Shown here: positions 1 to 60,193 of the stretch, one piece after another
How positions within the stretch are numbered: position 1 is the first letter of the stretch
Layout: every line of letters starts with the position of its first letter
IMG/VR virus record: IMGVR_UViG_3300033148_003082
Span: 1 to 60,193 of that record
Length of the DNA stretch: 60,193 nucleotides
From: a virus
Strand: one strand, 5' to 3'
Made by a program: the position numbers and the translations under genes
The notes under the pieces: generated by a model
The model's input: only the letters and a program-made list of their open reading frames with translations
Databases searched by the model: none
What the model was told of the DNA's origin: nothing

Positions 1-1292
1 GACAATACGATGAACCAATAATTAGTGTTATTATTCCAGTAGGCCCTGGACATGGCGATATCTTGGTTGATGCTTTAGACAGCTTGGAAGCACAAACGTT
101 CAGGAAGTGGGAAGCGATTGTTGTTTTTGACAGTCCGGAGAAAGTTGAATTTTATAAAGAGGCTTACCCTTATCTCAAAACAATTATAAACGATTCAGGT
201 AAACCAAAGGGTGCTGGGTGGGCAAGAAATAAAGGCGTTGAACTTGCCAAGTCCGGACTTATTATTTTCCTTGACGCTGATGATTGGTTGCGTCCTGAAG
301 CACTTGACAGACTTTTGTTTGAATGGACAGAAACAGGTGGCATTATTTACTCTGATTATGTAGCTAAAGGGAAAATGACTGCACAAGATGCTAAGAATTT
401 CAAAAAGCGGCTTTTACATTTTGATAAAAAGAAAGAGGAAGGTACTGTCAAGTTTAAGGGGTTGGATTACAATTGTGAAAAGGCGCAGGAACAACCAAAA
501 GATATTGACAAGCCCTACATTTGGAATTTGATTACTTCCCTTCTACCTATTGAATATCATAAAGAAATAGGCGGATTTGACGAAAAGATGGAATCGTGGG
601 AAGATTGGGATTACTGGTTGCGAATGGCAAAGGCCGGAAAGTGCTTTTATCGCGTTGCGGAAGAGTTAGTGCTTTACCGTTTTTATACAGGAACCCGGAG
701 ATCAAGGGGCAGGGAAATTGGAAAAGATTTAACGAAATATCTAAAGAAGAAATACAAAGGAATTGAAAACATGGGCTGCGATTGTACGAAACTGGCAAAA
801 AAGATGGCTAATAGTCGATTGAAAATTTCAGAAGATGGGACAGCTACCTATAGGAGTAATGTTGATATGGAAGATGAAAACTATTTATTAATTCGTTACG
901 ATCACTCAAGTCGAGGGCAACACAGAGTATATGGTCCAAAAACTAACCAATTCTATGGATATCATGGATCGGGTGCGGAATTCTATGTTCACAAAGATGA
1001 TATTGTTCTTAACCCTAAAGTTTTTGTACCCATAACAAAAACCGATCCGACACCTAAAAGAAAAATACAGGAAATAGAACCACCAAAACCTATCAAAAAA
1101 CAGGAAGAGAAAACCAAAAGAGTTGGTGATATAACCAATATCCCTGGTGTAAGCAGCAGAATTGCCGCTGAAATGAACGCTATGGGAATCCACACCTGTG
1201 AGGACTTCTCCGGAGTTGACGTTGTGGATTTGATGACAATAAAAGGCGTAGGTGAGGCAACGGCAGCCAAAATCCTTGAATATGCAAAATAG
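1..1292 (+). CDS. Glycosyltransferase family 2 fused to a C-terminal helix-hairpin-helix domain (5' partial)
   Basis: The frame is already open at position 3, so the true start lies left of the window. The N-terminus reads PIISVIIPV, the first strand of a GT-A fold. The metal-binding motif is FLDADDW near codon 90, and GGFDEKMESWEDWDYWLR is the typical family 2 acceptor-side helix. A middle segment of about 90 residues (YLLIRYDHSSRGQHRVYG) looks like a small beta-rich domain. The last 50 residues carry two hairpins, NIPGVSSRIA and TIKGVGEATA, a classic HhH pair of DNA-binding type. It probably transfers a sugar from a nucleotide donor to virion protein, DNA or host glycan; the target is not visible. 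The glycosyltransferase call is firm; the role of the HhH fusion is inferred. Confidence 0.85.
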   Translation, partial: QYDEPIISVIIPVGPGHGDILVDALDSLEAQTFRKWEAIVVFDSPEKVEFYKEAYPYLKTIINDSGKPKGAGWARNKGVELAKSGLIIFLDADDWLRPEALDRLLFEWTETGGIIYSDYVAKGKMTAQDAKNFKKRLLHFDKKKEEGTVKFKGLDYNCEKAQEQPKDIDKPYIWNLITSLLPIEYHKEIGGFDEKMESWEDWDYWLRMAKAGKCFYRVAEELVLYRFYTGTRRSRGREIGKDLTKYLKKKYKGIENMGCDCTKLAKKMANSRLKISEDGTATYRSNVDMEDENYLLIRYDHSSRGQHRVYGPKTNQFYGYHGSGAEFYVHKDDIVLNPKVFVPITKTDPTPKRKIQEIEPPKPIKKQEEKTKRVGDITNIPGVSSRIAAEMNAMGIHTCEDFSGVDVVDLMTIKGVGEATAAKILEYAK

Positions 1293-1315
1293 GCAATCGT
1301 TGACACTACGATTGT
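1292..1315 (-). repeat. Interspersed 24-bp element, copy 1 of 5
   Basis: Read on the minus strand it matches AC-N2-TTGTAGTGTCAA-Y-GATTGCC. In this copy the arms CAATCG and CGATTG form an inverted repeat around 9 bases. It starts on the last base of the stop codon of the preceding gene and lies just upstream of a plus-strand promoter. Other copies are at 15720, 28630, 35048 and 44449. Confidence 0.75.
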
Positions 1316-1320
1316 AATGG

Positions 1321-1349
1321 TTGCATTTATTCTCTAACTGTGCTAAAAT
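1321..1349 (+). promoter_or_regulatory. Predicted sigma70-type promoter
   Basis: TTGCAT, 17-base spacer, TAAAAT. It lies in the only gap between the glycosyltransferase gene and the tail operon, directly after a copy of the 24-bp element. The leader that follows contains GAGC-AGAA-GCTC nested within AGACT/AGTCT and ends in a T-rich run before the next start codon, so it may be structured. Confidence 0.5.
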
Positions 1350-1425
1350 TGGCTTGATAAATAAATAGCAAGACTGTCCTACTGGCAGATTACGAGCAGA
1401 AGCTCGGAGTCTGTCTTTTGTATTT

Positions 1426-1743
1426 ATGGAAACTTTATTGCTGATGCCTTTCGCTGTGTGGAGATTAACCAACTTGCTGGTTAGTGAAGAGGGACCTTCT
1501 GGCATTTTGGATTTGTTTCGCCACAAAATTGGTATCAGATACAATGAACGGGCAGTTGCGTATGGTGAGAATGTTGTAGCAGAAGCGCTTTCCTGTTTTT
1601 GGTGTGCGTCAGTTTGGACAGGGTTTCTATTCGTAATAATGTATGCCTTGTTCCCCAAAGTGACTTTTTGGGTTGAGTTGCCCCTTGCTATGAGCGCAAT
1701 TGCTATATTGATTAATGGATTAATAAGTTATGGCAAGAGCTAG
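1426..1743 (+). CDS. DUF1360 family membrane protein
   Basis: 105 residues. The N-terminal half (FAVWRLTNLLVSEEGPSGIL) and the SCFWCASVWTG motif match DUF1360, a small phage and Bacillus membrane protein often found beside structural genes. Two hydrophobic segments lie near residues 58-77 and 82-101. The Cys-x-x-Cys just before the first segment is the family hallmark. The end overlaps the start of the next gene by 14 bases, so they are co-translated. Biochemical function is unknown. Confidence 0.7.
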   Translation: METLLLMPFAVWRLTNLLVSEEGPSGILDLFRHKIGIRYNERAVAYGENVVAEALSCFWCASVWTGFLFVIMYALFPKVTFWVELPLAMSAIAILINGLISYGKS

Positions 1744-3034
1744 AACTCAAACACTTTTATCGCTTGATGGTTTTGCCAGAGAATTAGGCATTAATCCCCT
1801 GCATTTTAATGGTGGAGTTACACCAAGTCTTGATATTCCAGTTTTTGAAGGTGGTGGATGCAGCGATATCTGGCCGCAATACGCTTGGCAGGATGCAGAC
1901 AGGGTAAGCAGAGAGCATTTAGCCATGAAAATACATAACGCAGAAATAGAAATCGCTAACTTGGTGGGTTTTTTCCCGGCGCCAATCTGGATTGAACAGG
2001 AAGTGCACAATTACCCCAGGCCGTATCCGAGAGAAGGTTATGGAAACGGGACAAATGTTAGAGGCTCAGTCAAGGGAATAAAGACAGATTACGGAAAATA
2101 TATCTCCGGAGGTCGACGGAATTTTATTGAGGTTGGAGAAGCAACTGTTGCTGGACTAGAATTAGTATATACAGACGACGATGACGATGATTTTTACGAA
2201 ACTGCTACAATAACACTTGAAATTCCAGCTGGCGTTCCAGCCAGTCCAGAAGTTTGCAATTTCAAAGTATTTTTTGATGGACAAACAGATCCTGAATGGG
2301 AAATCAGATACCCAAATACTTTTGAAATAGTAGGCGATGACATAGTATTGACTTTTGATTCTTGGTTATTTATTGATCCTGATGAGCAAGAAGGATACCC
2401 AACAGGAGATGGGTTTAGTGGAATTGATGTGTCCACAATAAACAATTTTGTTGACACTGTTGATGTTTATTATGTTTATAACGATATGGCTCAAGCGAGT
2501 GCACAGTTTATATGGGAAAGCGGATCTTCCCTTTCTTGTGATATCTGTGGGGGGCTGGGATGCGAGGCTTGCGCAATGGTTACACAAGATGGATGTGTGC
2601 AGGCAAGCATGATGGAAGATGGAATTGTTCGTCCAACGCCAGGCATATACGATGAAGATGATGCGACATGGGATATTACCAGTTTTACAGAAAACGTTGA
2701 ACCCGATATGGTAAAGCTTTGGTATTATTCTGGAGAACAGTCACAAGAGTTTGTGAAAGGAAGAACCTGTGATCCTTTATCTCGTTTTTGGGCTGATCTA
2801 ATCGCTGCTTTAGTGTGTTCAAGATTGAAAAGGAATTTATGTGATTGTCCAAGCATAAAAAACACGGTGGAATATTGGCAGAAAGATTTAGCGAAACTTG
2901 AAACAAATGTTAGTTATTTCCAAAATGACGACATTCAAAATTCGCCATTTGGAACAACAAGAGGAGAGGTGTATGCTTGGAAAAAAATTCAACACTTTGT
3001 TCCTAAAAAGAAGTTCGGGTTTGCCGTAATATGA
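1730..3034 (+). CDS. Putative head-tail or tail structural protein with a Cys-rich metal-binding loop
   Basis: 434 residues, not assigned to a named family with certainty. The middle holds CDICGGLGCEACAMV, a CxxCxGxxCxxC arrangement resembling a zinc or DnaJ-type knuckle, followed by several more cysteines (SRLKRNLCDCP). An Asp-rich patch (YTDDDDDDFYE) lies near residue 146. Position between DUF1360 and the tail tube, and the 4-base overlap with the next gene, suggest a connector or completion protein. Function is inferred from context only. Confidence 0.5.
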   Translation: MARARTQTLLSLDGFARELGINPLHFNGGVTPSLDIPVFEGGGCSDIWPQYAWQDADRVSREHLAMKIHNAEIEIANLVGFFPAPIWIEQEVHNYPRPYPREGYGNGTNVRGSVKGIKTDYGKYISGGRRNFIEVGEATVAGLELVYTDDDDDDFYETATITLEIPAGVPASPEVCNFKVFFDGQTDPEWEIRYPNTFEIVGDDIVLTFDSWLFIDPDEQEGYPTGDGFSGIDVSTINNFVDTVDVYYVYNDMAQASAQFIWESGSSLSCDICGGLGCEACAMVTQDGCVQASMMEDGIVRPTPGIYDEDDATWDITSFTENVEPDMVKLWYYSGEQSQEFVKGRTCDPLSRFWADLIAALVCSRLKRNLCDCPSIKNTVEYWQKDLAKLETNVSYFQNDDIQNSPFGTTRGEVYAWKKIQHFVPKKKFGFAVI

Positions 3035-3327
3035 AAAAAATTATATTTGAAGACGAAGAAGGATTTAAGCACAGGAAAATCATTAAAGATAATGATCCAC
3101 CTAGCATGTCAAAATATGGAATTCCTGACGGGCCGCCCGATCTAAAGCAGTTAGATATGGCTCATATATTAAAAGAGATAAATAACAACTTGGTAGCTAA
3201 TGAATTGTTTGCGTGGGATGATGTTCAAAGATTCTCTGGTGGAATCAATGCAGCGGTAAACATTTTCAGGCGAGCGATTGTTGATCTTTACAGAATAGAA
3301 AATAGAGATAAAAAGGAAAGGAGTTAA
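3031..3327 (+). CDS. Hypothetical small protein in the head-tail region
   Basis: 98 residues, mostly charged and helical, no recognised domain. It starts on an ATGA overlap with the previous stop, and the next gene follows after 2 bases with the site AAAGGAG inside its last codons. In siphoviruses this position often holds a tail terminator or completion protein, but nothing in the sequence proves it. Confidence 0.6.
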   Translation: MKKIIFEDEEGFKHRKIIKDNDPPSMSKYGIPDGPPDLKQLDMAHILKEINNNLVANELFAWDDVQRFSGGINAAVNIFRRAIVDLYRIENRDKKERS

Positions 3328-3329
3328 CT

Positions 3330-4853
3330 ATGGGTAGTCAAACCCCCCTAAAAACTGGACAGTCAAGAGTCTTTCTACTTGAAGGACGGGCTGGACCAAC
3401 TACTGAACCCAGTTACGAATCTCAACTTCGTATGACTGGGGCAAGTCAAGGCTTTGGTGATGAGGAAAAAATCGAAGCCCCGGATCCGTTGAATTACGGA
3501 AAATTCATTGAAGTTGCCACAATCAAAGGTGCTGCCGAGCGTGTTTCAACTTCTCTCGAAGGAAGATACGCCAGGGATCTTTTATCAAAACTTCTGAGAT
3601 TAGCCCAGCAGGGATGTGCCTACGATTTGCAGCTTCATCTTGGCGCTTGCACAGATCCTCAGAATTTTAATGAATTCTCAAAAGCCCTCATATTGGAAAA
3701 GGCTTCAAACACATCTTGGAATACAGATGATTTGGGTGCCTTGAGTTCAGATGAGAACGCAGGAGTAAACGAAAACGCCGACGTGTCAGCAAAAAACATT
3801 TACGAAGTCTTGCCCTTGACTTTGCAAAAACAAGCAAGTGCTACGATCACAAACGAGATAGTTGATGTTACTTATTGTGACAGCATCGGTTGTGGAGATT
3901 GTGAAAACGAAAGCGATGGATGCTCTAAGGCATATGCCATTACCAAGTGTGCTGGCGGATCGCCTGGTACTCCCGCAGATGTAGTATACACCGAGGACGG
4001 ATTTGAAAATGTTTATGCTCACGATATTGACACTTTAGGAGTGGCAGAAGATCCTACTGGATTAGATTGTGTTGGCGATTACCTCGTTGTGGTTTCTAAC
4101 GATTCCGCAAGTTTGCACTATGAGGAACTCAGTGATTTCAAAGGTGGCTTAGATCCTGTGTTTGTAGAAAGTACAACTGGATTTGTAGCTGGCGGCGAGC
4201 CCAACGACATTTTCTCTACTGGAAGAAAAGCTTTCATTGTTGGCGATTCCGGGTATGTTTACAAAACCACCGATCCTACAGCCGGTGTATCTGTAATTGA
4301 TGCTGGCGAAGCAACTGTAGACGATCTTTACAGAGTTCATGCAATCTCTGAAGAGTTTGCAGTCGCGGTTGGTGAAAATGGGGCTGTTATTTATACAGAA
4401 AATGGATCAGCTTGGGGCGCGGTTACCACTCGCCCTGTTGGAGTTGGCGTAGACCTAAATACTGTTTTCGTGAAAGACGAAAGCGAATGGTGGGTTGGCT
4501 CAAGTGGTGGACAGCTTTTTTACACCCTTGACAAAGGTGAAACGTGGTCAGAAAAGACTTTCTCCGGATCTGGGTCTGGTGAAGTTCACGATATAGTCTT
4601 TGCTACTGACAGTATTGCGTATTTGTCTCATGCTACAGATACACCTTCTGGACGGATTCTCCGCAGTTACAATGGGGGATATTCCTGGAAGGTTCTTCCC
4701 GAATCCACAGGAGTAATTCCTGTAAACGACCGTGTTAATCGTTTAGCAGTGTGCTCCACCGCAGCGTTACAGAATTCTGCCAATCATATACTTGGTGGCG
4801 GGCTTGCAGATAATGGAACAGATGGCTACCTTGTTTATGGACAGCCGGCATAA
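3330..4853 (+). CDS. Tail-tube-like protein with a C-terminal Ycf48/BNR beta-propeller
   Basis: 507 residues. The first 190 residues resemble a virion structural subunit: abundant, Ser/Thr rich, immediately upstream of the tail chaperones, where the major tail protein lies in siphoviruses. From about residue 215 onward there are repeated blades of the Ycf48/BNR type: GDSGYVYKTTDP, GENGAVIYTENG, GSSGGQLFYTLDKGETW, GRILRSYNGGYSWK. Such propellers decorate phage tails or bind glycans. A Cys-rich linker (CDSIGCGDCENESDGC) separates the two parts. Tail-tube identity is inferred from gene order; the propeller is visible directly. Confidence 0.65.
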   Translation: MGSQTPLKTGQSRVFLLEGRAGPTTEPSYESQLRMTGASQGFGDEEKIEAPDPLNYGKFIEVATIKGAAERVSTSLEGRYARDLLSKLLRLAQQGCAYDLQLHLGACTDPQNFNEFSKALILEKASNTSWNTDDLGALSSDENAGVNENADVSAKNIYEVLPLTLQKQASATITNEIVDVTYCDSIGCGDCENESDGCSKAYAITKCAGGSPGTPADVVYTEDGFENVYAHDIDTLGVAEDPTGLDCVGDYLVVVSNDSASLHYEELSDFKGGLDPVFVESTTGFVAGGEPNDIFSTGRKAFIVGDSGYVYKTTDPTAGVSVIDAGEATVDDLYRVHAISEEFAVAVGENGAVIYTENGSAWGAVTTRPVGVGVDLNTVFVKDESEWWVGSSGGQLFYTLDKGETWSEKTFSGSGSGEVHDIVFATDSIAYLSHATDTPSGRILRSYNGGYSWKVLPESTGVIPVNDRVNRLAVCSTAALQNSANHILGGGLADNGTDGYLVYGQPA

Positions 4854-4900
4854 AAAACCTATTTAAAGTTTAGTTAGCTCCGAACTGGAGGATAAAGAAA

Positions 4901-5470
4901 ATGAATACAGAAAAGAAAGAAGTAGCTCAAGTGGCACTTATTGAAGAAAACGTAGAGGCCGCGGAAGCAGTTCTTGCATCGGCTAGGCAGTCTCAATTAC
5001 CTGAAGACGGCATTATTAAAAAAAATGGTCTAAGTATCAGGATTGAGCCTGTTCCTATTAACTTGTTAGATGATGTTACGTCAAGAATCAAGGACCCAAA
5101 ACCCCCGATGGTTTTTATCAAGGACAAAGATAGAGATGAGCCGAATCCTGATGATCCAGATTATCTTGCGGCATTGGAAGATGCTGAAAACATTAGGAAC
5201 CGTGCCGCGATGGACGCTATGGTTTTGTTCGGTATTGATTTAATCGATGGTCTCCCGGAAAATGAAAACTGGATAAAAAAGCTCGAATATTTGGTGCGAT
5301 TGGATAGATTGGATCTTTCTAATTACGATCTCAAGGATGAGCTTGACAAAGAATTTTTGTATAAGCGATACATTATTGCTGACGCAGAAGTTATCCGGTT
5401 GATTACAGAGGCTAGTGGGGTTTCTCCAAAGGAGATTGAATCTCTGGAAAAATCCTTTCCAGATAACTAA
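4901..5470 (+). CDS. Tail assembly chaperone (gpG-like)
   Basis: 189 residues, acidic and helical, placed between the tail tube and the tape measure protein, where siphoviruses encode the tail chaperone. The Shine-Dalgarno site is GGAG 10 bases before the ATG. The end overlaps another open frame (5403-5717) shifted by +1 (or -2), the classic layout for making a longer gpGT product by ribosomal frameshifting. The two products would coat the tape measure during tail assembly. Confidence 0.65.
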   Translation: MNTEKKEVAQVALIEENVEAAEAVLASARQSQLPEDGIIKKNGLSIRIEPVPINLLDDVTSRIKDPKPPMVFIKDKDRDEPNPDDPDYLAALEDAENIRNRAAMDAMVLFGIDLIDGLPENENWIKKLEYLVRLDRLDLSNYDLKDELDKEFLYKRYIIADAEVIRLITEASGVSPKEIESLEKSFPDN

Positions 5471-5717
5471 GCATGGTTTTCCAATAAGCCAAGCAAGTTT
5501 GAAAAACAAAATCAATCCTGGTATATCATCAGGAATGAGATTTAGGGAGCTAAGAGCGGCTAATTGGGCAGGAGCTACCCTAGATGAGCTATTTAAGTGG
5601 GAGAATAACGAATATCCTCTCAAATTTAAAGCTCTAGTTGTGGCCTTATACAACATGGCCCATTTAGTTGATGCTCATGTTGAAGATGAGAAAGCTAAGA
5701 AAATAGAAAGGTCTTAG
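5403..5717 (+). CDS. Tail assembly chaperone extension (gpT-like), probably reached by frameshift
   Basis: Open in the third frame from 5403 (after a TGA at 5400) to 5717, directly before the tape measure gene. The only early start candidate is a GTG at 5415 with no ribosome site, and the first ATG (5538) also lacks one, so translation most likely enters from the upstream chaperone. The shift must occur between 5403 and 5467; the A5 and TCC-TTT-CC stretch at 5448-5460 is the likeliest slip site. A +1 or -2 shift is needed rather than the usual -1. Confidence 0.55.
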   Translation, partial: LQRLVGFLQRRLNLWKNPFQITKHGFPISQASLKNKINPGISSGMRFRELRAANWAGATLDELFKWENNEYPLKFKALVVALYNMAHLVDAHVEDEKAKKIERS

Positions 5718-5718
5718 A

Positions 5719-8700
5719 ATGGCGAATACCGAGAAAACTGGCGTAACTTTTGTAGCAGAAGATATAAAGAAATATATCAAAGCTTTTGCCGACGCCAATA
5801 AAGCAATAAACGAAAACATCAAAAAGATGCAGGAACTTGTTGATGCCAACAAGGACGCCGAAAAAAGCCAAAAAAGCCTTGTTCAACTAATTGGCAAAAT
5901 GGCTGCGGGAATGAAATCAGGCGTTAGTGCAATCTTGGGATTTGCTGGTGCCATTACAGGTTTTTTGGGAAAAGCTTTAAATGTTATATTAACTCCCATA
6001 AAACTTTTTGTAGGATCATTGCGTCGAGTATTAGAAATAGCAGGTGGATTCTTGCTCCGTGATGCTATTCAAGCACTCTCTGGTCTCCTAAACGATATGC
6101 AAAGAGAGTTAATGCAAGCTGCTGCTGATTTTGAGCAATTAGGAATCAGAATGCAGATAATGATTTCCAGGTCCGCAAGACTTTCCGGGCAAATAGAAGA
6201 TGTGGCTCAGGCGTTTGTTACGGCAGAAGGGCCAGCTAACAGAATGCTTAAATGGGTACAAGACATGGCATTAATGGCTCCGATTTCCCCAGATGCTATT
6301 ACAAATACCCTTACTTTTGCTCAAACAATGAATATGACACAAGAAGGGGCAATGAGCCTCACCGAATCTATTCTTCAATTCACAACCGCTATGGGGTTTA
6401 GTTCAGAGGTTACAGAGCGCATTATTGTCAACCTTTTGCAGATGGAGAAACAAGGTAAAATAACAGGTCGCGAAATGACTGACTTGGCTCGTGGCGCAAT
6501 GGTTCCAGTTAATGATATATTGAAAGATATCGCAAGTAGAATGGGGATATCAACAGAAAAATGGGGAAGTTTTATAAAAGAGGTACAGGCTGGACGAATA
6601 CCTGTTGAAGAATTTATAACCTCTTTCAAAATAGTTATTGGTCGTGACTTTCCAGAAGCGTTTGAAAGAATGGGGAAAACACTGAAAGGGTCTATTCAAT
6701 TATTAAAGAACTTTGCAAAGGTGGTTATTGGGTGGAGAGTTTTAGGTCCTGTCGCAAAAGAGATTGGAAAAATTATAGGGGGACTGGTAGAGAAATTATC
6801 CACGCCGGAAAACATAAAGAAAGCCGCTGCTATTGGTGAGGTAATAAGAAAATCATTTTTGGCCATAAAGGAATCGGTAGCAGGCCTATTAAAAGCATTT
6901 GCTGGATTAGCAAGAGCTTTTGGCATAGCAAAAGATCCAGCGTTGGCTTTAGCACAAGCAATTATTACTGTTGCCGCTTTTATTAAAGTTGGCGTTGAAC
7001 GAATAACAAAATTTATAAATACCCTTACAGGCAAGACTGAGGAAGAATTTGAAGATTCTTCTAAGTCAGCTTTGAGTTGGGGAAGAGATTTTATAATAAA
7101 CTTTGCTGATGGAATGGCGAAGGCTATATCTTTTGTTTTAAGCGTAATTGCGCAAATCGGAAATATACTAAAGGTTTGGTTTAAGCCTACCTCACCTCCT
7201 AAAATCGCTCCCAATCTTGACAAATGGGGCGCACAGGCCATGACTGAATATATGAAAGGTTGGCTAAAGGCAGACTTTTCGGTATTCAACGAGATTGCGG
7301 GACTTATAGAAAGTTTTATAAGATCGCTTCCCACTGATGTTCTTCCCGAAACAGGTATTATTTCGTCTATTTTGGGCACTCGTCAATCTATAAAAAATGC
7401 AATTGAACTTGTAAAAAAGACTGGCGAAGTTACAGAAGCCATGGTTAATAAGGTTGTAAAATCTATACCTAATGCTACTAACGCATTTAGAGAATACGTC
7501 CGCGTTACTTTGAAATTAGCCGATGCTCAATCTGATCTTGACAAAGCATTAATTAAACAAAAAAAGGTACAAGGTGAGATAAATCGGATCAATGACCATT
7601 ATAGCAACATTTTAGACGAGTTGAACAAGAAGCTTCAAAGAAACACACAAATATTTAACGATCAGAACGAGTTGAAGAAAATTAATGCCGCTCTTACGTC
7701 TGGACTTTTGACAGAGGAAGAGAAAGCACGACTAGAGGTCAAGAAAAAGGACATTCAGCTTAGAGAACAAATTAGAACAGTTGAGGATCAAAGAGATGCC
7801 GAACTAGAAGTGCAGAACGCAAAGATGGCAGTTATTAGTGCGGAAATGTTAGCTGCCCAAAAGCGTGTCGATATTCTAAAAGAACAAAAAGAATCGCAAG
7901 AGGCCCTAATTCGATCTCAGATTAAATACAACAATTTAATCAAAGAACAAGCTAGTTTGTTGCTGAAAGGTGCTGGTGGCGGAGACGACGACGGATTTAG
8001 TCTTCCTGTTCCCGCTATACAAGATTTGACCGATTTCATGGAAGATATAGAGCAGTTTGACTTTGAAGGGATGTTTACAGAGGCTGAAGAAAATATCAAT
8101 TTACTCTTTGACGAAATTGGAGAAAAGTTTGGAGGAATGGAAGAATCGTTGAATGAAGTCAAAGAGGCTTGGAATGGCTTTTTTGGAGAGGCCGGATCAG
8201 GCGCGCAAATGGCGGCGGACATTGTGCTTATAATCGGCACAATTGCTAATCTTATTAGAGTTTTTCAAGACACACAAGATTCTGCATCAAAGTTGATAGT
8301 GACATTTCAGTTATTGCCACTGTCTATAAAAATCGAGATTGACAACATAATACATGACATTATTTCATTTAAAGATTTCATAGTTGATACCTTTACCTTT
8401 ATTTATAATTTCCTTGTTGGGGAATCTATTATTCCAGACTTGATGAGCGAAATGAAATCCATTATTTCTGGTGGGTTAGACTTCATCAAGGGAAAATTTG
8501 TTGCCGTGAAAGACAATGTGGTTGGAACAGTACAAGACATGGCTGACAATATAAAATCAAGTATAACAAGCTCTTTCCAAACAGCCAAATCCAAGGCTGC
8601 TGCATTTGCCTCTGATATTAGGGGTATATGGGCTGGGCTAAAGAATAAGTTAGTTGACCATTCAATTGTTCCAGACATGATGAGAGATATAGAGGCCTCA

Positions 8701-8979
8701 ATATCCTCCGGATTGAATAGAAGCACAGATCATATGAGAGCATGGGCTGCCACCGCGGTCAAAAACACACAAATGGCTTCGCAAGGAATAGCTGGAGCAG
8801 TCTCTATTGTTCAATCACAAGCACGTCAAGCGGTTCCACAGGCAACGATTGCTCAGCCATCCGCGGTAACAAACAACAGAACCACAAATGTTACGGTAAA
8901 CGCAAATTATCAACGTCAACAGTCGCCAGCTGATATTAACATGGATGTTCAGGCGGCATTGGTAGCTTCGCAATTATGA
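5719..8979 (+). CDS. Tape measure protein
   Basis: 1086 residues, the longest gene here, starting 1 base after the chaperone extension. Residues 120-330 match the tape-measure N-terminal domain (AQAFVTAEGPANRMLKWV, GKITGREMTDLARGAMVPVN). Hydrophobic stretches follow near residues 68-95. A coiled coil of charged heptads spans about 590-750 (LDKALIKQKKVQGEINRIND). The C-terminal 70 residues are polar and Gln/Asn rich. It sets tail length and is ejected during infection. Overlaps Dit by 4 bases. Confidence 0.92.
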   Translation: MANTEKTGVTFVAEDIKKYIKAFADANKAINENIKKMQELVDANKDAEKSQKSLVQLIGKMAAGMKSGVSAILGFAGAITGFLGKALNVILTPIKLFVGSLRRVLEIAGGFLLRDAIQALSGLLNDMQRELMQAAADFEQLGIRMQIMISRSARLSGQIEDVAQAFVTAEGPANRMLKWVQDMALMAPISPDAITNTLTFAQTMNMTQEGAMSLTESILQFTTAMGFSSEVTERIIVNLLQMEKQGKITGREMTDLARGAMVPVNDILKDIASRMGISTEKWGSFIKEVQAGRIPVEEFITSFKIVIGRDFPEAFERMGKTLKGSIQLLKNFAKVVIGWRVLGPVAKEIGKIIGGLVEKLSTPENIKKAAAIGEVIRKSFLAIKESVAGLLKAFAGLARAFGIAKDPALALAQAIITVAAFIKVGVERITKFINTLTGKTEEEFEDSSKSALSWGRDFIINFADGMAKAISFVLSVIAQIGNILKVWFKPTSPPKIAPNLDKWGAQAMTEYMKGWLKADFSVFNEIAGLIESFIRSLPTDVLPETGIISSILGTRQSIKNAIELVKKTGEVTEAMVNKVVKSIPNATNAFREYVRVTLKLADAQSDLDKALIKQKKVQGEINRINDHYSNILDELNKKLQRNTQIFNDQNELKKINAALTSGLLTEEEKARLEVKKKDIQLREQIRTVEDQRDAELEVQNAKMAVISAEMLAAQKRVDILKEQKESQEALIRSQIKYNNLIKEQASLLLKGAGGGDDDGFSLPVPAIQDLTDFMEDIEQFDFEGMFTEAEENINLLFDEIGEKFGGMEESLNEVKEAWNGFFGEAGSGAQMAADIVLIIGTIANLIRVFQDTQDSASKLIVTFQLLPLSIKIEIDNIIHDIISFKDFIVDTFTFIYNFLVGESIIPDLMSEMKSIISGGLDFIKGKFVAVKDNVVGTVQDMADNIKSSITSSFQTAKSKAAAFASDIRGIWAGLKNKLVDHSIVPDMMRDIEASISSGLNRSTDHMRAWAATAVKNTQMASQGIAGAVSIVQSQARQAVPQATIAQPSAVTNNRTTNVTVNANYQRQQSPADINMDVQAALVASQL

Positions 8980-9959
8980 CTAATCGAAAACAGAGATTGA
9001 TTGAATTTGACAGATTTATAGCAAGTGATGGAACGGAATATCCTTTAACTGACGGTATTAACCGTTTCGTTATGTCATTCTCTGGATACGGGATGCCTCC
9101 TATTGATTATATTACCCAGCGAGGACCTTATCAACAAGGGGAAACTGTACTAGATTACAGAATTCAACCAAGAACCCTGCAATTAATTTATCGAGAAGAT
9201 GCTTGCTCGCGTGAAGAATATTGGAACAACCGGGCTGGATTATTAAACGCTATTAGACCTAATAGGCACATTATAAATCAGGTCTCTACAGGAGTGTTAA
9301 GAAAGATTTTGCCCGATGGATCTAAACGAGACATCAATGTTTTTATTTCAAAAGGGCCTTCTTTCGAGGCGGGAAATATAAGCCAGTGGGATGAATGGGC
9401 TTTTACAGAAACACTTAGATTTATCGCACACGATCCATTTTTTTATGATCCTGTAACAAATAATGAAGAAGTTGTCTTGTCTGGAATTAATGATCATCTA
9501 ACTTTTGAGGCAGACGGGGTAGGCTCAGAGGACTTAATATTTTACGATGGAATTGATGGTGTAGGGCTTTTATTTGAATCTGATTTGGTCAGTGATGATT
9601 TGATAATCACCTACGAAGGAACGTGGCCTTGTTTTCCAACTATTCAAATTACTGGACCTCTTAATGTTCCTGTTATTACAAATGAGGCAACGGGCGAAGT
9701 TATAAAATTGAATTATCATGTTCCAAGCGACGCGATAGTGACCATTTCTCTTGCTTGCGGAAATAAAACAGTAATTGATGATGATGACGTGAGCAGAATC
9801 GGATTAGTTGATGAGAACGTAAGCGATTTGGCAACTTTTCATATAGAACCCGCGCCTGGCGCAGTGGGTGGAATAAACACAATTAATGTTACTGGGTCTG
9901 GTGCAACAGATAACACACAAATTATTATCTCTTATAACACTCGTTATATAGGGATTTAG
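8976..9959 (+). CDS. Distal tail protein (Dit-like)
   Basis: 327 residues. The N-terminal half has the siphovirus tail-component pattern: LIEFDRFIASDGTEYPLTDG, then RGPYQQGETVLDYRIQPR and REEYWNNRAGLLNAIRPN, ending in FIAHDPFFYDP, as in Dit proteins that form the hub at the tail tip. The C-terminal 150 residues are a beta-rich domain with Asp-rich turns. Position right after the tape measure supports the call. Confidence 0.8.
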   Translation: MTNRKQRLIEFDRFIASDGTEYPLTDGINRFVMSFSGYGMPPIDYITQRGPYQQGETVLDYRIQPRTLQLIYREDACSREEYWNNRAGLLNAIRPNRHIINQVSTGVLRKILPDGSKRDINVFISKGPSFEAGNISQWDEWAFTETLRFIAHDPFFYDPVTNNEEVVLSGINDHLTFEADGVGSEDLIFYDGIDGVGLLFESDLVSDDLIITYEGTWPCFPTIQITGPLNVPVITNEATGEVIKLNYHVPSDAIVTISLACGNKTVIDDDDVSRIGLVDENVSDLATFHIEPAPGAVGGINTINVTGSGATDNTQIIISYNTRYIGI

Positions 9960-9971
9960 GAGTAAAATATC

Positions 9972-10910
9972 ATGACTCAGATTTCACAATTTTGGGGCGG
10001 AAACAGTATTGGAGATGCTGCAACTTTAGCTCCCTACGATGCTGATGAATTTTCGGAAATTTTTGAGTTTCTTCTCATGTACGATAGAGAAGAAGAAGGT
10101 GTAATTCCGACATATAACACAAGCTATGACGATCATTTAGAAGTTACAAATCCTTCTGGATTAACTATTCGAGCAACTCCAGGAATAGCCCTAGTAGATG
10201 GCGTTTTGTATAAAAACACGGCTAACGAGGAAGAAGATATACCCTCTGATACAACCTGGACTCTTGTAAAACTAAAAAAGGATTGGGCAGCACAGACTGT
10301 CAGAATCGTATTTGTAGAAAACTTTGGGAGCGAGGCTAACGCGCTTGCTTCTCTTACCCAAACAGAAGATACCGTTTGGGAAATACCGCTTGCTACGGTG
10401 CAGGGGGACGGCGCAGGAGGCGTTAACGTTATTAATGACCAGCGACAATATGTAATGCGTCCTTTGAAAGAGAAAATCCTTGTGCGCCCAATGGGTGGCT
10501 CCGCTGGTGATGGTGGGGTTGAATTGCCCGATTCTGTAGACACAACTGCTCGCGGTGTTTGGTTTGTTCCTCAAAATTTTCATAGTGGATTAACCATTAC
10601 TGGAATTTTCCGAGGCGATGGATCTACAGATAATATTCGTTATGAAAACATGGCAAGCTTTGCTGCCTGTGACGAATATATGGATAATAATCCTCCCGGT
10701 CAAACAAGTGGGGAAACTGTATATGCACTAGATGCTGGACAAGCCGACGATTTAGGATATGTAAATTGTGTTGGAGAAATTAATCTTTCTCCAGAACAAA
10801 ATGATTTTATTTATCTTGAATTTACTAGGCATGGAACAGATGGAGCAGATATAGCCGCAGAACATATTTATTTCTGGGGTTGGCTAATTGAATACAAAGC
10901 AAGATTTTAG
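9972..10910 (+). CDS. Tail tip or baseplate protein
   Basis: 312 residues. The N-terminus (FWGGNSIGDAATLAPYDADE) and the central phrase TPGIALVDGVLYKNTANEE are typical of baseplate or fibre-associated proteins that describe a pre-formed beta-sandwich. The C-terminal half is a jelly-roll-like beta domain. Ribosome site TAGGAGT lies 8 bases before the ATG. No enzyme motif is seen. Confidence 0.6.
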   Translation: MTQISQFWGGNSIGDAATLAPYDADEFSEIFEFLLMYDREEEGVIPTYNTSYDDHLEVTNPSGLTIRATPGIALVDGVLYKNTANEEEDIPSDTTWTLVKLKKDWAAQTVRIVFVENFGSEANALASLTQTEDTVWEIPLATVQGDGAGGVNVINDQRQYVMRPLKEKILVRPMGGSAGDGGVELPDSVDTTARGVWFVPQNFHSGLTITGIFRGDGSTDNIRYENMASFAACDEYMDNNPPGQTSGETVYALDAGQADDLGYVNCVGEINLSPEQNDFIYLEFTRHGTDGADIAAEHIYFWGWLIEYKARF

Positions 10911-10920
10911 GCGGTGAGAT

Positions 10921-11925
10921 ATGAGTTTTAATCCTATGTTTGGAGCTGGATACGAGGCGGGTGGGCAGGAGTTAATATTAGATTCTGCCAAAGTTGGTGG
11001 TTTTCCGGAAAGAACAACTATCTCTGCTAGTAATCCTCACACTGGATCGTATAGTGTGAAGTTTGGAGACGATTCTGGATGGATAACATCAATATCTGGT
11101 ACACAGGGTGAGATATACGTTGGCTTTTGGGTCGATCCAGCAACAAGTTACGATTGGGATTTAAACAAAAGCATGAAAATAGGCTTTGTTCTAAACAGCG
11201 GAAGCCGTTTTGAAGTAACCTATAATATTGATACATCCACACTGGACTTAATAGATGGTAGCGCAGAAGCAGGCACAATTATTTGGGATGAAGGAAATTA
11301 CAATAACGTCCAGATACATTTTGTGGTTGGCGCAGCCGGATCTATTACTACCAAAATAAACGGAATGACAGACATTGAATATATTGGTGATACCAGATTA
11401 GGTGGGGGATCATATATAACTGGATTACGCTTTTATCACGAAGGGCCAAATAACAACCATTATGATTACGTGGACGATTTAGTCATAGGTGATGATGGGT
11501 GGCCTGGCGATATTCAATTTGAACGCCTGTTAGCTGTTGGCGACACCCCTACAGAGGATTGGGATTTGTCTGCCGGAGCTGATAGTTACGCATTGGTAGA
11601 CGAAGTGCCCCCGGATGATGCGGATTATATTTATTCCGTATCTAACGGCGAACAGACGATTGTTGAGTTGGATAGTTGGGACGCAACTGAAAAAACGCCT
11701 GAATTTGTTGTAATTTGGGTAAGAGCTAAAAAAGATGTTGCTGACGCACACAAAGTAAAGCTCATTAATGACGATGGTGTAAATACAGAGGTAGGTGATG
11801 CTCAAGCTTTGCTTCCCACTTACAGCTATGTGCACGAATTGTTAATATCTGCTCCCGATGGTTTTCAATGGAACGACGCGAAAGTTGACACGTTGAATCT
11901 AGGCGTTGAGAGCGTGGTGGTGTAA
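10921..11925 (+). CDS. Tail protein with LamG-like (concanavalin-type) domain
   Basis: 334 residues. Residues 35-185 read as a beta-sandwich of the LamG/concanavalin type: HTGSYSVKFGDDSGW at the start and FYHEGPNNNHYDYVDDLVIG at the end, the latter being the usual closing strand. The rest is a second beta domain. Probably a carbohydrate-binding tail decoration or receptor-binding component. Ribosome site GGCGG precedes the ATG. Confidence 0.6.
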   Translation: MSFNPMFGAGYEAGGQELILDSAKVGGFPERTTISASNPHTGSYSVKFGDDSGWITSISGTQGEIYVGFWVDPATSYDWDLNKSMKIGFVLNSGSRFEVTYNIDTSTLDLIDGSAEAGTIIWDEGNYNNVQIHFVVGAAGSITTKINGMTDIEYIGDTRLGGGSYITGLRFYHEGPNNNHYDYVDDLVIGDDGWPGDIQFERLLAVGDTPTEDWDLSAGADSYALVDEVPPDDADYIYSVSNGEQTIVELDSWDATEKTPEFVVIWVRAKKDVADAHKVKLINDDGVNTEVGDAQALLPTYSYVHELLISAPDGFQWNDAKVDTLNLGVESVVV

Positions 11926-11928
11926 TCT

Positions 11929-13218
11929 ATGGCAGAGGTTCGCAGTAGTCAAGTTGTTGGAGAAGTTGCCTTCGTACCTGATGGTGGCCCAGTAGTATCT
12001 CAAGTTATTGGAGAGGTTGCCTGGATAGCTGGTGAACCAGAAGACGAGGACATTTCTGTTGCAGCGATAGAAACAGGAATGTTAATAGGACAATATTCTG
12101 TTTGGGTAACAGATCAGGAAGGTAATAATGTTGCCATGTTTGACGCTTGGCGAAGCCTCAATATTAATAGAAACTTGAATTCTCCCGATTCTATAAAGTT
12201 AGTTCTTGACGGCGACGATCCCAGAACAAACCTTTTTGAGATTGACGGACAGGTAAGAATCTTTAGAAAAAATCCCTTTGTTGAACTTGACGATTATATT
12301 GAAACAGAAGGATTTGTTCGCGGTTGGATGCGACAGAGTTTTGAAAATAATAATAAACAATTTACTGTTTATATTAGAGGGTGGGAGGATTTTCTATCAC
12401 GAAGAATTATTGCTTATAATGCAGGAACGGTTGGATCGCAAAAAGACGATGCTACTGAAACCGTGATGAAGGAATATGTTGACGAAAACCTTGGTTCTAG
12501 CGCCACTATCGCAAATGGACGATTGAGAGATGGTGTTATTTCAGACTTATCTATAGAAGTTGATGGAGGCGGTGGTCCCAATTGGAGCGGATCAAGAGCA
12601 TACAGAAATATTTTAGAGGTGCTAATTGAAATATCTAATGCTACAGGAATTGATTTTAGAATAGAACGATTGACTAATACTTCTTGGGAGTTCCAAGTAG
12701 GAGAAATAGGATTGGATAGATCGGCTGTTGGCATTGATCCTACTACTGGGTTGAATGGATCTGGGAATTCCCCAGTAGTATTTAGCGAAAACATGGGAAC
12801 CATAAGTGAAATAAGTTATTCTTTGCGGAGATTAGACGAGGCGAATGTTGTTTTTGCGCTTGGGCAAGGAGAAGAATCTCTTAGAACTGTTGTTGTTCAA
12901 TCAAATGACGCGGCCGCAGATGATTCTCCATATAACGATAGAGAAATTTCAAGAAATGGGTCTGCGCAAGAATACGAATATGAACTGCGAAGATTTGCGG
13001 ATGAATGGCTTGAGAAGCTAGGACCTAACGAAGAGTTCAAATTTGATCCGCGCCAGACAAAATCCCTGTTTTATGGAAAACATTACCAAGTCGGCGATAC
13101 AGTTACTGCCAAATTTGGGGATATAGTTAGAGACAAAAGAATTATTGGGGCTGATATTACAGTTACGCACAGCGATGTAGAAGGAATCACTCTTACTTTC
13201 CAGGATATAACCCGATGA
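11929..13218 (+). CDS. Minor tail protein, ReqiPepy6 Gp37-like
   Basis: 429 residues. Two near-identical N-terminal repeats (SSQVVGEVAFVPDGGP and VSQVIGEVAWIAGEP) are followed by the Gp37-like core: FDAWRSLNINRNLNSPDS, QVRIFRKNPFVELDDY, FTVYIRGWEDFLSRRIIAYN. This family forms the tail tip in phages of Gram-positive hosts and often includes the module leading to a Tal-like protein. It ends on an ATGA overlap with the fibre gene. Confidence 0.75.
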   Translation: MAEVRSSQVVGEVAFVPDGGPVVSQVIGEVAWIAGEPEDEDISVAAIETGMLIGQYSVWVTDQEGNNVAMFDAWRSLNINRNLNSPDSIKLVLDGDDPRTNLFEIDGQVRIFRKNPFVELDDYIETEGFVRGWMRQSFENNNKQFTVYIRGWEDFLSRRIIAYNAGTVGSQKDDATETVMKEYVDENLGSSATIANGRLRDGVISDLSIEVDGGGGPNWSGSRAYRNILEVLIEISNATGIDFRIERLTNTSWEFQVGEIGLDRSAVGIDPTTGLNGSGNSPVVFSENMGTISEISYSLRRLDEANVVFALGQGEESLRTVVVQSNDAAADDSPYNDREISRNGSAQEYEYELRRFADEWLEKLGPNEEFKFDPRQTKSLFYGKHYQVGDTVTAKFGDIVRDKRIIGADITVTHSDVEGITLTFQDITR

Positions 13219-15233
13219 GCATTAGACAAGATAACATTGGCCAAGCTATAACAGACATAGCCAAATCAATAAGAAGACTGTCGGAACGCGTTCGCACTTT
13301 AGAGACGAATGAATATTCCTCTACTGGAGGCGGAGGGGGAATTGACCACGGTGTATTGCTAGGACTGGGCGATGACGATCATTTACAGTACGCTATGCTG
13401 AATGGCGTTAGGGCTTTTGAGAATAATGGCTTGCTTATTGAAGACATTGACGCAAGTCACAATTTGCGTATTTCTACAGGTTCTGATCTTACCGCTGACA
13501 GAGAATTATCTATAAATACCGGGGATGCCGACAGGACAATTACGTTAAGTGGGAACCCAACGCTGAATGACTGGTTTGACCAAAGCGTGAAACAAGCCAG
13601 CAGCCCTTCGTTTACCGGAATAACCGATCTTTCTACCAGCGTAACCAACGTAGCCGCTGGAACTGTTGGGCAGCGACCTGCTGGAACTGTTGGCGACATT
13701 AGATACAACAGCACAATTGGCACTTTTGAAATTTATATAGGATCTTGGGTAAACGTATTAGATAGTGGCGATTTGGGCGTTAGCGTTCAGGCTCATGATG
13801 CGGGGCTTGACGACATCGCTGCACTTGCTGTTACTAATAGCAACTTTATTGTTGGAGACGGTGCTAATTGGATAGCGGAAAGCGGGAACACTGCACGAAC
13901 TTCTCTTGGGCTTGGAACTGGGGACAGCCCTACTTTCACAGGATTAACTCTCAGTTACTCCCCAACAAATATATCGGACACGAATGTTTCTTCAATTACT
14001 CTAAGTTCCACTGTAACTATATCGGACGCTTATACCAATCGTGGCTCTCGTGTGTTAGCTCATCCAGTAATAGCGGTTGGTGTCGATAACACCGGTTATA
14101 TAATAGGTGGAGAATTGTCAGCTTATGGACGGGTTGATGATTTCGAAGGCGACTTAAGCAATATTATAGGAATGAGAAACCAGGCTGGATTAGCTGGTGG
14201 AACAGGCACGATAGATAATGCTTACGGCGCATGGATTCGCATGTTGCAAACAAGCGGAACTATTACAAATTCTTACGGACTTTATATTTCTGAACCCTCA
14301 ACGGGGGGAACGGTAACAAATGAATGGGGTGTATATGTAGCAGACGACGCTCCCAATCACTTTGCTGGTACAGTATTTATTGCGGAATCGTCAAATGCTA
14401 AAATGACCAAAGGTTTGACTATTAAGAATGATGACACCAGCGAGGCGATTGCTCTAAAATATGCTGGGCTAACTCACGGCGTAACAGACCATGCGGAAAC
14501 AGATACTTACTTTAATGTCTATCGTCTGAGTGCGGGTGACGGCGGGGCGTTTATTAGGGGATACTCTGAAGCAACTATGGGATTATTCTTAGCTGGAGTT
14601 GCCACCAATGACAACACAGTTAAAACTTCTGCTGCGGTTGCTCCGTTTGTATTCTCCGGACGCAAGAAATCGGGGACAGGGTATGGAGCTCTTGGAGCAA
14701 ATGGAAACCTTTGCGTATTTAGAAATTACACGACCACGGTTGCCATTATTGATGGTGAAGGCGATACATGGTTTTTGGGTAATACGCATACTCTTGGTAA
14801 CGGGACGGCCCAAGACATAAGCCTGGTTTTTGATGACGGAACAGACAGAAAAATATACTGGGATGATAGCGAGGGCAAAATAAGAACAGACCAAGGACTT
14901 GTTGTTGACAAAGCAATATCTTCCGCAACAAAAACAATAACAGCATCAGCAGATGATACAGATGTGTCAGGAGTGAATACATTATTTATCAATGCGAATG
15001 GCGGGAATATTGTTGTGGGTGGACTGACGGGCGGAGTAGAGGGACAGGTATTATACGTTTCTATAATAGACCATACTGGCGATGTAACACTAGAGCATCT
15101 TGAAGGAATTGGTGGAACACAGCAATTATATATGCACGATAGCTCAGATGAAACATTAGACAACTATGGTGGATGGACGCTAATTTGCGATGGGTCGGAT
15201 TGGCACGATTGTAGTCACGCAAAGCACGTTTAG
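13215..15233 (+). CDS. Tail fibre protein
   Basis: 672 residues. A short N-terminal coiled coil (DIAKSIRRLSERVRTLETN) and a Gly-rich hinge lead to GIDHGVLLGLGDDDHLQYAM, the common trimeric fibre motif. Long beta-rich repeats follow, with phrases such as TARTSLGLGTGDSPTFTG shared by many fibres. The C-terminus ends in GGWTLICDGSDWHDCSH, a usual fibre tip. No peptidase or lyase motif is seen. Likely host receptor binding. Confidence 0.8.
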   Translation: MSIRQDNIGQAITDIAKSIRRLSERVRTLETNEYSSTGGGGGIDHGVLLGLGDDDHLQYAMLNGVRAFENNGLLIEDIDASHNLRISTGSDLTADRELSINTGDADRTITLSGNPTLNDWFDQSVKQASSPSFTGITDLSTSVTNVAAGTVGQRPAGTVGDIRYNSTIGTFEIYIGSWVNVLDSGDLGVSVQAHDAGLDDIAALAVTNSNFIVGDGANWIAESGNTARTSLGLGTGDSPTFTGLTLSYSPTNISDTNVSSITLSSTVTISDAYTNRGSRVLAHPVIAVGVDNTGYIIGGELSAYGRVDDFEGDLSNIIGMRNQAGLAGGTGTIDNAYGAWIRMLQTSGTITNSYGLYISEPSTGGTVTNEWGVYVADDAPNHFAGTVFIAESSNAKMTKGLTIKNDDTSEAIALKYAGLTHGVTDHAETDTYFNVYRLSAGDGGAFIRGYSEATMGLFLAGVATNDNTVKTSAAVAPFVFSGRKKSGTGYGALGANGNLCVFRNYTTTVAIIDGEGDTWFLGNTHTLGNGTAQDISLVFDDGTDRKIYWDDSEGKIRTDQGLVVDKAISSATKTITASADDTDVSGVNTLFINANGGNIVVGGLTGGVEGQVLYVSIIDHTGDVTLEHLEGIGGTQQLYMHDSSDETLDNYGGWTLICDGSDWHDCSHAKHV

Positions 15234-15277
15234 CTATAGTGTGGTACAATATGTGTAATACAAGAAAAGGAGATATT

Positions 15278-15718
15278 ATGGCTACAAAATTGAATTTGAA
15301 GGCAAGAGAAGCTGATTCTACTGTTTCATTACCGGGAAAAGCTATTAAAGAAATCGTTGTATCTGGCGACAAAGAAGCTCTTTGGAACTCTGTAAAGAAT
15401 ATTGCTGAATTAGATTTTAGTGAACACGTTCACGACAAACAATGGATGGTGATGATTGCCAGATGGCAACCGCAAAAAGGCGTTTCGTTAAAAAATCAAT
15501 ACAGAGCAATGAAGCTTATAGATCGACTTGACGATATTGACGATTCAGAAAATGTAGAATTTGAAATAAGCGACAAGGATAAAGAATTCATTATAGATCA
15601 ATTGCGAAACGACGAGTTTAAACCAAGCAATATGCCTATTCAGTTCATTAGGTTTATTTTTGACTTAGAGGATCAATTAGATCATCATATCATTTCTCCT
15701 GAAAAAGATATTGAATAA
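15278..15718 (+). CDS. Hypothetical protein downstream of the tail fibre
   Basis: 146 residues. The start is set by AAAAGGAG 7 bases before the ATG; an in-frame GTG at 15239 is weaker. Charged, helical, no recognised motif. It might be a fibre chaperone, since those often follow fibre genes, but nothing in the sequence shows this. A copy of the 24-bp element begins 2 bases after its stop codon. Confidence 0.65.
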   Translation: MATKLNLKAREADSTVSLPGKAIKEIVVSGDKEALWNSVKNIAELDFSEHVHDKQWMVMIARWQPQKGVSLKNQYRAMKLIDRLDDIDDSENVEFEISDKDKEFIIDQLRNDEFKPSNMPIQFIRFIFDLEDQLDHHIISPEKDIE

Positions 15719-15719
15719 T

Positions 15720-15743
15720 ACAGTTGTGTTGTCAATGATTGCC
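15720..15743 (+). repeat. Interspersed 24-bp element, copy 2 of 5
   Basis: Matches the shared pattern with TTGTGTTGTCAATGATTGCC at its core. It lies 18 bases upstream of the -35 hexamer of the next promoter, the same order (element, then promoter) as at copy 1, although the element is in the opposite orientation. Confidence 0.75.
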
Positions 15744-15761
15744 ACTACTTCTGAAACATGT

Positions 15762-15790
15762 TTGCAAATATGTTTTATTGGTGGTAAAAT
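15762..15790 (+). promoter_or_regulatory. Predicted promoter for the lysis-region genes
   Basis: TTGCAA, 17-base spacer, TAAAAT. It opens the group of two membrane proteins, phosphoesterase and RusA. Same -10 hexamer as the promoters at 1344, 34744 and 58695. Confidence 0.5.
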
Positions 15791-15822
15791 GCTTACAATA
15801 GCAAATTAATGCAAAGTAGCTT

Positions 15823-16278
15823 ATGGGTGACATGTGTGATTCTAGAGAAAAGATAATTGAGGATCATCAAATATTGCAAGAAGTACAAGATCGTATCGAT
15901 GTCAAAAAAGCAAAATCGAACGGTGATGACTTGCGAGATGATATCTTACTTTTGCGACTTGGCACAGACTCTTTTATTCATAGTGTTCAGTCAAAACAAA
16001 ATTCTCAAGAAACGGTTGATCTGTTTAAAAAATTCCCCTCTCTTGTATACATGGTCGCTAACATGCCGTTGGTTATTTTGCCATTGTTTCTTGTTATAAT
16101 TATTATTGTTATGCGGCTTTCAGATCCGGTTGAAATAGTTAACTTGTTGAGTTTACTAAAAATGGAGGCTACAGTTGAAACAGTAAAACAAAGTTCACTA
16201 ACTGTTATATTATTTTTATCAGGTTTATCAGGCTTAGCCCTGATTGACCACAACAAAAAAAAGGAGCAAGAAAAATGA
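15823..16278 (+). CDS. Membrane protein with two transmembrane segments (possible holin or spanin-like)
   Basis: 151 residues. The first 70 are charged and probably coiled. Hydrophobic segments lie near residues 75-100 (PLVILPLFLVIIIIVMRL) and 124-143 (LTVILFLSGLSGLALI). The C-terminus is Lys-rich. It overlaps the next membrane protein by 4 bases. The ribosome site is weak. A role in lysis is inferred from two adjacent membrane proteins after the tail module. Confidence 0.6.
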   Translation: MGDMCDSREKIIEDHQILQEVQDRIDVKKAKSNGDDLRDDILLLRLGTDSFIHSVQSKQNSQETVDLFKKFPSLVYMVANMPLVILPLFLVIIIIVMRLSDPVEIVNLLSLLKMEATVETVKQSSLTVILFLSGLSGLALIDHNKKKEQEK

Positions 16279-16589
16279 GCGAGACACTATTTTTAGTTTT
16301 CCTCTTGGCTTTCGCTATTGAGGGATTTGTGGAATATGCTTTAGGATCGTGGGTAGATGATACCCGTTTTGCCAAATACAACATCATTCTTGGCTATCTA
16401 GCCATGGTGATTGGTGTTGGGCTTTCGTTCTATTACAGTTTAGACCTTTTAGTTGCTTTATCCGAACTTATCTTTGACGCCCCTGTGGTAGAGGCTTCGC
16501 CTGTCGGATTTGCAATCACGGGCATTGTAATGGGTCGAGGATCCGAATACTTACATAAGTTTGTTTCCAGGTTTTTAGATAAAACCTAA
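16275..16589 (+). CDS. Putative holin
   Basis: 104 residues with hydrophobic segments at about 4-23 and 35-56 and a third weak one at 75-92. It has a strong site (AAAAGGAGC) before the ATG. Small size, two to three membrane spans and position between the tail genes and the endolysin side fit a holin, which would let the endolysin cross the inner membrane. No family signature was recognised. Confidence 0.55.
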   Translation: MSETLFLVFLLAFAIEGFVEYALGSWVDDTRFAKYNIILGYLAMVIGVGLSFYYSLDLLVALSELIFDAPVVEASPVGFAITGIVMGRGSEYLHKFVSRFLDKT

Positions 16590-16633
16590 TTCTGGGAAAA
16601 ATCTTTGAATTCCAAACAATGAATCTAATTCAT

Positions 16634-16661
16634 AACACCGTAGACTTTTGTTTACGGTGTT
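16634..16661 (+). terminator. Hairpin between holin and phosphoesterase genes
   Basis: AACACCGTA pairs with TTACGGTGTT around an 8-base loop. There is no T-run after it, so it may be an attenuator or mRNA processing site rather than a full terminator. Confidence 0.4.
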
Positions 16662-16680
16662 TCCACGGGGAGGCATTGAG

Positions 16681-18030
16681 ATGAGCAAAGAATTTCACAA
16701 AGTTGTCCTTGATGATTTTGACATTCACGTTGATGAACTATCTGGACTTGCGCAGAAATTATGCCTTGATCTTTATGGAGCAGCGGTTTCTAAAAGAACT
16801 GCCGAAGGCATTATGTCTGGTGCTAGAAAACATATTCAGAAGAAAAAAGAACTACTTCAAGCTGAGGGGGATTTAGAATTTGTAGAAGAAAAATACACTT
16901 TTGCTGAAAGTGGATCAAAAACAATTGAAAAGATTATTCAACTGTCAGGTTCAGAAATGCAGAATCCCGCTATTATCATGCGGAAAATGGGATTAGATCC
17001 TATTCAGTGGGCTTTGAAATCTTCAAAAATGTATCGCAAAGCTTATCAAACTCCTATGAAATTACACGTAGGATATGATGAGGACGGAAACAGGCTTCCT
17101 GAAAAACCACACAAAGAAACCAGCTATTCCTATAATTGCGAAATTACAGTTGAGCCTATTCAGTCTATGCTTAGAACTCAAGACATTCTAGAGGCTATTA
17201 AAGGACTAACTGCAAAAGCTCCTAAAAGAAACTACAAAAAGATTGAAACAGGAAAAATGCTGGAACTTCCAATTATGGACGATCATTGGGGTTTATACGC
17301 GTGGAAAGGCGAAACTGGTGATGCTGATTGGAACTTAGAAATCGCAGAAAGGGTACACAGAGAAGTTATTGAAAACATCATTCACAAAGCCGATAAAAAA
17401 TATGATTTGGTTTATTTTCCAGTGGGGCAAGACACTTTCCATATAGATACGGTTCACAACACAACAACGGCAGGAACGCCCATGGACACTGCTGGACGGT
17501 GGCCAGAAATTTACTCAACTGCGCTGCAAGCGAAAATATGGGCCATTGAACAATTAAGGCGCCTTGGACCCGTAACAGTTTTTCATGTTCCTGGAAATCA
17601 CGATGAGATGCTTTCTTATGCCGCGGTTCAATCAATTGCTCATTATTATCGCAATTGTGACGACGTTACTGTTCCCGGCACGCCTTTCCCTAATCCGCAG
17701 CCAAGAAAATATATCAGATACGGAGTAAACCATATAGGATTTAGTCACGCTAGAAAAGAAAACAAGAAAAATCTTGAAGGCATAATGCAAATAGAGGATA
17801 AAGAGAATTGGGGAAAAACAGTGTTTCACGAAATGCATCTTGGTGACCTGCACCATGAAAGAACGTGGGAAACTAACGGAATTATCTTTCGTCGCATATC
17901 GTCTATCTCTCCCTCTAGTTCGTGGGAAAGCGGCAAAGCCTATAAAGGTTCTGTTAGAAAAGCCTTAGCCTATGAATGGAATAAGGAAACGGGACTTGAT
18001 AGAATTATTGTTGGAAGTGTTGTTTTATGA
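16681..18030 (+). CDS. Calcineurin-like metallophosphoesterase
   Basis: 449 residues. The ATG at 16681 follows GGGGAGG; the earlier in-frame start lacks a site. The first 190 residues are helical and lack motifs. The catalytic domain begins near residue 200 with the metal-binding series: IMDDHWGLYAW, PVGQDTFHID, VFHVPGNHDEML and GFSHARKE, with EMHLGDLHHERT near the end. These match the GD/GNHD/GH blocks of the family, though the first block is DDH instead of DxH. Probably a nuclease or phosphodiesterase of DNA metabolism, since it overlaps rusA by 4 bases. Confidence 0.8.
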   Translation: MSKEFHKVVLDDFDIHVDELSGLAQKLCLDLYGAAVSKRTAEGIMSGARKHIQKKKELLQAEGDLEFVEEKYTFAESGSKTIEKIIQLSGSEMQNPAIIMRKMGLDPIQWALKSSKMYRKAYQTPMKLHVGYDEDGNRLPEKPHKETSYSYNCEITVEPIQSMLRTQDILEAIKGLTAKAPKRNYKKIETGKMLELPIMDDHWGLYAWKGETGDADWNLEIAERVHREVIENIIHKADKKYDLVYFPVGQDTFHIDTVHNTTTAGTPMDTAGRWPEIYSTALQAKIWAIEQLRRLGPVTVFHVPGNHDEMLSYAAVQSIAHYYRNCDDVTVPGTPFPNPQPRKYIRYGVNHIGFSHARKENKKNLEGIMQIEDKENWGKTVFHEMHLGDLHHERTWETNGIIFRRISSISPSSSWESGKAYKGSVRKALAYEWNKETGLDRIIVGSVVL

Positions 18031-18392
18031 AATTGATACAAAAGTTTGTAATTCTGGGGGAATTTATCACCTTGAATGAATACATCGACAGGGAGCGATC
18101 TAACAAATACGCCGCCGCTTCTATTAAAGAGGAAGAAACAGAAAGAGTGCAGTGGGAAATGAAACAATACAAACCGCTGCCTCTTGTTCCTTTATTTTTT
18201 GAATTTCACTGGTATAGAAAAAATAGAAGAACCGATCCCGGAAATATCGGATTTAGCATAAAGTTCATTATGGACGGAATGGTAAAAGAGGGAATATTAG
18301 AAAACGATGGATGGAAACAAATAAAGGGGTTTTCTCATCACTTTTACGTTGACAAAGAAAACCCCAGGGTTGAATTTGTAGCAAAGGAATAG
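18027..18392 (+). CDS. rusA: RusA-family Holliday junction resolvase
   Basis: 121 residues, the usual RusA length. Key features: GEFITLNEYI at the N-terminus, RRTDPGNIGFSIKFIMDGM with the acidic Asp pair, and GILENDGWKQI, matching the RusA pattern of rDxxN, K-x-(L/I)-x-D-x-(L/M) and DD/ND. The enzyme cuts four-way junctions, here likely before packaging. The gene ends directly against the convergent endolysin gene with no spacer. Confidence 0.85.
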   Translation: MKLIQKFVILGEFITLNEYIDRERSNKYAAASIKEEETERVQWEMKQYKPLPLVPLFFEFHWYRKNRRTDPGNIGFSIKFIMDGMVKEGILENDGWKQIKGFSHHFYVDKENPRVEFVAKE

Positions 18393-19646
18393 CTATTTAA
18401 ACCATCCATTAATAATATCCCAAAGACTTTTGTTGGTTTCGCCTGTCCCCCCGTTGCTTGGAAGATTATCTATCTGTTTTTGTAAATCCTTAATCGCTTC
18501 ATCGGCAAGGACCTGTGCTTTTAATGACTCTTTTCTGTTTTTCTCAATAACTGCCATTCTGTTATTCATTACCTGATTGTCGTCACCAAGAACCCTCACT
18601 GCCATTTCTAACTTTGCAGTATTCTCATTAATCTTTTCAATCGTTGAGTTGATTAGCCCGATAGTCTTGTTATGCTCTCTTGTGTGCATTATTTCTCGCT
18701 CTGATAGGAGATTCAAGTCGTTCTTTAGATTCTTGATAGCAAGCCCGTCTGCTATGGACTGTTCAAGCAGTTTCTCAATCTTGCCGGCGTTGGCTTCTAT
18801 ACGTTGAATGTGTGCGTCTATCAACCCCTCGTTTATTGACACTCTGTTCCCTAACTCCTCACAACAGTCCGCGGGAGGCGGGGGAACAGGCTCTTCTGAT
18901 AAAAACTCAATATCCCTAACAGTTTTCCAAAAGCCACCAGCTCTCGTTGCAGCCCATTCCCAGAAGTTTATTCCAGGCAAGCCTTGTGCCTTTGCTTCGC
19001 CTGCGAACTCTTTTATCTCTTCATTTGTGGGCGACCATCCATGTTCTTTGAAAGCGGAACCCGTAGGTAGAATTGGTAGGTCAGTAATCTTTGCATACTG
19101 CCTCAGGCACTCTCTGAGCTGTTCAGCCGGATTGTGTGCCTGCATCCAGTACACCTGCGGCATCGCTAAGTCGTCAAGCGGGTCTAGCCAACCAAGGAAC
19201 GTTTTCCAAGGGAACTTTGGATGGACTTCTGGGTAGCGATAAGATGATAATGCCCACGGTAATCCAGGTTCCAGGTTGTGCATATAAGTGTTAATAACAG
19301 CATCATTATTAACAATATCCCTTATCTCTTGTTCAGCATTAATGACAAATCCGACAACACCTGTTTCTTCAATGCGCCTGTTAGCTGTTTTTGCTTCACC
19401 TACAGGATCTTGCCCATAAATATACTGATATCCCCATGGTTCAATTCCAACGGCTTTCAATTCGTCCGCTAACGCCTTAGCCATGTCGCCATCTTCTTGC
19501 GTGAAATTATATCCAACCGTACCATCTGCAATCTTTGTTACGACATGTGTAAATCCGGCGTTAACACACATTGTAACTATATCAGCAAAGTTTCCCCCCT
19601 CGCAATTTTTAATTTTCCAAACCCAGACGCCCTTGCCCGTCAACAT
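18393..19646 (-). CDS. Endolysin candidate: glycoside-hydrolase TIM barrel with C-terminal coiled coil
   Basis: 417 residues. The start is set by AGGAGG 4 bases before the ATG at 19646. Residues 1-240 look like a TIM-barrel glycosidase (GKGVWVWKIKNCEGG, GFTHVVTKIADG, MPQVYWMQAHNP, GINFWEWAATRAG), as in lysozyme-like GH25 relatives and a family seen in phages of uncertain hosts. Acidic residues at strand ends (Glu in NAEQEI, Glu in WEW) could be catalytic. A Pro-rich linker (EEPVPPPPADCC) leads to about 150 residues of heptad coiled coil, perhaps for oligomers or wall binding. It is convergent with rusA. Confidence 0.6.
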   Translation of the reverse strand: MLTGKGVWVWKIKNCEGGNFADIVTMCVNAGFTHVVTKIADGTVGYNFTQEDGDMAKALADELKAVGIEPWGYQYIYGQDPVGEAKTANRRIEETGVVGFVINAEQEIRDIVNNDAVINTYMHNLEPGLPWALSSYRYPEVHPKFPWKTFLGWLDPLDDLAMPQVYWMQAHNPAEQLRECLRQYAKITDLPILPTGSAFKEHGWSPTNEEIKEFAGEAKAQGLPGINFWEWAATRAGGFWKTVRDIEFLSEEPVPPPPADCCEELGNRVSINEGLIDAHIQRIEANAGKIEKLLEQSIADGLAIKNLKNDLNLLSEREIMHTREHNKTIGLINSTIEKINENTAKLEMAVRVLGDDNQVMNNRMAVIEKNRKESLKAQVLADEAIKDLQKQIDNLPSNGGTGETNKSLWDIINGWFK

Positions 19647-19654
19647 AACTCCTC

Positions 19655-20305
19655 CTAAATATGATTCCACGTTTTCCTGGTTACTATAACACCTATATTG
19701 GCTCGCACAACTAAAAACATTTTTCCCAGCAACTCTTGTGTAAACTTACCCGTTAAGTATAACCTTCTGATTTCTAACACGTCAGCCTCTTGCAGTTTAG
19801 CCCCATGATGTTTTTCTCCGGCAAGTCTGCCTTTATGCGCTCTTGCCATTTTTTGTTTGGTCGCCACTGAAACATGCCTACCCGAATTTGCTGCACCGAT
19901 TTTCCTTTTCGTTTCTTCTGAAAGGATTTTTCCTCTACTCGCATCTCCTATTTTCTTTTTATGTTCTTTTGATAAGGGGATTCCTCTACTCGACACTTCC
20001 GCACATAACGCCATATTGTATCCACCACTATTGTGCGTATGTGTTTTCGCGTTGTCAAGATACCACTGCTCAGCCCCTATTATTTCTTTAGGTGTTGCGT
20101 CAGGCATATTCTTAAGAATTAGAAATACGAAATTTTCCTTGCCATGCTTATTCCAGGAATTCTGTAAGTATCTGTTGGGATGCTTGTTGTGCCATAGCAT
20201 TGACTTATGATTATTCCAGCGAACCCGAAACGATTCATTTGTAGATCCAGTATAAATCTTCTGATTCACATTATTGCGGATTAAATAAACACCTTTAGAG
20301 TTCAT
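19655..20305 (-). CDS. GIY-YIG homing endonuclease with NUMOD3 motifs
   Basis: 216 residues. The N-terminus has GVYLIRNNVNQKIYTGST, the GIY-YIG core, then RVRWNNHKSML with the catalytic Arg region. Two NUMOD3 modules follow (LSKEHKKKIGDASRGK and LSEETKRKIGAANSGR), and a C-terminal helix-turn-helix ends in TRKTWNHI. It is a typical free-standing phage homing enzyme inserted just upstream of the endolysin gene. The ATG at 20305 is chosen because it lies just before the GIY strand; 20329 is an alternative. Confidence 0.88.
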   Translation of the reverse strand: MNSKGVYLIRNNVNQKIYTGSTNESFRVRWNNHKSMLWHNKHPNRYLQNSWNKHGKENFVFLILKNMPDATPKEIIGAEQWYLDNAKTHTHNSGGYNMALCAEVSSRGIPLSKEHKKKIGDASRGKILSEETKRKIGAANSGRHVSVATKQKMARAHKGRLAGEKHHGAKLQEADVLEIRRLYLTGKFTQELLGKMFLVVRANIGVIVTRKTWNHI

Positions 20306-20396
20306 GCCCTTATTGTAACATGGAAGCATTCTTTAGCGAGTTCATCACTTGTCCCTTTTTATCGTAACGTTTTCTTGCTCGATAACATTTTTCTTG

Positions 20397-20537
20397 TTAG
20401 TGTTTGCTTTTCGTTTCTATCCTTGTCTCGCTTTTGTCCTCTTTGAGATATACCGACAGTTGTATAAGTACTGCTGTAGTCTCGTTGTTTAATCGCATTA
20501 ATTCTTTTATTAATTCTACCATTTTTTTCTTCTTCAT
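20397..20537 (-). CDS. Small hypothetical protein (46 residues)
   Basis: Begins MKKKKMVELIKELMRLNNE and ends in a charged tail. It starts on an ATGA overlap with the upstream gene (stop at 20534), with GAAGAG before the ATG. Lys-rich and helical. No family recognised. The 90 bases between it and the GIY-YIG gene hold only very short frames (9 and 11 codons). Confidence 0.5.
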   Translation of the reverse strand: MKKKKMVELIKELMRLNNETTAVLIQLSVYLKEDKSETRIETKSKH

Positions 20538-20743
20538 TGTTTCTCTTCGTTACACTGACATTCTAGTAGATTCTTTCCGCACTCGCCACACTCAATATCT
20601 TTTAGCTTTTGCTCAAGTGTTGCGGTGTAGTTGTCAACAAGGGAATTGAGGATTTTCATAATGCCTTCAACTTGGCGGGGTTGAAGAAACAAACTGCTTC
20701 TTGTTAACTGGTATTCAAAATTGTCTGCTTCTTTCTGTTTCAT
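20534..20743 (-). CDS. Small Cys-containing protein
   Basis: 69 residues. The C-terminus CGECGKNLLECQC is a possible zinc knuckle after a helical region. A strong site, GGAGGG, lies 5 bases before the ATG. It overlaps neighbours on both sides by 4 bases, so it is part of the packed operon. Confidence 0.65.
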   Translation of the reverse strand: MKQKEADNFEYQLTRSSLFLQPRQVEGIMKILNSLVDNYTATLEQKLKDIECGECGKNLLECQCNEEKQ

Positions 20744-20901
20744 TCATCCCTCCGGATCTTCCACGTACCTGATATGATACACCAATATAACACTTTCGCC
20801 CCTCGCCCCTTCGCCCACATCAGCGCTTGCGTTTCCGACATTGTAGACAAAGGTGATGTGTATGAAAATTTAGGCAGTTTCTTCAATTTAATTATCTTCA
20901 C
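20740..20901 (-). CDS. Small hypothetical protein with GTG start (53 residues)
   Basis: Found in the gap between longer genes. GTG at 20901 follows AAGGAG. The start overlaps the previous stop as GTGA, and its own stop overlaps the next start as ATGA. It begins MKIIKLKKLPKFSYTSPLST and ends GTWKIRRDE. Basic. No family recognised. Confidence 0.6.
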   Translation of the reverse strand: MKIIKLKKLPKFSYTSPLSTMSETQALMWAKGRGAKVLYWCIISGTWKIRRDE

Positions 20902-21107
20902 GACTCTCCTTGTGTATTCGGAACAGAAGAAACAACAGTAGCAATATCTTCCATTTCGTATTGCTTTTGCAAGTCAAGATATTCTTTTCGATCTATTTCA
21001 ATCCAGCCCGATTCCTCTACCCAGTGTGTTGACAAAGAACTTTTTTTCCTGACTTCCATTATTAATGGGGGATCGGAAACTTCTGCCTTAAAATATTTTT
21101 TACTCAT
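20898..21107 (-). CDS. Hypothetical protein downstream of sbcC
   Basis: 69 residues, no recognised domain, contains SGWIEIDRKEYLDLQKQYE. It starts on an ATGA overlap with the sbcC stop, so it is translated with it. Confidence 0.6.
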   Translation of the reverse strand: MSKKYFKAEVSDPPLIMEVRKKSSLSTHWVEESGWIEIDRKEYLDLQKQYEMEDIATVVSSVPNTQGES

Positions 21108-23467
21108 TGAATCCTCACTTGGCTACCCGTTGCGGTTTTCTCAACAAGAATTTGCACAGGGAAAGCCTGCATTACTTCTTGAATATGCGAGATGACTAAC
21201 ACCGTGCTATATTCTTCTTGAACTATATTAATGGCCTCTATGAGTCGATCTCTGCCGTTGGCGTCTTGGGACCCAAACCCCTCATCTATGACTAAGGTTC
21301 TTAATTTAGCACCTGCTCTATTGGCCAGCACGTGTGATAACGCCATTCTAATCGCAAAATTAATTCGGAAGGACTCGCCCCCTGAAAACATTTCGTAGTC
21401 ACGAATTCCAAACTGATCCTGAATCTCGATATCAAGAGTTTCTTTGAGATCTTCCCTAGAACTATCTGCATATCCTTTTTGTGTGACAAAATGGACTTGC
21501 ATTGTTCCACCTGAAAGTTTAGTAAGTAACTGATTCGCTTTATCCTCGATCTGAGGCAATGCCATCTCAACCAACAAAGCCGGAACTCCCTTCTTTGAAA
21601 ATGCTTCTTGCAGTACGCAATACCTTTGATGCAATTCTGTGTTCGCTTTTTCTTTTTCCTTGATCTCTTTTAATCGCGTCTTTTGAATTTCAATATTCTG
21701 TAACTTTGCTTCTACCTGCCCTTCTCGCTTCACCTGTCGATCGTAATCTTCTCGTGCCACTTGCAGCACGCCTTCAAACGATTCAAGAGCAGACAAATCA
21801 TAATCTTCAGTATATTTGTCTTTACTCAATTCCAAGTCAGTTGATGCTTCAGATTGTGCCTCAATAGCAGTGTCCAAGTCTTTTTCCAAGCCTTTGATTT
21901 GGACAACAAGGGATTGACTGGTTTTTTCTGCCCCTTCCAGTAATCCGTGGGATCTGGACGCGTTATGCAGTGTAGCTAATTCTTGTCTTAATTCAAGCTC
22001 TTTTGCTGGATCATAATCAATATCATTCAATTCCTGCTGGACATTTTCAACTTCACCTCGATCAAATCCTTTGTTCTTTTCTTGATATTGATAAATCATC
22101 TGTTGAGAAGTAGTGATCCTTTCCGCATAACTTGCCACTACGCTTAGTTCCCGCTGAATAGAAGCACTAGCGTCTATACTGTTATCTTGCTCTTCTTTAA
22201 GTTGCTGAATTTTCGGTTCTAGTCGCTCTTGTTCAGTTCTCAATTTGTTTATTAGTTCTGCTGGATTCTTGAGTTTCTGTTCACACAATGGACAAACTTC
22301 ATGCCCTTCAAGTCCCTTGATCTGTGTGTGTAATTCAACATGCCTGGCTTTTAGATTATCTGATTCAACTTTCCATTTAATTTGATTCTCTTTGATTTCG
22401 TCGAGCGCAATTTCATACTTGTCAGCTTCCAGCGCCTTCTCTTTCCATTGTTTTATGCTTTCTTCAAGTCCGGGAATGCCTGCTAAGTCTTTGTCAATAG
22501 ATTCCTGTACCTGCACCAACAAGGCAATCTTGTTATTCAATTTGTTCCATTCCGTTGATGATGCTTGCAGCCCTAATTGCAGCTCTGTAACCTCTTGATG
22601 GCGTTCGTAGTCTACAATAATCTGGTCCCGTTTGGTTAACAATTCCTGATTTTCCGCCTGTTGATTATCCAGCAGTGTTTTCCGGCTTATCAGGTCAGTG
22701 ACTTGGCTTGCTACTTTTTCAAACTTCGCTTTCAGTTCCTGTAAGTTATTTTCCCATAACTGATATTTGTCAAACACCTTCTGTTCTTGATCTAAAGAAG
22801 TCTGAGCCGTTGTCTGATTAAATAAGGCAACTTTTACGTCCTGCTTTACCTGCTTTAATTCTTCCTGAAATTCCCCCTCACCCCGAATATCCTCTTCCAG
22901 TATTTGCATACTGCCTCTGGATTGCTCCATCTTCTGCTCAATCTCTTTAATCTTTGAAGCAGCCTTTAATCGGTAATCCTCCCAAGCACCTAATCCTAAA
23001 ATATCAAACAGTACCTTCTTTCTTTGACCAGAAGAAGCAGAAACAAATTGATCGGATTGTCCTTGCAGGAAGAATACGGCATTGGTAAAAGTGTCGTAAT
23101 CAACCTTAAGAATATTTTCTATTTTATTTTGGGTGTCCCTAGTTGTGCGCTCTGTTAAATCCAGCTCTGGCGTTTTGAGGGTTAATCGGGCAGCCTTGCC
23201 TCTCTGGTTAGACCGTTGGATTATATAATTCTCGCCAGCGTATTCAAAAGACAGCGTGACGATTGCCGTGTCTGATTGCAGATTAATCAAACTTTCATTT
23301 GATTGTCTTGCCTTTCCAAAAATTACCCACGTGACAGCTTCGAGAATAGACGATTTGCCACTGCCGTTTTCTCCGGAAATGCAGGCCAATTCAAAACTGG
23401 TGAAATCAATCTCCACTTTTTCCTGATATGACAAAAATCCCTCAAGCGATAGATTTTGTATTTTCAT
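21104..23467 (-). CDS. sbcC: SbcC/Rad50-type exonuclease ATPase subunit
   Basis: 787 residues. Walker A GENGSGKSS at about 32-40; long coiled coil from 170 to 390 and 420 to 600; zinc hook EVCPLCEQKL near 392; ABC signature MFSGGESFRINFA near 690; Walker B LRTLVIDEGFGSQD near 727; D-loop follows. This is the ATPase partner of SbcD (T4 gp46/gp47 type) and processes DNA ends during recombination-dependent replication. It lies 2 bases after sbcD, so they form one operon and one complex. Confidence 0.95.
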   Translation of the reverse strand: MKIQNLSLEGFLSYQEKVEIDFTSFELACISGENGSGKSSILEAVTWVIFGKARQSNESLINLQSDTAIVTLSFEYAGENYIIQRSNQRGKAARLTLKTPELDLTERTTRDTQNKIENILKVDYDTFTNAVFFLQGQSDQFVSASSGQRKKVLFDILGLGAWEDYRLKAASKIKEIEQKMEQSRGSMQILEEDIRGEGEFQEELKQVKQDVKVALFNQTTAQTSLDQEQKVFDKYQLWENNLQELKAKFEKVASQVTDLISRKTLLDNQQAENQELLTKRDQIIVDYERHQEVTELQLGLQASSTEWNKLNNKIALLVQVQESIDKDLAGIPGLEESIKQWKEKALEADKYEIALDEIKENQIKWKVESDNLKARHVELHTQIKGLEGHEVCPLCEQKLKNPAELINKLRTEQERLEPKIQQLKEEQDNSIDASASIQRELSVVASYAERITTSQQMIYQYQEKNKGFDRGEVENVQQELNDIDYDPAKELELRQELATLHNASRSHGLLEGAEKTSQSLVVQIKGLEKDLDTAIEAQSEASTDLELSKDKYTEDYDLSALESFEGVLQVAREDYDRQVKREGQVEAKLQNIEIQKTRLKEIKEKEKANTELHQRYCVLQEAFSKKGVPALLVEMALPQIEDKANQLLTKLSGGTMQVHFVTQKGYADSSREDLKETLDIEIQDQFGIRDYEMFSGGESFRINFAIRMALSHVLANRAGAKLRTLVIDEGFGSQDANGRDRLIEAINIVQEEYSTVLVISHIQEVMQAFPVQILVEKTATGSQVRIQ

Positions 23468-23469
23468 AG

Positions 23470-24621
23470 TTAAGCTCCTTCCAGAACCGTTTTGCTTAAT
23501 TCCAGTAGCTCGTCAATTTCTTCTTCTTTGGTCCCCTTTTCTTCAAAGTACATTTTCAATAGTTCTTTAGGTGAGTAAGAAGCTATGTCCTCTTCTAAAT
23601 CTAATCGTGTTCTCCCCTCCCTGATAGGACTTTGTACTATTTGAACCGAAAAAGCGTCCGGAAACATTGCTTCAATCTGTTGGTTATTAATTAGTCCGGC
23701 CCAGTTTTCGGGATATTGTAATTTAATCCGGATCATTACCCCAGGCGCATCTTTGCCATCGTCTACCTCATCAGTTGCCTGGTAAATCTCTGTATAAAAA
23801 TCTTCTTTGTCTTGTAGATTTACAGTTACGTCAATCATTGGCCGGGTGTCTAATTTATGGAACCCCCAATCACAGCTGTCTTTATTTACTTCTGCGATAA
23901 TGAAACCTTTGTCTTCCTCTGCCTCTCCCCAGTCAACATGTTCAACTGACCCTGGATAAATAACGGGGGGGCTTTCGCTTAAGTTCTGGTACTTATGAAT
24001 GTGGCCAAGGGCACAATAGTCGAATCCACTTTCAGTTAATAATTTCAAAGGGATCATTAAATCATCGCCCAAAGTCACCATTTGTCCAGTACTGTACTGC
24101 GCGTTAGTTGTAGAGCAATGTCCCAAAAACAAATTGGCCGTTTCCGGGTCCATCTTTTCAATCAATTCTTCCAGCTGTTGAATTACTTCCCCCATGATTA
24201 ATTTTGACTTATGAACCCAACAAAGGCTGACAATATCAAATGCCTCTGTTTTTATCAGCTCGATTTTATCAACAACGTGAATGTATTTCGTCTTGAATGT
24301 TTTAAATTCAGTCAGTGCATGGGCCTTCATGTTGGCACCGGCATCATGGTTCCCAACCAGAAGATAAGTTGGAATTTGCGCATCTTCAAGGCGCAATATC
24401 CTTTCCGCCCAGGCTGTTTGATATTGTATTTTAGGGTGTCTATCCTTGAAAGCATCCCCAGAAAAGAGAAACAGGTCAACCTTTTCGTTGATTGCTGTAT
24501 CAATAATGGTATCCATGGATTTCAGGAAGTCCATTACTCGGATTGGCAATCCCGTGTCCGGATCCCATTTTCCGCTCTGTACAGCATCTATGTGGAAATC
24601 GGCAGTATGTAAAATCTTCAT
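23470..24621 (-). CDS. sbcD: SbcD/Mre11-type exonuclease nuclease subunit
   Basis: 383 residues. The ATG at 24621 is chosen because it overlaps the preceding stop (ATGA) and follows GGGAGAA. Metal-binding blocks: HTADFHID, FLFSGDAFKDRHP, LLVGNHDAG, LFLGHCST and CALGHIHKYQ, matching the Mre11 phosphodiesterase core. The C-terminal part is the capping domain that docks on SbcC. The complex cuts hairpins and resects ends. Confidence 0.95.
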   Translation of the reverse strand: MKILHTADFHIDAVQSGKWDPDTGLPIRVMDFLKSMDTIIDTAINEKVDLFLFSGDAFKDRHPKIQYQTAWAERILRLEDAQIPTYLLVGNHDAGANMKAHALTEFKTFKTKYIHVVDKIELIKTEAFDIVSLCWVHKSKLIMGEVIQQLEELIEKMDPETANLFLGHCSTTNAQYSTGQMVTLGDDLMIPLKLLTESGFDYCALGHIHKYQNLSESPPVIYPGSVEHVDWGEAEEDKGFIIAEVNKDSCDWGFHKLDTRPMIDVTVNLQDKEDFYTEIYQATDEVDDGKDAPGVMIRIKLQYPENWAGLINNQQIEAMFPDAFSVQIVQSPIREGRTRLDLEEDIASYSPKELLKMYFEEKGTKEEEIDELLELSKTVLEGA

Positions 24622-25109
24622 GGTAATTCTCCCTTGTTTGATCTTATTCGATCCACAGCTGCGCATACGTCTAATCTTTTTTCTGTTTCTTCGTGCAAAA
24701 TAAAATTATTCTTGTTTTCGCGATAATATTTTTCCCATGTTCCGCCAAACTTTCTTGCCATTCCTTTCCAGTCGCATATCATTTGCTTTATATACTTCTC
24801 TGGCATTGGCAGAGGAATTATCTCGTTTTTTCGATTTATGCTTACCCAATAATTCCAATGATGTTTGTTTCTTTTTTGATGCAAATTCCAACCAGATAAG
24901 AAATCAATATCATTCTCGTCCGACGTTTTATAATTGTTGCTTCTGTTTTTTTTGTGAAAGAACCGCGAATAAGGGATAAATTCCGACAACAAAAACTTAC
25001 TCAAATCGTGAGTGATCGCATGTAAAAACAAGCCAGATTTACAACACTCAATACCTACATGCCATTTATGCAATACTATATACTTGAAATATTCCCAATA
25101 TTTACCCAT
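24618..25109 (-). CDS. DUF5662 family protein
   Basis: 163 residues. The central phrase HAITHDLSKFLLSEFIPYSR followed by HWNYWV (HHWNYW) matches DUF5662, a common phage protein of unknown chemistry with a conserved His-Asp that suggests metal binding. Two ATG codons (25112, 25109) follow AGGAGG; the second has the better spacing. Overlaps sbcD. Confidence 0.75.
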   Translation of the reverse strand: MGKYWEYFKYIVLHKWHVGIECCKSGLFLHAITHDLSKFLLSEFIPYSRFFHKKNRSNNYKTSDENDIDFLSGWNLHQKRNKHHWNYWVSINRKNEIIPLPMPEKYIKQMICDWKGMARKFGGTWEKYYRENKNNFILHEETEKRLDVCAAVDRIRSNKGELP

Positions 25110-25117
25110 CATCCCTC

Positions 25118-25339
25118 CTATATCGTATTTAAATAGCCCAAAAAATCCGCAATATCTTGCAAGCAAGAAATATTAAAGACCATATTATCTATTGTGTAAA
25201 AGCAATATTGTTTCCACGGTTTATAGAAATAAACAAATCCCAAGATATCATCGCTTTTCTTGTTCTTGCAATACCAGCCAGTTTTAGTTTCTTCGCTTTG
25301 CTCAAACCGAATATATTTATACTTCTGCCCTGGTTTCAT
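25118..25339 (-). CDS. Small hypothetical protein
   Basis: 73 residues, rich in Tyr, Phe and Lys (YKYIRFEQSEETKTGWYC). GGAGG lies 5 bases before the ATG. Probably a small beta domain. No family recognised. Confidence 0.6.
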   Translation of the reverse strand: MKPGQKYKYIRFEQSEETKTGWYCKNKKSDDILGFVYFYKPWKQYCFYTIDNMVFNISCLQDIADFLGYLNTI

Positions 25340-25354
25340 TTGTCCTCCAGCCTG

Positions 25355-25483
25355 TCAATGTCTTTCTCTCTCGGAGGGCATCGTGGCAAGGATGCGTTCA
25401 AGCACAACCAAAGCCCAATCCGTGTCTTTCGAGTAATTCATCTCTTTGCGGAAATTAGCAAGCATCTTCTCTTTACAATCCAT
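25355..25483 (-). CDS. Small hypothetical protein (42 residues)
   Basis: Found by reading the gap. Begins MDCKEKMLANFRKEMN, ends TMPSERERH. It overlaps the end of the HD hydrolase gene by 11 bases and has GGATGG upstream. Helical, charged. Real gene is likely from packing and codon flow, function unknown. Confidence 0.5.
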   Translation of the reverse strand: MDCKEKMLANFRKEMNYSKDTDWALVVLERILATMPSERERH

Positions 25484-26057
25484 TTTTACCATCCTTTGCA
25501 GACCATAAATCCCTAAATTCGCCCAAAAAGGTATTTTCCGCCTGTCCGGGCTGCCATGCCGGAAGTTCTACATTAAACGGTATTACTCCGTCTTTCTGCA
25601 CTTCCCATTCCAGTCCTTCAATCTCAATCTTTCCCATCAATTGTTGTCTTTCCGTTTCTAGCATACGAATATCTGCCTCACGCACAACATCACTCATTTT
25701 GCCAATGGGTAAACCATAAGCTGTACGAATTACGTCATCAAGTTGTCTTTCGTATTCCCTATACCCTGGTAAGAATTTTTTCATTGGTCCCGCAATATCG
25801 TTAAGATACGCTTCTGAAGCATCGTGCAGTAAAGCCTCCAATTTATATTCTTCAGGAACCATCCTGCTCATCATAACGCTGTGTTCTGCAACTGAGTAAA
25901 ACACCAACGTATGACCCGTGTACCTACATAACATGGACAAGGCATGAGCTATGTCTTTGATGCTAACGTCCCGCGCTTTTGGATCTGATGGCGTAAACGA
26001 GATTCCGCTATAAGTTTGTATCCAGTTTTCAACATTCAAGTTTTTGTATTTATTCAC
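25473..26057 (-). CDS. HD-domain phosphohydrolase (YfbR-like 5'-nucleotidase)
   Basis: 194 residues. The GTG at 26057 follows AGGAG with good spacing; the longer frame would run into the upstream gene. Motifs: SVAEHSVMMSRMV (first His), ALLHDASEAYLNDI (HD pair) and VVREADIRML (distal Asp), the order of the YfbR family. These enzymes dephosphorylate deoxynucleoside monophosphates. In a phage it may adjust nucleotide pools. Confidence 0.88.
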   Translation of the reverse strand: MNKYKNLNVENWIQTYSGISFTPSDPKARDVSIKDIAHALSMLCRYTGHTLVFYSVAEHSVMMSRMVPEEYKLEALLHDASEAYLNDIAGPMKKFLPGYREYERQLDDVIRTAYGLPIGKMSDVVREADIRMLETERQQLMGKIEIEGLEWEVQKDGVIPFNVELPAWQPGQAENTFLGEFRDLWSAKDGKNGL

Positions 26058-26118
26058 TTCGTCTCCTAGATAATTGTGCGAGGCAGACTCGGAGGGATCC
26101 ACCTCGCACGGACCAACA

Positions 26119-27246
26119 CTAACTTTCTTTTTGGTCGAGATAATACTTTGCTGCCTCAATTCTAATTTCCGCAGTTGCTAAGTTTACATCTGTAATATCG
26201 TCTCGTTTAGCATAATCCGTAACGTTATTTACATATTCATTTAAAGCTTCTATGGAAAGATCAGAAAGAAGAATGCCATCTGCTCGTTTAATCCCTTTAT
26301 ACTTGTCTTCTTTTTCTACAGAATTCACCCCAGGGGCATCAATTATCGTTTCTGTGGGGTTTTCGGGGGGCGTAGGGGTTTCCCATTGTCCAGGAGGCGT
26401 AAGTTCTGGCAAAACCTCGATTTCCGATTCTGGCAAATCGTAACTTGGCTTCAGCATCTTTGCAGCGGTTGTCAATAACGGGAAGGCATTTTGTTTATCC
26501 GCTTCCATTCTTGCAGACACCCAATCAGAATTAGCGATAACGGAAACCAAAGATTTAGTAACTCTAACTTTCTTCCTATCAATCGGAGCCATTACTTTTT
26601 GATCCGATCTCATCAAGTTGAGCGGGACGCCTTTGATTACTTCATTGTTTAGTTCTTTGATTCCCCTTAGTTGCTGAGAAATATTTGTGCAATCATTCCA
26701 AGAGCCCGTAATCATCATCATGTATCCAGCTTCTTCTAGCTCAGGCACAATAACTTTCAATCTTCCAACTGGTGAATATTCAACCGGATTGTTTTTGTAA
26801 TCATATCCTGCTATATTGTCTTCTGGATGCGGTTCTGGTAAACCTGTTTCTAAATTGATCCCATTTCTTACAATTATTTCCCCTGTTTTCCCATCGCAAC
26901 GGAACAAAACCATTCCACTTTCTTCCGCTGGCCCATCAGACCTGGCAAGCAACCTGGATGCTGTATAGGCCTCAAGAAATGGATCCCACATTTCGGAAAT
27001 TTCATTAAAGGGAAGACGGATGTTTATTGATTTTGGTTCTGCTGGATACACGCTAAAGAACTTTGCTGCTAAGTGTTCAAATCCTTTTTCAAATTCTATC
27101 TTGAAATAATCCAGATCAACAGGCTTCATTACTTGTTTATCTTTCGGATAATCTTTTGTCTTTTTGGTTGGTTGCATTTCCCCTTTTCTGATTCTCCCTA
27201 TCCTGGGAAAGCCAAGACCTTTATCTGAAACTCCTTTAATTGCCAT
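26119..27246 (-). CDS. Recombination-directionality-factor-like (Gp3-like) protein
   Basis: 375 residues. The N-terminus (GLGFPRIGRIRKGEMQPT, then DYPKDKQVMKPVDLDYFKI) resembles a phage family annotated as recombination directionality factor-like or hydrolase/metal-binding. The C-terminal third is Pro-rich (ELTPPGQWETPTPPENPTET) and then helical. No integrase is present in the window, so a lysogeny role is not supported. Many members of this family sit among replication genes, as here. The ATG follows AAAGGAG. Confidence 0.45.
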   Translation of the reverse strand: MAIKGVSDKGLGFPRIGRIRKGEMQPTKKTKDYPKDKQVMKPVDLDYFKIEFEKGFEHLAAKFFSVYPAEPKSINIRLPFNEISEMWDPFLEAYTASRLLARSDGPAEESGMVLFRCDGKTGEIIVRNGINLETGLPEPHPEDNIAGYDYKNNPVEYSPVGRLKVIVPELEEAGYMMMITGSWNDCTNISQQLRGIKELNNEVIKGVPLNLMRSDQKVMAPIDRKKVRVTKSLVSVIANSDWVSARMEADKQNAFPLLTTAAKMLKPSYDLPESEIEVLPELTPPGQWETPTPPENPTETIIDAPGVNSVEKEDKYKGIKRADGILLSDLSIEALNEYVNNVTDYAKRDDITDVNLATAEIRIEAAKYYLDQKES

Positions 27247-27532
27247 ACGCTTTCTCCTTTGTAATTATTCCCATTTGGACTAAATCCCTTTTTACCTCAA
27301 ACGATTGGTCAAAATCTTTTATTCTTTCTTTTTCAATAAAACTTTTAGTAACAAATCCAAAATCTTTTTGCGATCTTCGGCAAATAACTTCGGCTAACAA
27401 TAAACCTTCTGTGCTTTTTTTAAATTTTCCATCTTCGCCCACTACCCAAGTCATTGTTAAGTCACCCCAACAGCGGGAACAAGCAAATCTTTTAACAGTA
27501 TCTTGAGCAAGAATTTCTAACATTATCGCCAT
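27236..27532 (-). CDS. Small zinc-ribbon-like protein, start uncertain
   Basis: 98 residues from the first in-frame ATG (27532), with FACSRCWGD and VICRRSQ as possible metal ligands. The frame continues upstream to a TTG at 27640, but that TTG is the -35 hexamer of a strong promoter and cannot be translated from it. A good site (AAAGGAG) lies near 27598, followed only by ATA and TTA codons in frame, so a non-standard start is possible. Overlaps the next gene by 11 bases. Confidence 0.55.
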   Translation of the reverse strand: MAIMLEILAQDTVKRFACSRCWGDLTMTWVVGEDGKFKKSTEGLLLAEVICRRSQKDFGFVTKSFIEKERIKDFDQSFEVKRDLVQMGIITKEKAYGN

Positions 27533-27611
27533 TTTGGAATTTTCACTATAAAGAACATTTTCACCATTTGTTGAAAATGCAACTATTCTTATTAATCTCC
27601 TTTGTATTACA

Positions 27612-27640
27612 ATACTAGCATAACGCTTTTCCTTTGTCAA
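27612..27640 (-). promoter_or_regulatory. Predicted strong promoter, leftward
   Basis: TTGACA (27640-27635), 17-base spacer, TAGTAT (27617-27612). It drives the zinc-ribbon, RDF-like, HD and SbcCD genes. Confidence 0.6.
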
Positions 27641-27646
27641 GTGGTT

Positions 27647-28624
27647 TTATGCAATACCTGAAAGATCGGCGTTTCTTTTTTTACTTTCTAGTAAAGAGAG
27701 CTGGTTATGTGTAGGATCAAAGTAAACCCAATAAGATTCGTTATCCGGTCCTAATTTTTGTTTCAGGATATTAACAAGCATTTGGCAATGACCTTCTACT
27801 TTAAGGCTGCCAAACTTCTCGCCATCTTTCCTGTATTTGCTAGGACGGACAAGAGAAATAACTTTATCAGAGGTCTGTTCTATATTGCTCGACCATTGAC
27901 CGTCTTGTAACATAGGGATAGGTTTTCTTCTTTCCTCAACTTCTCTTCTAGCTTGAGCGCCTACTACTACCGGACAAGCGATTTCCAAGGCCATGTTTTT
28001 TATTGCGTCTAAATTGTCACTTATCCCGATGGTTTTTGATTCTTTTCTGTCGTAGGGAATTCTTTGTAAATAATCAAGAAAAATAATATCTATTTTATTT
28101 TTTTCATTTCCCCAATCTTCAATTGAATGAAGGGCCTCTGTAATATCATTAATGCCAATTCGTCCATATCTTTTTCTTCTTTCAATAGAATGACCAATAA
28201 ACCATAAGGGAAGATTGATTCTTTCAATACTGGATCGAAGAACTTTTTTCCATTCTATATCAGATAATTCGCCACGGGACATTTGTGTAACGGATATTCC
28301 TTTTTCCGCAGCGACATGAAAAGCGTGAAGATCCTCGACATGTTGCTCCCATGTAGCAAAAACAACTATACGGTTAGTAATGTTATTATTTGCAAGCCAA
28401 TGCGCTCTAGCTCTTGCCCATCGCATCATAAAACTAGATTTTCCGCTTCCGGGGCGACCGATTATTGTCATTATTTCACCATCAAGCATTGGAATAAGGT
28501 CTTTGTCTATCAAGTCGAAATAAAGAGGAATTCCATCGTCTTTTTGATCTCGGCGTTTCCCAATATAAGTACTTCCAAGTGTTCCAATTTCATTTGGCGC
28601 AAATACAATGTCTTTAGGATCCAT
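27647..28624 (-). CDS. DnaB-like replicative helicase (RecA-fold ATPase)
   Basis: 325 residues, shorter than full DnaB because the N-terminal domain is missing. Walker A GRPGSGKSS at 56-64, Walker B DIIFLDYLQRIPYD near 170-185, then PVVVGAQARREVEER (sensor region) and a C-terminal arginine-finger region. It matches the helicase domain of phage DnaB/gp41 enzymes. The ribosome site AAAGGT lies inside a copy of the 24-bp element. Works with the primase downstream. Confidence 0.85.
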   Translation of the reverse strand: MDPKDIVFAPNEIGTLGSTYIGKRRDQKDDGIPLYFDLIDKDLIPMLDGEIMTIIGRPGSGKSSFMMRWARARAHWLANNNITNRIVVFATWEQHVEDLHAFHVAAEKGISVTQMSRGELSDIEWKKVLRSSIERINLPLWFIGHSIERRKRYGRIGINDITEALHSIEDWGNEKNKIDIIFLDYLQRIPYDRKESKTIGISDNLDAIKNMALEIACPVVVGAQARREVEERRKPIPMLQDGQWSSNIEQTSDKVISLVRPSKYRKDGEKFGSLKVEGHCQMLVNILKQKLGPDNESYWVYFDPTHNQLSLLESKKRNADLSGIA

Positions 28625-28629
28625 ATACT

Positions 28630-28653
28630 ACCTTTGTAGTGTCAATGATTGCC
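28630..28653 (+). repeat. Interspersed 24-bp element, copy 3 of 5
   Basis: Core TTGTAGTGTCAATGATTGCC. It lies between the helicase start (28624) and the previous stop (28656), and its left end provides the helicase ribosome site on the minus strand. Confidence 0.75.
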
Positions 28654-28655
28654 AC

Positions 28656-28931
28656 TTAGCTTAAATTGATTTGAAGGCCGGTAAAGCCCATACTCTCCAT
28701 TCTGTTTATCGTTTTTGTTGCTGTTTCACTTAGTTGATTTAACTCAATGGGCACGTAAAGATTGCACTCATCAATAACGTCTTTTATTCTTTTACTAATC
28801 TGTATTTTGCTTTCTCCTAACTCAGACATTTTCATCTTACGTATTTTGTCACCCTTTTCGTATCTGCGAATATCGTCCAAATACATTTTTATCAAGGAAA
28901 GAAAAACATTAATAGTTAGATGCCTGGTCAT
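28656..28931 (-). CDS. Hypothetical helical protein upstream of the helicase
   Basis: 91 residues from the ATG at 28931; a TTG at 28955 is an alternative. Charged and helical (KMYLDDIRRYEKGDKIRK). No family recognised. Conceivably a helicase loader by position, but the sequence does not show it. Confidence 0.5.
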   Translation of the reverse strand: MTRHLTINVFLSLIKMYLDDIRRYEKGDKIRKMKMSELGESKIQISKRIKDVIDECNLYVPIELNQLSETATKTINRMESMGFTGLQINLS

Positions 28932-28959
28932 GTTACACTTCTCTAATTTGCTCAATTGA

Positions 28960-29289
28960 CTACATCCACCTATTTATAGAATACAGCGTAACTATGTGAA
29001 AGCATTGATCCATAATTAAACGCAACCAGTCAGGTGGAGGATCATCGTTATTCGGGTTCCCTTGCCTAACAAAGTCAGGCCAGCGTTTTCCAAGCCCAAG
29101 CCCATCTATAAAAAGATGCACCATCATTCCAGTAAAACCCTGTAACATATTCCAGTTTGCTAAAAGGATAACTGGCGTAGTAGCCAAGCAAGCATGTATC
29201 ATAACGCCCCAGGGCTTTCTCTTTGCTCTTGCTAACCATCTGTTTTGTAACAAGAAATCGCCTATTAAATGTCCCACAAAGTAATCCAT
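28960..29289 (-). CDS. DUF3307-like membrane protein
   Basis: 109 residues. DYFVGHLIGDFLLQNRWLAR, HACLATTPVILLAN and MMVHLFIDGL carry the His/Asp pattern of DUF3307 proteins, which have several short membrane spans. GGAGG lies before the ATG. Function unknown. Confidence 0.65.
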   Translation of the reverse strand: MDYFVGHLIGDFLLQNRWLARAKRKPWGVMIHACLATTPVILLANWNMLQGFTGMMVHLFIDGLGLGKRWPDFVRQGNPNNDDPPPDWLRLIMDQCFHIVTLYSINRWM

Positions 29290-29341
29290 CGCTCCTCCTC
29301 AACCTTGATTTCATCATCCCTGAATATAACCTTTTTTACCT

Positions 29342-29551
29342 TTACTTCTTTTCTGTAAATGTTATTTTTCCTATTTTTTCACACAACTTCTCCCAGTCTT
29401 CATTCTCGCCATAATAAGTTCCTGTCTCTCCGTTTTTGTAAAGGATGTGTATTGTCGAGCCCGTAGATGACGCTATCCGTCTAATAGCATTTATGTCATC
29501 TGCGTTTATCAATACGTCAGTTCTGTGAAAAGACATCTCTATAAAATTCAT
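29342..29551 (-). CDS. Small hypothetical protein
   Basis: 69 residues (MNFIEMSFHRTDVLINADDI, GETGTYYGENEDWEKL). It has a beta-rich start resembling small phage proteins that present a flag of Asp/Asn turns. AAGGAG precedes the ATG. Function unknown. Confidence 0.6.
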   Translation of the reverse strand: MNFIEMSFHRTDVLINADDINAIRRIASSTGSTIHILYKNGETGTYYGENEDWEKLCEKIGKITFTEKK

Positions 29552-29563
29552 TTGACAATCTCC

Positions 29564-29783
29564 TTATAACAATTCCGTCTGCTTCACAGACTCTATTCTT
29601 CGTTTTGCAATCTCGTAGTAATGTTCGTCTAATTCTATCCCAATAAAATCTCTGCCCACTGCTTTGCATGCCATCAAGGTGGTTCCGCTACCAGCAAATG
29701 GATCTAAGACTACTCCCCCCTAACGAGGGGAGTATCCTTTGGATGGGTTTATGAATCAATTTTAGTCTGTAGTCTTTTTCCAC
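29564..29783 (-). pseudogene. Remnant of a DNA methyltransferase (C-terminal S-adenosylmethionine-binding part, frameshifted)
   Basis: From a GTG at 29783 (after AAGGA) the frame reads MEKDYRLKLIHKPIQRILPS, then breaks in a G6 run. One G fewer would join it to GGVVLDPFAGSGTTLMACKA and DFIGIELDEHYYEIAKRRI, ending at 29564. This is the last quarter of an N4/N6-type methyltransferase, with the catalytic SPPY/DPPY part missing. Either a decayed gene or a one-base sequence error in a homopolymer of an already truncated gene. Confidence 0.65.
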
Positions 29784-29795
29784 TATGGTATCCTT

Positions 29796-30815
29796 TCATT
29801 TTTCATACCTCCGTCCCATTTTTAATAAATTCTCAAGTGTCTTTTTGTCTAGCGATTTTTCAACAATCAAGTCGTCTATTTTTCCTGGAAGTTGAATTAT
29901 TCTTACTCTTTCTAATCCTAGCATTGTTGAAACTTTTCCCGCGGGAGAGCCGTTGCCGTTTGCTCCAAAAGCGTCTGGATCTGGACAGAAGTAAATAGGA
30001 TCATATCCAGCAAGCATGTCTAATACCCCGGATTCTGGACACATGCTAGGAAGTCCTATCACCTGCATTTTTGGATCATCAAGGGTAACATAAGTTACCA
30101 TTGCTTTGATCTCTCCTTCTACCAAAAGCAAGGAATTCTTCTCGGTCATTTCTGGATCACAGATAAACGGTGCTTGTGGTGCGTTGTAATATTCTTGATG
30201 ATATTTTCTTTCGTTATCTGGAACTTTCAAGAGACGATGTTTTATGTTATTTGCTTTCCATCCAATACCAAATAAAGGAATAACAAGGGTGGGTGAAGTC
30301 CACCAATTGACCCATTTCTCTTCCTCTTTTTTCCAAAGCTTATATTCCGGGTCGTATCCTAATTTCCAAAAATCAATCCAAAACTCATCGTTTATTCCTC
30401 TGGAAAACCAAAGGCGCTTTGTGGTTTTATCAAGATTGGAATGATACTCAATCCATTTCCTTTGCTTTCTAACTTCGGCAAGAGCTACTTCCCTTTGCCT
30501 AATCTCTCCCTCAATTCTTTTTTCGTGTTCCCGAAGACTATAAGCAACTTCTTCTGGAGTAGGAGGATTGTAGTCTTCTTCTTTTTCCGGAAACCATTTA
30601 TAATCACATCTCCGGCACCAACCCAAGGGTCCCCCAGTTGCGTCTGATACCGGCCACATACAAAACCTATCCGGCAGCTCATTGTTTGAATGAATTGATC
30701 CACCGCAGCGGGGACAGGAACTTGAATATTCTTTTCCTCCGACTTTTTGCTGCACATAGTTTATTCTGTTTCTAAGGGGTGCAAATTCTTGTGGCAGGGT
30801 TGTTGTTTTATTCAT
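29796..30815 (-). CDS. DNA primase (zinc-binding plus TOPRIM)
   Basis: 339 residues. Zinc ligands SCPRCGGS near 34 and GWCRRCDYKW near 67, then a charged helical linker and a TOPRIM block NSLLLVEGEIKAMVTYV near 240, with YFCPDPDAFGANGNG as the second acidic motif. The order matches phage DnaG-like primases that work with DnaB-like helicases. The ATG at 30815 overlaps the stop of the small membrane protein gene (ATGA). Confidence 0.8.
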   Translation of the reverse strand: MNKTTTLPQEFAPLRNRINYVQQKVGGKEYSSSCPRCGGSIHSNNELPDRFCMWPVSDATGGPLGWCRRCDYKWFPEKEEDYNPPTPEEVAYSLREHEKRIEGEIRQREVALAEVRKQRKWIEYHSNLDKTTKRLWFSRGINDEFWIDFWKLGYDPEYKLWKKEEEKWVNWWTSPTLVIPLFGIGWKANNIKHRLLKVPDNERKYHQEYYNAPQAPFICDPEMTEKNSLLLVEGEIKAMVTYVTLDDPKMQVIGLPSMCPESGVLDMLAGYDPIYFCPDPDAFGANGNGSPAGKVSTMLGLERVRIIQLPGKIDDLIVEKSLDKKTLENLLKMGRRYEK

Positions 30816-30988
30816 TGTATAAAGGATTCCACCTTCCAAATCCACAATTTAGCAATCATTATTAAAGCAGGAGCAATTCTCAAATATCTTTCAAAACTGA
30901 GACCGATATATTCTTCCCTAACTTTTAACACCCAAGTTGCCCTGATAATAAAAAACGCCCATAGAAGAAATGTAATTATATAAATCAT
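30812..30988 (-). CDS. Small membrane protein
   Basis: 58 residues. The ATG at 30988 follows GGAGGAG; the longer frame is not supported. Begins MIYIITFLLWAFFIIRATWV, one hydrophobic span, a charged middle and a second hydrophobic stretch (IAPALIMIAKLWIW). Coupled to the primase by an ATGA overlap. Confidence 0.6.
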   Translation of the reverse strand: MIYIITFLLWAFFIIRATWVLKVREEYIGLSFERYLRIAPALIMIAKLWIWKVESFIQ

Positions 30989-30989
30989 T

Positions 30990-31520
30990 TTACTCCTCCG
31001 CATTAAGAAGTATTGTTTCCAAAGATACTGGATAATATTTCCAGCAATCAATGCCTACATCAATCCTGTTTTTTTCTTTTTTCTCCAAGTTGCCATGAGA
31101 ATGTCCGTGTAAATGGATAGAGCCGTAATACTTTTTTCTCCAAGATTCTATTGGGTAATGACAAAGAACAAAAGTTCTTTTGTTATGCTTTATCTCGCTA
31201 AGCGCTGGTAAGAGTTCTGCAAAGTGTCCGGTATTACTTGGCGCTACAAATTCTTTGCCACCTTTTATCCACCTATAATCATGTCCACCTGGAACAATTT
31301 TAATTCTACCGTTCAATCGCATAATATAAAGCACAAATTGCTCAAATCCACCAAGGGAAAAATCACCAAGATGATATACAGTATCCTTTCTGCCAATTAC
31401 TGAATTCCAATTGTCAATTATGGACTGATCCATTTCCTCCACGGTAGAAAATGGACGAATACAATAATCAATAACATTTTTGTGTCCTAAGTGAGTGTCC
31501 GCGGTAAAATAAATAGCCAT
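30990..31520 (-). CDS. Metallophosphoesterase (small calcineurin-like)
   Basis: 176 residues. IYFTADTHLGHKNVI, VYHLGDFSLGG, IVPGGHDYRW, FVLCHYP and HLHGHSHGN carry the full metal-ligand series (DxH, GD, GxHD instead of GNHD, H, GHxH). It resembles phage phosphoesterases acting on nucleotides or small phosphate esters. Gly-Gly-His-Asp in place of Gly-Asn-His-Asp is a small variation. Confidence 0.88.
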   Translation of the reverse strand: MAIYFTADTHLGHKNVIDYCIRPFSTVEEMDQSIIDNWNSVIGRKDTVYHLGDFSLGGFEQFVLYIMRLNGRIKIVPGGHDYRWIKGGKEFVAPSNTGHFAELLPALSEIKHNKRTFVLCHYPIESWRKKYYGSIHLHGHSHGNLEKKEKNRIDVGIDCWKYYPVSLETILLNAEE

Positions 31521-31529
31521 AAAATATTC

Positions 31530-32210
31530 CTAAACGTCTAACATGCGGGTAGGATCGTTGTCTTCATCTTGCGTATTCATCATGTTGTATGCGCTTGTAA
31601 TACTAGAAGGTTGTGCTATGCCCTGAAAGTTTTCTTTAGCGTACTTGCACATCTTTTCAATATCGTTTGGTGTCAACTCCATGTTAACCCATACCCTGGC
31701 TTGTTTTATCCACTTGCCTTTGTTGTCTATCTTGATTTTGGGAAAATGTTTTTGGAACATCAATAGGTATAGTTGAACATCAGCAGGATAGTTAGCAAAA
31801 GCTTTGGGCTTTTTCTTTAACGAAAGTGATAGAAAATCTTCCCCTCCAGTATGTTTCTTTAAAGTACTTTCTTTTGTGTGTTCAATTTCTGGTATAGTTT
31901 TGGCTGTTTCTGGTTCAATTTCCGGTATAGTGTCGATTACCAGGGCATATTCAAATCCGTTTCTAATTTCGTATCTTCGCAGATATTTGTGTGCTACCGC
32001 CTGCTTTATTCCTTCCTGAACGGATGCTCTTGATAGTCCTGTTAGTCTCTCGAATTGTGTGTAACTTATTCTGTCTCTGCCTTTCTGCCAGCCGAATGTT
32101 TGCCTGCACGTAGCAAGGATTATCTTCAGCTCTGCCTTGCTCATGTTCTGGATTTGCTCGTCTAGCAGAACGTTTGGCACTTGTGTGTAGCTGGGTTTCT
32201 TATACGTCAT
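31530..32210 (-). CDS. Replication initiation protein (phage O-like, winged helix)
   Basis: 226 residues. The N-terminal 90 residues (YTQVPNVLLDEQIQNMSKAE, then ISYTQFERLTGLSRASVQEG) are the winged-helix of phage replication protein O and DnaD-like initiators. A Ser/Thr-rich linker precedes a C-terminal helical part with WIKQARVWVNMELTPNDI. It probably binds the origin and recruits helicase. The start overlaps the stop of a 49-codon leader as TAATG. Confidence 0.75.
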   Translation of the reverse strand: MTYKKPSYTQVPNVLLDEQIQNMSKAELKIILATCRQTFGWQKGRDRISYTQFERLTGLSRASVQEGIKQAVAHKYLRRYEIRNGFEYALVIDTIPEIEPETAKTIPEIEHTKESTLKKHTGGEDFLSLSLKKKPKAFANYPADVQLYLLMFQKHFPKIKIDNKGKWIKQARVWVNMELTPNDIEKMCKYAKENFQGIAQPSSITSAYNMMNTQDEDNDPTRMLDV

Positions 32211-32359
32211 TATATTTCCTTAAATAAATAAACCCCTCTTGCCTGCCGACCTGGGGCATGTCGGTCTACCAAATTGACCGCACCCCGGCCTAGGGGGTGA
32301 AACCAAATCGGCAGAAAAGAAGGGTCTATAAAATTCCTTTGATGATAAGTTACACGCAT
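32210..32359 (-). CDS. 49-residue leader peptide gene upstream of the replication initiator
   Basis: Open from ATG 32359 (AAGGGA upstream) to TAA 32210, which shares its last A with the initiator ATG (TAATG), giving translational coupling. Begins MRVTYHQRNFIDPSFLPIWF and ends APGRQARGVYLFKEI. The 3' half lies in a GC-rich, strongly folded stretch. It may be a regulatory leader rather than an enzyme. No family is claimed. Confidence 0.5.
   Translation of the reverse strand: MRVTYHQRNFIDPSFLPIWFHPLGRGAVNLVDRHAPGRQARGVYLFKEI
32243..32314 (-). promoter_or_regulatory. Candidate three-way-junction RNA in the initiator leader
   Basis: CTGCCGA (32243-32249) pairs with TCGGCAG (32308-32314) and encloses two adjacent hairpins: CGGTC/GACCG (32262-32280) and CACCCC/GGGGTG (32281-32299). 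A GGGG tract at 32252 could pair alternatively with the CCCC. This arrangement upstream of a start codon suggests an mRNA switch or an element controlling the initiator. Confidence 0.4.
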
Positions 32360-32410
32360 TTTGTGAAAATCCCTTAGGGTAGGCTATCCCCAATTATGTT
32401 CTTTAGTACT

Positions 32411-32438
32411 ATTATACAGAAATATTCAGTTTTGTCAA
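32411..32438 (-). promoter_or_regulatory. Strong sigma70-type promoter, leftward
   Basis: TTGACA (32438-32433), 16-base spacer, TATAAT (32416-32411). It drives the leader, the initiator and probably the primase and helicase genes. Confidence 0.7.
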
Positions 32439-32668
32439 CTGGTTCCAATTCTCAACCTCCATGGTTTTGAAAACGGCATACTTTTTTCCCCAGTAATCTT
32501 GCAATATCTTCGCCCAAACAGTTTCAATCCGGAGCATTTGGCTTTGATGCAATTTGGACAAAAGACTATTGCTTTGGCTATTTCTTTGTACCCTTTTACA
32601 TACGTTACAAAAAAGCTTCCTCCGCAGCAACGGCAGTAATTGTGAGATTGTCCTTCAGCTATTATCAT
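32435..32668 (-). CDS. Small zinc-ribbon protein
   Basis: 77 residues. CRCCGGSFF and FCPNCIKAKC are spaced as two pairs of zinc ligands. It starts on an ATGA overlap with the HNH gene stop. Another overlapping frame in this stretch was taken as a shadow. Confidence 0.6.
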   Translation of the reverse strand: MIIAEGQSHNYCRCCGGSFFVTYVKGYKEIAKAIVFCPNCIKAKCSGLKLFGRRYCKITGEKSMPFSKPWRLRIGTS

Positions 32669-33009
32669 TCAGTGTCATGTCCGAAATTAGGTTTTGTTTT
32701 TAAGGGGATTCGTTCTAGCCATTTAATCATACGGTCTTTACCGTATCGTTTGCAGTTTTTGCTAAAAGCCCAAAATCCATATGAAACAAACGCCTTGTAA
32801 TATTTTTTAGGTTTGTCACTATGGCAGGGACGGCATAGTAAAATCAAGTTTTCAGGATCGTCCAACCCTTTAAAATATTTTCGAGCCCAGGCTTTAGTTA
32901 TGCAAGCGTGATCGGCATCAAGGACAAGTGCAGGGCGATTACACAGTTCACACGCTCTTCCTCTTTCTTCTATTAATTTTGATTTTATGTTTTCTTTATA
33001 ATTAATAAT
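32665..33009 (-). CDS. HNH endonuclease, start codon not canonical
   Basis: About 115 residues. CELCNRPALVLDADHACIT then DDPENLILLCRPCHSDK is a clear HNH/zinc core (CxxC, DH, N, CxxCH). Upstream the frame has no ATG, GTG or TTG before a stop; the best start is ATT at 33009, preceded by AAAGGGA. The gene is adjacent to, and overlaps by a few bases, the GIY-YIG gene, so it may have lost its 5' end when that gene inserted. The domain call is firm, the start is not. Confidence 0.7.
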   Translation of the reverse strand: MINYKENIKSKLIEERGRACELCNRPALVLDADHACITKAWARKYFKGLDDPENLILLCRPCHSDKPKKYYKAFVSYGFWAFSKNCKRYGKDRMIKWLERIPLKTKPNFGHDTE

Positions 33010-34117
33010 CGGTTCCCTTTATTGGTCCCGCGACGCCTTTCCAACTTTTTCCTAAGACTATTAAACTTATGGTACTTCTTTCGATATTGTATTGTTTTGC
33101 AAGATCCGACTGTGTAATATTTTGCAATTTGTACTTGTTTCTTATTTCAAGAACTTCGTGGTTTTTCAATCTTTCGTTTTTTGTAATTGGACCACCTACA
33201 TGTTTCCATGCTTTTCCGTTTACTATTCTATTAATAACACTGCTATCAATGCCAAATTCTTTACCTAGGACTGTTTGCTTTTTGCCTAAAGCAAATTTGT
33301 TTCTTATTGAAATTACTTTTTCCTTAGACAATTTTGACGAATGAACTTTTCCGCCTTTACAAATAAAGGAATTGTTTACTATAGGACCTCCAGCTTCTTT
33401 CCAATATTTTCCTTGTAAAAGAAGGGAAACATATTGTTTTTTAATATTATATTTTTTAGATATTTCTTCTATTGACAAACGTTTATTATGGAATAATTCT
33501 CGAATTGTTTTTACTTGTCTTCTGGTGAGTTTCAATCCTTTTTCCCCCCTGCGATAATTCGCTTTATTTTTTGTTATAGGCCCTTTTACATGTTTCCATG
33601 TATCGTGTTTCACAACACACTTAATAGTAGAAGGATGCACATTGAATTCTATGGCAAGTTCCCGTTGGGTTATTTTACTGTTGGCATATTTTCTTCTTAT
33701 TTTTAACACGTCTTTTTCTGTAAGTTTTGAACACCAGCTACTTTCCCCTTCTAAGGCACTGCCAATTCTCCTTTTTGATTCTTCGGAATGGTGGTGGTCA
33801 AAAAAAGGATTCTCCTTTCCCGGCAAATTGCCACCACTGGCTTGTTTCTTTATGTTATATTGATATTTTTTTGAATCAAGATATTCTTGCTCTTTCTCAA
33901 ATCTTTCGCCAAGAGTAGACTGAGGCATTTCTAATATAACATCAAGGACAAAAACTTTTTCCCCGTATTTATTCCAAGCATTTTGCAAATATCGGTTGTC
34001 GTGGCGATTTCCATTAAGGCTATTTCTGTGTTGTTGCCATCTTCTTGGCATGTCGCAACTAGATCCTAGATATAAATGCCCATTTATTTTGTTCTTTATT
34101 TGATAAATTCCTTCCAT
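33002..34117 (-). CDS. GIY-YIG homing endonuclease with four tandem HTH repeats
   Basis: 371 residues. GIYQIKNKINGHLYLGSSCD and RRWQQHRNSLNG form the GIY-YIG nuclease (residues 1-95). A NUMOD3-like stretch follows (HHSEESKRRIGSALEG). Then four copies of an approximately 55-residue module, each with a helix-turn-helix and the ending W-K-x-(V/A)-x-G-P-I (HDTWKHVKGPI, GKYWKEAGGPI, GKAWKHVGGPI, GKSWKGVAGPI). Each module probably reads a few bases of the target. Confidence 0.88.
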   Translation of the reverse strand: MEGIYQIKNKINGHLYLGSSCDMPRRWQQHRNSLNGNRHDNRYLQNAWNKYGEKVFVLDVILEMPQSTLGERFEKEQEYLDSKKYQYNIKKQASGGNLPGKENPFFDHHHSEESKRRIGSALEGESSWCSKLTEKDVLKIRRKYANSKITQRELAIEFNVHPSTIKCVVKHDTWKHVKGPITKNKANYRRGEKGLKLTRRQVKTIRELFHNKRLSIEEISKKYNIKKQYVSLLLQGKYWKEAGGPIVNNSFICKGGKVHSSKLSKEKVISIRNKFALGKKQTVLGKEFGIDSSVINRIVNGKAWKHVGGPITKNERLKNHEVLEIRNKYKLQNITQSDLAKQYNIERSTISLIVLGKSWKGVAGPIKGTDY

Positions 34118-34164
34118 TTTGTTTTCTCGCTTTCTGCATTGACGGAACGATTATACCAATTTGT

Positions 34165-34359
34165 CTAGTAAGGAAAAGGCTTTTTCTTGTTTGGAATTTC
34201 TTTGAAAGTTATCTGGATGGTATCGGGATATTGCGGATTTTGACTTATTGCAATTTCCACAATTTCAAACACTCCGCCAAACGATCCGCATTTGTCTAGC
34301 ACCTTTAGGCTTATTTCTTTTTTTAAACTCAAAAGAACCAAAAGAATTTTTAGCAGCAT
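34165..34359 (-). CDS. Small hypothetical protein
   Basis: 64 residues. AAAAGGAG precedes the ATG. The N-terminus is hydrophobic (MLLKILLVLLSLKKEISLK), possibly a membrane anchor or signal. The rest is beta-rich. No family recognised. Confidence 0.5.
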   Translation of the reverse strand: MLLKILLVLLSLKKEISLKVLDKCGSFGGVFEIVEIAISQNPQYPDTIQITFKEIPNKKKPFPY

Positions 34360-34360
34360 T

Positions 34361-34642
34361 TTATTTCTCCTTTTGATAAGAAGCTAACCTTTTTCTAATT
34401 TTATCGCTGTAGACTTCTTGGTTGAGTTCAATCACTAAATCAGATATCCAAGATCCTTTTGGCGCGTTATGAGAAATGATCGCCAATGTAATCATGTCTG
34501 GATAATGCCTTTCAGCAGCCCATCCCTCAATTGTCTGCCGGGTTGGAGTTTCGCCCGGATAATATTTAAACATTTGGTCCAACATTTTGTCGTAAGTTAA
34601 TCCTAGTTCTTTTTTCCATCGCCTAATTATATTGCCGTACAT
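34361..34642 (-). CDS. HTH-domain DNA-binding protein (repressor-like)
   Basis: 93 residues. NIIRRWKKELGLTYDKMLDQ, then TRQTIEGWAAERHYPD, fits a small Cro/XRE-like helix-turn-helix with a short C-terminal tail. AAGGAGG precedes the ATG. It is the first gene read from the leftward member of a divergent promoter pair (34673-34749), the usual arrangement for a phage switch regulator. Confidence 0.6.
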   Translation of the reverse strand: MYGNIIRRWKKELGLTYDKMLDQMFKYYPGETPTRQTIEGWAAERHYPDMITLAIISHNAPKGSWISDLVIELNQEVYSDKIRKRLASYQKEK

Positions 34643-34672
34643 AACTAAACCTCCTTGATTTTGTCTGGCTAC

Positions 34673-34701
34673 ATTTTACATTAGGATGAATGCGCTGTCA
34701 A
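34673..34701 (-). promoter_or_regulatory. Leftward promoter of a divergent pair
   Basis: TTGACA (34701-34696), 17-base spacer, TAAAAT (34678-34673). It points to the HTH gene. Confidence 0.65.
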
Positions 34702-34720
34702 GTAATCTCTTGTAAAGTGC

Positions 34721-34749
34721 TTGACATGCTGTAATTTATCGTGTAAAAT
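34721..34749 (+). promoter_or_regulatory. Rightward promoter of a divergent pair
   Basis: TTGACA (34721-34726), 17-base spacer, TAAAAT (34744-34749). It is separated from the leftward -35 by 19 bases. Transcription would enter a region of about 330 bases without a convincing gene. Confidence 0.65.
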
Positions 34750-34756
34750 GATTGCA

Positions 34757-35040
34757 AGTATTTTCTCCTTCAAAAAGGGCTGGTCGGCAGGGGCTGGCCC
34801 TTGGGAGAGAGAAAACGAATAGCGAGCGGTATAGCAACTGCTAGGAACAAACCTGGATGTTCCGAAATATACTTGCGCTGTTATCCCAGGATATACAATG
34901 AGTATCCGGCTCTGCTAAGAGTTGCGCATAAATTGTGGGAAATGAAGATGGAGGAAAGCTTTTGCTTTCTGAAGCAAGATCCATCGGTTGCATCGGTGAA
35001 AATCCGGTCTCGCTAGATATAAAAAGGGGAGCACGGCCAA
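34757..35040 (+). ncRNA. Candidate structured non-coding RNA
   Basis: The stretch after a strong promoter has no supported gene (one 71-codon TTG frame lacks a ribosome site). Near the 5' end AAGGGC pairs with GCCCTT within an outer TCTCC/GGAGA stem. Further stems: GGATA/TATCC, CTCT-GCTA-AGAG and GAAAGC-TTTT-GCTTTC, and a direct repeat of CATCGGT. It ends near the 24-bp element. Could be a regulatory RNA or a long leader of the membrane protein gene at 35084. No known RNA family was recognised. Confidence 0.4.
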
Positions 35041-35047
35041 ACACATT

Positions 35048-35071
35048 ACGATTGTAGTGTCAACGATTGCC
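35048..35071 (+). repeat. Interspersed 24-bp element, copy 4 of 5
   Basis: Core ATTGTAGTGTCAACGATTGCC split by no gap; two CGATTG hexamers appear as direct repeats 9 bases apart. The ribosome site AAGGAG of the next gene begins 1 base after the element. Confidence 0.75.
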
Positions 35072-35083
35072 AAGGAGACTTAA

Positions 35084-35338
35084 ATGATTGATAGCAAGGA
35101 TCGGAAAAAGTATTTTATTATCGGTGTCTTTGTTGTCTTTTTTCTGTGTTGTTTGTGTTTTTGGATTATCCAACTTGCGTGGAATTCTTTAATGCCTATG
35201 TTCGGTTTGCCAGAGTTAGACTTTTGGCAAATGATAGATTTGTATTTTTTAGTCCAAGTGTTTTTCGTTTGGCCATTTGTAGTATTGACGAACAGGAAGA
35301 AGCGAAATAAAAAAGAGGCATTCCCGCGGGAAGAATAA
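35084..35338 (+). CDS. Small membrane protein
   Basis: 84 residues with two hydrophobic spans, near 11-31 (FIIGVFVVFFLCCLCFWIIQ) and 50-68. The tail is Lys/Arg rich. AAGGAG lies before the ATG. Function unknown; it is the only protein gene read from the rightward divergent promoter before the tRNA genes. Confidence 0.6.
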   Translation: MIDSKDRKKYFIIGVFVVFFLCCLCFWIIQLAWNSLMPMFGLPELDFWQMIDLYFLVQVFFVWPFVVLTNRKKRNKKEAFPREE

Positions 35339-35425
35339 TCTTACCCTTTGGTAGTCCTCTTATCGTGATGAATATATGTTATCAGATTACTTTGAATTGT
35401 CAATTGCAAGTGGACAGAATAACAA

Positions 35426-35521
35426 GGGCGTGATGGGTTTCGATTGGGTAAGGCATCTATGGGTGAAAGAATCCCGGACGAAACAGCCTCCAACGCCTGG
35501 GTTCGATTCCCAGAACGTCCA
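35426..35521 (+). ncRNA. tmRNA-like RNA lacking the messenger part, or aberrant tRNA
   Basis: The 5' end GGGCGTG-AT-GGGTTTCGATTGGG resembles the start of tmRNA (GGGxxxG then GGxTTCGACxGGG). The 3' end has a perfect T arm, CTGGG-TTCGATT-CCCAG, then AACGTCC plus A, which pairs with the 5' GGGCGT (one G-T wobble). AGGC and GCCT can form a P2-like helix between. Only about 96 nt separate the ends, with no anticodon arm and no tag reading frame, so it is not a normal tmRNA or tRNA. tRNA-Arg follows 4 bases later. Confidence 0.4.
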
Positions 35522-35525
35522 TTAA

Positions 35526-35599
35526 GAGACGGTAGTTCAACGGAGCAGAGCATATCCCTTCTAAGGATAAGATTGCAGGTTCAAATCCTGCCCGTCTCT
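35526..35599 (+). tRNA. tRNA-Arg (anticodon TCT)
   Basis: Acceptor GAGACGG pairs fully with CCGTCTC. D arm GTTC/GAGC, anticodon stem TATCC/GGATA with loop CTTCTAA, T arm GCAGG-TTCAAAT-CCTGC, discriminator T. CCA is not encoded. It reads AGA, a codon used often in this AT-leaning phage. Confidence 0.95.
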
Positions 35600-35633
35600 C
35601 ATTTTACAAACATTTAAAAAAGGAGAAATGAAA

Positions 35634-36038
35634 ATGTTTCAGTCTGTAACTATAGTGGGTTTCCTCGGTCGCCCGCCAGAAATGCGCTACCTTCCAAGTG
35701 GACAAGCGGTGACTAATATCTCTGTCGCAACTAGTCGTAAGTATACCGATTCTAATGAGCAGAAAGTTGATGAGACCACCTGGTTCAAAGTGTCTATATG
35801 GGGCGCCCAGGCGGAAGCTGTAAATCAGTACCTTAAGCAAGGCAGCAAAGTTTTGGTTATAGGCCGATTGCGTCCAGATCCAGAAACCGGAGGGCCCAAT
35901 ATTTGGACCCGTAATGATGGAACACCTGGAGCGAGTTTTGAAATCACAGCCAGCCAGGTAGTGTTTTTGTCTTCAAAGTCAGAAGATAGTGGAAGTGATC
36001 TGGTATTAGATAAGGATGAAGGCAGTATCCCGTTCTAA
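35634..36038 (+). CDS. ssb: Single-stranded DNA-binding protein
   Basis: 134 residues from the second ATG (35634), which has the better spacing from AGGAG; 35628 is possible. The OB-fold is clear: FQSVTIVGFLGRPPEMRYLP, NISVATSRKY, ETTWFKVSIWG and GSKVLVIGRLRPDP. The C-terminus DKDEGSIPF is a near-match to the DDDIPF tip that recruits partner proteins. It coats unwound DNA during replication. Confidence 0.95.
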   Translation: MFQSVTIVGFLGRPPEMRYLPSGQAVTNISVATSRKYTDSNEQKVDETTWFKVSIWGAQAEAVNQYLKQGSKVLVIGRLRPDPETGGPNIWTRNDGTPGASFEITASQVVFLSSKSEDSGSDLVLDKDEGSIPF

Positions 36039-36065
36039 CAATAAAGACGAATGTTGAAGAATTTT

Positions 36066-36099
36066 ATCCCGCCGCTATAAACACCAGCGGGATTTTCTT
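36066..36099 (+). terminator. Rho-independent terminator after ssb
   Basis: ATCCCGC pairs with GCGGGAT around a 14-base loop, followed by TTTCTT. Confidence 0.8.
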
Positions 36100-36106
36100 A
36101 ACTTTT

Positions 36107-36135
36107 TCCACAGCAATAATGTTTTTTGGTATAAT
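36107..36135 (+). promoter_or_regulatory. Predicted promoter
   Basis: TCCACA, 17-base spacer, TATAAT, directly after the ssb terminator and before the gene at 36179, which has GAGAGGGAG as ribosome site. Confidence 0.55.
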
Positions 36136-36178
36136 ATCTTTTTGTGGAAATAAAAGACTATTTTAAAGAGAGGGAGAT

Positions 36179-36814
36179 ATGCTTGCAGTAGAACAAGAAC
36201 GTAAAACTTATGTAGTGCCAGAAGATGTTTTGACAATAGAAGATGAAGCATTATTAATGGGGGTTAGAGACAGTATACGAGACAACTATTTTTTAGTAGG
36301 CCGAATAGCAAACAAGTATATTGAGATGACCTCAAGAGGCGGGCTGCCAGTTACCTTCCGAGACATTTATCACCAAGTTGGGAGAATTGTTGGGAAGGCT
36401 GATAGGACCATTAGATATTACGCTGAAGTAGAAAATTTTTATACAAGAGAGGATCAACTAGAATACGATATATTGCCGTTCAACTTCTTTGATTACGCCA
36501 GGGCTTATGCTAACTGGCGCGAGATATTGGATTACGCAATGGAATATCCCAGTTATTCACTAGGAGCAATCAAAAGAAAATTTGGCATAGATGGAATTGA
36601 GAACGGGACAGAAAATGAGCAAGAAATTCATAAAGGTTCTCGACAATTAGCCATTTATTCTCTTGCGAATTTGATTTCTGAGTTTTGCGATCATTTGATG
36701 GATCTTGCAGAAGAAAGCGAAGATGCGTTTGTAGTTGAGGATATTGATAAAATCAATCAATCTCTTCGCGGCTTATTGGCAAAACTGGTTGACAACTTTA
36801 GCGAAAGAGGCTAG
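36179..36814 (+). CDS. Hypothetical protein, possibly DNA-binding
   Basis: 211 residues with its own promoter and terminator, so a self-contained unit. The region FRDIYHQVGRIVGKADRTIR (about 61-80) could be a helix-turn-helix. The C-terminal half is helical and acidic. No family is recognised. An independently controlled gene next to ssb suggests a regulator or a replication accessory protein. Confidence 0.6.
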   Translation: MLAVEQERKTYVVPEDVLTIEDEALLMGVRDSIRDNYFLVGRIANKYIEMTSRGGLPVTFRDIYHQVGRIVGKADRTIRYYAEVENFYTREDQLEYDILPFNFFDYARAYANWREILDYAMEYPSYSLGAIKRKFGIDGIENGTENEQEIHKGSRQLAIYSLANLISEFCDHLMDLAEESEDAFVVEDIDKINQSLRGLLAKLVDNFSERG

Positions 36815-36858
36815 AATATATTTAGTGGGAAGCCCATCCCCGCTATTGCTCCCCGTGG

Positions 36859-36905
36859 TGTGCGCTGGTCTAGTCTCCGGATTAGCGCACATTATTTTTT
36901 TTAAT
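36859..36905 (+). terminator. Rho-independent terminator
   Basis: TGTGCGCT (36859-36866) pairs with AGCGCACA (36884-36891), followed by TTATTTTTTTT. It ends the unit at 36179-36814 before the convergent leftward operon. Confidence 0.85.
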
Positions 36906-36917
36906 CTTTTTTAAAGT

Positions 36918-37013
36918 TTACGGAATTGGTCTTGCAGATGCGTATGGAAAAACCAACAACCAGATTGTTAAAACAATAAGCAAAGCAATTGTTAGGCGAT
37001 TTTCAATATCCAC
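36918..37013 (-). CDS. 31-residue membrane peptide
   Basis: Found by reading the gap. The GTG at 37013 follows GGAGGGG. Reads MDIENRLTIALLIVLTIWLL and ends FPYASARPIP: one hydrophobic span with a signal-peptide-like end (ASA). It overlaps the 18-codon ORF. Likely a membrane microprotein. Confidence 0.5.
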   Translation of the reverse strand: MDIENRLTIALLIVLTIWLLVFPYASARPIP

Positions 37014-37059
37014 GGGTCCCCTCCTTTGTAATTAGCGGGTCAGCTTCGTCCATAATCAT
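37003..37059 (-). CDS. 18-residue leader peptide
   Basis: The ATG at 37059 follows AAAAGGAG with good spacing. Reads MIMDEADPLITKEGTRGY. Its 3' end encodes the ribosome site of the next ORF (ACAAAGGAGGGG), so it may couple translation. Very short, so it is offered with caution. Confidence 0.35.
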   Translation of the reverse strand: MIMDEADPLITKEGTRGY

Positions 37060-37087
37060 AACAACTCCTTTTCTAAATATCGTTCAG

Positions 37088-37110
37088 ATTATAGCATATT
37101 TTTGTTTTTC
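37088..37110 (-). promoter_or_regulatory. Predicted extended -10 promoter, leftward
   Basis: TGCTATAAT on the minus strand (TATAAT at 37093-37088), with no good -35. It precedes the 18- and 31-codon ORFs. Confidence 0.45.
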
Positions 37111-37402
37111 ACGGCGATATGTTAATGTCTGTTTTTTCCTGTGGGTTTTTCAATGCTTCCAGCTCTTTGAGCAAAAGTTCATTGGCAAAGGTTTCCTGAA
37201 CGAGCTGCTCTTTCAGTCTTTCGTTTTCTGCTACTAGGCTTCCTATATCCTCTAGCATCCTGCCCGATGACTCAAGGCAGTACTGATTCTGCTCTTCAAT
37301 CACTTTGATGCGGACTTCGAGTTTGCCAACTAGCTCAATATAAGCATCTTCCATATCAGACATTTCTTGCTCATATTTGTTTTCTATATCTTGCAGGTTC
37401 AT
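37109..37402 (-). CDS. Coiled-coil small protein
   Basis: 97 residues of nearly continuous heptads (EQEMSDMEDAYIELVGKLEV, ENERLKEQLVQETFANELLL). Ribosome site AAGGAG before the ATG. Probably a scaffold or regulatory oligomer. Overlaps the next gene by 4 bases. Confidence 0.6.
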   Translation of the reverse strand: MNLQDIENKYEQEMSDMEDAYIELVGKLEVRIKVIEEQNQYCLESSGRMLEDIGSLVAENERLKEQLVQETFANELLLKELEALKNPQEKTDINISP

Positions 37403-37887
37403 TGTTCACTCCTTAGCCAGTCAGGAAAAAGCTTTGGCTTCAATCCTTCTCCTTGGCAATCCAAAACATATCTTTCGTATTCATCCCACTTACGCAGGGC
37501 AATCTCGTTAGCGTATTTTTCAAAGTCTGGACGCATAGTCATTCCGTTGTAATGTGCTTGTGATATTATTCGCTCAAACTCATCTTTCCCGTCAAGGGAG
37601 CTCGGTTTTACCGGCAGTCCACAAAAACACGCTTCTCCTGGGGCTAGTGGGGAGTTGGGGCAATAAAATTGTACCTCCGTATACTTAGCAATCTTGTCTA
37701 ACGCTATGGATACAGTGAGCATGTTGTCCTGCAAGCGTGTATTTTCAGCCTCAAGTGTATCTATTGTATCCCGTAACTTAATGTTCTCTGTAATTTTGTC
37801 GTGTGTTACGTGTTCAATAGTTGCAAGTTGCTCTTTAAGTTCTATGACAAGAAGCTCACTTATCGTCATTGATGGATGCGGTTTCAT
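37399..37887 (-). CDS. Hypothetical protein with N-terminal coiled coil
   Basis: 162 residues from the ATG at 37887 (after AAGGAGG). The N-terminal 70 residues are coiled coil. A Cys-bearing middle (YCPNSPLAPGEACFCGLP) could bind metal. The C-terminus PDWLRSEQ belongs to the tail pattern seen in several neighbours. Confidence 0.6.
   Translation of the reverse strand: MKPHPSMTISELLVIELKEQLATIEHVTHDKITENIKLRDTIDTLEAENTRLQDNMLTVSIALDKIAKYTEVQFYCPNSPLAPGEACFCGLPVKPSSLDGKDEFERIISQAHYNGMTMRPDFEKYANEIALRKWDEYERYVLDCQGEGLKPKLFPDWLRSEQ
37400..37422 (-). repeat. Start-associated cassette at a gene junction
   Basis: Minus strand reads GACTGGCTAAGGAGTGAACA then the start ATG. It resembles the junctions at 37885, 38334, 41685, 57629, 57814 and 58182. 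Confidence 0.5.
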
Positions 37888-38336
37888 CGTTCCTCCTTGT
37901 CTAGCCTGTCGATAAGCAAGCAAGCTGGCATCATATGAGCATTTTCTTCATTGTCTTTGCTTATAAACTCCTCAATCACTCGTTTGGTAATCTCTTCGTC
38001 TGTTTCCGGCTTCCACTCAGTTTTTACCAACGTATCTAAAAAGTCTGGAAATATTACAAATTGTTTTCTGTGGTTATCGTATTCTTTTGTTACCGCCCAA
38101 ACCATATTAGCTTCTTGTTCTGTAATGCCGTCCACCGCCAATCTTGGCCCTTCTTCACTAACAAGGGAAAGAGAATCAAGATAATTCTTGAACCATGAAT
38201 TTCTGTGCCAGCCGTCTATCGTTATAAATGACAAATACCTTTGAAAAGCTCTATATAGTACTGCTCTCGCTTTTTGACTAATGAAGGCTTTGTCATTCTC
38301 GCTTATTTCTTTTTCCCAATATTCTTCCCATTTCAT
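37884..38336 (-). CDS. Hypothetical protein sharing a C-terminal tail with two other genes
   Basis: 150 residues, helical and charged. Its C-terminus reads PETDEEITKRVIEE then CLLIDRLDKEER, nearly the same as the ends of the gene at 58188 and of the frame at 41684-42073. The last codons contain the ribosome site and start of the next gene. Function unknown. Confidence 0.6.
   Translation of the reverse strand: MKWEEYWEKEISENDKAFISQKARAVLYRAFQRYLSFITIDGWHRNSWFKNYLDSLSLVSEEGPRLAVDGITEQEANMVWAVTKEYDNHRKQFVIFPDFLDTLVKTEWKPETDEEITKRVIEEFISKDNEENAHMMPACLLIDRLDKEER
37885..37910 (-). repeat. Start-associated cassette at a gene junction
   Basis: Minus strand reads GACAGGCTAGACAAGGAGGA then ACGATG. 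The GGCTAGAC-x-AAGGAG order recurs at other junctions. Confidence 0.5.
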
Positions 38337-38533
38337 CGTTCACTCCTTTGGTCTAGCCACTCTAGCCTCTCATTACCCCTTGAGCATAAGTGAAAACATT
38401 CCTTCTTGCCTCTACTATTTATTATTTCCACAAATACCCAATATTTAGGAAGTCGCTCTTTTTGAAGCAGTTCATGGTTCGCTATCATTCCGCATCCGTC
38501 ACAAGTAAATATCTCTCTGTGCGCAATACTCAT
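38333..38533 (-). CDS. Small protein with a CxxC pair
   Basis: 66 residues. FTCDGCGMIANHE at the N-terminus may bind zinc together with the later Cys-His (ECFHLC). The C-terminus LEWLDQRSER is the tail pattern of this operon. AGGAGG precedes the ATG; neighbours overlap by 4 bases. Confidence 0.6.
   Translation of the reverse strand: MSIAHREIFTCDGCGMIANHELLQKERLPKYWVFVEIINSRGKKECFHLCSRGNERLEWLDQRSER
38334..38360 (-). repeat. Start-associated cassette at a gene junction
   Basis: Minus strand reads TGGCTAGACCAAAGGAGTGA then ACGATG. Confidence 0.5.
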
Positions 38534-38706
38534 TTATCCTCCTGGTAAAGCGATCCCGCAACCCATCCACCAAAAGCAGGGAGAAAGAAGGCAAGAAACA
38601 CATTCAATATATCTATTGTCCATCCGTCAAAATACAAGATGGCTGTTCCCGTTATGACGCCAATGTAAAAGGTTAATAAAATTAAAGCAAGCATGTATCT
38701 TTTCAT
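38530..38706 (-). CDS. Small membrane protein (58 residues)
   Basis: Found by reading the gap. MKRYMLALILLTFYIGVITG and a second hydrophobic stretch (FLAFFLPAFGGWVAGS). ACAAGGAG precedes the ATG at 38706, and its stop overlaps the next start. Confidence 0.6.
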   Translation of the reverse strand: MKRYMLALILLTFYIGVITGTAILYFDGWTIDILNVFLAFFLPAFGGWVAGSLYQEDK

Positions 38707-38924
38707 TTGTTCTCCTTGTTTATTTTTTCCATGAAATCAAGTATCCCCGCATGAATGCCACACATTACGTCCTTGCAAATTTCTCCATCTTTTTCAATGT
38801 ACCAACGCATCCCCTGTTCTTCAAGCTCTTGGCAATCATCGCTAAGTTCTTCTATCGTTTCACCCCATGCTTTTGGGGCATAAAATATACCGCAATTGTA
38901 ACTAGCCATTAGTTTGTAAGTCAC
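38703..38924 (-). CDS. Small hypothetical protein with GTG start
   Basis: 73 residues. GTG at 38924 follows AAGGAG. SYNCGIFYAPKAWGETIEEL and a Cys near the C-terminus. Acidic. Function unknown. Confidence 0.55.
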   Translation of the reverse strand: MTYKLMASYNCGIFYAPKAWGETIEELSDDCQELEEQGMRWYIEKDGEICKDVMCGIHAGILDFMEKINKENK

Positions 38925-39238
38925 TGTATTCTCCTTACGTAGCGTATTTTGTTCTGTCTTGCTTTTTTTAATATCGCAAACCGAGAACGTCCTAACAAAC
39001 TGGGTGACTTAGTGCCGTAATAGGGATACTCTTCTTCAAGCGCTTTGTATTCCCACAATTCCCATTCAAGCCCGTTCCTTTCGGGAATGTGTTTCTTTCT
39101 AGGTACGTAATTAATGCTGTGTTTTCCCGCTTGAGCAATGATTGCTAAAGGACTGTGATGCGACAAGGGTGGGATCCTGCACCCGTAATCAGGATATTTA
39201 TTTTTTAGTATGTTTATCTCGTTCGTTGTCCAGTTCAT
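38921..39238 (-). CDS. Tandem SANT/Myb-like repeat protein
   Basis: 105 residues from the ATG at 39238 (after CAGGAG). Two aligned halves: NWTTNEINILKNKYPDYG and EWELWEYKALEEEYPYYG, each followed by P-x-L-x(5)-A-I and an A-x(4)-I-x-Y-V-x-R ending. Such Trp-centred repeats suggest DNA binding. It overlaps the LexA-like gene by 41 bases. Confidence 0.55.
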   Translation of the reverse strand: MNWTTNEINILKNKYPDYGCRIPPLSHHSPLAIIAQAGKHSINYVPRKKHIPERNGLEWELWEYKALEEEYPYYGTKSPSLLGRSRFAILKKARQNKIRYVRRIQ

Positions 39239-39641
39239 AAGTCTCCTGTTTCTCAAGTAACTTTGGCAGCCAAGCAGGCGCATATCTTCTCGGCTCAGCC
39301 AATTTCCCGATAATAATAATCTTTTGTTCTTTTGCCAACGATGCCAACATATTTACGATTGTTGATCCGTGGGGAATATTAAACTCTGTTGAGATTTCTC
39401 TTGTCGTTGGCGGTCTGTAATTTTCTAAGAAATAACTCGATATAAATTCTGCGACTTTATCATAATCGTGTTTCCGATAATCAGAACAGGTCCGAGATTT
39501 GTGACTTGGGAATTGGCTCAATATCAGACATACAGCAGAAGGAGAAAGACCGCGACTAGCAGCAATGTCAGCCATGGAAAGATTGGAGTTGTGATAGGTA
39601 TCGAATATTTCTTGATTTCTTTCTTCTTTAGATTTATTCAT
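39198..39641 (-). CDS. HTH regulator, LexA-like winged helix
   Basis: 147 residues. An N-terminal helix-turn-helix (SMADIAASRGLSPSAVCLIL) and a second one (RPPTTREISTEFNIPHGSTI) like the LexA DNA-binding start, but no serine peptidase domain. GGAG lies 6 bases before the ATG. Probably a transcription or replication control protein. Confidence 0.6.
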   Translation of the reverse strand: MNKSKEERNQEIFDTYHNSNLSMADIAASRGLSPSAVCLILSQFPSHKSRTCSDYRKHDYDKVAEFISSYFLENYRPPTTREISTEFNIPHGSTIVNMLASLAKEQKIIIIGKLAEPRRYAPAWLPKLLEKQETYELDNERDKHTKK

Positions 39642-40026
39642 CAAAATCTCCAAAAAGTTGCTGGACAGGAATGGGATTATTTTCGCAGTCGCACGATTTC
39701 ATAACAAATGTCTTTCCATCCGTTAAAACGATAGGCTTTAATCCGCATCTGCCACAAGCGGGCAAATTGCTTTCTTGTTTGTAATCCTCGCTGGTGTTAT
39801 TTAGAAAAGTGTGCATGAGATTTAATAAGCTTTCATCCTCTACGTGTTTTAACAATTCGCCCACGACTTGCCGGCCCAAAGCAATCATTGAATTTGCGCG
39901 CAGTATATCTTCCTGGTTAGGAGACAAGGGTGATCCATGCCTTAGCCAGGTTTGATAATGTTTTTGGCACAATCCTCTAGCGTAATGTTTGTGATCGCAA
40001 AACCATAACTTGCATTTCTTTTTCAT
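39634..40026 (-). CDS. Cys-rich protein of phage origin
   Basis: 130 residues. The N-terminus (CDHKHYARGLCQKHYQTWLR) is a known small-phage pattern with Cys/His ligands; the C-terminus has CGRCGLKP and SCDCENNP. It probably binds two zinc atoms. AAGGAAA precedes the ATG. Confidence 0.6.
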   Translation of the reverse strand: MKKKCKLWFCDHKHYARGLCQKHYQTWLRHGSPLSPNQEDILRANSMIALGRQVVGELLKHVEDESLLNLMHTFLNNTSEDYKQESNLPACGRCGLKPIVLTDGKTFVMKSCDCENNPIPVQQLFGDFDE

Positions 40027-40211
40027 AATCGTTTTTCCTTTCTTGCTTGTTGTTTCTTTTCCAAATAAACCATAAAGTAATTGCAAGCACACTGCTTGGA
40101 ATCTTTGCCAAAAGTTGTTCCCAGTCTTATTTGTCTTTCGTGACAAGACAGAGTGTGTCCGTTAATAAATTCTTGTTTCCCGATTTTTTTATAAACGTTT
40201 TTGTCAGCCAC
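40023..40211 (-). CDS. Small hypothetical protein with GTG start
   Basis: 62 residues with several cysteines (SCHERQIRLGT, KQCACNYF). GTG follows AAGGAG. Overlaps the next gene by 4 bases. Confidence 0.55.
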   Translation of the reverse strand: MADKNVYKKIGKQEFINGHTLSCHERQIRLGTTFGKDSKQCACNYFMVYLEKKQQARKEKRL

Positions 40212-40240
40212 TGGTTTCTCCTTTTCTAAGCATTTGCAAA

Positions 40241-41386
40241 CTAGCCCTTGATTACACCTAGTGGGGTTAATTTTACTTTTATCTTTACTAAATCCTTCTG
40301 GTTTTCCATTACTTCGTCAATGTCTTTATAAGCACCAGGAGCTTCGTCAAGATCGCCAGCATTTCTCAAGCCGTGAATAATTCCTTTCATTTTCCCTTGC
40401 TCTTGTTCAAGGTTTAATTCTCGTTTGGCTTGCTTTCTTCCCATTTTGCGACCTGCACCATGAGAACAAGACATAAAACTTTCTGGATTTCCTAATCCTT
40501 CAACAATATAACTACTTGTTCCCATTGAGCCGGGGATTATTCCCTCAAGTCCTACCGTTGCCTTCGTTGCCCCTTTGCGATGAATCAGTACATTGTTTTT
40601 GTAGTGATGCTCAAAGGCTGCATAGTTGTGATGAATATTTACGGTATGCGCATCTTCTGCCCCCGTTATCTTGTTAATAATCGCCAATGATTTACTCATC
40701 ATTAGTGACCGGCTTGCTTCTGCAAAACGGAGACAATAATTCATAGCTTCGTAATATTCTTTTCCTTCAGGTGTTTCCATTGGAAGAAAAGACAAGTCCT
40801 TGTTTGGAATATCTGACAGCCATCGCTCACATAACTTCTTTGCTTTATCGTGATATTCTTTTGCTGTTTTGAAACCAAAGTTTCTTGATCCAGAATGAAT
40901 CATTAACCAAATATGCCCATCATCACCCTTCTGAATCTCAATGAAGTGATTGCCTCCCCCCAATGTGCCAAGCTGTTTCTTTGCTGATTGTAGTTCCTGT
41001 TGGATTATCTGAATATCAGGAGCATAATCAAATCCATCCCAGTCTTGCGGTTCTTTATTGTGATTAAATCCTACTGGAATAGATGTCCTAATTTGCCCCA
41101 TAATTTCTTTTATAGTTTCTGTGTCAATTTCATTTAGAGACAATTTAGACGCTATCATTCCGCACCCAATGTCCACGCCAACAGCGTTAGGTACTATTAC
41201 TCCCTGCGTTGCCATTACTCCGCCAATAGGCATGCCATATCCCTGATGACTGTCTGGCATTATAGCAATCCACTTCCAAGCAAAAGAAAGGTTTGCCAAA
41301 TCCTTTGCCTGATTTAATGCCCCCTCTTCTATATCATCAAGCCATAACTTAATCGGTAGCCGTTCTGTTGAAATTACTTTATTCAT
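40241..41386 (-). CDS. rtcB: RNA-splicing ligase RtcB
   Basis: 381 residues. Landmarks: NAVGVDIGCGMIASK (metal-binding Asp and Cys), LGTLGGGNHFIEIQ, LMIHSGSRNFG, NIHHNYAAFEHH and the guanylated-His segment SCSHGAGRKMGR. RtcB joins RNA 3'-phosphate or cyclic phosphate ends to 5'-OH ends, as left by anticodon nucleases. AAAAGGAG lies before the ATG. A second RNA ligase is encoded 1.6 kb upstream in the same operon. Confidence 0.95.
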   Translation of the reverse strand: MNKVISTERLPIKLWLDDIEEGALNQAKDLANLSFAWKWIAIMPDSHQGYGMPIGGVMATQGVIVPNAVGVDIGCGMIASKLSLNEIDTETIKEIMGQIRTSIPVGFNHNKEPQDWDGFDYAPDIQIIQQELQSAKKQLGTLGGGNHFIEIQKGDDGHIWLMIHSGSRNFGFKTAKEYHDKAKKLCERWLSDIPNKDLSFLPMETPEGKEYYEAMNYCLRFAEASRSLMMSKSLAIINKITGAEDAHTVNIHHNYAAFEHHYKNNVLIHRKGATKATVGLEGIIPGSMGTSSYIVEGLGNPESFMSCSHGAGRKMGRKQAKRELNLEQEQGKMKGIIHGLRNAGDLDEAPGAYKDIDEVMENQKDLVKIKVKLTPLGVIKG

Positions 41387-41399
41387 TGGCTTTCTCCTT

Positions 41400-41687
41400 T
41401 TATTTTGGAACGTCTACGTTTTTCCAGTATAGTACTTTAACAGGTAGCGGGAACCCTGGTTCCGAACACCAGCTTGCGCCATTCCAAAGCACTCCATATA
41501 TTTTATCTTTCCCATCTTGATCTCCGCGGAATGAATAAAAATCGGCATATACCAAGTCAACTACAGTGTTGACTTCTGGAAGTTCGTCTTTTACATCTAT
41601 CCAGCTTTTCTCTTTCTTTGTTATATATCCAAAAAACCAACCAGTCATAAACATGACAAGCAATGCGATTATTGTACCTGCGGTCAT
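41400..41687 (-). CDS. Membrane-anchored DUF551-like protein
   Basis: 95 residues: a hydrophobic N-terminus (IIALLVMFMTGWFFGYITKK) then WIDVKDELPEVNTVVDLVY and the Trp-rich ending VLYWKNVDVPK, the pattern of DUF551. The start overlaps the end of the upstream extension at 41684 as ATGA. Confidence 0.6.
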   Translation of the reverse strand: MTAGTIIALLVMFMTGWFFGYITKKEKSWIDVKDELPEVNTVVDLVYADFYSFRGDQDGKDKIYGVLWNGASWCSEPGFPLPVKVLYWKNVDVPK

Positions 41688-41791
41688 TTGTCACTCCTTC
41701 GGTCTAGCCAGTCTTTTATCTTTTTGAGATGTGCCATACATGCACCCAATTCCCAAACATCATAATTCTTCGGGTCGCCTGTTTCTTTCCA
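41684..41791 (-). other. C-terminal extension of the upstream gene beyond an in-frame TGA
   Basis: After the TGA at 41792-41794 the same frame stays open for 35 codons (WKETGDPKNYDVWELGACMA, then IKDWLDRRSDK) and ends exactly on the ATGA of the next gene. The end matches the tails of neighbours (DWL or RL then Arg/Glu). It looks like the lost end of the gene, reached only by readthrough or in a revertant. Confidence 0.6.
41685..41713 (-). repeat. Start-associated cassette at a gene junction
   Basis: Minus strand reads GACTGGCTAGACCGAAGGAG then TGACAAATG. Variants AAGGAGTGACAAATG recur at 42612 and 42802. Confidence 0.5.
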
Positions 41792-42073
41792 TCACTGTTC
41801 TATCGTCCGGATGGTAATCTTTTCGTCGGTTTCTGGTTTGTCAAACTCGACATGATTACATTTATTACAAATCATTGCACTTTGTAGCCGTCCCCATCTA
41901 ACGGCATTAGTTCTTGACATTCTACCGTTGCACATTGGGCAACCGTTCTCACCAACAAAGGAATTGAGGATTTCTTCAAGAGCGTGGAAGTCAATAAAGT
42001 TTTGTCCGATCTCGTTGCCGTACAGGTGTTTCTTGCAATCCTTAAGTATCGCATCTGCTGTCTCTTGTTTCAT
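41792..42073 (-). CDS. Zinc-finger protein, probably truncated by an in-frame stop
   Basis: 93 residues up to TGA. GCPMCNGRM and ICNKCNHVEF form two zinc-ligand pairs. The frame ends in PETDEKITIRTIEQ, then TGA, then an open extension (41684-41791). In the genes at 37884 and 58188 the same ETDEEITKRVIE segment is followed by 20-30 more residues, so this gene should be longer. Without the extension it would leave the only gap of about 100 bases in a run of overlapping genes. Confidence 0.65.
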   Translation of the reverse strand: MKQETADAILKDCKKHLYGNEIGQNFIDFHALEEILNSFVGENGCPMCNGRMSRTNAVRWGRLQSAMICNKCNHVEFDKPETDEKITIRTIEQ

Positions 42074-42333
42074 TTGTCCTCCACTTTGTTAAAAATTCCA
42101 AATTCCATCAAAAACTCAATATGACTTTTCAAGCTCGTTGCTTCAAATTGAATATCTTTATCCCAATCAACAAGTTTATTATCAGCGAATCTCAGAAAGC
42201 AATTCAAACATATTTCATCATCGCGGTATTTTTCGGGAATTGCTTGCTCCCAAATATCCGTTGGCACACAAAAACCAATAGGCATTTCATTGTGACACAG
42301 GGAGCATCTTGAACGTGTTGGTATCTTATTCAT
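42070..42333 (-). CDS. Zinc-binding small protein
   Basis: 87 residues. SRCSLCHNEMPIGFC and ICLNCFLRFAD are spaced zinc-ligand pairs. GGAGGAC precedes the ATG. Confidence 0.6.
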   Translation of the reverse strand: MNKIPTRSRCSLCHNEMPIGFCVPTDIWEQAIPEKYRDDEICLNCFLRFADNKLVDWDKDIQFEATSLKSHIEFLMEFGIFNKVEDK

Positions 42334-42614
42334 TTGTCCTCCTGGTTTACTGTTACCTTGATATTGCCCATAACTGGATGAACCTGTCCGGCGATTGTGA
42401 CCTTCCTGTCATTCATTCTCTCAAGCTGTTCAGCAATCTTGTTCACGCTTCTTGTTAGTATACGGATACTGGCATCCACTGATTTACCGGCAGTGTAGGT
42501 TTCTTCAGCAATAGCAATCAGGGCGTGGGCGATAACTTGGTCTTGTATATTGTCGGGAATCCCGAAGCCTACCATCCTGCCAGCCTTGTTTTTTGCTTTT
42601 TCCAAGTGGTTCAT
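42330..42614 (-). CDS. Hypothetical helical protein
   Basis: 94 residues, helical N-terminal two thirds and a beta tail (KVTIAGQVHPVMGNIKVTV). AAGGAGTGAC precedes the ATG. No family recognised. Confidence 0.55.
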   Translation of the reverse strand: MNHLEKAKNKAGRMVGFGIPDNIQDQVIAHALIAIAEETYTAGKSVDASIRILTRSVNKIAEQLERMNDRKVTIAGQVHPVMGNIKVTVNQEDK

Positions 42615-42624
42615 TTGTCACTCC

Positions 42625-42804
42625 TTATGAAGTAAAATATATAGTAAACGCAACAAATCCAGTTGCTATCGCGAAGAAGAACGGTAGCAGCCTATATAGT
42701 ATGAAACTAAGCACATTCTTTGTGCTCATAAATGTAGCAAAGAACAATAAAAAGATACAGGACATACAATTTATCCACATAATCACGTTCAGGTTTACAT
42801 TCAT
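42625..42804 (-). CDS. Small membrane protein (59 residues)
   Basis: Found by reading the gap. MNVNLNVIMWINCMSCIFLL, with two hydrophobic spans (second PFFFAIATGFVAFTIYF). AAAGGAGTGAC precedes the ATG at 42804. Confidence 0.55.
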   Translation of the reverse strand: MNVNLNVIMWINCMSCIFLLFFATFMSTKNVLSFILYRLLPFFFAIATGFVAFTIYFTS

Positions 42805-42807
42805 TTG

Positions 42808-42939
42808 TCACTCCTTTTGATGAGCGTCTAAAATTTCAGATAACCTTTCTTCAAATAGGTTTTCGTAAAACCAATATGGGTCGGCATGTTCCATCATTTC
42901 GTTTACTAGCGCATTGATCCATTCTTTTAATTCGTCCAT
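42808..42939 (-). CDS. Small acidic protein (43 residues)
   Basis: Found by reading the gap. MDELKEWINALVNEMMEHA and ending LDAHQKE. AAGGAGTGAT precedes the ATG. Helical. Function unknown. Confidence 0.5.
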   Translation of the reverse strand: MDELKEWINALVNEMMEHADPYWFYENLFEERLSEILDAHQKE

Positions 42940-43013
42940 TTATCACTCCTTGATTTGTTAATTATTTTCAAAAATTTACCAGTAAATCGAATTATTGGCA
43001 AATCTACAGTCAG

Positions 43014-43886
43014 CTATGACTCGATTTGTTCCTTGTACCATTCGGGAAAGCCTCTAGTTAATCCCTTGATAATTTTCTTTGATTCTTTTTTGTATAGCAT
43101 TTCCTTAATGTCCTCCCCGTGTTCCCGTTTAATGTCAATGTTCAACTCTTTCATTAGTTTGCCAATATCTTTTGGCTCGTGTTCAAGTTCTCCAGCTTCT
43201 GCTAAATGTTGTACCGCTTTCTGCCAAATCGCTTCACGGTTAAAATGCCCGACAATATATTCAATGGTGCCGGGATTTCTTTGTTTCCAATCTTTGCCGT
43301 GTTTCTCTTGAAAATCAGGATTTACGTACTTTGCCATCATTACTTTATCTCTAATATACTTGTCATAATTTTTGATGACAACTCCCTCAATTAATATACC
43401 GCCAAGAATAGAAGGTATTTGCAAAAGATTTTCTAACAAGTCAATCGTTACGCTTTTGCCTTCCCCTTCCCATAAGACGGGAGCACAATCACAACCAATT
43501 GTTTGCGCCTCGAATTGCACGTTTGTGGGGGAAAGATAATTTGTGTTTCCTGTATCAATGTCAAAAAGCACTATATAACCCGCGGGGGTGCGGTGATAAT
43601 GAAGTGTATTGTGCTTTGGTTTTGATAAAAATTCTCCCCTATATGTCCAATCCTCTTTTAGATATTTCTGAACAGATTTTAAGTGATCGACCGCAAGCTG
43701 AAAAATACCTGGGCTGTCTAGATCCAATTGCTGATTACGGGACCGAATAGATAACTCTCCGCTATATACTCCGAAAGAAATTTGGGACCCGTCAATTTTT
43801 TCGTGAATGACAACATTACCATCCAGCACATCTTGTACCAATCTGTGCCCAAACACTTTAGGACTTGAATAAGAACGAATGTTCAT
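43014..43886 (-). CDS. ATP-dependent RNA ligase (Rnl family)
   Basis: 290 residues. The adenylated Lys is Lys30 in VIHEKIDGS (motif KxDG). Motif III-like YIVLFDIDTG, motif IV ILIEGVVIKNYDK and motif V VMMAKYVNPDF follow in order. The C-terminal third is helical and may bind the RNA. It seals nicked RNA, typically tRNAs cut by host nucleases, and lies in the same operon as rtcB. Confidence 0.88.
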   Translation of the reverse strand: MNIRSYSSPKVFGHRLVQDVLDGNVVIHEKIDGSQISFGVYSGELSIRSRNQQLDLDSPGIFQLAVDHLKSVQKYLKEDWTYRGEFLSKPKHNTLHYHRTPAGYIVLFDIDTGNTNYLSPTNVQFEAQTIGCDCAPVLWEGEGKSVTIDLLENLLQIPSILGGILIEGVVIKNYDKYIRDKVMMAKYVNPDFQEKHGKDWKQRNPGTIEYIVGHFNREAIWQKAVQHLAEAGELEHEPKDIGKLMKELNIDIKREHGEDIKEMLYKKESKKIIKGLTRGFPEWYKEQIES

Positions 43887-43897
43887 TTAATTTCCTT

Positions 43898-44242
43898 TTA
43901 CGTAATCCTAAAAGTTATATAGCTTTTAGTTTGGTCAACTATTTGTCTATATCTGGCAGAGACCATCCATTCGCCTTCGTGTTCAAAAGCATCTGCTGCT
44001 TTGTGTAATGCCCCCCACTCTCCCTCATTGAGTGATTTTGTACTAAGCCCTTCGATTTCTGTTTCAACTTGCCGAAACCATGTATATAAGATTAGGCGTC
44101 TCATACTGTCCGATCCGGCTAGTTTGTTTAGGTGTCCAATCAGGGCACCCTTTGCTCCTCGCGAAAGAGGATCCCCGTCCCATTTTGCCGCATCTCTTCG
44201 CAACCTGGTTTTTATTCTTTCAATTGTTTCTATATTTGTCAT
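43898..44242 (-). CDS. Hypothetical protein upstream of the RNA ligase
   Basis: 114 residues, helical (TIERIKTRLRRDAAKWDGDP, EWGALHKAADAFEHEGEW). No family recognised. First sizeable gene after the leftward promoter at 44369. Confidence 0.55.
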   Translation of the reverse strand: MTNIETIERIKTRLRRDAAKWDGDPLSRGAKGALIGHLNKLAGSDSMRRLILYTWFRQVETEIEGLSTKSLNEGEWGALHKAADAFEHEGEWMVSARYRQIVDQTKSYITFRIT

Positions 44243-44243
44243 T

Positions 44244-44345
44244 TTACATAATCCTTATGAATTTAAAAATAGGATAGAAGAAAATCGCTAAAAAAAACAG
44301 AGCTAGGGGTAAGATACAGATTAGGCTAACAAGTATTTCTATCAT
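44244..44345 (-). CDS. 33-residue membrane peptide
   Basis: MIEILVSLICILPLALFFLA then IFFYPIFKFIRIM, a single span. AAAGGAGAC precedes the ATG. It is the first gene of the RNA-repair operon. Confidence 0.5.
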   Translation of the reverse strand: MIEILVSLICILPLALFFLAIFFYPIFKFIRIM

Positions 44346-44368
44346 ATAAGTCTCCTTTACTTTTTCCA

Positions 44369-44396
44369 AGTATACCACAAATTAGATAATACACAA
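44369..44396 (-). promoter_or_regulatory. Leftward promoter for the RNA-repair operon
   Basis: TTGTGT (44396-44391), 16-base spacer, TATACT (44374-44369). Confidence 0.5.
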
Positions 44397-44415
44397 GACA
44401 TAACATCAAATATTT

Positions 44416-44549
44416 AGGGGTATCCTCCCAATGGTGGTTGCAAATATTACATTTGTATTGTCAACGATTGCCTCTAACGTTGCGGGTGATTTTTAGGGGT
44501 ATCGGAAAAATCGCGTTATTTCTAGGGGTATCGGTATTGAGGGGTTCCG
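44416..44549 (+). repeat. Short iterated repeats AGGGGTATCGG
   Basis: AGGGGTATC at 44416, AGGGGTATCGG at 44495 and 44524, a degenerate GAGGGGTTCCG at 44539 and AGGGTATCGG at 44949. The gap from 44397 to 44707 holds no supported gene. The repeats and a 24-bp element make it a candidate control or replication region. Confidence 0.55.
44449..44472 (+). repeat. Interspersed 24-bp element, copy 5 of 5
   Basis: Core TTTGTATTGTCAACGATTGCC. It lies among the AGGGGTATCGG repeats, about 50 bases upstream of the leftward promoter at 44369. Confidence 0.75.
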
Positions 44550-44565
44550 TTAAAGGTTGCTGGAC
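44550..44565 (+). repeat. Direct repeat of the 3' end of the gene at 45006
   Basis: TTAAAGGTTGCTGGAC is identical at 45006-45021, where it is the last five codons and stop of a minus-strand gene. Here it stands alone, so it is probably the trace of a duplicated and lost paralogue. Confidence 0.5.
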
Positions 44566-44707
44566 ACTTTTCGGGAATGGCAAAACGTTGCGACCAAGAT
44601 CCCTGATTTTAAGTTTTGCGCATGAATACCATCTCATGTTTTTTGTCATAGTTCACCCTTTTTTCCCAGGCGCGTTAAATCGGTCCTTGCCTCTGACGAG
44701 GACCAAG

Positions 44708-44914
44708 TTAGATCGATTTGTAAAGAAGGTCAATCCAATCCATAGCGGCTTGGGTTGAAAGTTCCTTCGTCGCTGGTAGGCCTTCGGTTATTGCTTTATC
44801 GTAGGTGTCGAATAAGGTATCCCCGTTTTTGTTCTTGACCTTCGATCTCCAGCAGTCACCTTCAACAGGGGTTGTGACAACAAGGAATTTTTTGTAAGGT
44901 TTCTGGTTGTGCAT
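44708..44914 (-). CDS. Small protein of a tandem paralogue family
   Basis: 68 residues from the ATG at 44914 (after GGAGGT). CWRSKVKNKNGDTLFDTY resembles the hairpins in the next two genes (FRATDKNGNEYDTQ and VKVTDSKGCSQYP). Function unknown. Confidence 0.5.
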   Translation of the reverse strand: MHNQKPYKKFLVVTTPVEGDCWRSKVKNKNGDTLFDTYDKAITEGLPATKELSTQAAMDWIDLLYKSI

Positions 44915-45005
44915 AATTACCTCCAATATAATTTGAACAAATTTTTACAGGGTATCGGTTTTTTTAGTGAAGATTATTTTTTACTGCTGCACCTCCTAGA
45001 AGTGC

Positions 45006-45227
45006 TTAAAGGTTGCTGGACTTTTCTACATCTTCTTGTGTCCAACTGCCTACGTATTGAGTAAGTGTAAACAGTGGTGGTGTATCTGGTACCTCTTGCG
45101 TGTCATACTCATTGCCGTTTTTGTCGGTTGCTCGGAACCACCAACCGGCCCGGTCCTTGTATTTAAACCCATGCCATACATCACCATTCTTAAATCTACC
45201 ATCTGGTGTCATTTGTTTTGTCTCCAT
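45006..45227 (-). CDS. Small protein of a tandem paralogue family
   Basis: 73 residues, WHGFKYKDRAGWWFRATDKN in the core. CAGGAGGTTATCAAATG provides the site and start. Related to its neighbours by the DKNG hairpin. Function unknown. Confidence 0.55.
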   Translation of the reverse strand: METKQMTPDGRFKNGDVWHGFKYKDRAGWWFRATDKNGNEYDTQEVPDTPPLFTLTQYVGSWTQEDVEKSSNL

Positions 45228-45258
45228 TTGATAACCTCCTGGTATGTAAAGTTAATGG

Positions 45259-45492
45259 TTACTTTTTTACAAGGGCACGCCTGAATTGACGGCCCAGCAG
45301 GTCGTAAGCTTTCCTCACTTGTTCTATCTGCCCTATGGTTAGCAGCTCTTCGTTAACGTAACCAATGCTTCCATCCTGATACAGGGCCGGGTATTGACTG
45401 CACCCTTTGCTATCGGTAACTTTGACGTATAGGTGAGTTCCTGAATATAATATATCTACATTTTCACTGATGCGTATTTCCTGACTTTCCAT
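45259..45492 (-). CDS. Small protein of a tandem paralogue family
   Basis: 77 residues from the ATG at 45492 (CAGGAGGTTGTCAG before it). HLYVKVTDSKGCSQYP in the core, a helical C-terminus with Arg/Lys. Function unknown. Confidence 0.5.
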   Translation of the reverse strand: MESQEIRISENVDILYSGTHLYVKVTDSKGCSQYPALYQDGSIGYVNEELLTIGQIEQVRKAYDLLGRQFRRALVKK

Positions 45493-45515
45493 CTGACAAC
45501 CTCCTGGTGATATGA

Positions 45516-45674
45516 TTAATGCGGTACGCATAGGGTAAACGGACCGCAGTTATGATAACTATAATATGGATCTGAAAGACATAAACTAACTATCCCAGGT
45601 TTACACCAACTGAATGGATAGATGGATAACAATAAGCCTTTCCATAATTTGACTGTAAAATAATAATCACTCAT
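45516..45674 (-). CDS. Small hypothetical protein (52 residues)
   Basis: Found by reading the gap. MSDYYFTVKLWKGLLLSIYP, then Cys-rich (SYHNCGPFTLCVPH). AAAGGTTATCAAATG as site and start. A CCCGTG/CACGGG hairpin lies just upstream at about 45688-45708. Confidence 0.4.
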   Translation of the reverse strand: MSDYYFTVKLWKGLLLSIYPFSWCKPGIVSLCLSDPYYSYHNCGPFTLCVPH

Positions 45675-45737
45675 TTGATAACCTTTACCCGTGTATAATC
45701 CCCACGGGCAGGGAATGGACTAATTGACAGGATGATC

Positions 45738-46223
45738 TTATTCTTTTTCGGTATCCGTGTGGGTTGGCAAGTGCATCGGCATAATAATGGCCATAGCATC
45801 CGATCCGGGACAGGTTACCTTAACTGGTCTATTTGCAGCAGTAAACGATAATACAACCGCTTTATTGCCGGGCATGGTTTTTAAATCAGCTAATAACTTT
45901 TTATCAATCGCGATTTTAAACACTGGCTCATCTGTGGGGATAATTATCTTGTAATCAGGGAATGTACCAGGGACCTCTTCAATTTCCTGGATCTGCGGCT
46001 TGACCGTAATAGTACTAACCGGTTTAATAACCTTATCGTCATAATCATATAAGGCGGCCGGAGTCTCAATACTGTGTATTCTAAATCCATCGCATCCAAT
46101 AGTTTTTTTGCTATCAATAAATAACCCATTGAGTATAGGCCGTGCCTGATCCTTGCTAGCTGCTATCTGACACCATTTGACCTCTTTACACTCTTCTTTA
46201 GATTCTAATTTGAAAGTATTCAT
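45738..46223 (-). CDS. Minimal sliding-clamp-like (DnaN C-terminal) protein
   Basis: 161 residues. The phrases IAASKDQARPILNGLFID and TIGCDGFRIHS match the middle domain of DnaN, and FPDYKIIIPTDEPVFKI then IDKKLLADLK and AMAIIMPMH match the third domain. The first domain is missing and the whole is under half the usual 370 residues, so a ring would need more subunits, or it may act as a decoy. AAAGGAG precedes the ATG. Confidence 0.6.
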   Translation of the reverse strand: MNTFKLESKEECKEVKWCQIAASKDQARPILNGLFIDSKKTIGCDGFRIHSIETPAALYDYDDKVIKPVSTITVKPQIQEIEEVPGTFPDYKIIIPTDEPVFKIAIDKKLLADLKTMPGNKAVVLSFTAANRPVKVTCPGSDAMAIIMPMHLPTHTDTEKE

Positions 46224-46255
46224 CGTATAATCTCCTTTAGAATATTTTTATTTAT

Positions 46256-46540
46256 TTATATTACGATAGAATCATATACTAACTTAGGCACGCCTATGCC
46301 TCGTTCGTCAAACCAGAGGGTATAATAAGTGACAGGGTTCTTAAGTTCCCTATACTCCAATTGGATCCGCTTACTGGTATGGGTTTTTACATAAGCGGAT
46401 TTATTAGTCAATCCAGCACTCTCTATATGATCCTGGAGGGTTGATACTGATCCGTTGCTCCAGCGGTATTGTTTATTCAGCTGCTTTCTTAATCTACCCT
46501 TGTTTAAATCAGAAAATTCAGCGGTGTCATATATAACCAT
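46256..46540 (-). CDS. Hypothetical protein
   Basis: 94 residues from the ATG at 46540 (GGAGGAGAC before it). MVIYDTAEFSDLNKGRLRKQ, then YKTHTSKR-like basic stretch and TYYTLWFDERGIG. No family recognised. Confidence 0.5.
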   Translation of the reverse strand: MVIYDTAEFSDLNKGRLRKQLNKQYRWSNGSVSTLQDHIESAGLTNKSAYVKTHTSKRIQLEYRELKNPVTYYTLWFDERGIGVPKLVYDSIVI

Positions 46541-46589
46541 AATAGTCTCCTCCGCGTGTAACATGCGCGGCCCGTATATAAGACTCAAT

Positions 46590-46793
46590 TCACCATCCGT
46601 ATATTTTAGGCTTATCTGCCGTGATAGTGAAAATAAAGCCTTGACCATCCTCTTTAACCGTAAAGGGATAACTGCCGCTATATCCCCAGTAGTCTCTTAA
46701 CTTTTCACACTCAGCCCTATCACATAACTTCCCTTTGCGACACTCTTCAAATTCAGCTTTGAGAGTATTTATTTTAGGTCCAGACTCTATCAT
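46590..46793 (-). CDS. Small hypothetical protein
   Basis: 67 residues. EECRKGKLCDRAECEKLR has three Cys; then a beta hairpin (GQGFIFTITADKPKIYGW). GGAGGT precedes the ATG. Confidence 0.5.
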   Translation of the reverse strand: MIESGPKINTLKAEFEECRKGKLCDRAECEKLRDYWGYSGSYPFTVKEDGQGFIFTITADKPKIYGW

Positions 46794-46832
46794 GTAAACC
46801 TCCGATTATTTATAATGATTATTGGATCTGCC

Positions 46833-47162
46833 TTAGTCCTCTTCCTCCTCCCTCAGCTCTTCCAGGATATCATCTAATTCACCGTGAAGGTGATTGCTAA
46901 CAGCCTCATATATGTTGGCTGCAATGATATTAACGGCTGTAGGTTCACCGTCAAAGGCCGGGCCAAGTTCCGGAACCTCAGTCGCTAAGTCAAGATTGTT
47001 AGCGCCATATTGGGCAAGGTCATAATAGTAAACCGGAACGCTTCCATCTGCTACTTCTGCAATGTAGTCGTATGGGTCCTGAGTATCAAGCAAATCATAC
47101 TCAGTTTTGAGGGTATCTCTAGCTTCTTCTAACAAATCACACATTCTATAGTTGGTGTTCAT
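46833..47162 (-). CDS. Acidic hypothetical protein
   Basis: 109 residues, strongly acidic C-terminus (DDILEELREEEED). GGAGGTAATAAAATG provides site and start. An acidic small protein in an accessory block may mimic DNA, but no evidence beyond charge is seen. Confidence 0.55.
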   Translation of the reverse strand: MNTNYRMCDLLEEARDTLKTEYDLLDTQDPYDYIAEVADGSVPVYYYDLAQYGANNLDLATEVPELGPAFDGEPTAVNIIAANIYEAVSNHLHGELDDILEELREEEED

Positions 47163-47261
47163 TTTATTACCTCCGATATTCTAATAATCAATCTTTAGAT
47201 TTAATACCAGCTATCGATCTCACGCATTGCAGCCGATACGGCATAATTCGGGTGATGATAA

Positions 47262-47441
47262 TTACCAATCAATGACAACTTCAAGGTTGGTGATTTCAGC
47301 GCCATTGAGTGCTCCTTCAACAACTTTTTCAAGGAGCGCATCAAGCCAAAGATTCTCGATCTTTTCTGAGAGTATGCCGAGTTCAACATCTGTTAAGGGG
47401 TCGATTGTACTTAGCCGTATTTTGTACTCCGCCATCAACAT
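47262..47441 (-). CDS. Small hypothetical protein (59 residues)
   Basis: MLMAEYKIRLSTIDPLTDVE, then LEKVVEGALNGAEITNLEVV. Ribosome site CAGGAGG 6 bases before the ATG at 47441. The overlapping 62-codon frame is a shadow. Confidence 0.6.
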   Translation of the reverse strand: MLMAEYKIRLSTIDPLTDVELGILSEKIENLWLDALLEKVVEGALNGAEITNLEVVIDW

Positions 47442-47456
47442 GTTATGCCTCCTGTA

Positions 47457-47633
47457 TTATGATTTATTGTTTTCCTGAATCTTTAGCTTCAAAAACTCAG
47501 CATGTCTAGTAACCTTCTCAGCGTCTTTATCTTTTCCACTCTCAATATATAACTCAGCTATCCGTTCCACTACCTTATGGGTAGCTTTCAGCCTCCGATC
47601 CTCTACTACATGTGACATTGCCAATTTACTCAT
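47457..47633 (-). CDS. Small helical protein (58 residues)
   Basis: Found by reading the gap. MSKLAMSHVVEDRRLKATHK, charged. TTGGAG precedes the ATG at 47633. Continues into the next gene with a short gap. Confidence 0.55.
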   Translation of the reverse strand: MSKLAMSHVVEDRRLKATHKVVERIAELYIESGKDKDAEKVTRHAEFLKLKIQENNKS

Positions 47634-47650
47634 TTATTCAGTCTCCAATA

Positions 47651-47854
47651 CTACACTAACAGAATATTTAATCTTCGGCATTCCTGCATAGCCTTTTTTT
47701 CACTGTCATACGTATTGATTGTTTCACCCGTAAAGTTAGTTCGAATGCCAGTGTGAGGGTTGATATCTCCGCGTCCATCACTGTGTAATGTAGTAAGGGA
47801 TAAGACATATTGCTCGTTTTCTTTATATACTCCGTAAAATTGCTTATTCATCAT
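47651..47854 (-). CDS. Small hypothetical protein
   Basis: 67 residues. QFYGVYKENEQYVLSLTTLH, a beta-rich small domain. AGGAGG before two ATGs (47854, 47851). Confidence 0.5.
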   Translation of the reverse strand: MMNKQFYGVYKENEQYVLSLTTLHSDGRGDINPHTGIRTNFTGETINTYDSEKKAMQECRRLNILLV

Positions 47855-47953
47855 TTGCCTCCTATCTAATCTTGATTATGCCTTCATTATACAAAATTCA
47901 GATAGTAATAACACATAACAAATGTCACATTTTTATATGACTTTCCTCACCCA

Positions 47954-48187
47954 TTATATTAACCCTATTAATACCCTGTAATACTCGATCTGATAACCCG
48001 CGTCCTGGATTGTTTCAGGGAACCCAGCTGTATACCCTCCCATTAGTAACATTGCCAGGCGTCTGAGTTTACAGGCTATCTGTAATTGCTGCAATTCTAT
48101 TATTTGCTTGATCTTGGATATTTGACGGGCTAGATATTCCCTCATATTGATATATTCCCTTATCTTGATTATTTGTTCAGGTGTCAT
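47954..48187 (-). CDS. Small hypothetical helical protein
   Basis: 77 residues. IIKIREYINMREYLARQISK, then a hydrophobic stretch. AAGGAG before the ATG. First gene after the region with SOS boxes. Confidence 0.5.
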   Translation of the reverse strand: MTPEQIIKIREYINMREYLARQISKIKQIIELQQLQIACKLRRLAMLLMGGYTAGFPETIQDAGYQIEYYRVLIGLI

Positions 48188-48364
48188 TTGCTTAGTCTCC
48201 TTGTAACGGGCTTGTTTATATGTGTTTGCTTGAATTATTTTTCAAGCCGTGCTATATAGTCAAGTAAGATTAAATTTATATGGCTATTGACCCCTCGTCC
48301 TCGCGCTCTTTTTTTTGTTCTACTTTTTCAATCCCGGCCGGGGGGGGCGCCGGGCTTGGTACTA

Positions 48365-48405
48365 GAACGTTTGTTCTAATAAACCGGGCAGTAGAACGCT
48401 TGTTC
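48365..48405. promoter_or_regulatory. Two tandem SOS (LexA/DinR) boxes
   Basis: GAACGTTTGTTC at 48365-48376 and GAACGCTTGTTC at 48394-48405, both GAAC-N4-GTTC, 29 bases apart centre to centre. They lie in the 254-base gap between two leftward genes. The gap also has a GC-rich hairpin CCCGGC/GCCGGG around 48330-48355. It suggests that downstream genes respond to DNA damage through the host LexA. Confidence 0.55.
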
Positions 48406-48441
48406 TGCCTATGGTTGCGATAAATGTAATTATCACAAGCA

Positions 48442-48681
48442 TTAATTTTCACAATGTCCTTTAGAATCGCCTATTGTTGCGATAATGTTATACTTCGTTG
48501 GACGGATTGTAACCATTTGACACTGATTCAAGGGTATTTGCGATAATATTTGTAATAGTGCTGCAATAATCCCGGATCTGCCTGGATAGTGTCGTTTATC
48601 AAGTATTACCCGTGCCTGCCCTGGTCGACCGCGACCGATCATAATAATAGACTTGCCTTGATCTTGATTTGTAGCACTCAT
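48442..48681 (-). CDS. Small hypothetical protein
   Basis: 79 residues. IIMIGRGRPGQARVILDKRH, basic; ends HCEN. GGGGATAAC before the ATG. No family recognised. Confidence 0.4.
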   Translation of the reverse strand: MSATNQDQGKSIIMIGRGRPGQARVILDKRHYPGRSGIIAALLQILSQIPLNQCQMVTIRPTKYNIIATIGDSKGHCEN

Positions 48682-48694
48682 GTTATCCCCTGCC

Positions 48695-48853
48695 CTACGC
48701 TAGACTGGCCCTGGTCAATCCTACCAACCAGATGACTAATAACCCAACTAATAGATAGGCTCCCAGCTGTGCGCTCTCTAGGCTTGGGACCTGTAATCTA
48801 GGGGCTAGCTCAGGTAGTGATAGTGCTGCGATAAACTCGTATATCTGACCCAT
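48695..48853 (-). CDS. Small membrane protein (52 residues)
   Basis: The ATG at 48853 follows CGGAGG. A C-terminal span LGAYLLVGLLVIWLVGL. First gene of the leftward accessory block. Confidence 0.5.
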   Translation of the reverse strand: MGQIYEFIAALSLPELAPRLQVPSLESAQLGAYLLVGLLVIWLVGLTRASLA

Positions 48854-48884
48854 TGTAACCTCCGATCTAGTCTGTTCTACCTGT

Positions 48885-48912
48885 AATGTATCATACAATT
48901 GTATTATGTCAA
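48885..48912 (-). promoter_or_regulatory. Leftward promoter overlapping a palindromic operator
   Basis: TTGACA (48912-48907), 16-base spacer, TACATT (48890-48885). A 12-base perfect palindrome, ATACAATTGTAT (48893-48904), lies in the spacer, a good place for a repressor. The 276 bases from 48854 to 49129 hold this, a rightward promoter and no gene. Confidence 0.5.
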
Positions 48913-49075
48913 GCGGTTAGTAAGGGCAAATTCTAACAGATTTGTTAGGTGATACGCGGCTGATCCCAGCCTCCAGGGAGCTGATACCGGCCGGCTGCCC
49001 CCGTTTCGTGTAGGAAAATTTTTAGTATGTAACATCGCCTCCCATAAATTTTCCAAAATTCGTCAAAATTCACTC

Positions 49076-49103
49076 TTGCATTATGGTTATTTTGTAGTAC
49101 AAT
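49076..49103 (+). promoter_or_regulatory. Rightward promoter for the methyltransferase operon
   Basis: TTGCAT, 16-base spacer, TACAAT, followed by AAAGGAG and the ATG at 49130. Confidence 0.5.
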
Positions 49104-49129
49104 GAAGTCAGAACATGGAAAGGAGACCA

Positions 49130-49363
49130 ATGAAAGAAAGCGTTTTATCAGAACTTCTCAGGATTGAGCATGAGTTTGACGTTAAGGTACTTTATGCTTG
49201 CGAGGCAGGAAGTAGAGCCTGGGGATTTCCTTCCATTGATAGTGATTTAGATGTTAGATTTCTTTACATAAATAGACCTGAGTGGTATTTGTCGATTGTT
49301 CAAGAACGAGACGTGATAGAAATGCCAATTTGTCATAACCTGGATATAAATTGGTGGGATTGA
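49130..49363 (+). CDS. Truncated RlaP-like nucleotidyltransferase
   Basis: 77 residues. YACEAGSRAWGFPSIDSDLD then VRFLYINRPEWYLS match the catalytic start of the DUF/RlaP nucleotidyltransferases (GS-x-A-x-G-x2-S-x-D-S-D-x-D). Full-length relatives have about 240-270 residues, so this keeps only the active-site domain. AAAGGAG before the ATG; TGATG couples it to the methyltransferase. Confidence 0.7.
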   Translation: MKESVLSELLRIEHEFDVKVLYACEAGSRAWGFPSIDSDLDVRFLYINRPEWYLSIVQERDVIEMPICHNLDINWWD

Positions 49364-51042
49364 TGAAAGTTATGACTGATTTAGTGAACGCTAACGCTTT
49401 ACACATTCCGCTCAAAGACAAGTCGGTTCAAATGTGTGTAACCAGCCCTCCTTATTGGGGGCTTCGTGATTATGGAATTGACAATCAAATTGGACTTGAG
49501 CAAACGCCGGAAGAATATGTCGAGAACATGGTTGCCGTCTTTCGTGAAGTGTGGCGGGTTCTTAGGGATGATGGCACTCTGTGGTTGAACTTAGGGGATA
49601 GTTATGGCGGTGGACACGGTGGTAACAAAACCAATTCCGTAAAACAAAGAAGCAATCAGGGAACGCAAACAGCCCCTCGTCACGGGAATATGCCAAAGCA
49701 ACTAATGGGCATACCCTGGAGAGTAGCGTTTGCATTACAGGCTGACGGCTGGTGTTTAAGAAATGAAATAATATGGCAAAAAGCGAACCCTATGCCGGAA
49801 AGCGTGAAGGATAGATGCACGAAAGCACATGAGCAAATTTTTATACTTTGCAAGTCATCTTGGGTTGGAGATATGCCTCCCAGGAGATACAAGAAAAGCA
49901 ATGCGGAATGGCTTGCCCTTTTGATTGAAACCGAGGGCAACGTAGCAATCAGAAGGTATATGCACAACAGAACAACTCCCCAACATGCTCCACAAGTTGC
50001 AGTAGCCAATTCTGACATCACTATTTTGGAATATGCAAGAAACATTACAGGAATGGGGCATATTCTGGAACGAGAAGGGACAAACAAGCCAGTATATTAT
50101 CTTCAATGGACAACAAAAGAGGCGGCCTTGGTTCTTTGGGAGTGCTTGCCGTATATGTTTGGAAAGAGGAAGCAGGCGGAATGTGCTATATGGCTTTCTC
50201 TAAGAAGAAGTAACAAAAACAAAGGCAAGAGAAGCGACATTTTTTACAAGAAAGGCAGACATTATTACTTAACAGACAAAGAAATAAAACTACGAGATGG
50301 AATTTGGCAAGCGGTAAAAGACTTAAACCAGAGCCGCCCAGCTGATCTTAGTTGGCTTACACCAATAAAAGAAGGGCGATGGAAGCCAAATAAATATTAT
50401 TATGACATGGATGCAATAAGAGAACCACATGCTCTAGCTTCATTGCCGAGGGCTTTGCGTGGATTGAGCGAAGATAACAAATGGAATAAAGTGGCACCCG
50501 GGTCCACAGCGCATACAATGAGCAAACCCAGAAAGAACAGAAGAAAAGAATGGGAACAAGAACACGGCGGGGGAGGTTCAGGATTTGATGGACATAGTGG
50601 TTATCGTGATGAAAATGGAAGATTGTTAATTAATCCAGCGGGCAGAAACAAACGCACCGTCTGGACAATCACAACAAAATCGTACAAGGGGGCACACTTC
50701 GCCACGTTTCCGCCCGAACTTCCTGAAATTTGCATCAAGGCCGGAAGCGCAGAAGGGGATATTATATTAGATCCATTCGTAGGATCAGGAACAACTTGCG
50801 TGGTAGCTAGAGATTTAGGCCGTCATTCAGTTGGATTAGATTTAAGTTTTGATTATCTTATGAACAATGCCAAGAAACGGCTAGGGTTGACACAAATGGA
50901 AGAATGGATAAACGGGGGCAAAGAAGTAGAAACAAAGATGGACGGCTTACCAATGTTTGGTGACTTGCCGTCCACAAAACATCATAAGAATATGCAAAGA
51001 AAAGATCCACATAGTTTTCACAAGGCGAGGCTAACGAAATGA
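49363..51042 (+). CDS. DNA methyltransferase with an embedded LAGLIDADG domain
   Basis: 559 residues. Motif IV TSPPYWGLRDYG near residue 30 and motif I LDPFVGSGTTCVVA near 468 place it in the N4-cytosine/N6-adenine class of beta type. Between HEQIFILCKSS (about 165) and KYYYDMDAIREPH (about 343) lies an insert with WLALLIETEGNVAI, a LAGLIDADG-like helix, and VLWECLPYMFGKRKQAECAI, the usual second half of the fold. No intein splice ends (Cys/Ser start, His-Asn end) are visible. The gene is coupled to the upstream nucleotidyltransferase. Confidence 0.88.
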   Translation: MKVMTDLVNANALHIPLKDKSVQMCVTSPPYWGLRDYGIDNQIGLEQTPEEYVENMVAVFREVWRVLRDDGTLWLNLGDSYGGGHGGNKTNSVKQRSNQGTQTAPRHGNMPKQLMGIPWRVAFALQADGWCLRNEIIWQKANPMPESVKDRCTKAHEQIFILCKSSWVGDMPPRRYKKSNAEWLALLIETEGNVAIRRYMHNRTTPQHAPQVAVANSDITILEYARNITGMGHILEREGTNKPVYYLQWTTKEAALVLWECLPYMFGKRKQAECAIWLSLRRSNKNKGKRSDIFYKKGRHYYLTDKEIKLRDGIWQAVKDLNQSRPADLSWLTPIKEGRWKPNKYYYDMDAIREPHALASLPRALRGLSEDNKWNKVAPGSTAHTMSKPRKNRRKEWEQEHGGGGSGFDGHSGYRDENGRLLINPAGRNKRTVWTITTKSYKGAHFATFPPELPEICIKAGSAEGDIILDPFVGSGTTCVVARDLGRHSVGLDLSFDYLMNNAKKRLGLTQMEEWINGGKEVETKMDGLPMFGDLPSTKHHKNMQRKDPHSFHKARLTK

Positions 51043-51106
51043 AAATTATGGAGATTGAATGAGTTTTGAAAAAGCGAATAGCGTCAGTAACTTATAAGGA
51101 GAAGCC

Positions 51107-51379
51107 ATGGAGATTAAATATATTCATTTTAGAGTACCTAGTTTTGTTGGAGTAAATTTACCCAAGAATGGAAAGGTGAAACATGCAGACACTTTTCGCT
51201 ACAGCCGGAGCAGCCCACATTATTTTAAACCTTACGAAAGAGGGGGCGCAACGGTTTGTGGCATATACAGGGACGATGGAGTTCTTTTAGGAAAAGGATT
51301 AGCGATCTGTTCAATGTCTGATAACTTTTGCTACAAAACCGGAAGGGATCTTGCATTTAGTCGGGCTGTAGGATGCTGA
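51107..51379 (+). CDS. Hypothetical protein between methyltransferases
   Basis: 90 residues. YIHFRVPSFVGVNLPKNGK then FKPYERGGATVCGIYRDDG. AAGGAG before the ATG. Overlaps the C5 methyltransferase by 7 bases. A beta-rich small protein, perhaps a partner of the neighbouring enzymes. Confidence 0.55.
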   Translation: MEIKYIHFRVPSFVGVNLPKNGKVKHADTFRYSRSSPHYFKPYERGGATVCGIYRDDGVLLGKGLAICSMSDNFCYKTGRDLAFSRAVGC

Positions 51380-52563
51380 GAATGAAGCAAATTAGATTTA
51401 TAGAATTATTTGCTGGCGTGGGAGGATTTAGATATGGGTTGGAAAATGTTACAGCTTCCAAGGGGAAACAATCACTAGCAATCAGCATGGGAACACAACA
51501 ATTTACTTGTGTTTACGCAAATGAGTGGGATAAGTACGCAGCGCAAATCTACAGGAGACACTATGGAGAAATCGACACCAGAGATATTAGAGATGTTTCC
51601 GAGTTCCCGGATTTCGATTTACTCACGGCTGGATTCCCTTGTCAAGCGTTTAGCGTTGCGGGAAAGCGACTTGGATTCGAGGACACACGAGGGACACTCT
51701 TTTTTGAAATCGCTAGGATTCTCAAGTCGAAAAGACCCAGACATCTTTTGCTTGAAAACGTTAAAGGTTTGCTTAGTCACGAACAGGGAAAAACTTTCAA
51801 TACAATACTTGGGATTCTCACCGACCTGGGGTATAGAGTTGAATGGATGGTACTTAACAGCAAGCACTTCGGAGTTCCCCAGAACAGGGAACGGGTGTTC
51901 ATTATCGGACATTCTCGAAACGAATGTACCGGACAAGTATTTCCTGTCATCGGAAATGGCGGAGAAAATTCTATCGGAGTGCTCAGAGCTACTTATTACA
52001 AAGGATGGCAAACAAGGGGGCCAATGTTAAAGGAAATCACGCCACCAGGAACAATGCAGGGGTACAGAGTGTATGGCACGGAAGGAATAAGCCAAACATT
52101 AGCAAGTGAAGCAGGGGGCATGGGTGCAAAGACAGGGCTGTATGCTATTAAAAAGAACGACGGCAAAATTATACAAACAAAAGATGAAGCATTGAACTTA
52201 GATAAAAATTACCACAAAGGACTTGATAATCATGGGCAAAGGACTGGTGTATTGTGTGCTATGAGGGGACGAGAGCATGGGCAACAATTAGAACCCAGGG
52301 GTGACGAAACAAACAGTCTAACGTCAGTTGCCAAAGATAACCTTTGGATTGAAAATGCACGAATCCGCAGACTAACTCCTACAGAGTGTGCTAGATTGCA
52401 AGGATTTCTGGACAAATGGGCAGAGTTTGGAATGTTGGAAGACGGAACGATTGTAAAGATATCAGACTCGCAGCAATATAAATGTTATGGTAATGCAATT
52501 ACGACGAACGTTGTTCAAGCCATTGGCGAAGGATTACTAAAACACATAGAGGAACAAAGATGA
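51373..52563 (+). CDS. DNA cytosine-5 methyltransferase
   Basis: 396 residues (ATG 51382 is an alternative start). Motif I FIELFAGVGGFRYG, motif IV AGFPCQAFSVAG with the catalytic Cys, motif VI LLLENVKGLLSH, motif VIII FGVPQNRERVFIIGH, and motif IX/X RRLTPTECARLQGF and CYGNAITTNVV. A target-recognition region lies near 225-310. It probably protects the phage DNA from restriction. Overlaps neighbours on both sides. Confidence 0.95.
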   Translation: MLRMKQIRFIELFAGVGGFRYGLENVTASKGKQSLAISMGTQQFTCVYANEWDKYAAQIYRRHYGEIDTRDIRDVSEFPDFDLLTAGFPCQAFSVAGKRLGFEDTRGTLFFEIARILKSKRPRHLLLENVKGLLSHEQGKTFNTILGILTDLGYRVEWMVLNSKHFGVPQNRERVFIIGHSRNECTGQVFPVIGNGGENSIGVLRATYYKGWQTRGPMLKEITPPGTMQGYRVYGTEGISQTLASEAGGMGAKTGLYAIKKNDGKIIQTKDEALNLDKNYHKGLDNHGQRTGVLCAMRGREHGQQLEPRGDETNSLTSVAKDNLWIENARIRRLTPTECARLQGFLDKWAEFGMLEDGTIVKISDSQQYKCYGNAITTNVVQAIGEGLLKHIEEQR

Positions 52564-52898
52564 CTAACGTTGAGACTCAATGGATAGGTGAACTGAATAT
52601 CTCGTATTCAGATTTCATAAAGATGGATATAGAAGAATTCACCAAGTTGTTTCCGCTATCGTATTCAGGCGTGGCAATCGCGTCGCCGCTTGTTATAAGA
52701 AGATCACGCTGTTTCAACTTAGCTAGTGGCCAAGATATAGACAATCTAATTATAGAAGGATTGCATGAAGTAACATCTGTAGTAATGCGATATTTGAAAT
52801 CTAACAACTTGCCGTTGCATGTATTGTTGAGTTTTGAAAAGAAATCACAACTTTGGAATTGGTATATAGAATGTACGGCGTACAAGGAGCACAAATGA
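52560..52898 (+). CDS. Hypothetical protein
   Basis: 112 residues. WIGELNISYSDFIKMDIEEF, then SLVIRRSRCFN-like beta and helical segments. It starts on an ATGA overlap with the methyltransferase. No family recognised. Confidence 0.55.
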   Translation: MTNVETQWIGELNISYSDFIKMDIEEFTKLFPLSYSGVAIASPLVIRRSRCFNLASGQDIDNLIIEGLHEVTSVVMRYLKSNNLPLHVLLSFEKKSQLWNWYIECTAYKEHK

Positions 52899-53059
52899 AA
52901 ATTAGAGATACTGACTTTTACATTGCTTTTGACCATTTTGCACTAGGTTTTTATTGGAACATTGAATATTATAAAGATCATGGTGAACTGCATTTTGCTT
53001 TGTTATGCTTTCATTATTATATTTGGTGGAGGAAAGATGAAACAACGCAAAGGGTTTAG
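52895..53059 (+). CDS. Small aromatic-rich protein (54 residues)
   Basis: ATG 52895 overlaps the previous stop. MKIRDTDFYIAFDHFALGFY, then HYYIWWRKDE. Very Phe/Tyr/Trp rich. The longer frame upstream is not supported. Function unknown. Confidence 0.5.
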   Translation: MKIRDTDFYIAFDHFALGFYWNIEYYKDHGELHFALLCFHYYIWWRKDETTQRV

Positions 53060-53207
53060 TGATTTTCTTTTTCTGGTGATGGTATCTGGAGTTGTTATAT
53101 GGCTGTTGCATCAAATGATGGAAGCGCAAGGATGCACATGGTTTGATGCAAGGACGGCTAGGATCACCTGGGCTTGTATAATGGGAATCTTGTTTATTTT
53201 GAGATAA
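53037..53207 (+). CDS. Small membrane protein (56 residues)
   Basis: ATG 53037 follows GGAGG. A hydrophobic span, FLFLVMVSGVVIWLLHQMM, and a hydrophobic C-terminus. Overlaps the previous gene. Confidence 0.55.
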   Translation: MKQRKGFSDFLFLVMVSGVVIWLLHQMMEAQGCTWFDARTARITWACIMGILFILR

Positions 53208-53217
53208 AGGAGAATGG

Positions 53218-53418
53218 ATGAATAATTTTTTACCAGATAACGCGACTTGTGTATATTGTGGGGAAAGGTTCAGGCAAGCGCCGCACATATTAAATAGGTA
53301 TAAAAGAGAAGGTAAACCGATTCATTGCAGCAGAAGTTGTGGACTAAAAGCGCATTACAAAAAGAAGAGATTGAAAGAGCGGACTGCAATCTTATTAAAG
53401 GAGCGTGAGACATGCTAA
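53218..53418 (+). CDS. Small zinc-finger protein
   Basis: 66 residues. ATCVYCGERFRQAP and HCSRSCGLKAHY form a Cys2-Cys2 finger of the kind found in phage DNA-associated proteins. AAAGGAG before the ATG. Basic C-terminus. Confidence 0.65.
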   Translation: MNNFLPDNATCVYCGERFRQAPHILNRYKREGKPIHCSRSCGLKAHYKKKRLKERTAILLKERETC

Positions 53419-53528
53419 CAATACAAGAGGCTACACTTATCATCTGTATTAGTTCATTTTTGTTCTTCTGGTTTGGTTTCTTTGTAGCTGCTTTGCTTGC
53501 GGCGGCTGGAAGGGGAGATAGCCAATAA
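53412..53528 (+). CDS. 38-residue membrane peptide
   Basis: ATG 53412 follows AAAGGAG. MLTIQEATLIICISSFLFFW and a Gly/Ala-rich end. Its stop codon lies inside a perfect hairpin. Confidence 0.5.
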   Translation: MLTIQEATLIICISSFLFFWFGFFVAALLAAAGRGDSQ

Positions 53529-53547
53529 GCAACACATTGCTTATTGG
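53522..53547 (+). terminator. Perfect hairpin at the end of a gene
   Basis: CCAATAAGCA, loop ACACAT, TGCTTATTGG: a perfect 10-bp stem that includes the TAA stop. No T-run follows, so it may be an RNA processing or stability element. Confidence 0.5.
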
Positions 53548-53633
53548 GACCAAAAAAGGTAACTAACAAGCAATATATTTCTTTTTAAAAGCTGTTGCTA
53601 AGTGTTGTCATCATTATCAAGGGAGAGTGAGAG

Positions 53634-53828
53634 ATGAAATTGTATCTAATAAGAATAAAGAAAATCTATACAGATTATAGTTTCTACGTTGTAGCGGAAA
53701 CGTACGCGGATGCGGAAATTATTGCAAAGAATAGACCATCAGATTGGGCGTCTGGGAAAGTAACGTCTATTGAATTGATTGATCGGTCAGTATTGATAAA
53801 AAGGAAGGACAATGAGCGCAAAAACTGA
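53634..53828 (+). CDS. Small hypothetical protein
   Basis: 64 residues. MKLYLIRIKKIYTDYSFYVV, then AETYADAEIIAKN, a small alpha/beta domain. AGGGAGAG before the ATG. Confidence 0.55.
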   Translation: MKLYLIRIKKIYTDYSFYVVAETYADAEIIAKNRPSDWASGKVTSIELIDRSVLIKRKDNERKN

Positions 53829-54186
53829 TGAAGAGATATTAGAAATTATTAGAAAACAAGAAGAGCAAGGGCGCATTACGTTTAAGACTTTTAAAGGTTG
53901 TGTGTCGGCGCCGTTGGTTGATTTTGTGAAACAACCAAGCGATGGCATGTTATACGATTTGAATAGGGACAAACTTACCACGTTGACTATCATGTCTGAA
54001 CTCCGCTGGATAAATGATTATGCCGTTGCTGTAGTAATTAATTACCTTAAATCACTCGAATACGAAGAGGGAATCACTAGGCGAATACTGCAATCTTTAT
54101 ACAGCAGTTGGGAATCTGAATTTGAAATCGACTTGAATTTTGGCGAATGGCTTATTTATGGTTGGGAATTAGAGAAAAAGGAATAA
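53812..54186 (+). CDS. Hypothetical protein
   Basis: 124 residues. Helical N-terminus (TDEEILEIIRKQEEQGRIT) and a Trp-rich end (FGEWLIYGWELEKKE). Overlaps the previous gene by 17 bases. Confidence 0.55.
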   Translation: MSAKTDEEILEIIRKQEEQGRITFKTFKGCVSAPLVDFVKQPSDGMLYDLNRDKLTTLTIMSELRWINDYAVAVVINYLKSLEYEEGITRRILQSLYSSWESEFEIDLNFGEWLIYGWELEKKE

Positions 54187-54188
54187 TT

Positions 54189-54731
54189 ATGACTTGCATT
54201 GTGGGAATAGCAAAAGACGGGAAGGTTTATATGGGGGGTGATTCGTTTGTGTCTTACGATTCGAGACACCAGGTGTCTTCAAAGAAAAAAGTATTTAAAA
54301 CAGGACAGTTTTTGATTGGCTATACAGGCAGCACAAGAATGGGGGATTTGTTAAGATTTGAATTAGACGTGGATCGCTTTGATATCAGTGTAGAGAGCAG
54401 GCTGGAATACATGGTAAAAGTATTTATTCCAGCAATAAGAAAGTTATTTCAGGATGGAGGATATAGCAAGATTGTAAATAACGAAGAAGTGGGTGGACAG
54501 TTCTTGGTAGGATTTAAAGGGGAATTGTTTGAGATTGATACAGATTTTCAAGTTGAAAGATATCTTAAAGATTATTCAGCAGTGGGAAGTGGATCACCTT
54601 ATGCCTTTGGAGTGTTGTTTACTTTAGCTAGAAATGAATATGATCCCGTAGAAGTGATATATCAGGCTCTAGAAGCGGCAGGAGAATTTGACAATTTTGT
54701 CGGGGCGCCTTATTATGTATTGCAAGAATGA
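54189..54731 (+). CDS. HslV/proteasome-like Ntn hydrolase
   Basis: 180 residues. MTCIVGIAKDGKVYMGGDSF puts a Thr at position 2 as nucleophile, with GGDS as the next conserved turn; GQFLIGYTGSTRMGDLLRF and AVGSGSPYAFGVLF match further strands of the Ntn (HslV-like) fold. It probably self-processes and hydrolyses peptides or another amide. It lies just before tRNA-His. AAGGAAT before the ATG. Confidence 0.78.
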   Translation: MTCIVGIAKDGKVYMGGDSFVSYDSRHQVSSKKKVFKTGQFLIGYTGSTRMGDLLRFELDVDRFDISVESRLEYMVKVFIPAIRKLFQDGGYSKIVNNEEVGGQFLVGFKGELFEIDTDFQVERYLKDYSAVGSGSPYAFGVLFTLARNEYDPVEVIYQALEAAGEFDNFVGAPYYVLQE

Positions 54732-54749
54732 ATTTACTCAATTACGAAT

Positions 54750-54823
54750 GTGGCCGTAGCATAATCGGTAGTGCGCCGCGCTGTGATCGCGGACAAGTGA
54801 AGGTTCGATCCCTTCCGGTCACT
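54750..54823 (+). tRNA. tRNA-His (anticodon GTG)
   Basis: Acceptor GTGGCCG/CGGTCAC (one G-T), anticodon stem CCGCG/CGCGG with loop CTGTGAT, T arm GAAGG-TTCGATC-CCTTC. The discriminator is T instead of the usual C. CCA is not encoded. The 299 bases after it to 55122 hold hairpins (GGGGG-AATTAA-CCCCC; AAAGTGT/ACACTTT near 54898) and a weak 39-codon GTG frame, no supported gene. Confidence 0.93.
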
Positions 54824-55080
54824 TTACCGCCAGTGTAGTTACGGGGGAATTAACCCCCCATACCGTCGCAGAACGTAAAATCGTCACCAAAGCGCTAAAA
54901 GTGTCGAGTTGCAACACTTTACAAGCACAGAATGTAACGATATATGTTACAAACGGTGATTGGGATAAGATTATATACGATAGCGTTAGACGCAATAGAA
55001 CGCAATACGAAACGCAATAATTTTGATTGTACTAAACAGGATGGGGAAATCAGGTTTACTAGGGAGGATAGGCAAGATAT

Positions 55081-55121
55081 TACCATGAAATCTCGGAGCG
55101 AGACTCCCATTTTTCATGGTA
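55081..55121. terminator. Hairpin between convergent units
   Basis: TACCATGAAA pairs with TTTCATGGTA around a loop with an inner CTCG/CGAG stem. It separates the plus-strand tRNA-His region from the minus-strand zinc-ribbon gene. Confidence 0.5.
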
Positions 55122-55122
55122 T

Positions 55123-55284
55123 TTACTTCATTATAAAATCAATTTTTTTGTAGATCCTAGGACATTTAGCGTCTTTCCCCGTCTTTTCACAAAAACTTTT
55201 AAGAACTTTGGGCTGCTTTCCCAAAGGAAACTCTCTTTCCAGCGTTTTCTCGCAATGGGGACATTTGTAAACATAAATAGCCAT
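55123..55284 (-). CDS. Zinc-ribbon (FmdB-like) small protein (53 residues)
   Basis: Found by reading the gap. MAIYVYKCPHCEKTLEREFP, then FCEKTGKDAKCP, giving CxxC and C-x(7)-C. The start MxxYxYxCxxCx resembles the FmdB type. Start ATG 55284. Confidence 0.6.
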   Translation of the reverse strand: MAIYVYKCPHCEKTLEREFPLGKQPKVLKSFCEKTGKDAKCPRIYKKIDFIMK

Positions 55285-55359
55285 TATTATCAACTTTCCC
55301 TTGAGTTATTATTAACTTAAACAGGTATTATTATCAACTTTCTAAAAAGGCAACTATTT

Positions 55360-56631
55360 CTATTTTGGAAACTCTCTTACCATCAAATCTTCTGGAATTG
55401 CTTCTCGCTTTGACTTTGTGTTTCCTGACATTTGTTTCATAAAGAACGGCACTCCACATGTCCGACATTGATCTCTGATTGATCTTGCCCAATCCGGATG
55501 CATGTGTCTGTTGCCTGCTCCACTTTCGCCACCCGATATACACCACGAAATTCCTACCATCGATCCCCCCGTGCTATCTTGGATACTGCTTGAAACGTGA
55601 TTCCGTAATCCGGTGCTATTGTTCTTAATAACTCCTTTTTCTTGTTGCGCCTTCGGCGTATTTCCATTACCTCTTGCTCGGTCAATTTTGCCATAGAGTT
55701 CTTTACCCCCCTCTGGTTCGCACAATGACCTACTTTGAGAATTCTCGCCGCATGTTGTGCGTTCTGTGCTGGAGTTACTATCTCTAAATTTATTAATCGA
55801 TTGTCTGCCTTTTTTCCGTTTTTGTGATTCATCACCAATCCGTCCGGGATCTTTCCCTGAAAATGCAACCATACTAGACGGTGAGCTAAAGCATTGTGGC
55901 GTTTCCCCTCTATCATTGCTCTGACTTGTAGGTAACCACTTGGAAGACAATGTTCTGCCCGAACCTTCTTGCATTTGTTTGTTCGGACGCATTGATTCCA
56001 ACGATCCCATCCTCTTTTCCCTGTTCTCCATACGCGACCCTGGTCGTCTACTTCCATCTCGCCTCGAAGAACCGCTATGTAAACTTTCTCTTCTGCCTTT
56101 TTTATATTTGTCATTGATTGGATTATAGCACAAATACTGACGAATATCAATCCGCTCCAACAATGGCTCGCAGCTTGCAAAATAGATAGTTGCTGGAATT
56201 TCCAACAATAGCGGAATTCTCAAGTCAGCCATTTCCTGATTCTCTGCTGTCACGCCTAACCAAACATTAGAATATTCTTCTCCCCAATCTTCCGGCAAGC
56301 ATTGTTTTATTCTCTCAGGGCGTTTGGTCAAAATCTGGAATATCAGATGTGGGCATTTTTTAATTATTTCCCAAGCTTCGCCCCTCCATTCATCAGCTTC
56401 CTCAATAAAGAAATCGCTCCAAGAACAAACAAAAACTTTTGCCGGTTCTTTCCAATGCAATGGCTTATTGAATGTGGGAGGTTTTGATCGAACAACAACA
56501 GACGGATCTTGCCCGTATCTCTTTTTATCCCGGTACATATAACAATTTTGGCACCCGGCAGAAACCTTTTTGCACCCTTGCCATGGATTCCAAGTTGATG
56601 TGGTCCAGCTTATATTCGTGTGTTTTCCCAT
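55360..56631 (-). CDS. DUF5131 (Gp37/Gp68) protein interrupted by an HNH gene in another frame
   Basis: 423 residues from the ATG at 56631. The N-terminal part TNISWTTSTWNPWQGCKKVS, GCQNCYMYRD (CxxC), VFVCSWSDFFIEEAD and QILTKRPERI, and the C-terminal part WCISGGESGAGNRHMHPDWA and GVPFFMKQMSG, match DUF5131. Between them about 190 codons are Ser/Arg-rich and resemble no DUF5131; they overlap an HNH gene in a different frame (55554-56114). The host frame stays open throughout. Whether the long form is made or the insert is spliced is unknown. Confidence 0.8.
   Translation of the reverse strand: MGKHTNISWTTSTWNPWQGCKKVSAGCQNCYMYRDKKRYGQDPSVVVRSKPPTFNKPLHWKEPAKVFVCSWSDFFIEEADEWRGEAWEIIKKCPHLIFQILTKRPERIKQCLPEDWGEEYSNVWLGVTAENQEMADLRIPLLLEIPATIYFASCEPLLERIDIRQYLCYNPINDKYKKGRRESLHSGSSRRDGSRRPGSRMENREKRMGSLESMRPNKQMQEGSGRTLSSKWLPTSQSNDRGETPQCFSSPSSMVAFSGKDPGRIGDESQKRKKGRQSINKFRDSNSSTERTTCGENSQSRSLCEPEGGKELYGKIDRARGNGNTPKAQQEKGVIKNNSTGLRNHVSSSIQDSTGGSMVGISWCISGGESGAGNRHMHPDWARSIRDQCRTCGVPFFMKQMSGNTKSKREAIPEDLMVREFPK
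55554..56114 (-). CDS. HNH homing endonuclease nested in the DUF5131 gene
   Basis: 186 residues. VDDQGRVWRTGKRGWDRWNQ, ALAHRLVWLHFQGKIPDGLV then MNHKNGKKADNRLINLEIVT is the HNH core (H..H-N..N), and a C-terminal HTH follows (LTEQEVMEIRRRRNKKKELL). A -10 TATAAT at 56127-56122 lies 7 bases upstream of the ATG at 56114; there is no Shine-Dalgarno. It sits wholly within the DUF5131 frame. Confidence 0.85.
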   Translation of the reverse strand: MTNIKKAEEKVYIAVLRGEMEVDDQGRVWRTGKRGWDRWNQCVRTNKCKKVRAEHCLPSGYLQVRAMIEGKRHNALAHRLVWLHFQGKIPDGLVMNHKNGKKADNRLINLEIVTPAQNAQHAARILKVGHCANQRGVKNSMAKLTEQEVMEIRRRRNKKKELLRTIAPDYGITFQAVSKIARGDRW

Positions 56632-56657
56632 TTGCATATCTTCCTAAATCATAAATT

Positions 56658-56684
56658 TAAAAAACGTCCCAGGCTCGGAGGGAC
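56658..56684 (-). terminator. Rho-independent terminator, leftward
   Basis: On the minus strand GTCCC-TCCGAGCCT-GGGAC followed by GTTTTTT. It ends the NTP-transferase unit before the DUF5131 gene. Confidence 0.65.
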
Positions 56685-56731
56685 CCAGGGCGTATCGGAT
56701 AAATTATACACCATCTCCTCCGTTTATGGGA

Positions 56732-57364
56732 TCAAGAACTTTTTCTGTCATCAAGTTTATGTTTTCTTTCTTGTACTATTTCTCTTTTGAAAATCTCATA
56801 TTGATTCGCAAGGTCTATATCTCTTGAATGATCGCGATTTGGGACCAAATGGCTTTTGTCAAACTTCTCCATCAATCTTCTAACTTTGCCATGAGATTGC
56901 GCCTTTGCTACACTTAGAATATCAATGAGATGTTTTTCAATTATTTGATGATAATAATTGTCAAATCGGAAAGCATGAACTTCGAAAGGAGAAGCAAAAA
57001 ATTTTATATCGGGTTGATTGTTTTCTCCATAGCGGAATATTATGTCCATGTAGTTTTTGGTGTAATAGACATCACCTAGAAGAACAATAGTTTTATCGTT
57101 CCATAATTCTTTTGTAGAAAGAATTGTTTCGCATGTAAAACTTCTATTCTCTGGAACAAAAGTTTTTACACCAATATTTTGAACAGCTATAATAATTTCT
57201 TCATTATGGGTAGCGACGTATATATCAAAACAATTCCTTTCCTGGCATTGCCTAATCATGCGAGTGAGAAAATTCTCACCATCACAAATGGGAAGTAATT
57301 GCTTTATAGTGCCCTCAAATCTGCGACACTCCCCGGCGGCAAGAATAATAACTGTTTTATTCAT
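56732..57364 (-). CDS. NTP-transferase (MobA-like nucleotidyltransferase)
   Basis: 210 residues. VIILAAGECRRFEGTIKQLL is the NTP-binding loop (LAAG-x-x-x-R-F), and TIVLLGDVYYTKNYMDIIF has the Gly-Asp metal region. It probably joins a nucleotide to a sugar phosphate or other small molecule. No strong ribosome site; the start overlaps the stop of the Cys-rich peptide (ATGA). Confidence 0.7.
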   Translation of the reverse strand: MNKTVIILAAGECRRFEGTIKQLLPICDGENFLTRMIRQCQERNCFDIYVATHNEEIIIAVQNIGVKTFVPENRSFTCETILSTKELWNDKTIVLLGDVYYTKNYMDIIFRYGENNQPDIKFFASPFEVHAFRFDNYYHQIIEKHLIDILSVAKAQSHGKVRRLMEKFDKSHLVPNRDHSRDIDLANQYEIFKREIVQERKHKLDDRKSS

Positions 57365-57456
57365 GATAATATAATCGCGATTATTATAATTATGATTATA
57401 CTAATCCATGGAATACATCCGCAGCAACAAAGACAACATCCTTCGTCGTTATTCAT
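57361..57456 (-). CDS. 31-residue Cys-rich membrane peptide
   Basis: Found by reading the gap. MNNDEGCCLCCCGCIPWISI then a run of Ile ending AIILS. Six Cys before a hydrophobic anchor. The ATG lies in the end of the upstream gene, and the stop overlaps the NTP-transferase start, so the three genes are coupled. The palindrome ATAATCGCGATTAT (57371-57384) lies in its coding region. Confidence 0.5.
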   Translation of the reverse strand: MNNDEGCCLCCCGCIPWISIIIIIIIAIILS

Positions 57457-57631
57457 TTCCCTTTTCCAGTTCGTCGACTTTTTCATTTACTAGATCGTCA
57501 ACTACTTCAATCATAGATGGATTATCAATTTCCGGATACTCGCCCTTAATCATTGGAAGCAGCACATATTTTAATTTGTCGCGAGTTGATTCGTACATTC
57601 TAAAGGTTGCATATTTTTTATTCTCTGTCAT
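57449..57631 (-). CDS. Ribbon-helix-helix-like DNA-binding protein
   Basis: 60 residues. KKYATFRMYESTRDKLKYVL is a strand-then-helix start typical of CopG/RHH regulators; a second helix ends with DDLVNEKVDELEKGNE. Ribosome site AGGAG. May control its own small operon. Confidence 0.5.
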   Translation of the reverse strand: MTENKKYATFRMYESTRDKLKYVLLPMIKGEYPEIDNPSMIEVVDDLVNEKVDELEKGNE

Positions 57632-57660
57632 AGTTACTCCTGTTGGGTTAGCCGGTCATC
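57629..57660 (-). repeat. Start-associated cassette at a gene junction
   Basis: Minus strand reads GACCGGCTAACCCAACAGGA then GTAACTATG, related to the GGCTA-x-x-x-AGGAG pattern elsewhere. Confidence 0.45.
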
Positions 57661-57816
57661 AATTTCTTTTATCATAGCTTGACAGTACTCTTCTCCACTG
57701 TCTACACTGAAACTAACACACACTCCCCCCAAGGGTTTCCACCCCATCTCAATGAACTCTTTAACCACCTGCTCTAACATTCTGGGGTTTTCCTCTGTTA
57801 TTATTTCGTATTTCAT
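57634..57816 (-). CDS. DUF1737-like small protein
   Basis: 60 residues from the ATG at 57816 (AGGAGG before; 57819 is alternative). KYEIITEENPRMLEQVVKEF, then EMGWKPLGGVCV, the Trp-Gly-Gly pattern of DUF1737. The C-terminus IDDRLTQQE fits the operon's tail pattern. Confidence 0.6.
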   Translation of the reverse strand: MKYEIITEENPRMLEQVVKEFIEMGWKPLGGVCVSFSVDSGEEYCQAMIKEIDDRLTQQE

Positions 57817-57841
57817 CATTCCTCCTTGTCTAGCCAAACCG
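57814..57841 (-). repeat. Start-associated cassette at a gene junction
   Basis: Minus strand reads GGCTAGACAAGGAGGAATG then ATG, very close to the junction at 37885. Confidence 0.5.
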
Positions 57842-57916
57842 ATCTGCTAAAAACATAATCAGTGCGGCTATCACAAACAATATGATTAGCCCCGCAATAT
57901 ATTCATCACTCATCAT
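57830..57916 (-). CDS. 28-residue membrane peptide
   Basis: Found by reading the gap. MMSDEYIAGLIILFVIAALI, then MFLADRFG. AAAGGAT before the ATG. The stop TAG lies in the recurring GGCTAGAC sequence. Confidence 0.45.
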   Translation of the reverse strand: MMSDEYIAGLIILFVIAALIMFLADRFG

Positions 57917-57926
57917 TCACTATCCT

Positions 57927-58184
57927 TTAGTATACCCCTTCTATTCCCTCGTCAATCTCAAATCTTTTTTCTAAACCACACCTTGAGCAACGTCCGTGAT
58001 AATTGATTTGAAACCTACCCTTCCGTATCCCTATTTCATAGTCTTCTCTGAAAGTAGGCACTAACGGAGTCAATTTAATCAATGCTAAATATTCTTGTTC
58101 TGACATGTTGCCATAGGCTTTATTTCTTTCCTCGTCTCTCGTCTTTTTGCATCGGGGGCAACTAGTCCAGTTATCTGCGCTCAT
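57927..58184 (-). CDS. Zinc-ribbon small protein
   Basis: 85 residues. SCPRCKKTRDEERNKAYG and RCSRCGLEKRFEID are paired zinc ligands. AGGAGTGAATG before two ATGs (58187, 58184). Confidence 0.6.
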   Translation of the reverse strand: MSADNWTSCPRCKKTRDEERNKAYGNMSEQEYLALIKLTPLVPTFREDYEIGIRKGRFQINYHGRCSRCGLEKRFEIDEGIEGVY

Positions 58185-58211
58185 CATTCACTCCTGTTGG
58201 TTTAGCCAATC
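58182..58211 (-). repeat. Start-associated cassette at a gene junction
   Basis: Minus strand reads GATTGGCTAAACCAACAGGA then GTGAATGATG. Confidence 0.5.
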
Positions 58212-58607
58212 AAGAACATATTTGAAATGCCAATACTTTTTACTTCGTCTATTTTCTTCCGCTCCTTTCTCAATCACTCGCTTGGTAATCTCTTCATCGG
58301 TTTCTTTTTTGAACCGCATTGCTTTCTTTGAACCAAGTTGTTCTCTCACAAACGGGAGTACCGTATCGTCATAGAACTTATGAGGTTCTTCGTTATCAAA
58401 CATGGCCAGTATTCTTCTTTCAATCTCGTCAGCCAGGTTGCCATACTCTCCCACACTAGCAAGGCAATTATCTATTTCCGCAAACCTATCTGATATTTCA
58501 TCCATAATTCCATAAACAAGCCTGTGATTTAAGTATCTTTCTATAATATCTTTTATTGCTTCTTTTTTCTCTGCCTGTTCTCTACTTAGTTTTGTTTCAT
58601 CCACCAC
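58188..58607 (-). CDS. Hypothetical protein sharing a C-terminal tail with two other genes
   Basis: 139 residues from a GTG at 58607 (GAGGG before it; 58604 possible). Helical. The C-terminus reads KETDEEITKRVIEKGAEENR then YVLDWLNQQE, almost identical to the tail of the gene at 37884. First gene of the leftward unit. Confidence 0.6.
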   Translation of the reverse strand: MVDETKLSREQAEKKEAIKDIIERYLNHRLVYGIMDEISDRFAEIDNCLASVGEYGNLADEIERRILAMFDNEEPHKFYDDTVLPFVREQLGSKKAMRFKKETDEEITKRVIEKGAEENRRSKKYWHFKYVLDWLNQQE

Positions 58608-58635
58608 TCACCCTCCTTTATCTCACTTTGTAATG

Positions 58636-58663
58636 ATTGTATCACATTAAACGTTCTTGTCAA
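58636..58663 (-). promoter_or_regulatory. Leftward promoter of a divergent pair
   Basis: TTGACA (58663-58658), 16-base spacer, TACAAT (58641-58636). Confidence 0.65.
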
Positions 58664-58671
58664 CGAACCAT

Positions 58672-58700
58672 TTGTAGTATGAGAACATTTGTGCTAAAAT
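58672..58700 (+). promoter_or_regulatory. Rightward promoter for terminase genes
   Basis: TTGTAG, 17-base spacer, TAAAAT, then GGAGG before the small terminase ATG at 58720. Confidence 0.55.
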
Positions 58701-58719
58701 TAGGGCTAGGAGGTTTTTT

Positions 58720-59307
58720 ATGGCAAAGAATAAACGAACCGATATGGAGATACTTCAGGATAAAGCCTTGATTTCGGAATTGTTATTAATTGGAAAAGGC
58801 TCTACTGAAATCTCTTTGACTATTAATAGGCAAAGAGCATACAATCTTTCAGAAAGTCAGATAAGATACGATATCAATAAAATCAATGAAGAATGGATTA
58901 CTACTTATTTGGATAATTACGACCAGAGTAAGTCAAAAGAACTTGCCAAAATTGATAAACTGGAACAAGAATATTGGGAAGCTTGGGCAAGGTCCCGTCG
59001 TGGGAAGAAGAAGGTACTTAAGACAACATCTTCAATGAAAGGAACCGAAAATTACGAAGGCACCCAGGATTCGGATAGTAGAAAAGAGGAAACGGAAAGA
59101 ACACCTGGTGACAAAAAGTTCCTAGAAGGTATTCAGTGGTGTATTGACCAGCGTTGTAAAATTCTTGGACTTGACGCTCCGACCAAGATGGATCTTACCT
59201 GGCGTGAAAAAGCAAGGAAATACAAGATGGATCCAGACACAGTTGTTGAAAAACTTACGGAACAATTTGTAGAAGCGGCTGAAAGAGGAATTAAAGACGA
59301 AGTATGA
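58720..59307 (+). CDS. terS: Terminase small subunit
   Basis: 195 residues. The N-terminal region (LISELLLIGKGSTEISLTIN, then LSESQIRYDINKINEEW) is a helix-turn-helix like phage TerS proteins. A coiled segment follows (KELAKIDKLEQEYWEAWARS), and the end has FLEGIQWCIDQRCKILGLDA, typical of TerS. It binds the packaging site and recruits the large subunit, which starts on an ATGA overlap. Confidence 0.8.
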   Translation: MAKNKRTDMEILQDKALISELLLIGKGSTEISLTINRQRAYNLSESQIRYDINKINEEWITTYLDNYDQSKSKELAKIDKLEQEYWEAWARSRRGKKKVLKTTSSMKGTENYEGTQDSDSRKEETERTPGDKKFLEGIQWCIDQRCKILGLDAPTKMDLTWREKARKYKMDPDTVVEKLTEQFVEAAERGIKDEV

Positions 59308-60193
59308 CTCAACAATGGATAGAGTTTGCGGCAGAAGAGGCTTGGGAAGAAGCGCAGAAAAGAATAAAACAAAAAAAGACCGATCAGGAATTTGAGAAAT
59401 ACCAAGACGACCCAGTTGCCTTTGCCGAAGATATTTATAAAGATTTTTTTACAGAAGACATGAAAGAAGTTATGGAATCTGTGAAAAACAATCCTGTCAC
59501 CATTGCCAAGTCGGCGAATTCGGTTGGGAAAACTTTTTCTGCGGCAAAAATCGCACTCTGGTTTTATAGTGTTTATAAAGATAGTAAAGTTTTTCTTACC
59601 GCTGCGCCACCGTTGGACAACTTGAAAAGATTGTTATGGGGAGAAATAGTAAGCGCGATTAATAAAAAACCAGAAATATTTGAAGGCCACAAAAAAAGGT
59701 CTTTATATATTGAGCGCGATCCTCAATCTTTTATTCAGTGTTTGACCATTCCCCAGACGGGAACACAAGAAGAAAGGGAATCAAAATTCAGCGGTAAACA
59801 CAGTAGCCATATGCTTTTTATCGTAGATGAAGGTGACGCTGTTCCAGACGAGGTATATACAGGAATAGAAAGCTGCATGAGTGGGGGACATGCTGGATTG
59901 CTTATAATGTTTAATCCTAGACGCAAAGCAGGAGCTGTTTATCAAAAACAAAAAAATAAAGCAGCAAACATTGTTCAAATTTCGGCCCTAGATCACCCAA
60001 ACGTGATTACAGGGAAGAACTTGATCCCTGGTGCAGTAAACAGGCAAACTGTTGTAAAAAGAATCAATGAGTGGACTAGGCCGTTGAAGGCGAATGAGGA
60101 TAAAGACAAGGTTGAAACATTTGACGTTCCGGAATTTCTCGTAGGTGCCACTGCCATTGCTGACGACGGAGACATTTACGATCCGCTTCCTGG
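59304..60193 (+). CDS. terL: Terminase large subunit (3' partial)
   Basis: Begins at ATG 59304 and runs off the window, 296 codons seen. IAKSANSVGKTFSAAKIALW is the Walker A region (SANSVGKT), MLFIVDEGDAVPDEVYTGIE is the Walker B with catalytic Glu, and GHAGLLIMFNP is motif III. The C-terminal nuclease domain lies outside the window. It is the motor that packages DNA. Confidence 0.93.
   Translation, partial: MTQQWIEFAAEEAWEEAQKRIKQKKTDQEFEKYQDDPVAFAEDIYKDFFTEDMKEVMESVKNNPVTIAKSANSVGKTFSAAKIALWFYSVYKDSKVFLTAAPPLDNLKRLLWGEIVSAINKKPEIFEGHKKRSLYIERDPQSFIQCLTIPQTGTQEERESKFSGKHSSHMLFIVDEGDAVPDEVYTGIESCMSGGHAGLLIMFNPRRKAGAVYQKQKNKAANIVQISALDHPNVITGKNLIPGAVNRQTVVKRINEWTRPLKANEDKDKVETFDVPEFLVGATAIADDGDIYDPLP

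Follow-up and report, generated by a model that had tools for sequence, protein, structure and literature searches.

The window analyzed here, a virus record of 60,193 bases, contains a complete ORF of 559 aa plus stop codon (49363-51042, plus strand) for a beta-class N6/N4 DNA methyltransferase (MTase) that is interrupted in frame by a 177-codon insert (49861-50391, plus strand). Based on profile comparisons and structural models, this insert is predicted to be a complete LAGLIDADG domain with the I-CreI/I-MsoI fold in the MTase reading frame. We consider it probable that the insert is a non-splicing homing endonuclease domain that is tolerated in a surface turn of the MTase and that would cleave DNA and home.

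The methyltransferase ORF and its insert

The ORF matches PF01555 (N6_N4_Mtase; E 7e-47) over residues 22-498 on either side of an unmatched middle part, as well as phrog_67 (E 2e-64). Because SPPY is close to the N terminus and DPFVGSGTT close to the C terminus, i.e., motif IV precedes motif I, the enzyme belongs to the beta class, in agreement with its predicted fold. Specifically, in Foldseek searches, the full-length model resembled the beta-class MTases M.BceJIV, MboIIA, CcrM, and RsrI across the insert (target TM scores of 0.50-0.78), while I-CreI was matched within the insert part. The N-terminal half of the MTase (49363-49860, plus strand) extends from motif IV (SPPYWG) to motif VIII (HEQIFILCKSS) and is ~45-68% identical to that of insert-free relatives. 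Downstream of the insert follow the KYYYD strand and the ordinary variable/target-recognition stretch (50392-50646, plus strand) and then the C-terminal half (50647-51042, plus strand), which contains motif X (RNKRTVW...HFATFPPELPE) and motif I (DPFVGSGTT). A C5 cytosine methyltransferase-like ORF (51373-52563, plus strand) is located shortly downstream of the hybrid MTase.

The insert reads WVGDM...GRWKPN and is located between FILCKSS and KYYYDMD. An earlier reading of the same DNA, made from the sequence only, had given these flanks correctly and had placed the insert at 49858-50390, i.e., within 3 nt of our borders. On its own, the insert matched phrog_5046 (E 3e-10), which PHROGs names "HNH endonuclease" while the homologues found here are LAGLIDADG proteins, and it matched Pfam LAGLIDADG_1 weakly (E 0.09). 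A profile of the insert and 16 homologues matched I-MsoI/I-CreI-type chains with E values of 1e-16 to 1e-19. When modeled by AlphaFold (mean pLDDT 84.6; about 95 in the core), the insert showed helices and strands in the LAGLIDADG order, and this model matched I-CreI/I-MsoI in Foldseek with a best E value of 2e-7 and target TM scores of about 0.6-0.77. Together with the family matches, these data confirm the proposal of the sequence-only reading that a LAGLIDADG domain lies in frame within a DNA methyltransferase.

In the model, the core of the domain (49894-50220, plus strand) consists of alpha-beta-beta-alpha-beta-beta-alpha plus a helix. It includes the LAGLIDADG motif LALLIETEG (49912-49938, plus strand), in which the catalytic acid E191 (49933-49935) aligns with the motif acid of I-CreI, and the second-half motif PYMFGKRKQA with the active-site-type lysine K268 (50164-50166, plus strand). 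E191 and K268, the two residues tested, are conserved in all seven inserts found. Based on its fold, its active-site lysine, and the catalytic acid at the motif end, the domain is of the single-motif I-CreI type. The insert ends in a C-terminal linker, PADLSWLTPIKEGRWKPN (50338-50391, plus strand), which in the alignments is specific to the carriers (PDLSW-PEPK-GKW in relatives) and is missing from free-standing LAGLIDADG proteins.

In 31 relatives from viral contigs, HEYIFLLSKS is directly followed by KYYYD without a gap at the point where the window has 177 codons, which is the precise in-frame insertion that the sequence-only reading expected from a comparison with domain-free relatives. 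Across the set of 130 full-length MTase ORFs, this point is uninterrupted in almost every case, and about 120 insert-free relatives are continuous there. In the full-length model, the insert occupies the turn that links the strand of motif VIII (residues 156-168) to the KYYYD strand (residues 339-342). The target-recognition region of beta-class enzymes is the variable stretch after KYYYD. This stretch is still present in the carriers, with a length within the range of insert-free relatives, and the insert, therefore, does not replace the target-recognition part. The insertion site is thus not in the variable target-recognition part, as had been proposed, but at the conserved motif VIII/KYYYD turn. 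The MTase core and its usual target-recognition stretch are thus not disrupted by the insert, which is probably tolerated because it leaves and re-enters at one turn.

Nuclease and methylase are present on one chain in type IIG enzymes, and a LAGLIDADG domain and a methylase similarly share a single chain here. Nevertheless, it is highly improbable that the hybrid is a one-chain restriction-modification enzyme, in which the LAGLIDADG domain would be the nuclease and the MTase would protect the genome: the nuclease is missing from most relatives, LAGLIDADG enzymes recognize long sites, and they have not been described in restriction systems, as argued for the methylase of phage Taj (PMC9957025).

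Search for splicing signals in the insert

Reviews place homing endonucleases in introns, in inteins, or as free-standing proteins (PMC3943268 and PMC13405050), with introns and inteins as the usual carriers (PMC3943268). We, therefore, considered that an undetected intron or an atypical intein removes the insert. No Rfam intron was detected in the window or in six carriers. Moreover, conservation at the protein level covers almost all of the 177 codons, including the carrier-specific tail, and, therefore, leaves no room for an intron core. By these two criteria, the insert contains no ribozyme core of a group I or group II intron.

An intein is expected to have Cys, Ser, or Ala as its first residue, a terminal Asn or Gln, Cys, Ser, or Thr at position +1, and a Hint fold. 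The last residue of the window insert is Asn, as in an intein, but the first residue is W, K, P, or E and the +1 residue K, P, R, or D in the carriers, and the AlphaFold model of the insert contains only the LAGLIDADG fold and linkers with no Hint fold. The contig L078 (824-3229) provides a positive contrast. It contains an apparent true intein with a LAGLIDADG domain at motif X of an MTase relative, starting with C and ending in FITGN followed by T. Because the Hint part of this intein was also missed by Pfam, a library scan alone is weak evidence, and the verdict on inteins rests on residues, size, and model. The sequence-only reading had noted that intein splice residues are lacking, which is supported by our analysis, and had named protein splicing or an mRNA intron at the borders as the finding that would refute it; judged by Rfam, the junction residues, and the insert model, neither was detected. 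We conclude that, as far as the sequence tells, the insert is not a splicing element, and cryptic splicing appears very unlikely.

Occurrence and history of homing-type inserts

We searched for carriers using degenerate DNA patterns that join MTase and LAGLIDADG motifs as well as profile searches. Homologous inserts were identified at the same point in the viral contigs L036, L046 (and the near-identical record L047), L062, and L067 and in L075, a 3-kb contig of a bacterial metagenome-assembled genome (MAG) and the only same-site carrier that is not a viral contig. Each of these five other same-site loci is one uninterrupted ORF (572, 799, 679, 642, and 531 aa). In L048 (2410-4335), a homologous LAGLIDADG domain is present in frame at a second site, between ALALQ and GWYLR, in the same MTase family. 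The matches of the degenerate patterns in genomes were mostly due to chance, with L075 as the one real case. BLAST searches with the insert only against phages and plasmids and single-protein patterns against viral contigs returned nothing. A comparison with 50,697 phage records gave no match covering 80% of the hybrid proteins and none at all to the window insert. L046 (2320-4716) and L096 (2462-4270) have in common a further long low-complexity insert before MTase motif X (ADYVGxDGxPYK...).

Free-standing relatives of the inserted domain occur in many phages. In L036, L046, and L075, the insert contains no ATG, GTG, or TTG before the motif, and the LAGLIDADG domain can, therefore, only be translated there as a fusion to the MTase. 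The window insert does have an ATG, 12 nt in. No carrier has a stop codon in the insert, and none thus has the arrangement of a free-standing homing gene with its own start and stop.

The carriers do not group together in a tree built from 57 MTases; their scattered placement involves four changes, of which the supported branches require at least two. The carriers were united as one clade in 0 of 200 bootstrap trees. Five of six carriers, i.e., all but the long-branched L067, are closer to an insert-free MTase than to any other carrier; the well-placed carriers are 60-66% identical to some insert-free MTase vs at most 59% to another carrier. On the other hand, a single carrier clade was not rejected by the AU test (p = 0.25), and an earlier, shorter tree search on more rows preferred one carrier clade. 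We favor, but do not claim, that the carriers are polyphyletic. In every pair compared, the inserts are more diverged than the host MTases (25-53% vs 39-59% identity), and they roughly track the GC3 of their genomes. Neither the greater divergence nor the GC3 match thus points to a recent spread among the phages sampled, and the inserted domains may be old residents. These patterns are likely the result of either recurrent insertion or insertion with repeated clean loss, with none of these events looking recent.

Some of these observations would also fit a domesticated domain, i.e., a LAGLIDADG fold that has ceased to home and acts as an extra module of the MTase for DNA binding, dimerization, or specificity. 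The carrier-specific linker PDLSW-PEPK-GRW is conserved, the same site is retained across distant lineages, the divergence of the inserts goes with, and not below, that of the host enzyme, and a single origin is compatible with the AU test. However, both tested active-site residues, which would be needless for binding only, are present in all seven inserts, the ordinary target-recognition stretch remains, almost every carrier has close insert-free MTases, and the same type of domain occurs at other MTase sites (L048 and Taj_79). We, therefore, regard domestication as unlikely, albeit as the foremost alternative. The more specific version, in which the MTase took over the LAGLIDADG domain as a DNA-binding/dimerizing module that confers long-site specificity, with the nuclease gone or controlled, appears slightly less likely still.

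Alternatively, the insert could be a decayed passenger, i.e., an inserted endonuclease that has lost its cutting activity and persists only since clean in-frame loss is rare. The inserts are old and diverged, and homing endonucleases can decay once they have invaded a gene, as described in PMC13405050. However, there is no stop codon or frameshift in any of the seven insert copies, and E and K are conserved; we consider decay improbable.

The window contains additional candidate homing-type elements. A DUF5131 gene (55360-56637, minus strand; PF07505, E 1e-67) has an insert whose HNH_3 endonuclease ORF (55554-56180, minus strand) is in a frame other than that of the host gene. The DUF5131 frame is open over 186 insert codons, with 0 stop codons vs 9-16 expected, and this was reached in 0 of 20,000 shuffles under each of two null models. 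The same phage thus probably contains a hidden HNH element of the ShiLan type in a gene that does not encode a methylase; DUF5131 is not mentioned in the text of PMC11855218, which describes the ShiLan arrangement. Two further ORFs (19655-20329 and 33002-34117, both minus strand) are candidate GIY-YIG homing endonucleases. With these candidates and the HNH and LAGLIDADG domains, the phage is, judging from its predicted proteins, rich in homing genes. In the Gordonia phages Getalong and Whitney (L037 and L038; 2610-3700), a C5 methylase that is annotated as two genes (gp85/gp86 and gp80/gp81, respectively) contains a LAGLIDADG ORF in a different frame. We did not retain this methylase as a case of an open host frame because its openness was not significant (P 0.11). 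The MuF-like gene of Gordonia phage Lennon (L039; 1435-4545), which we first took to contain a LAGLIDADG insert, has an intein-like region, in which a LAGLIDADG ORF (2479-3558) runs antisense.

A probable homing domain in the methyltransferase and known systems

We favor a homing endonuclease domain in the MTase because of the I-CreI-like fold, the E and K shared by all seven inserts, the same-site inserts in distant phages, the second MTase site, and the lack of splicing signals. Of the two readings originally offered from the sequence, a homing domain that rides in the MTase is, therefore, the better supported, while reuse of the LAGLIDADG fold for target recognition gained no positive support, given that an ordinary target-recognition stretch is present and that, L067 excepted, the closest relatives are insert-free. 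In the favored scenario, one chain would be translated that still methylates, and two chains would pair via their LAGLIDADG helices. Upon co-infection by another phage, the paired domains would cut insert-free alleles of the same MTase gene at the conserved FLLxKS/KYYYD codons, and repair off the carrier would copy the insert into the cut allele. The insert would destroy the site in its own gene and so make the carrier immune, and in-frame placement at a surface turn would substitute for an intron or intein. Some beta-class enzymes, e.g., RsrI and CcrM, are able to dimerize; speculatively, MTase dimerization would aid LAGLIDADG pairing.

Non-splicing LAGLIDADG insertion in phage methylases is already known from reports of 2023-2025. 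Gosselin et al. 2023 (PMC9957025) and Arsenault et al. 2025 (PMC11855218) described lone in-frame LAGLIDADG domains without an intein or intron in nine actinophage methylases, e.g., gp79 of Mycobacterium phage Taj (Taj_79). The sequence-only reading had called both of its alternatives uncommon, which is fair for this site, but insertions of this kind have been published (PMC9957025, PMC11855218). Like the window MTase, Taj_79 is a phage N6/N4-type MTase with an in-frame LAGLIDADG domain that forms its own domain and has no detected intein or intron, and our insert profile matched Taj_79 and Mantra_64 (E 3e-11 each). The two differ in site and MTase subfamily: the Taj insert is located just after motif IV (DPPYN) and not at motif VIII/KYYYD, it comprises 139 aa and not 177 aa, and the Taj MTase is remote from the window MTase (motif-level match, 12 bits). 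Moreover, the Taj-type carriers form one F-cluster clade with apparently vertical descent, whereas the insert described here recurs in distant phages.

Other systems share part of this arrangement. The ShiLan domain with its hidden HNH (PMC11855218) is likewise a homing insert in a phage methylase that does not appear to splice and leaves the host frame open, but its endonuclease is an HNH protein in another frame, while the window MTase has a LAGLIDADG domain in the host frame. I-CreI and I-MsoI share the fold, the active-site acid and lysine, and the single motif, based on which the window domain is presumably dimeric; they are free proteins from group I introns, whereas the window domain is internal to an enzyme. 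Ophiostoma mitochondria have LAGLIDADG-rps3 fusions (Sethuraman et al. 2009, as cited in PMC5626475 and PMC7487136), in which a homing domain is also joined to a working host protein, but there the host is a ribosomal protein and the fusion lies within a fungal rnl group I intron. In the T4-like mobE/mobA split genes (PMC2988022), a homing gene likewise interrupts the gene of a phage enzyme and is not spliced out, but the host protein is split into two chains, in contrast to the one chain of the window MTase. What is new here is a second MTase insertion site, its recurrence in distant phages, and the probable hidden HNH insert in another gene. With these findings, the actinophage cases are joined by inserts at another site, in another MTase subfamily, and in further groups of phages; the hybrid MTase is a small, testable protein. 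The presence of the insert at the same turn in distant phages, together with the further MTase sites, supports that in-frame insertion at a surface turn is another, splicing-free route for the invasion of genes.
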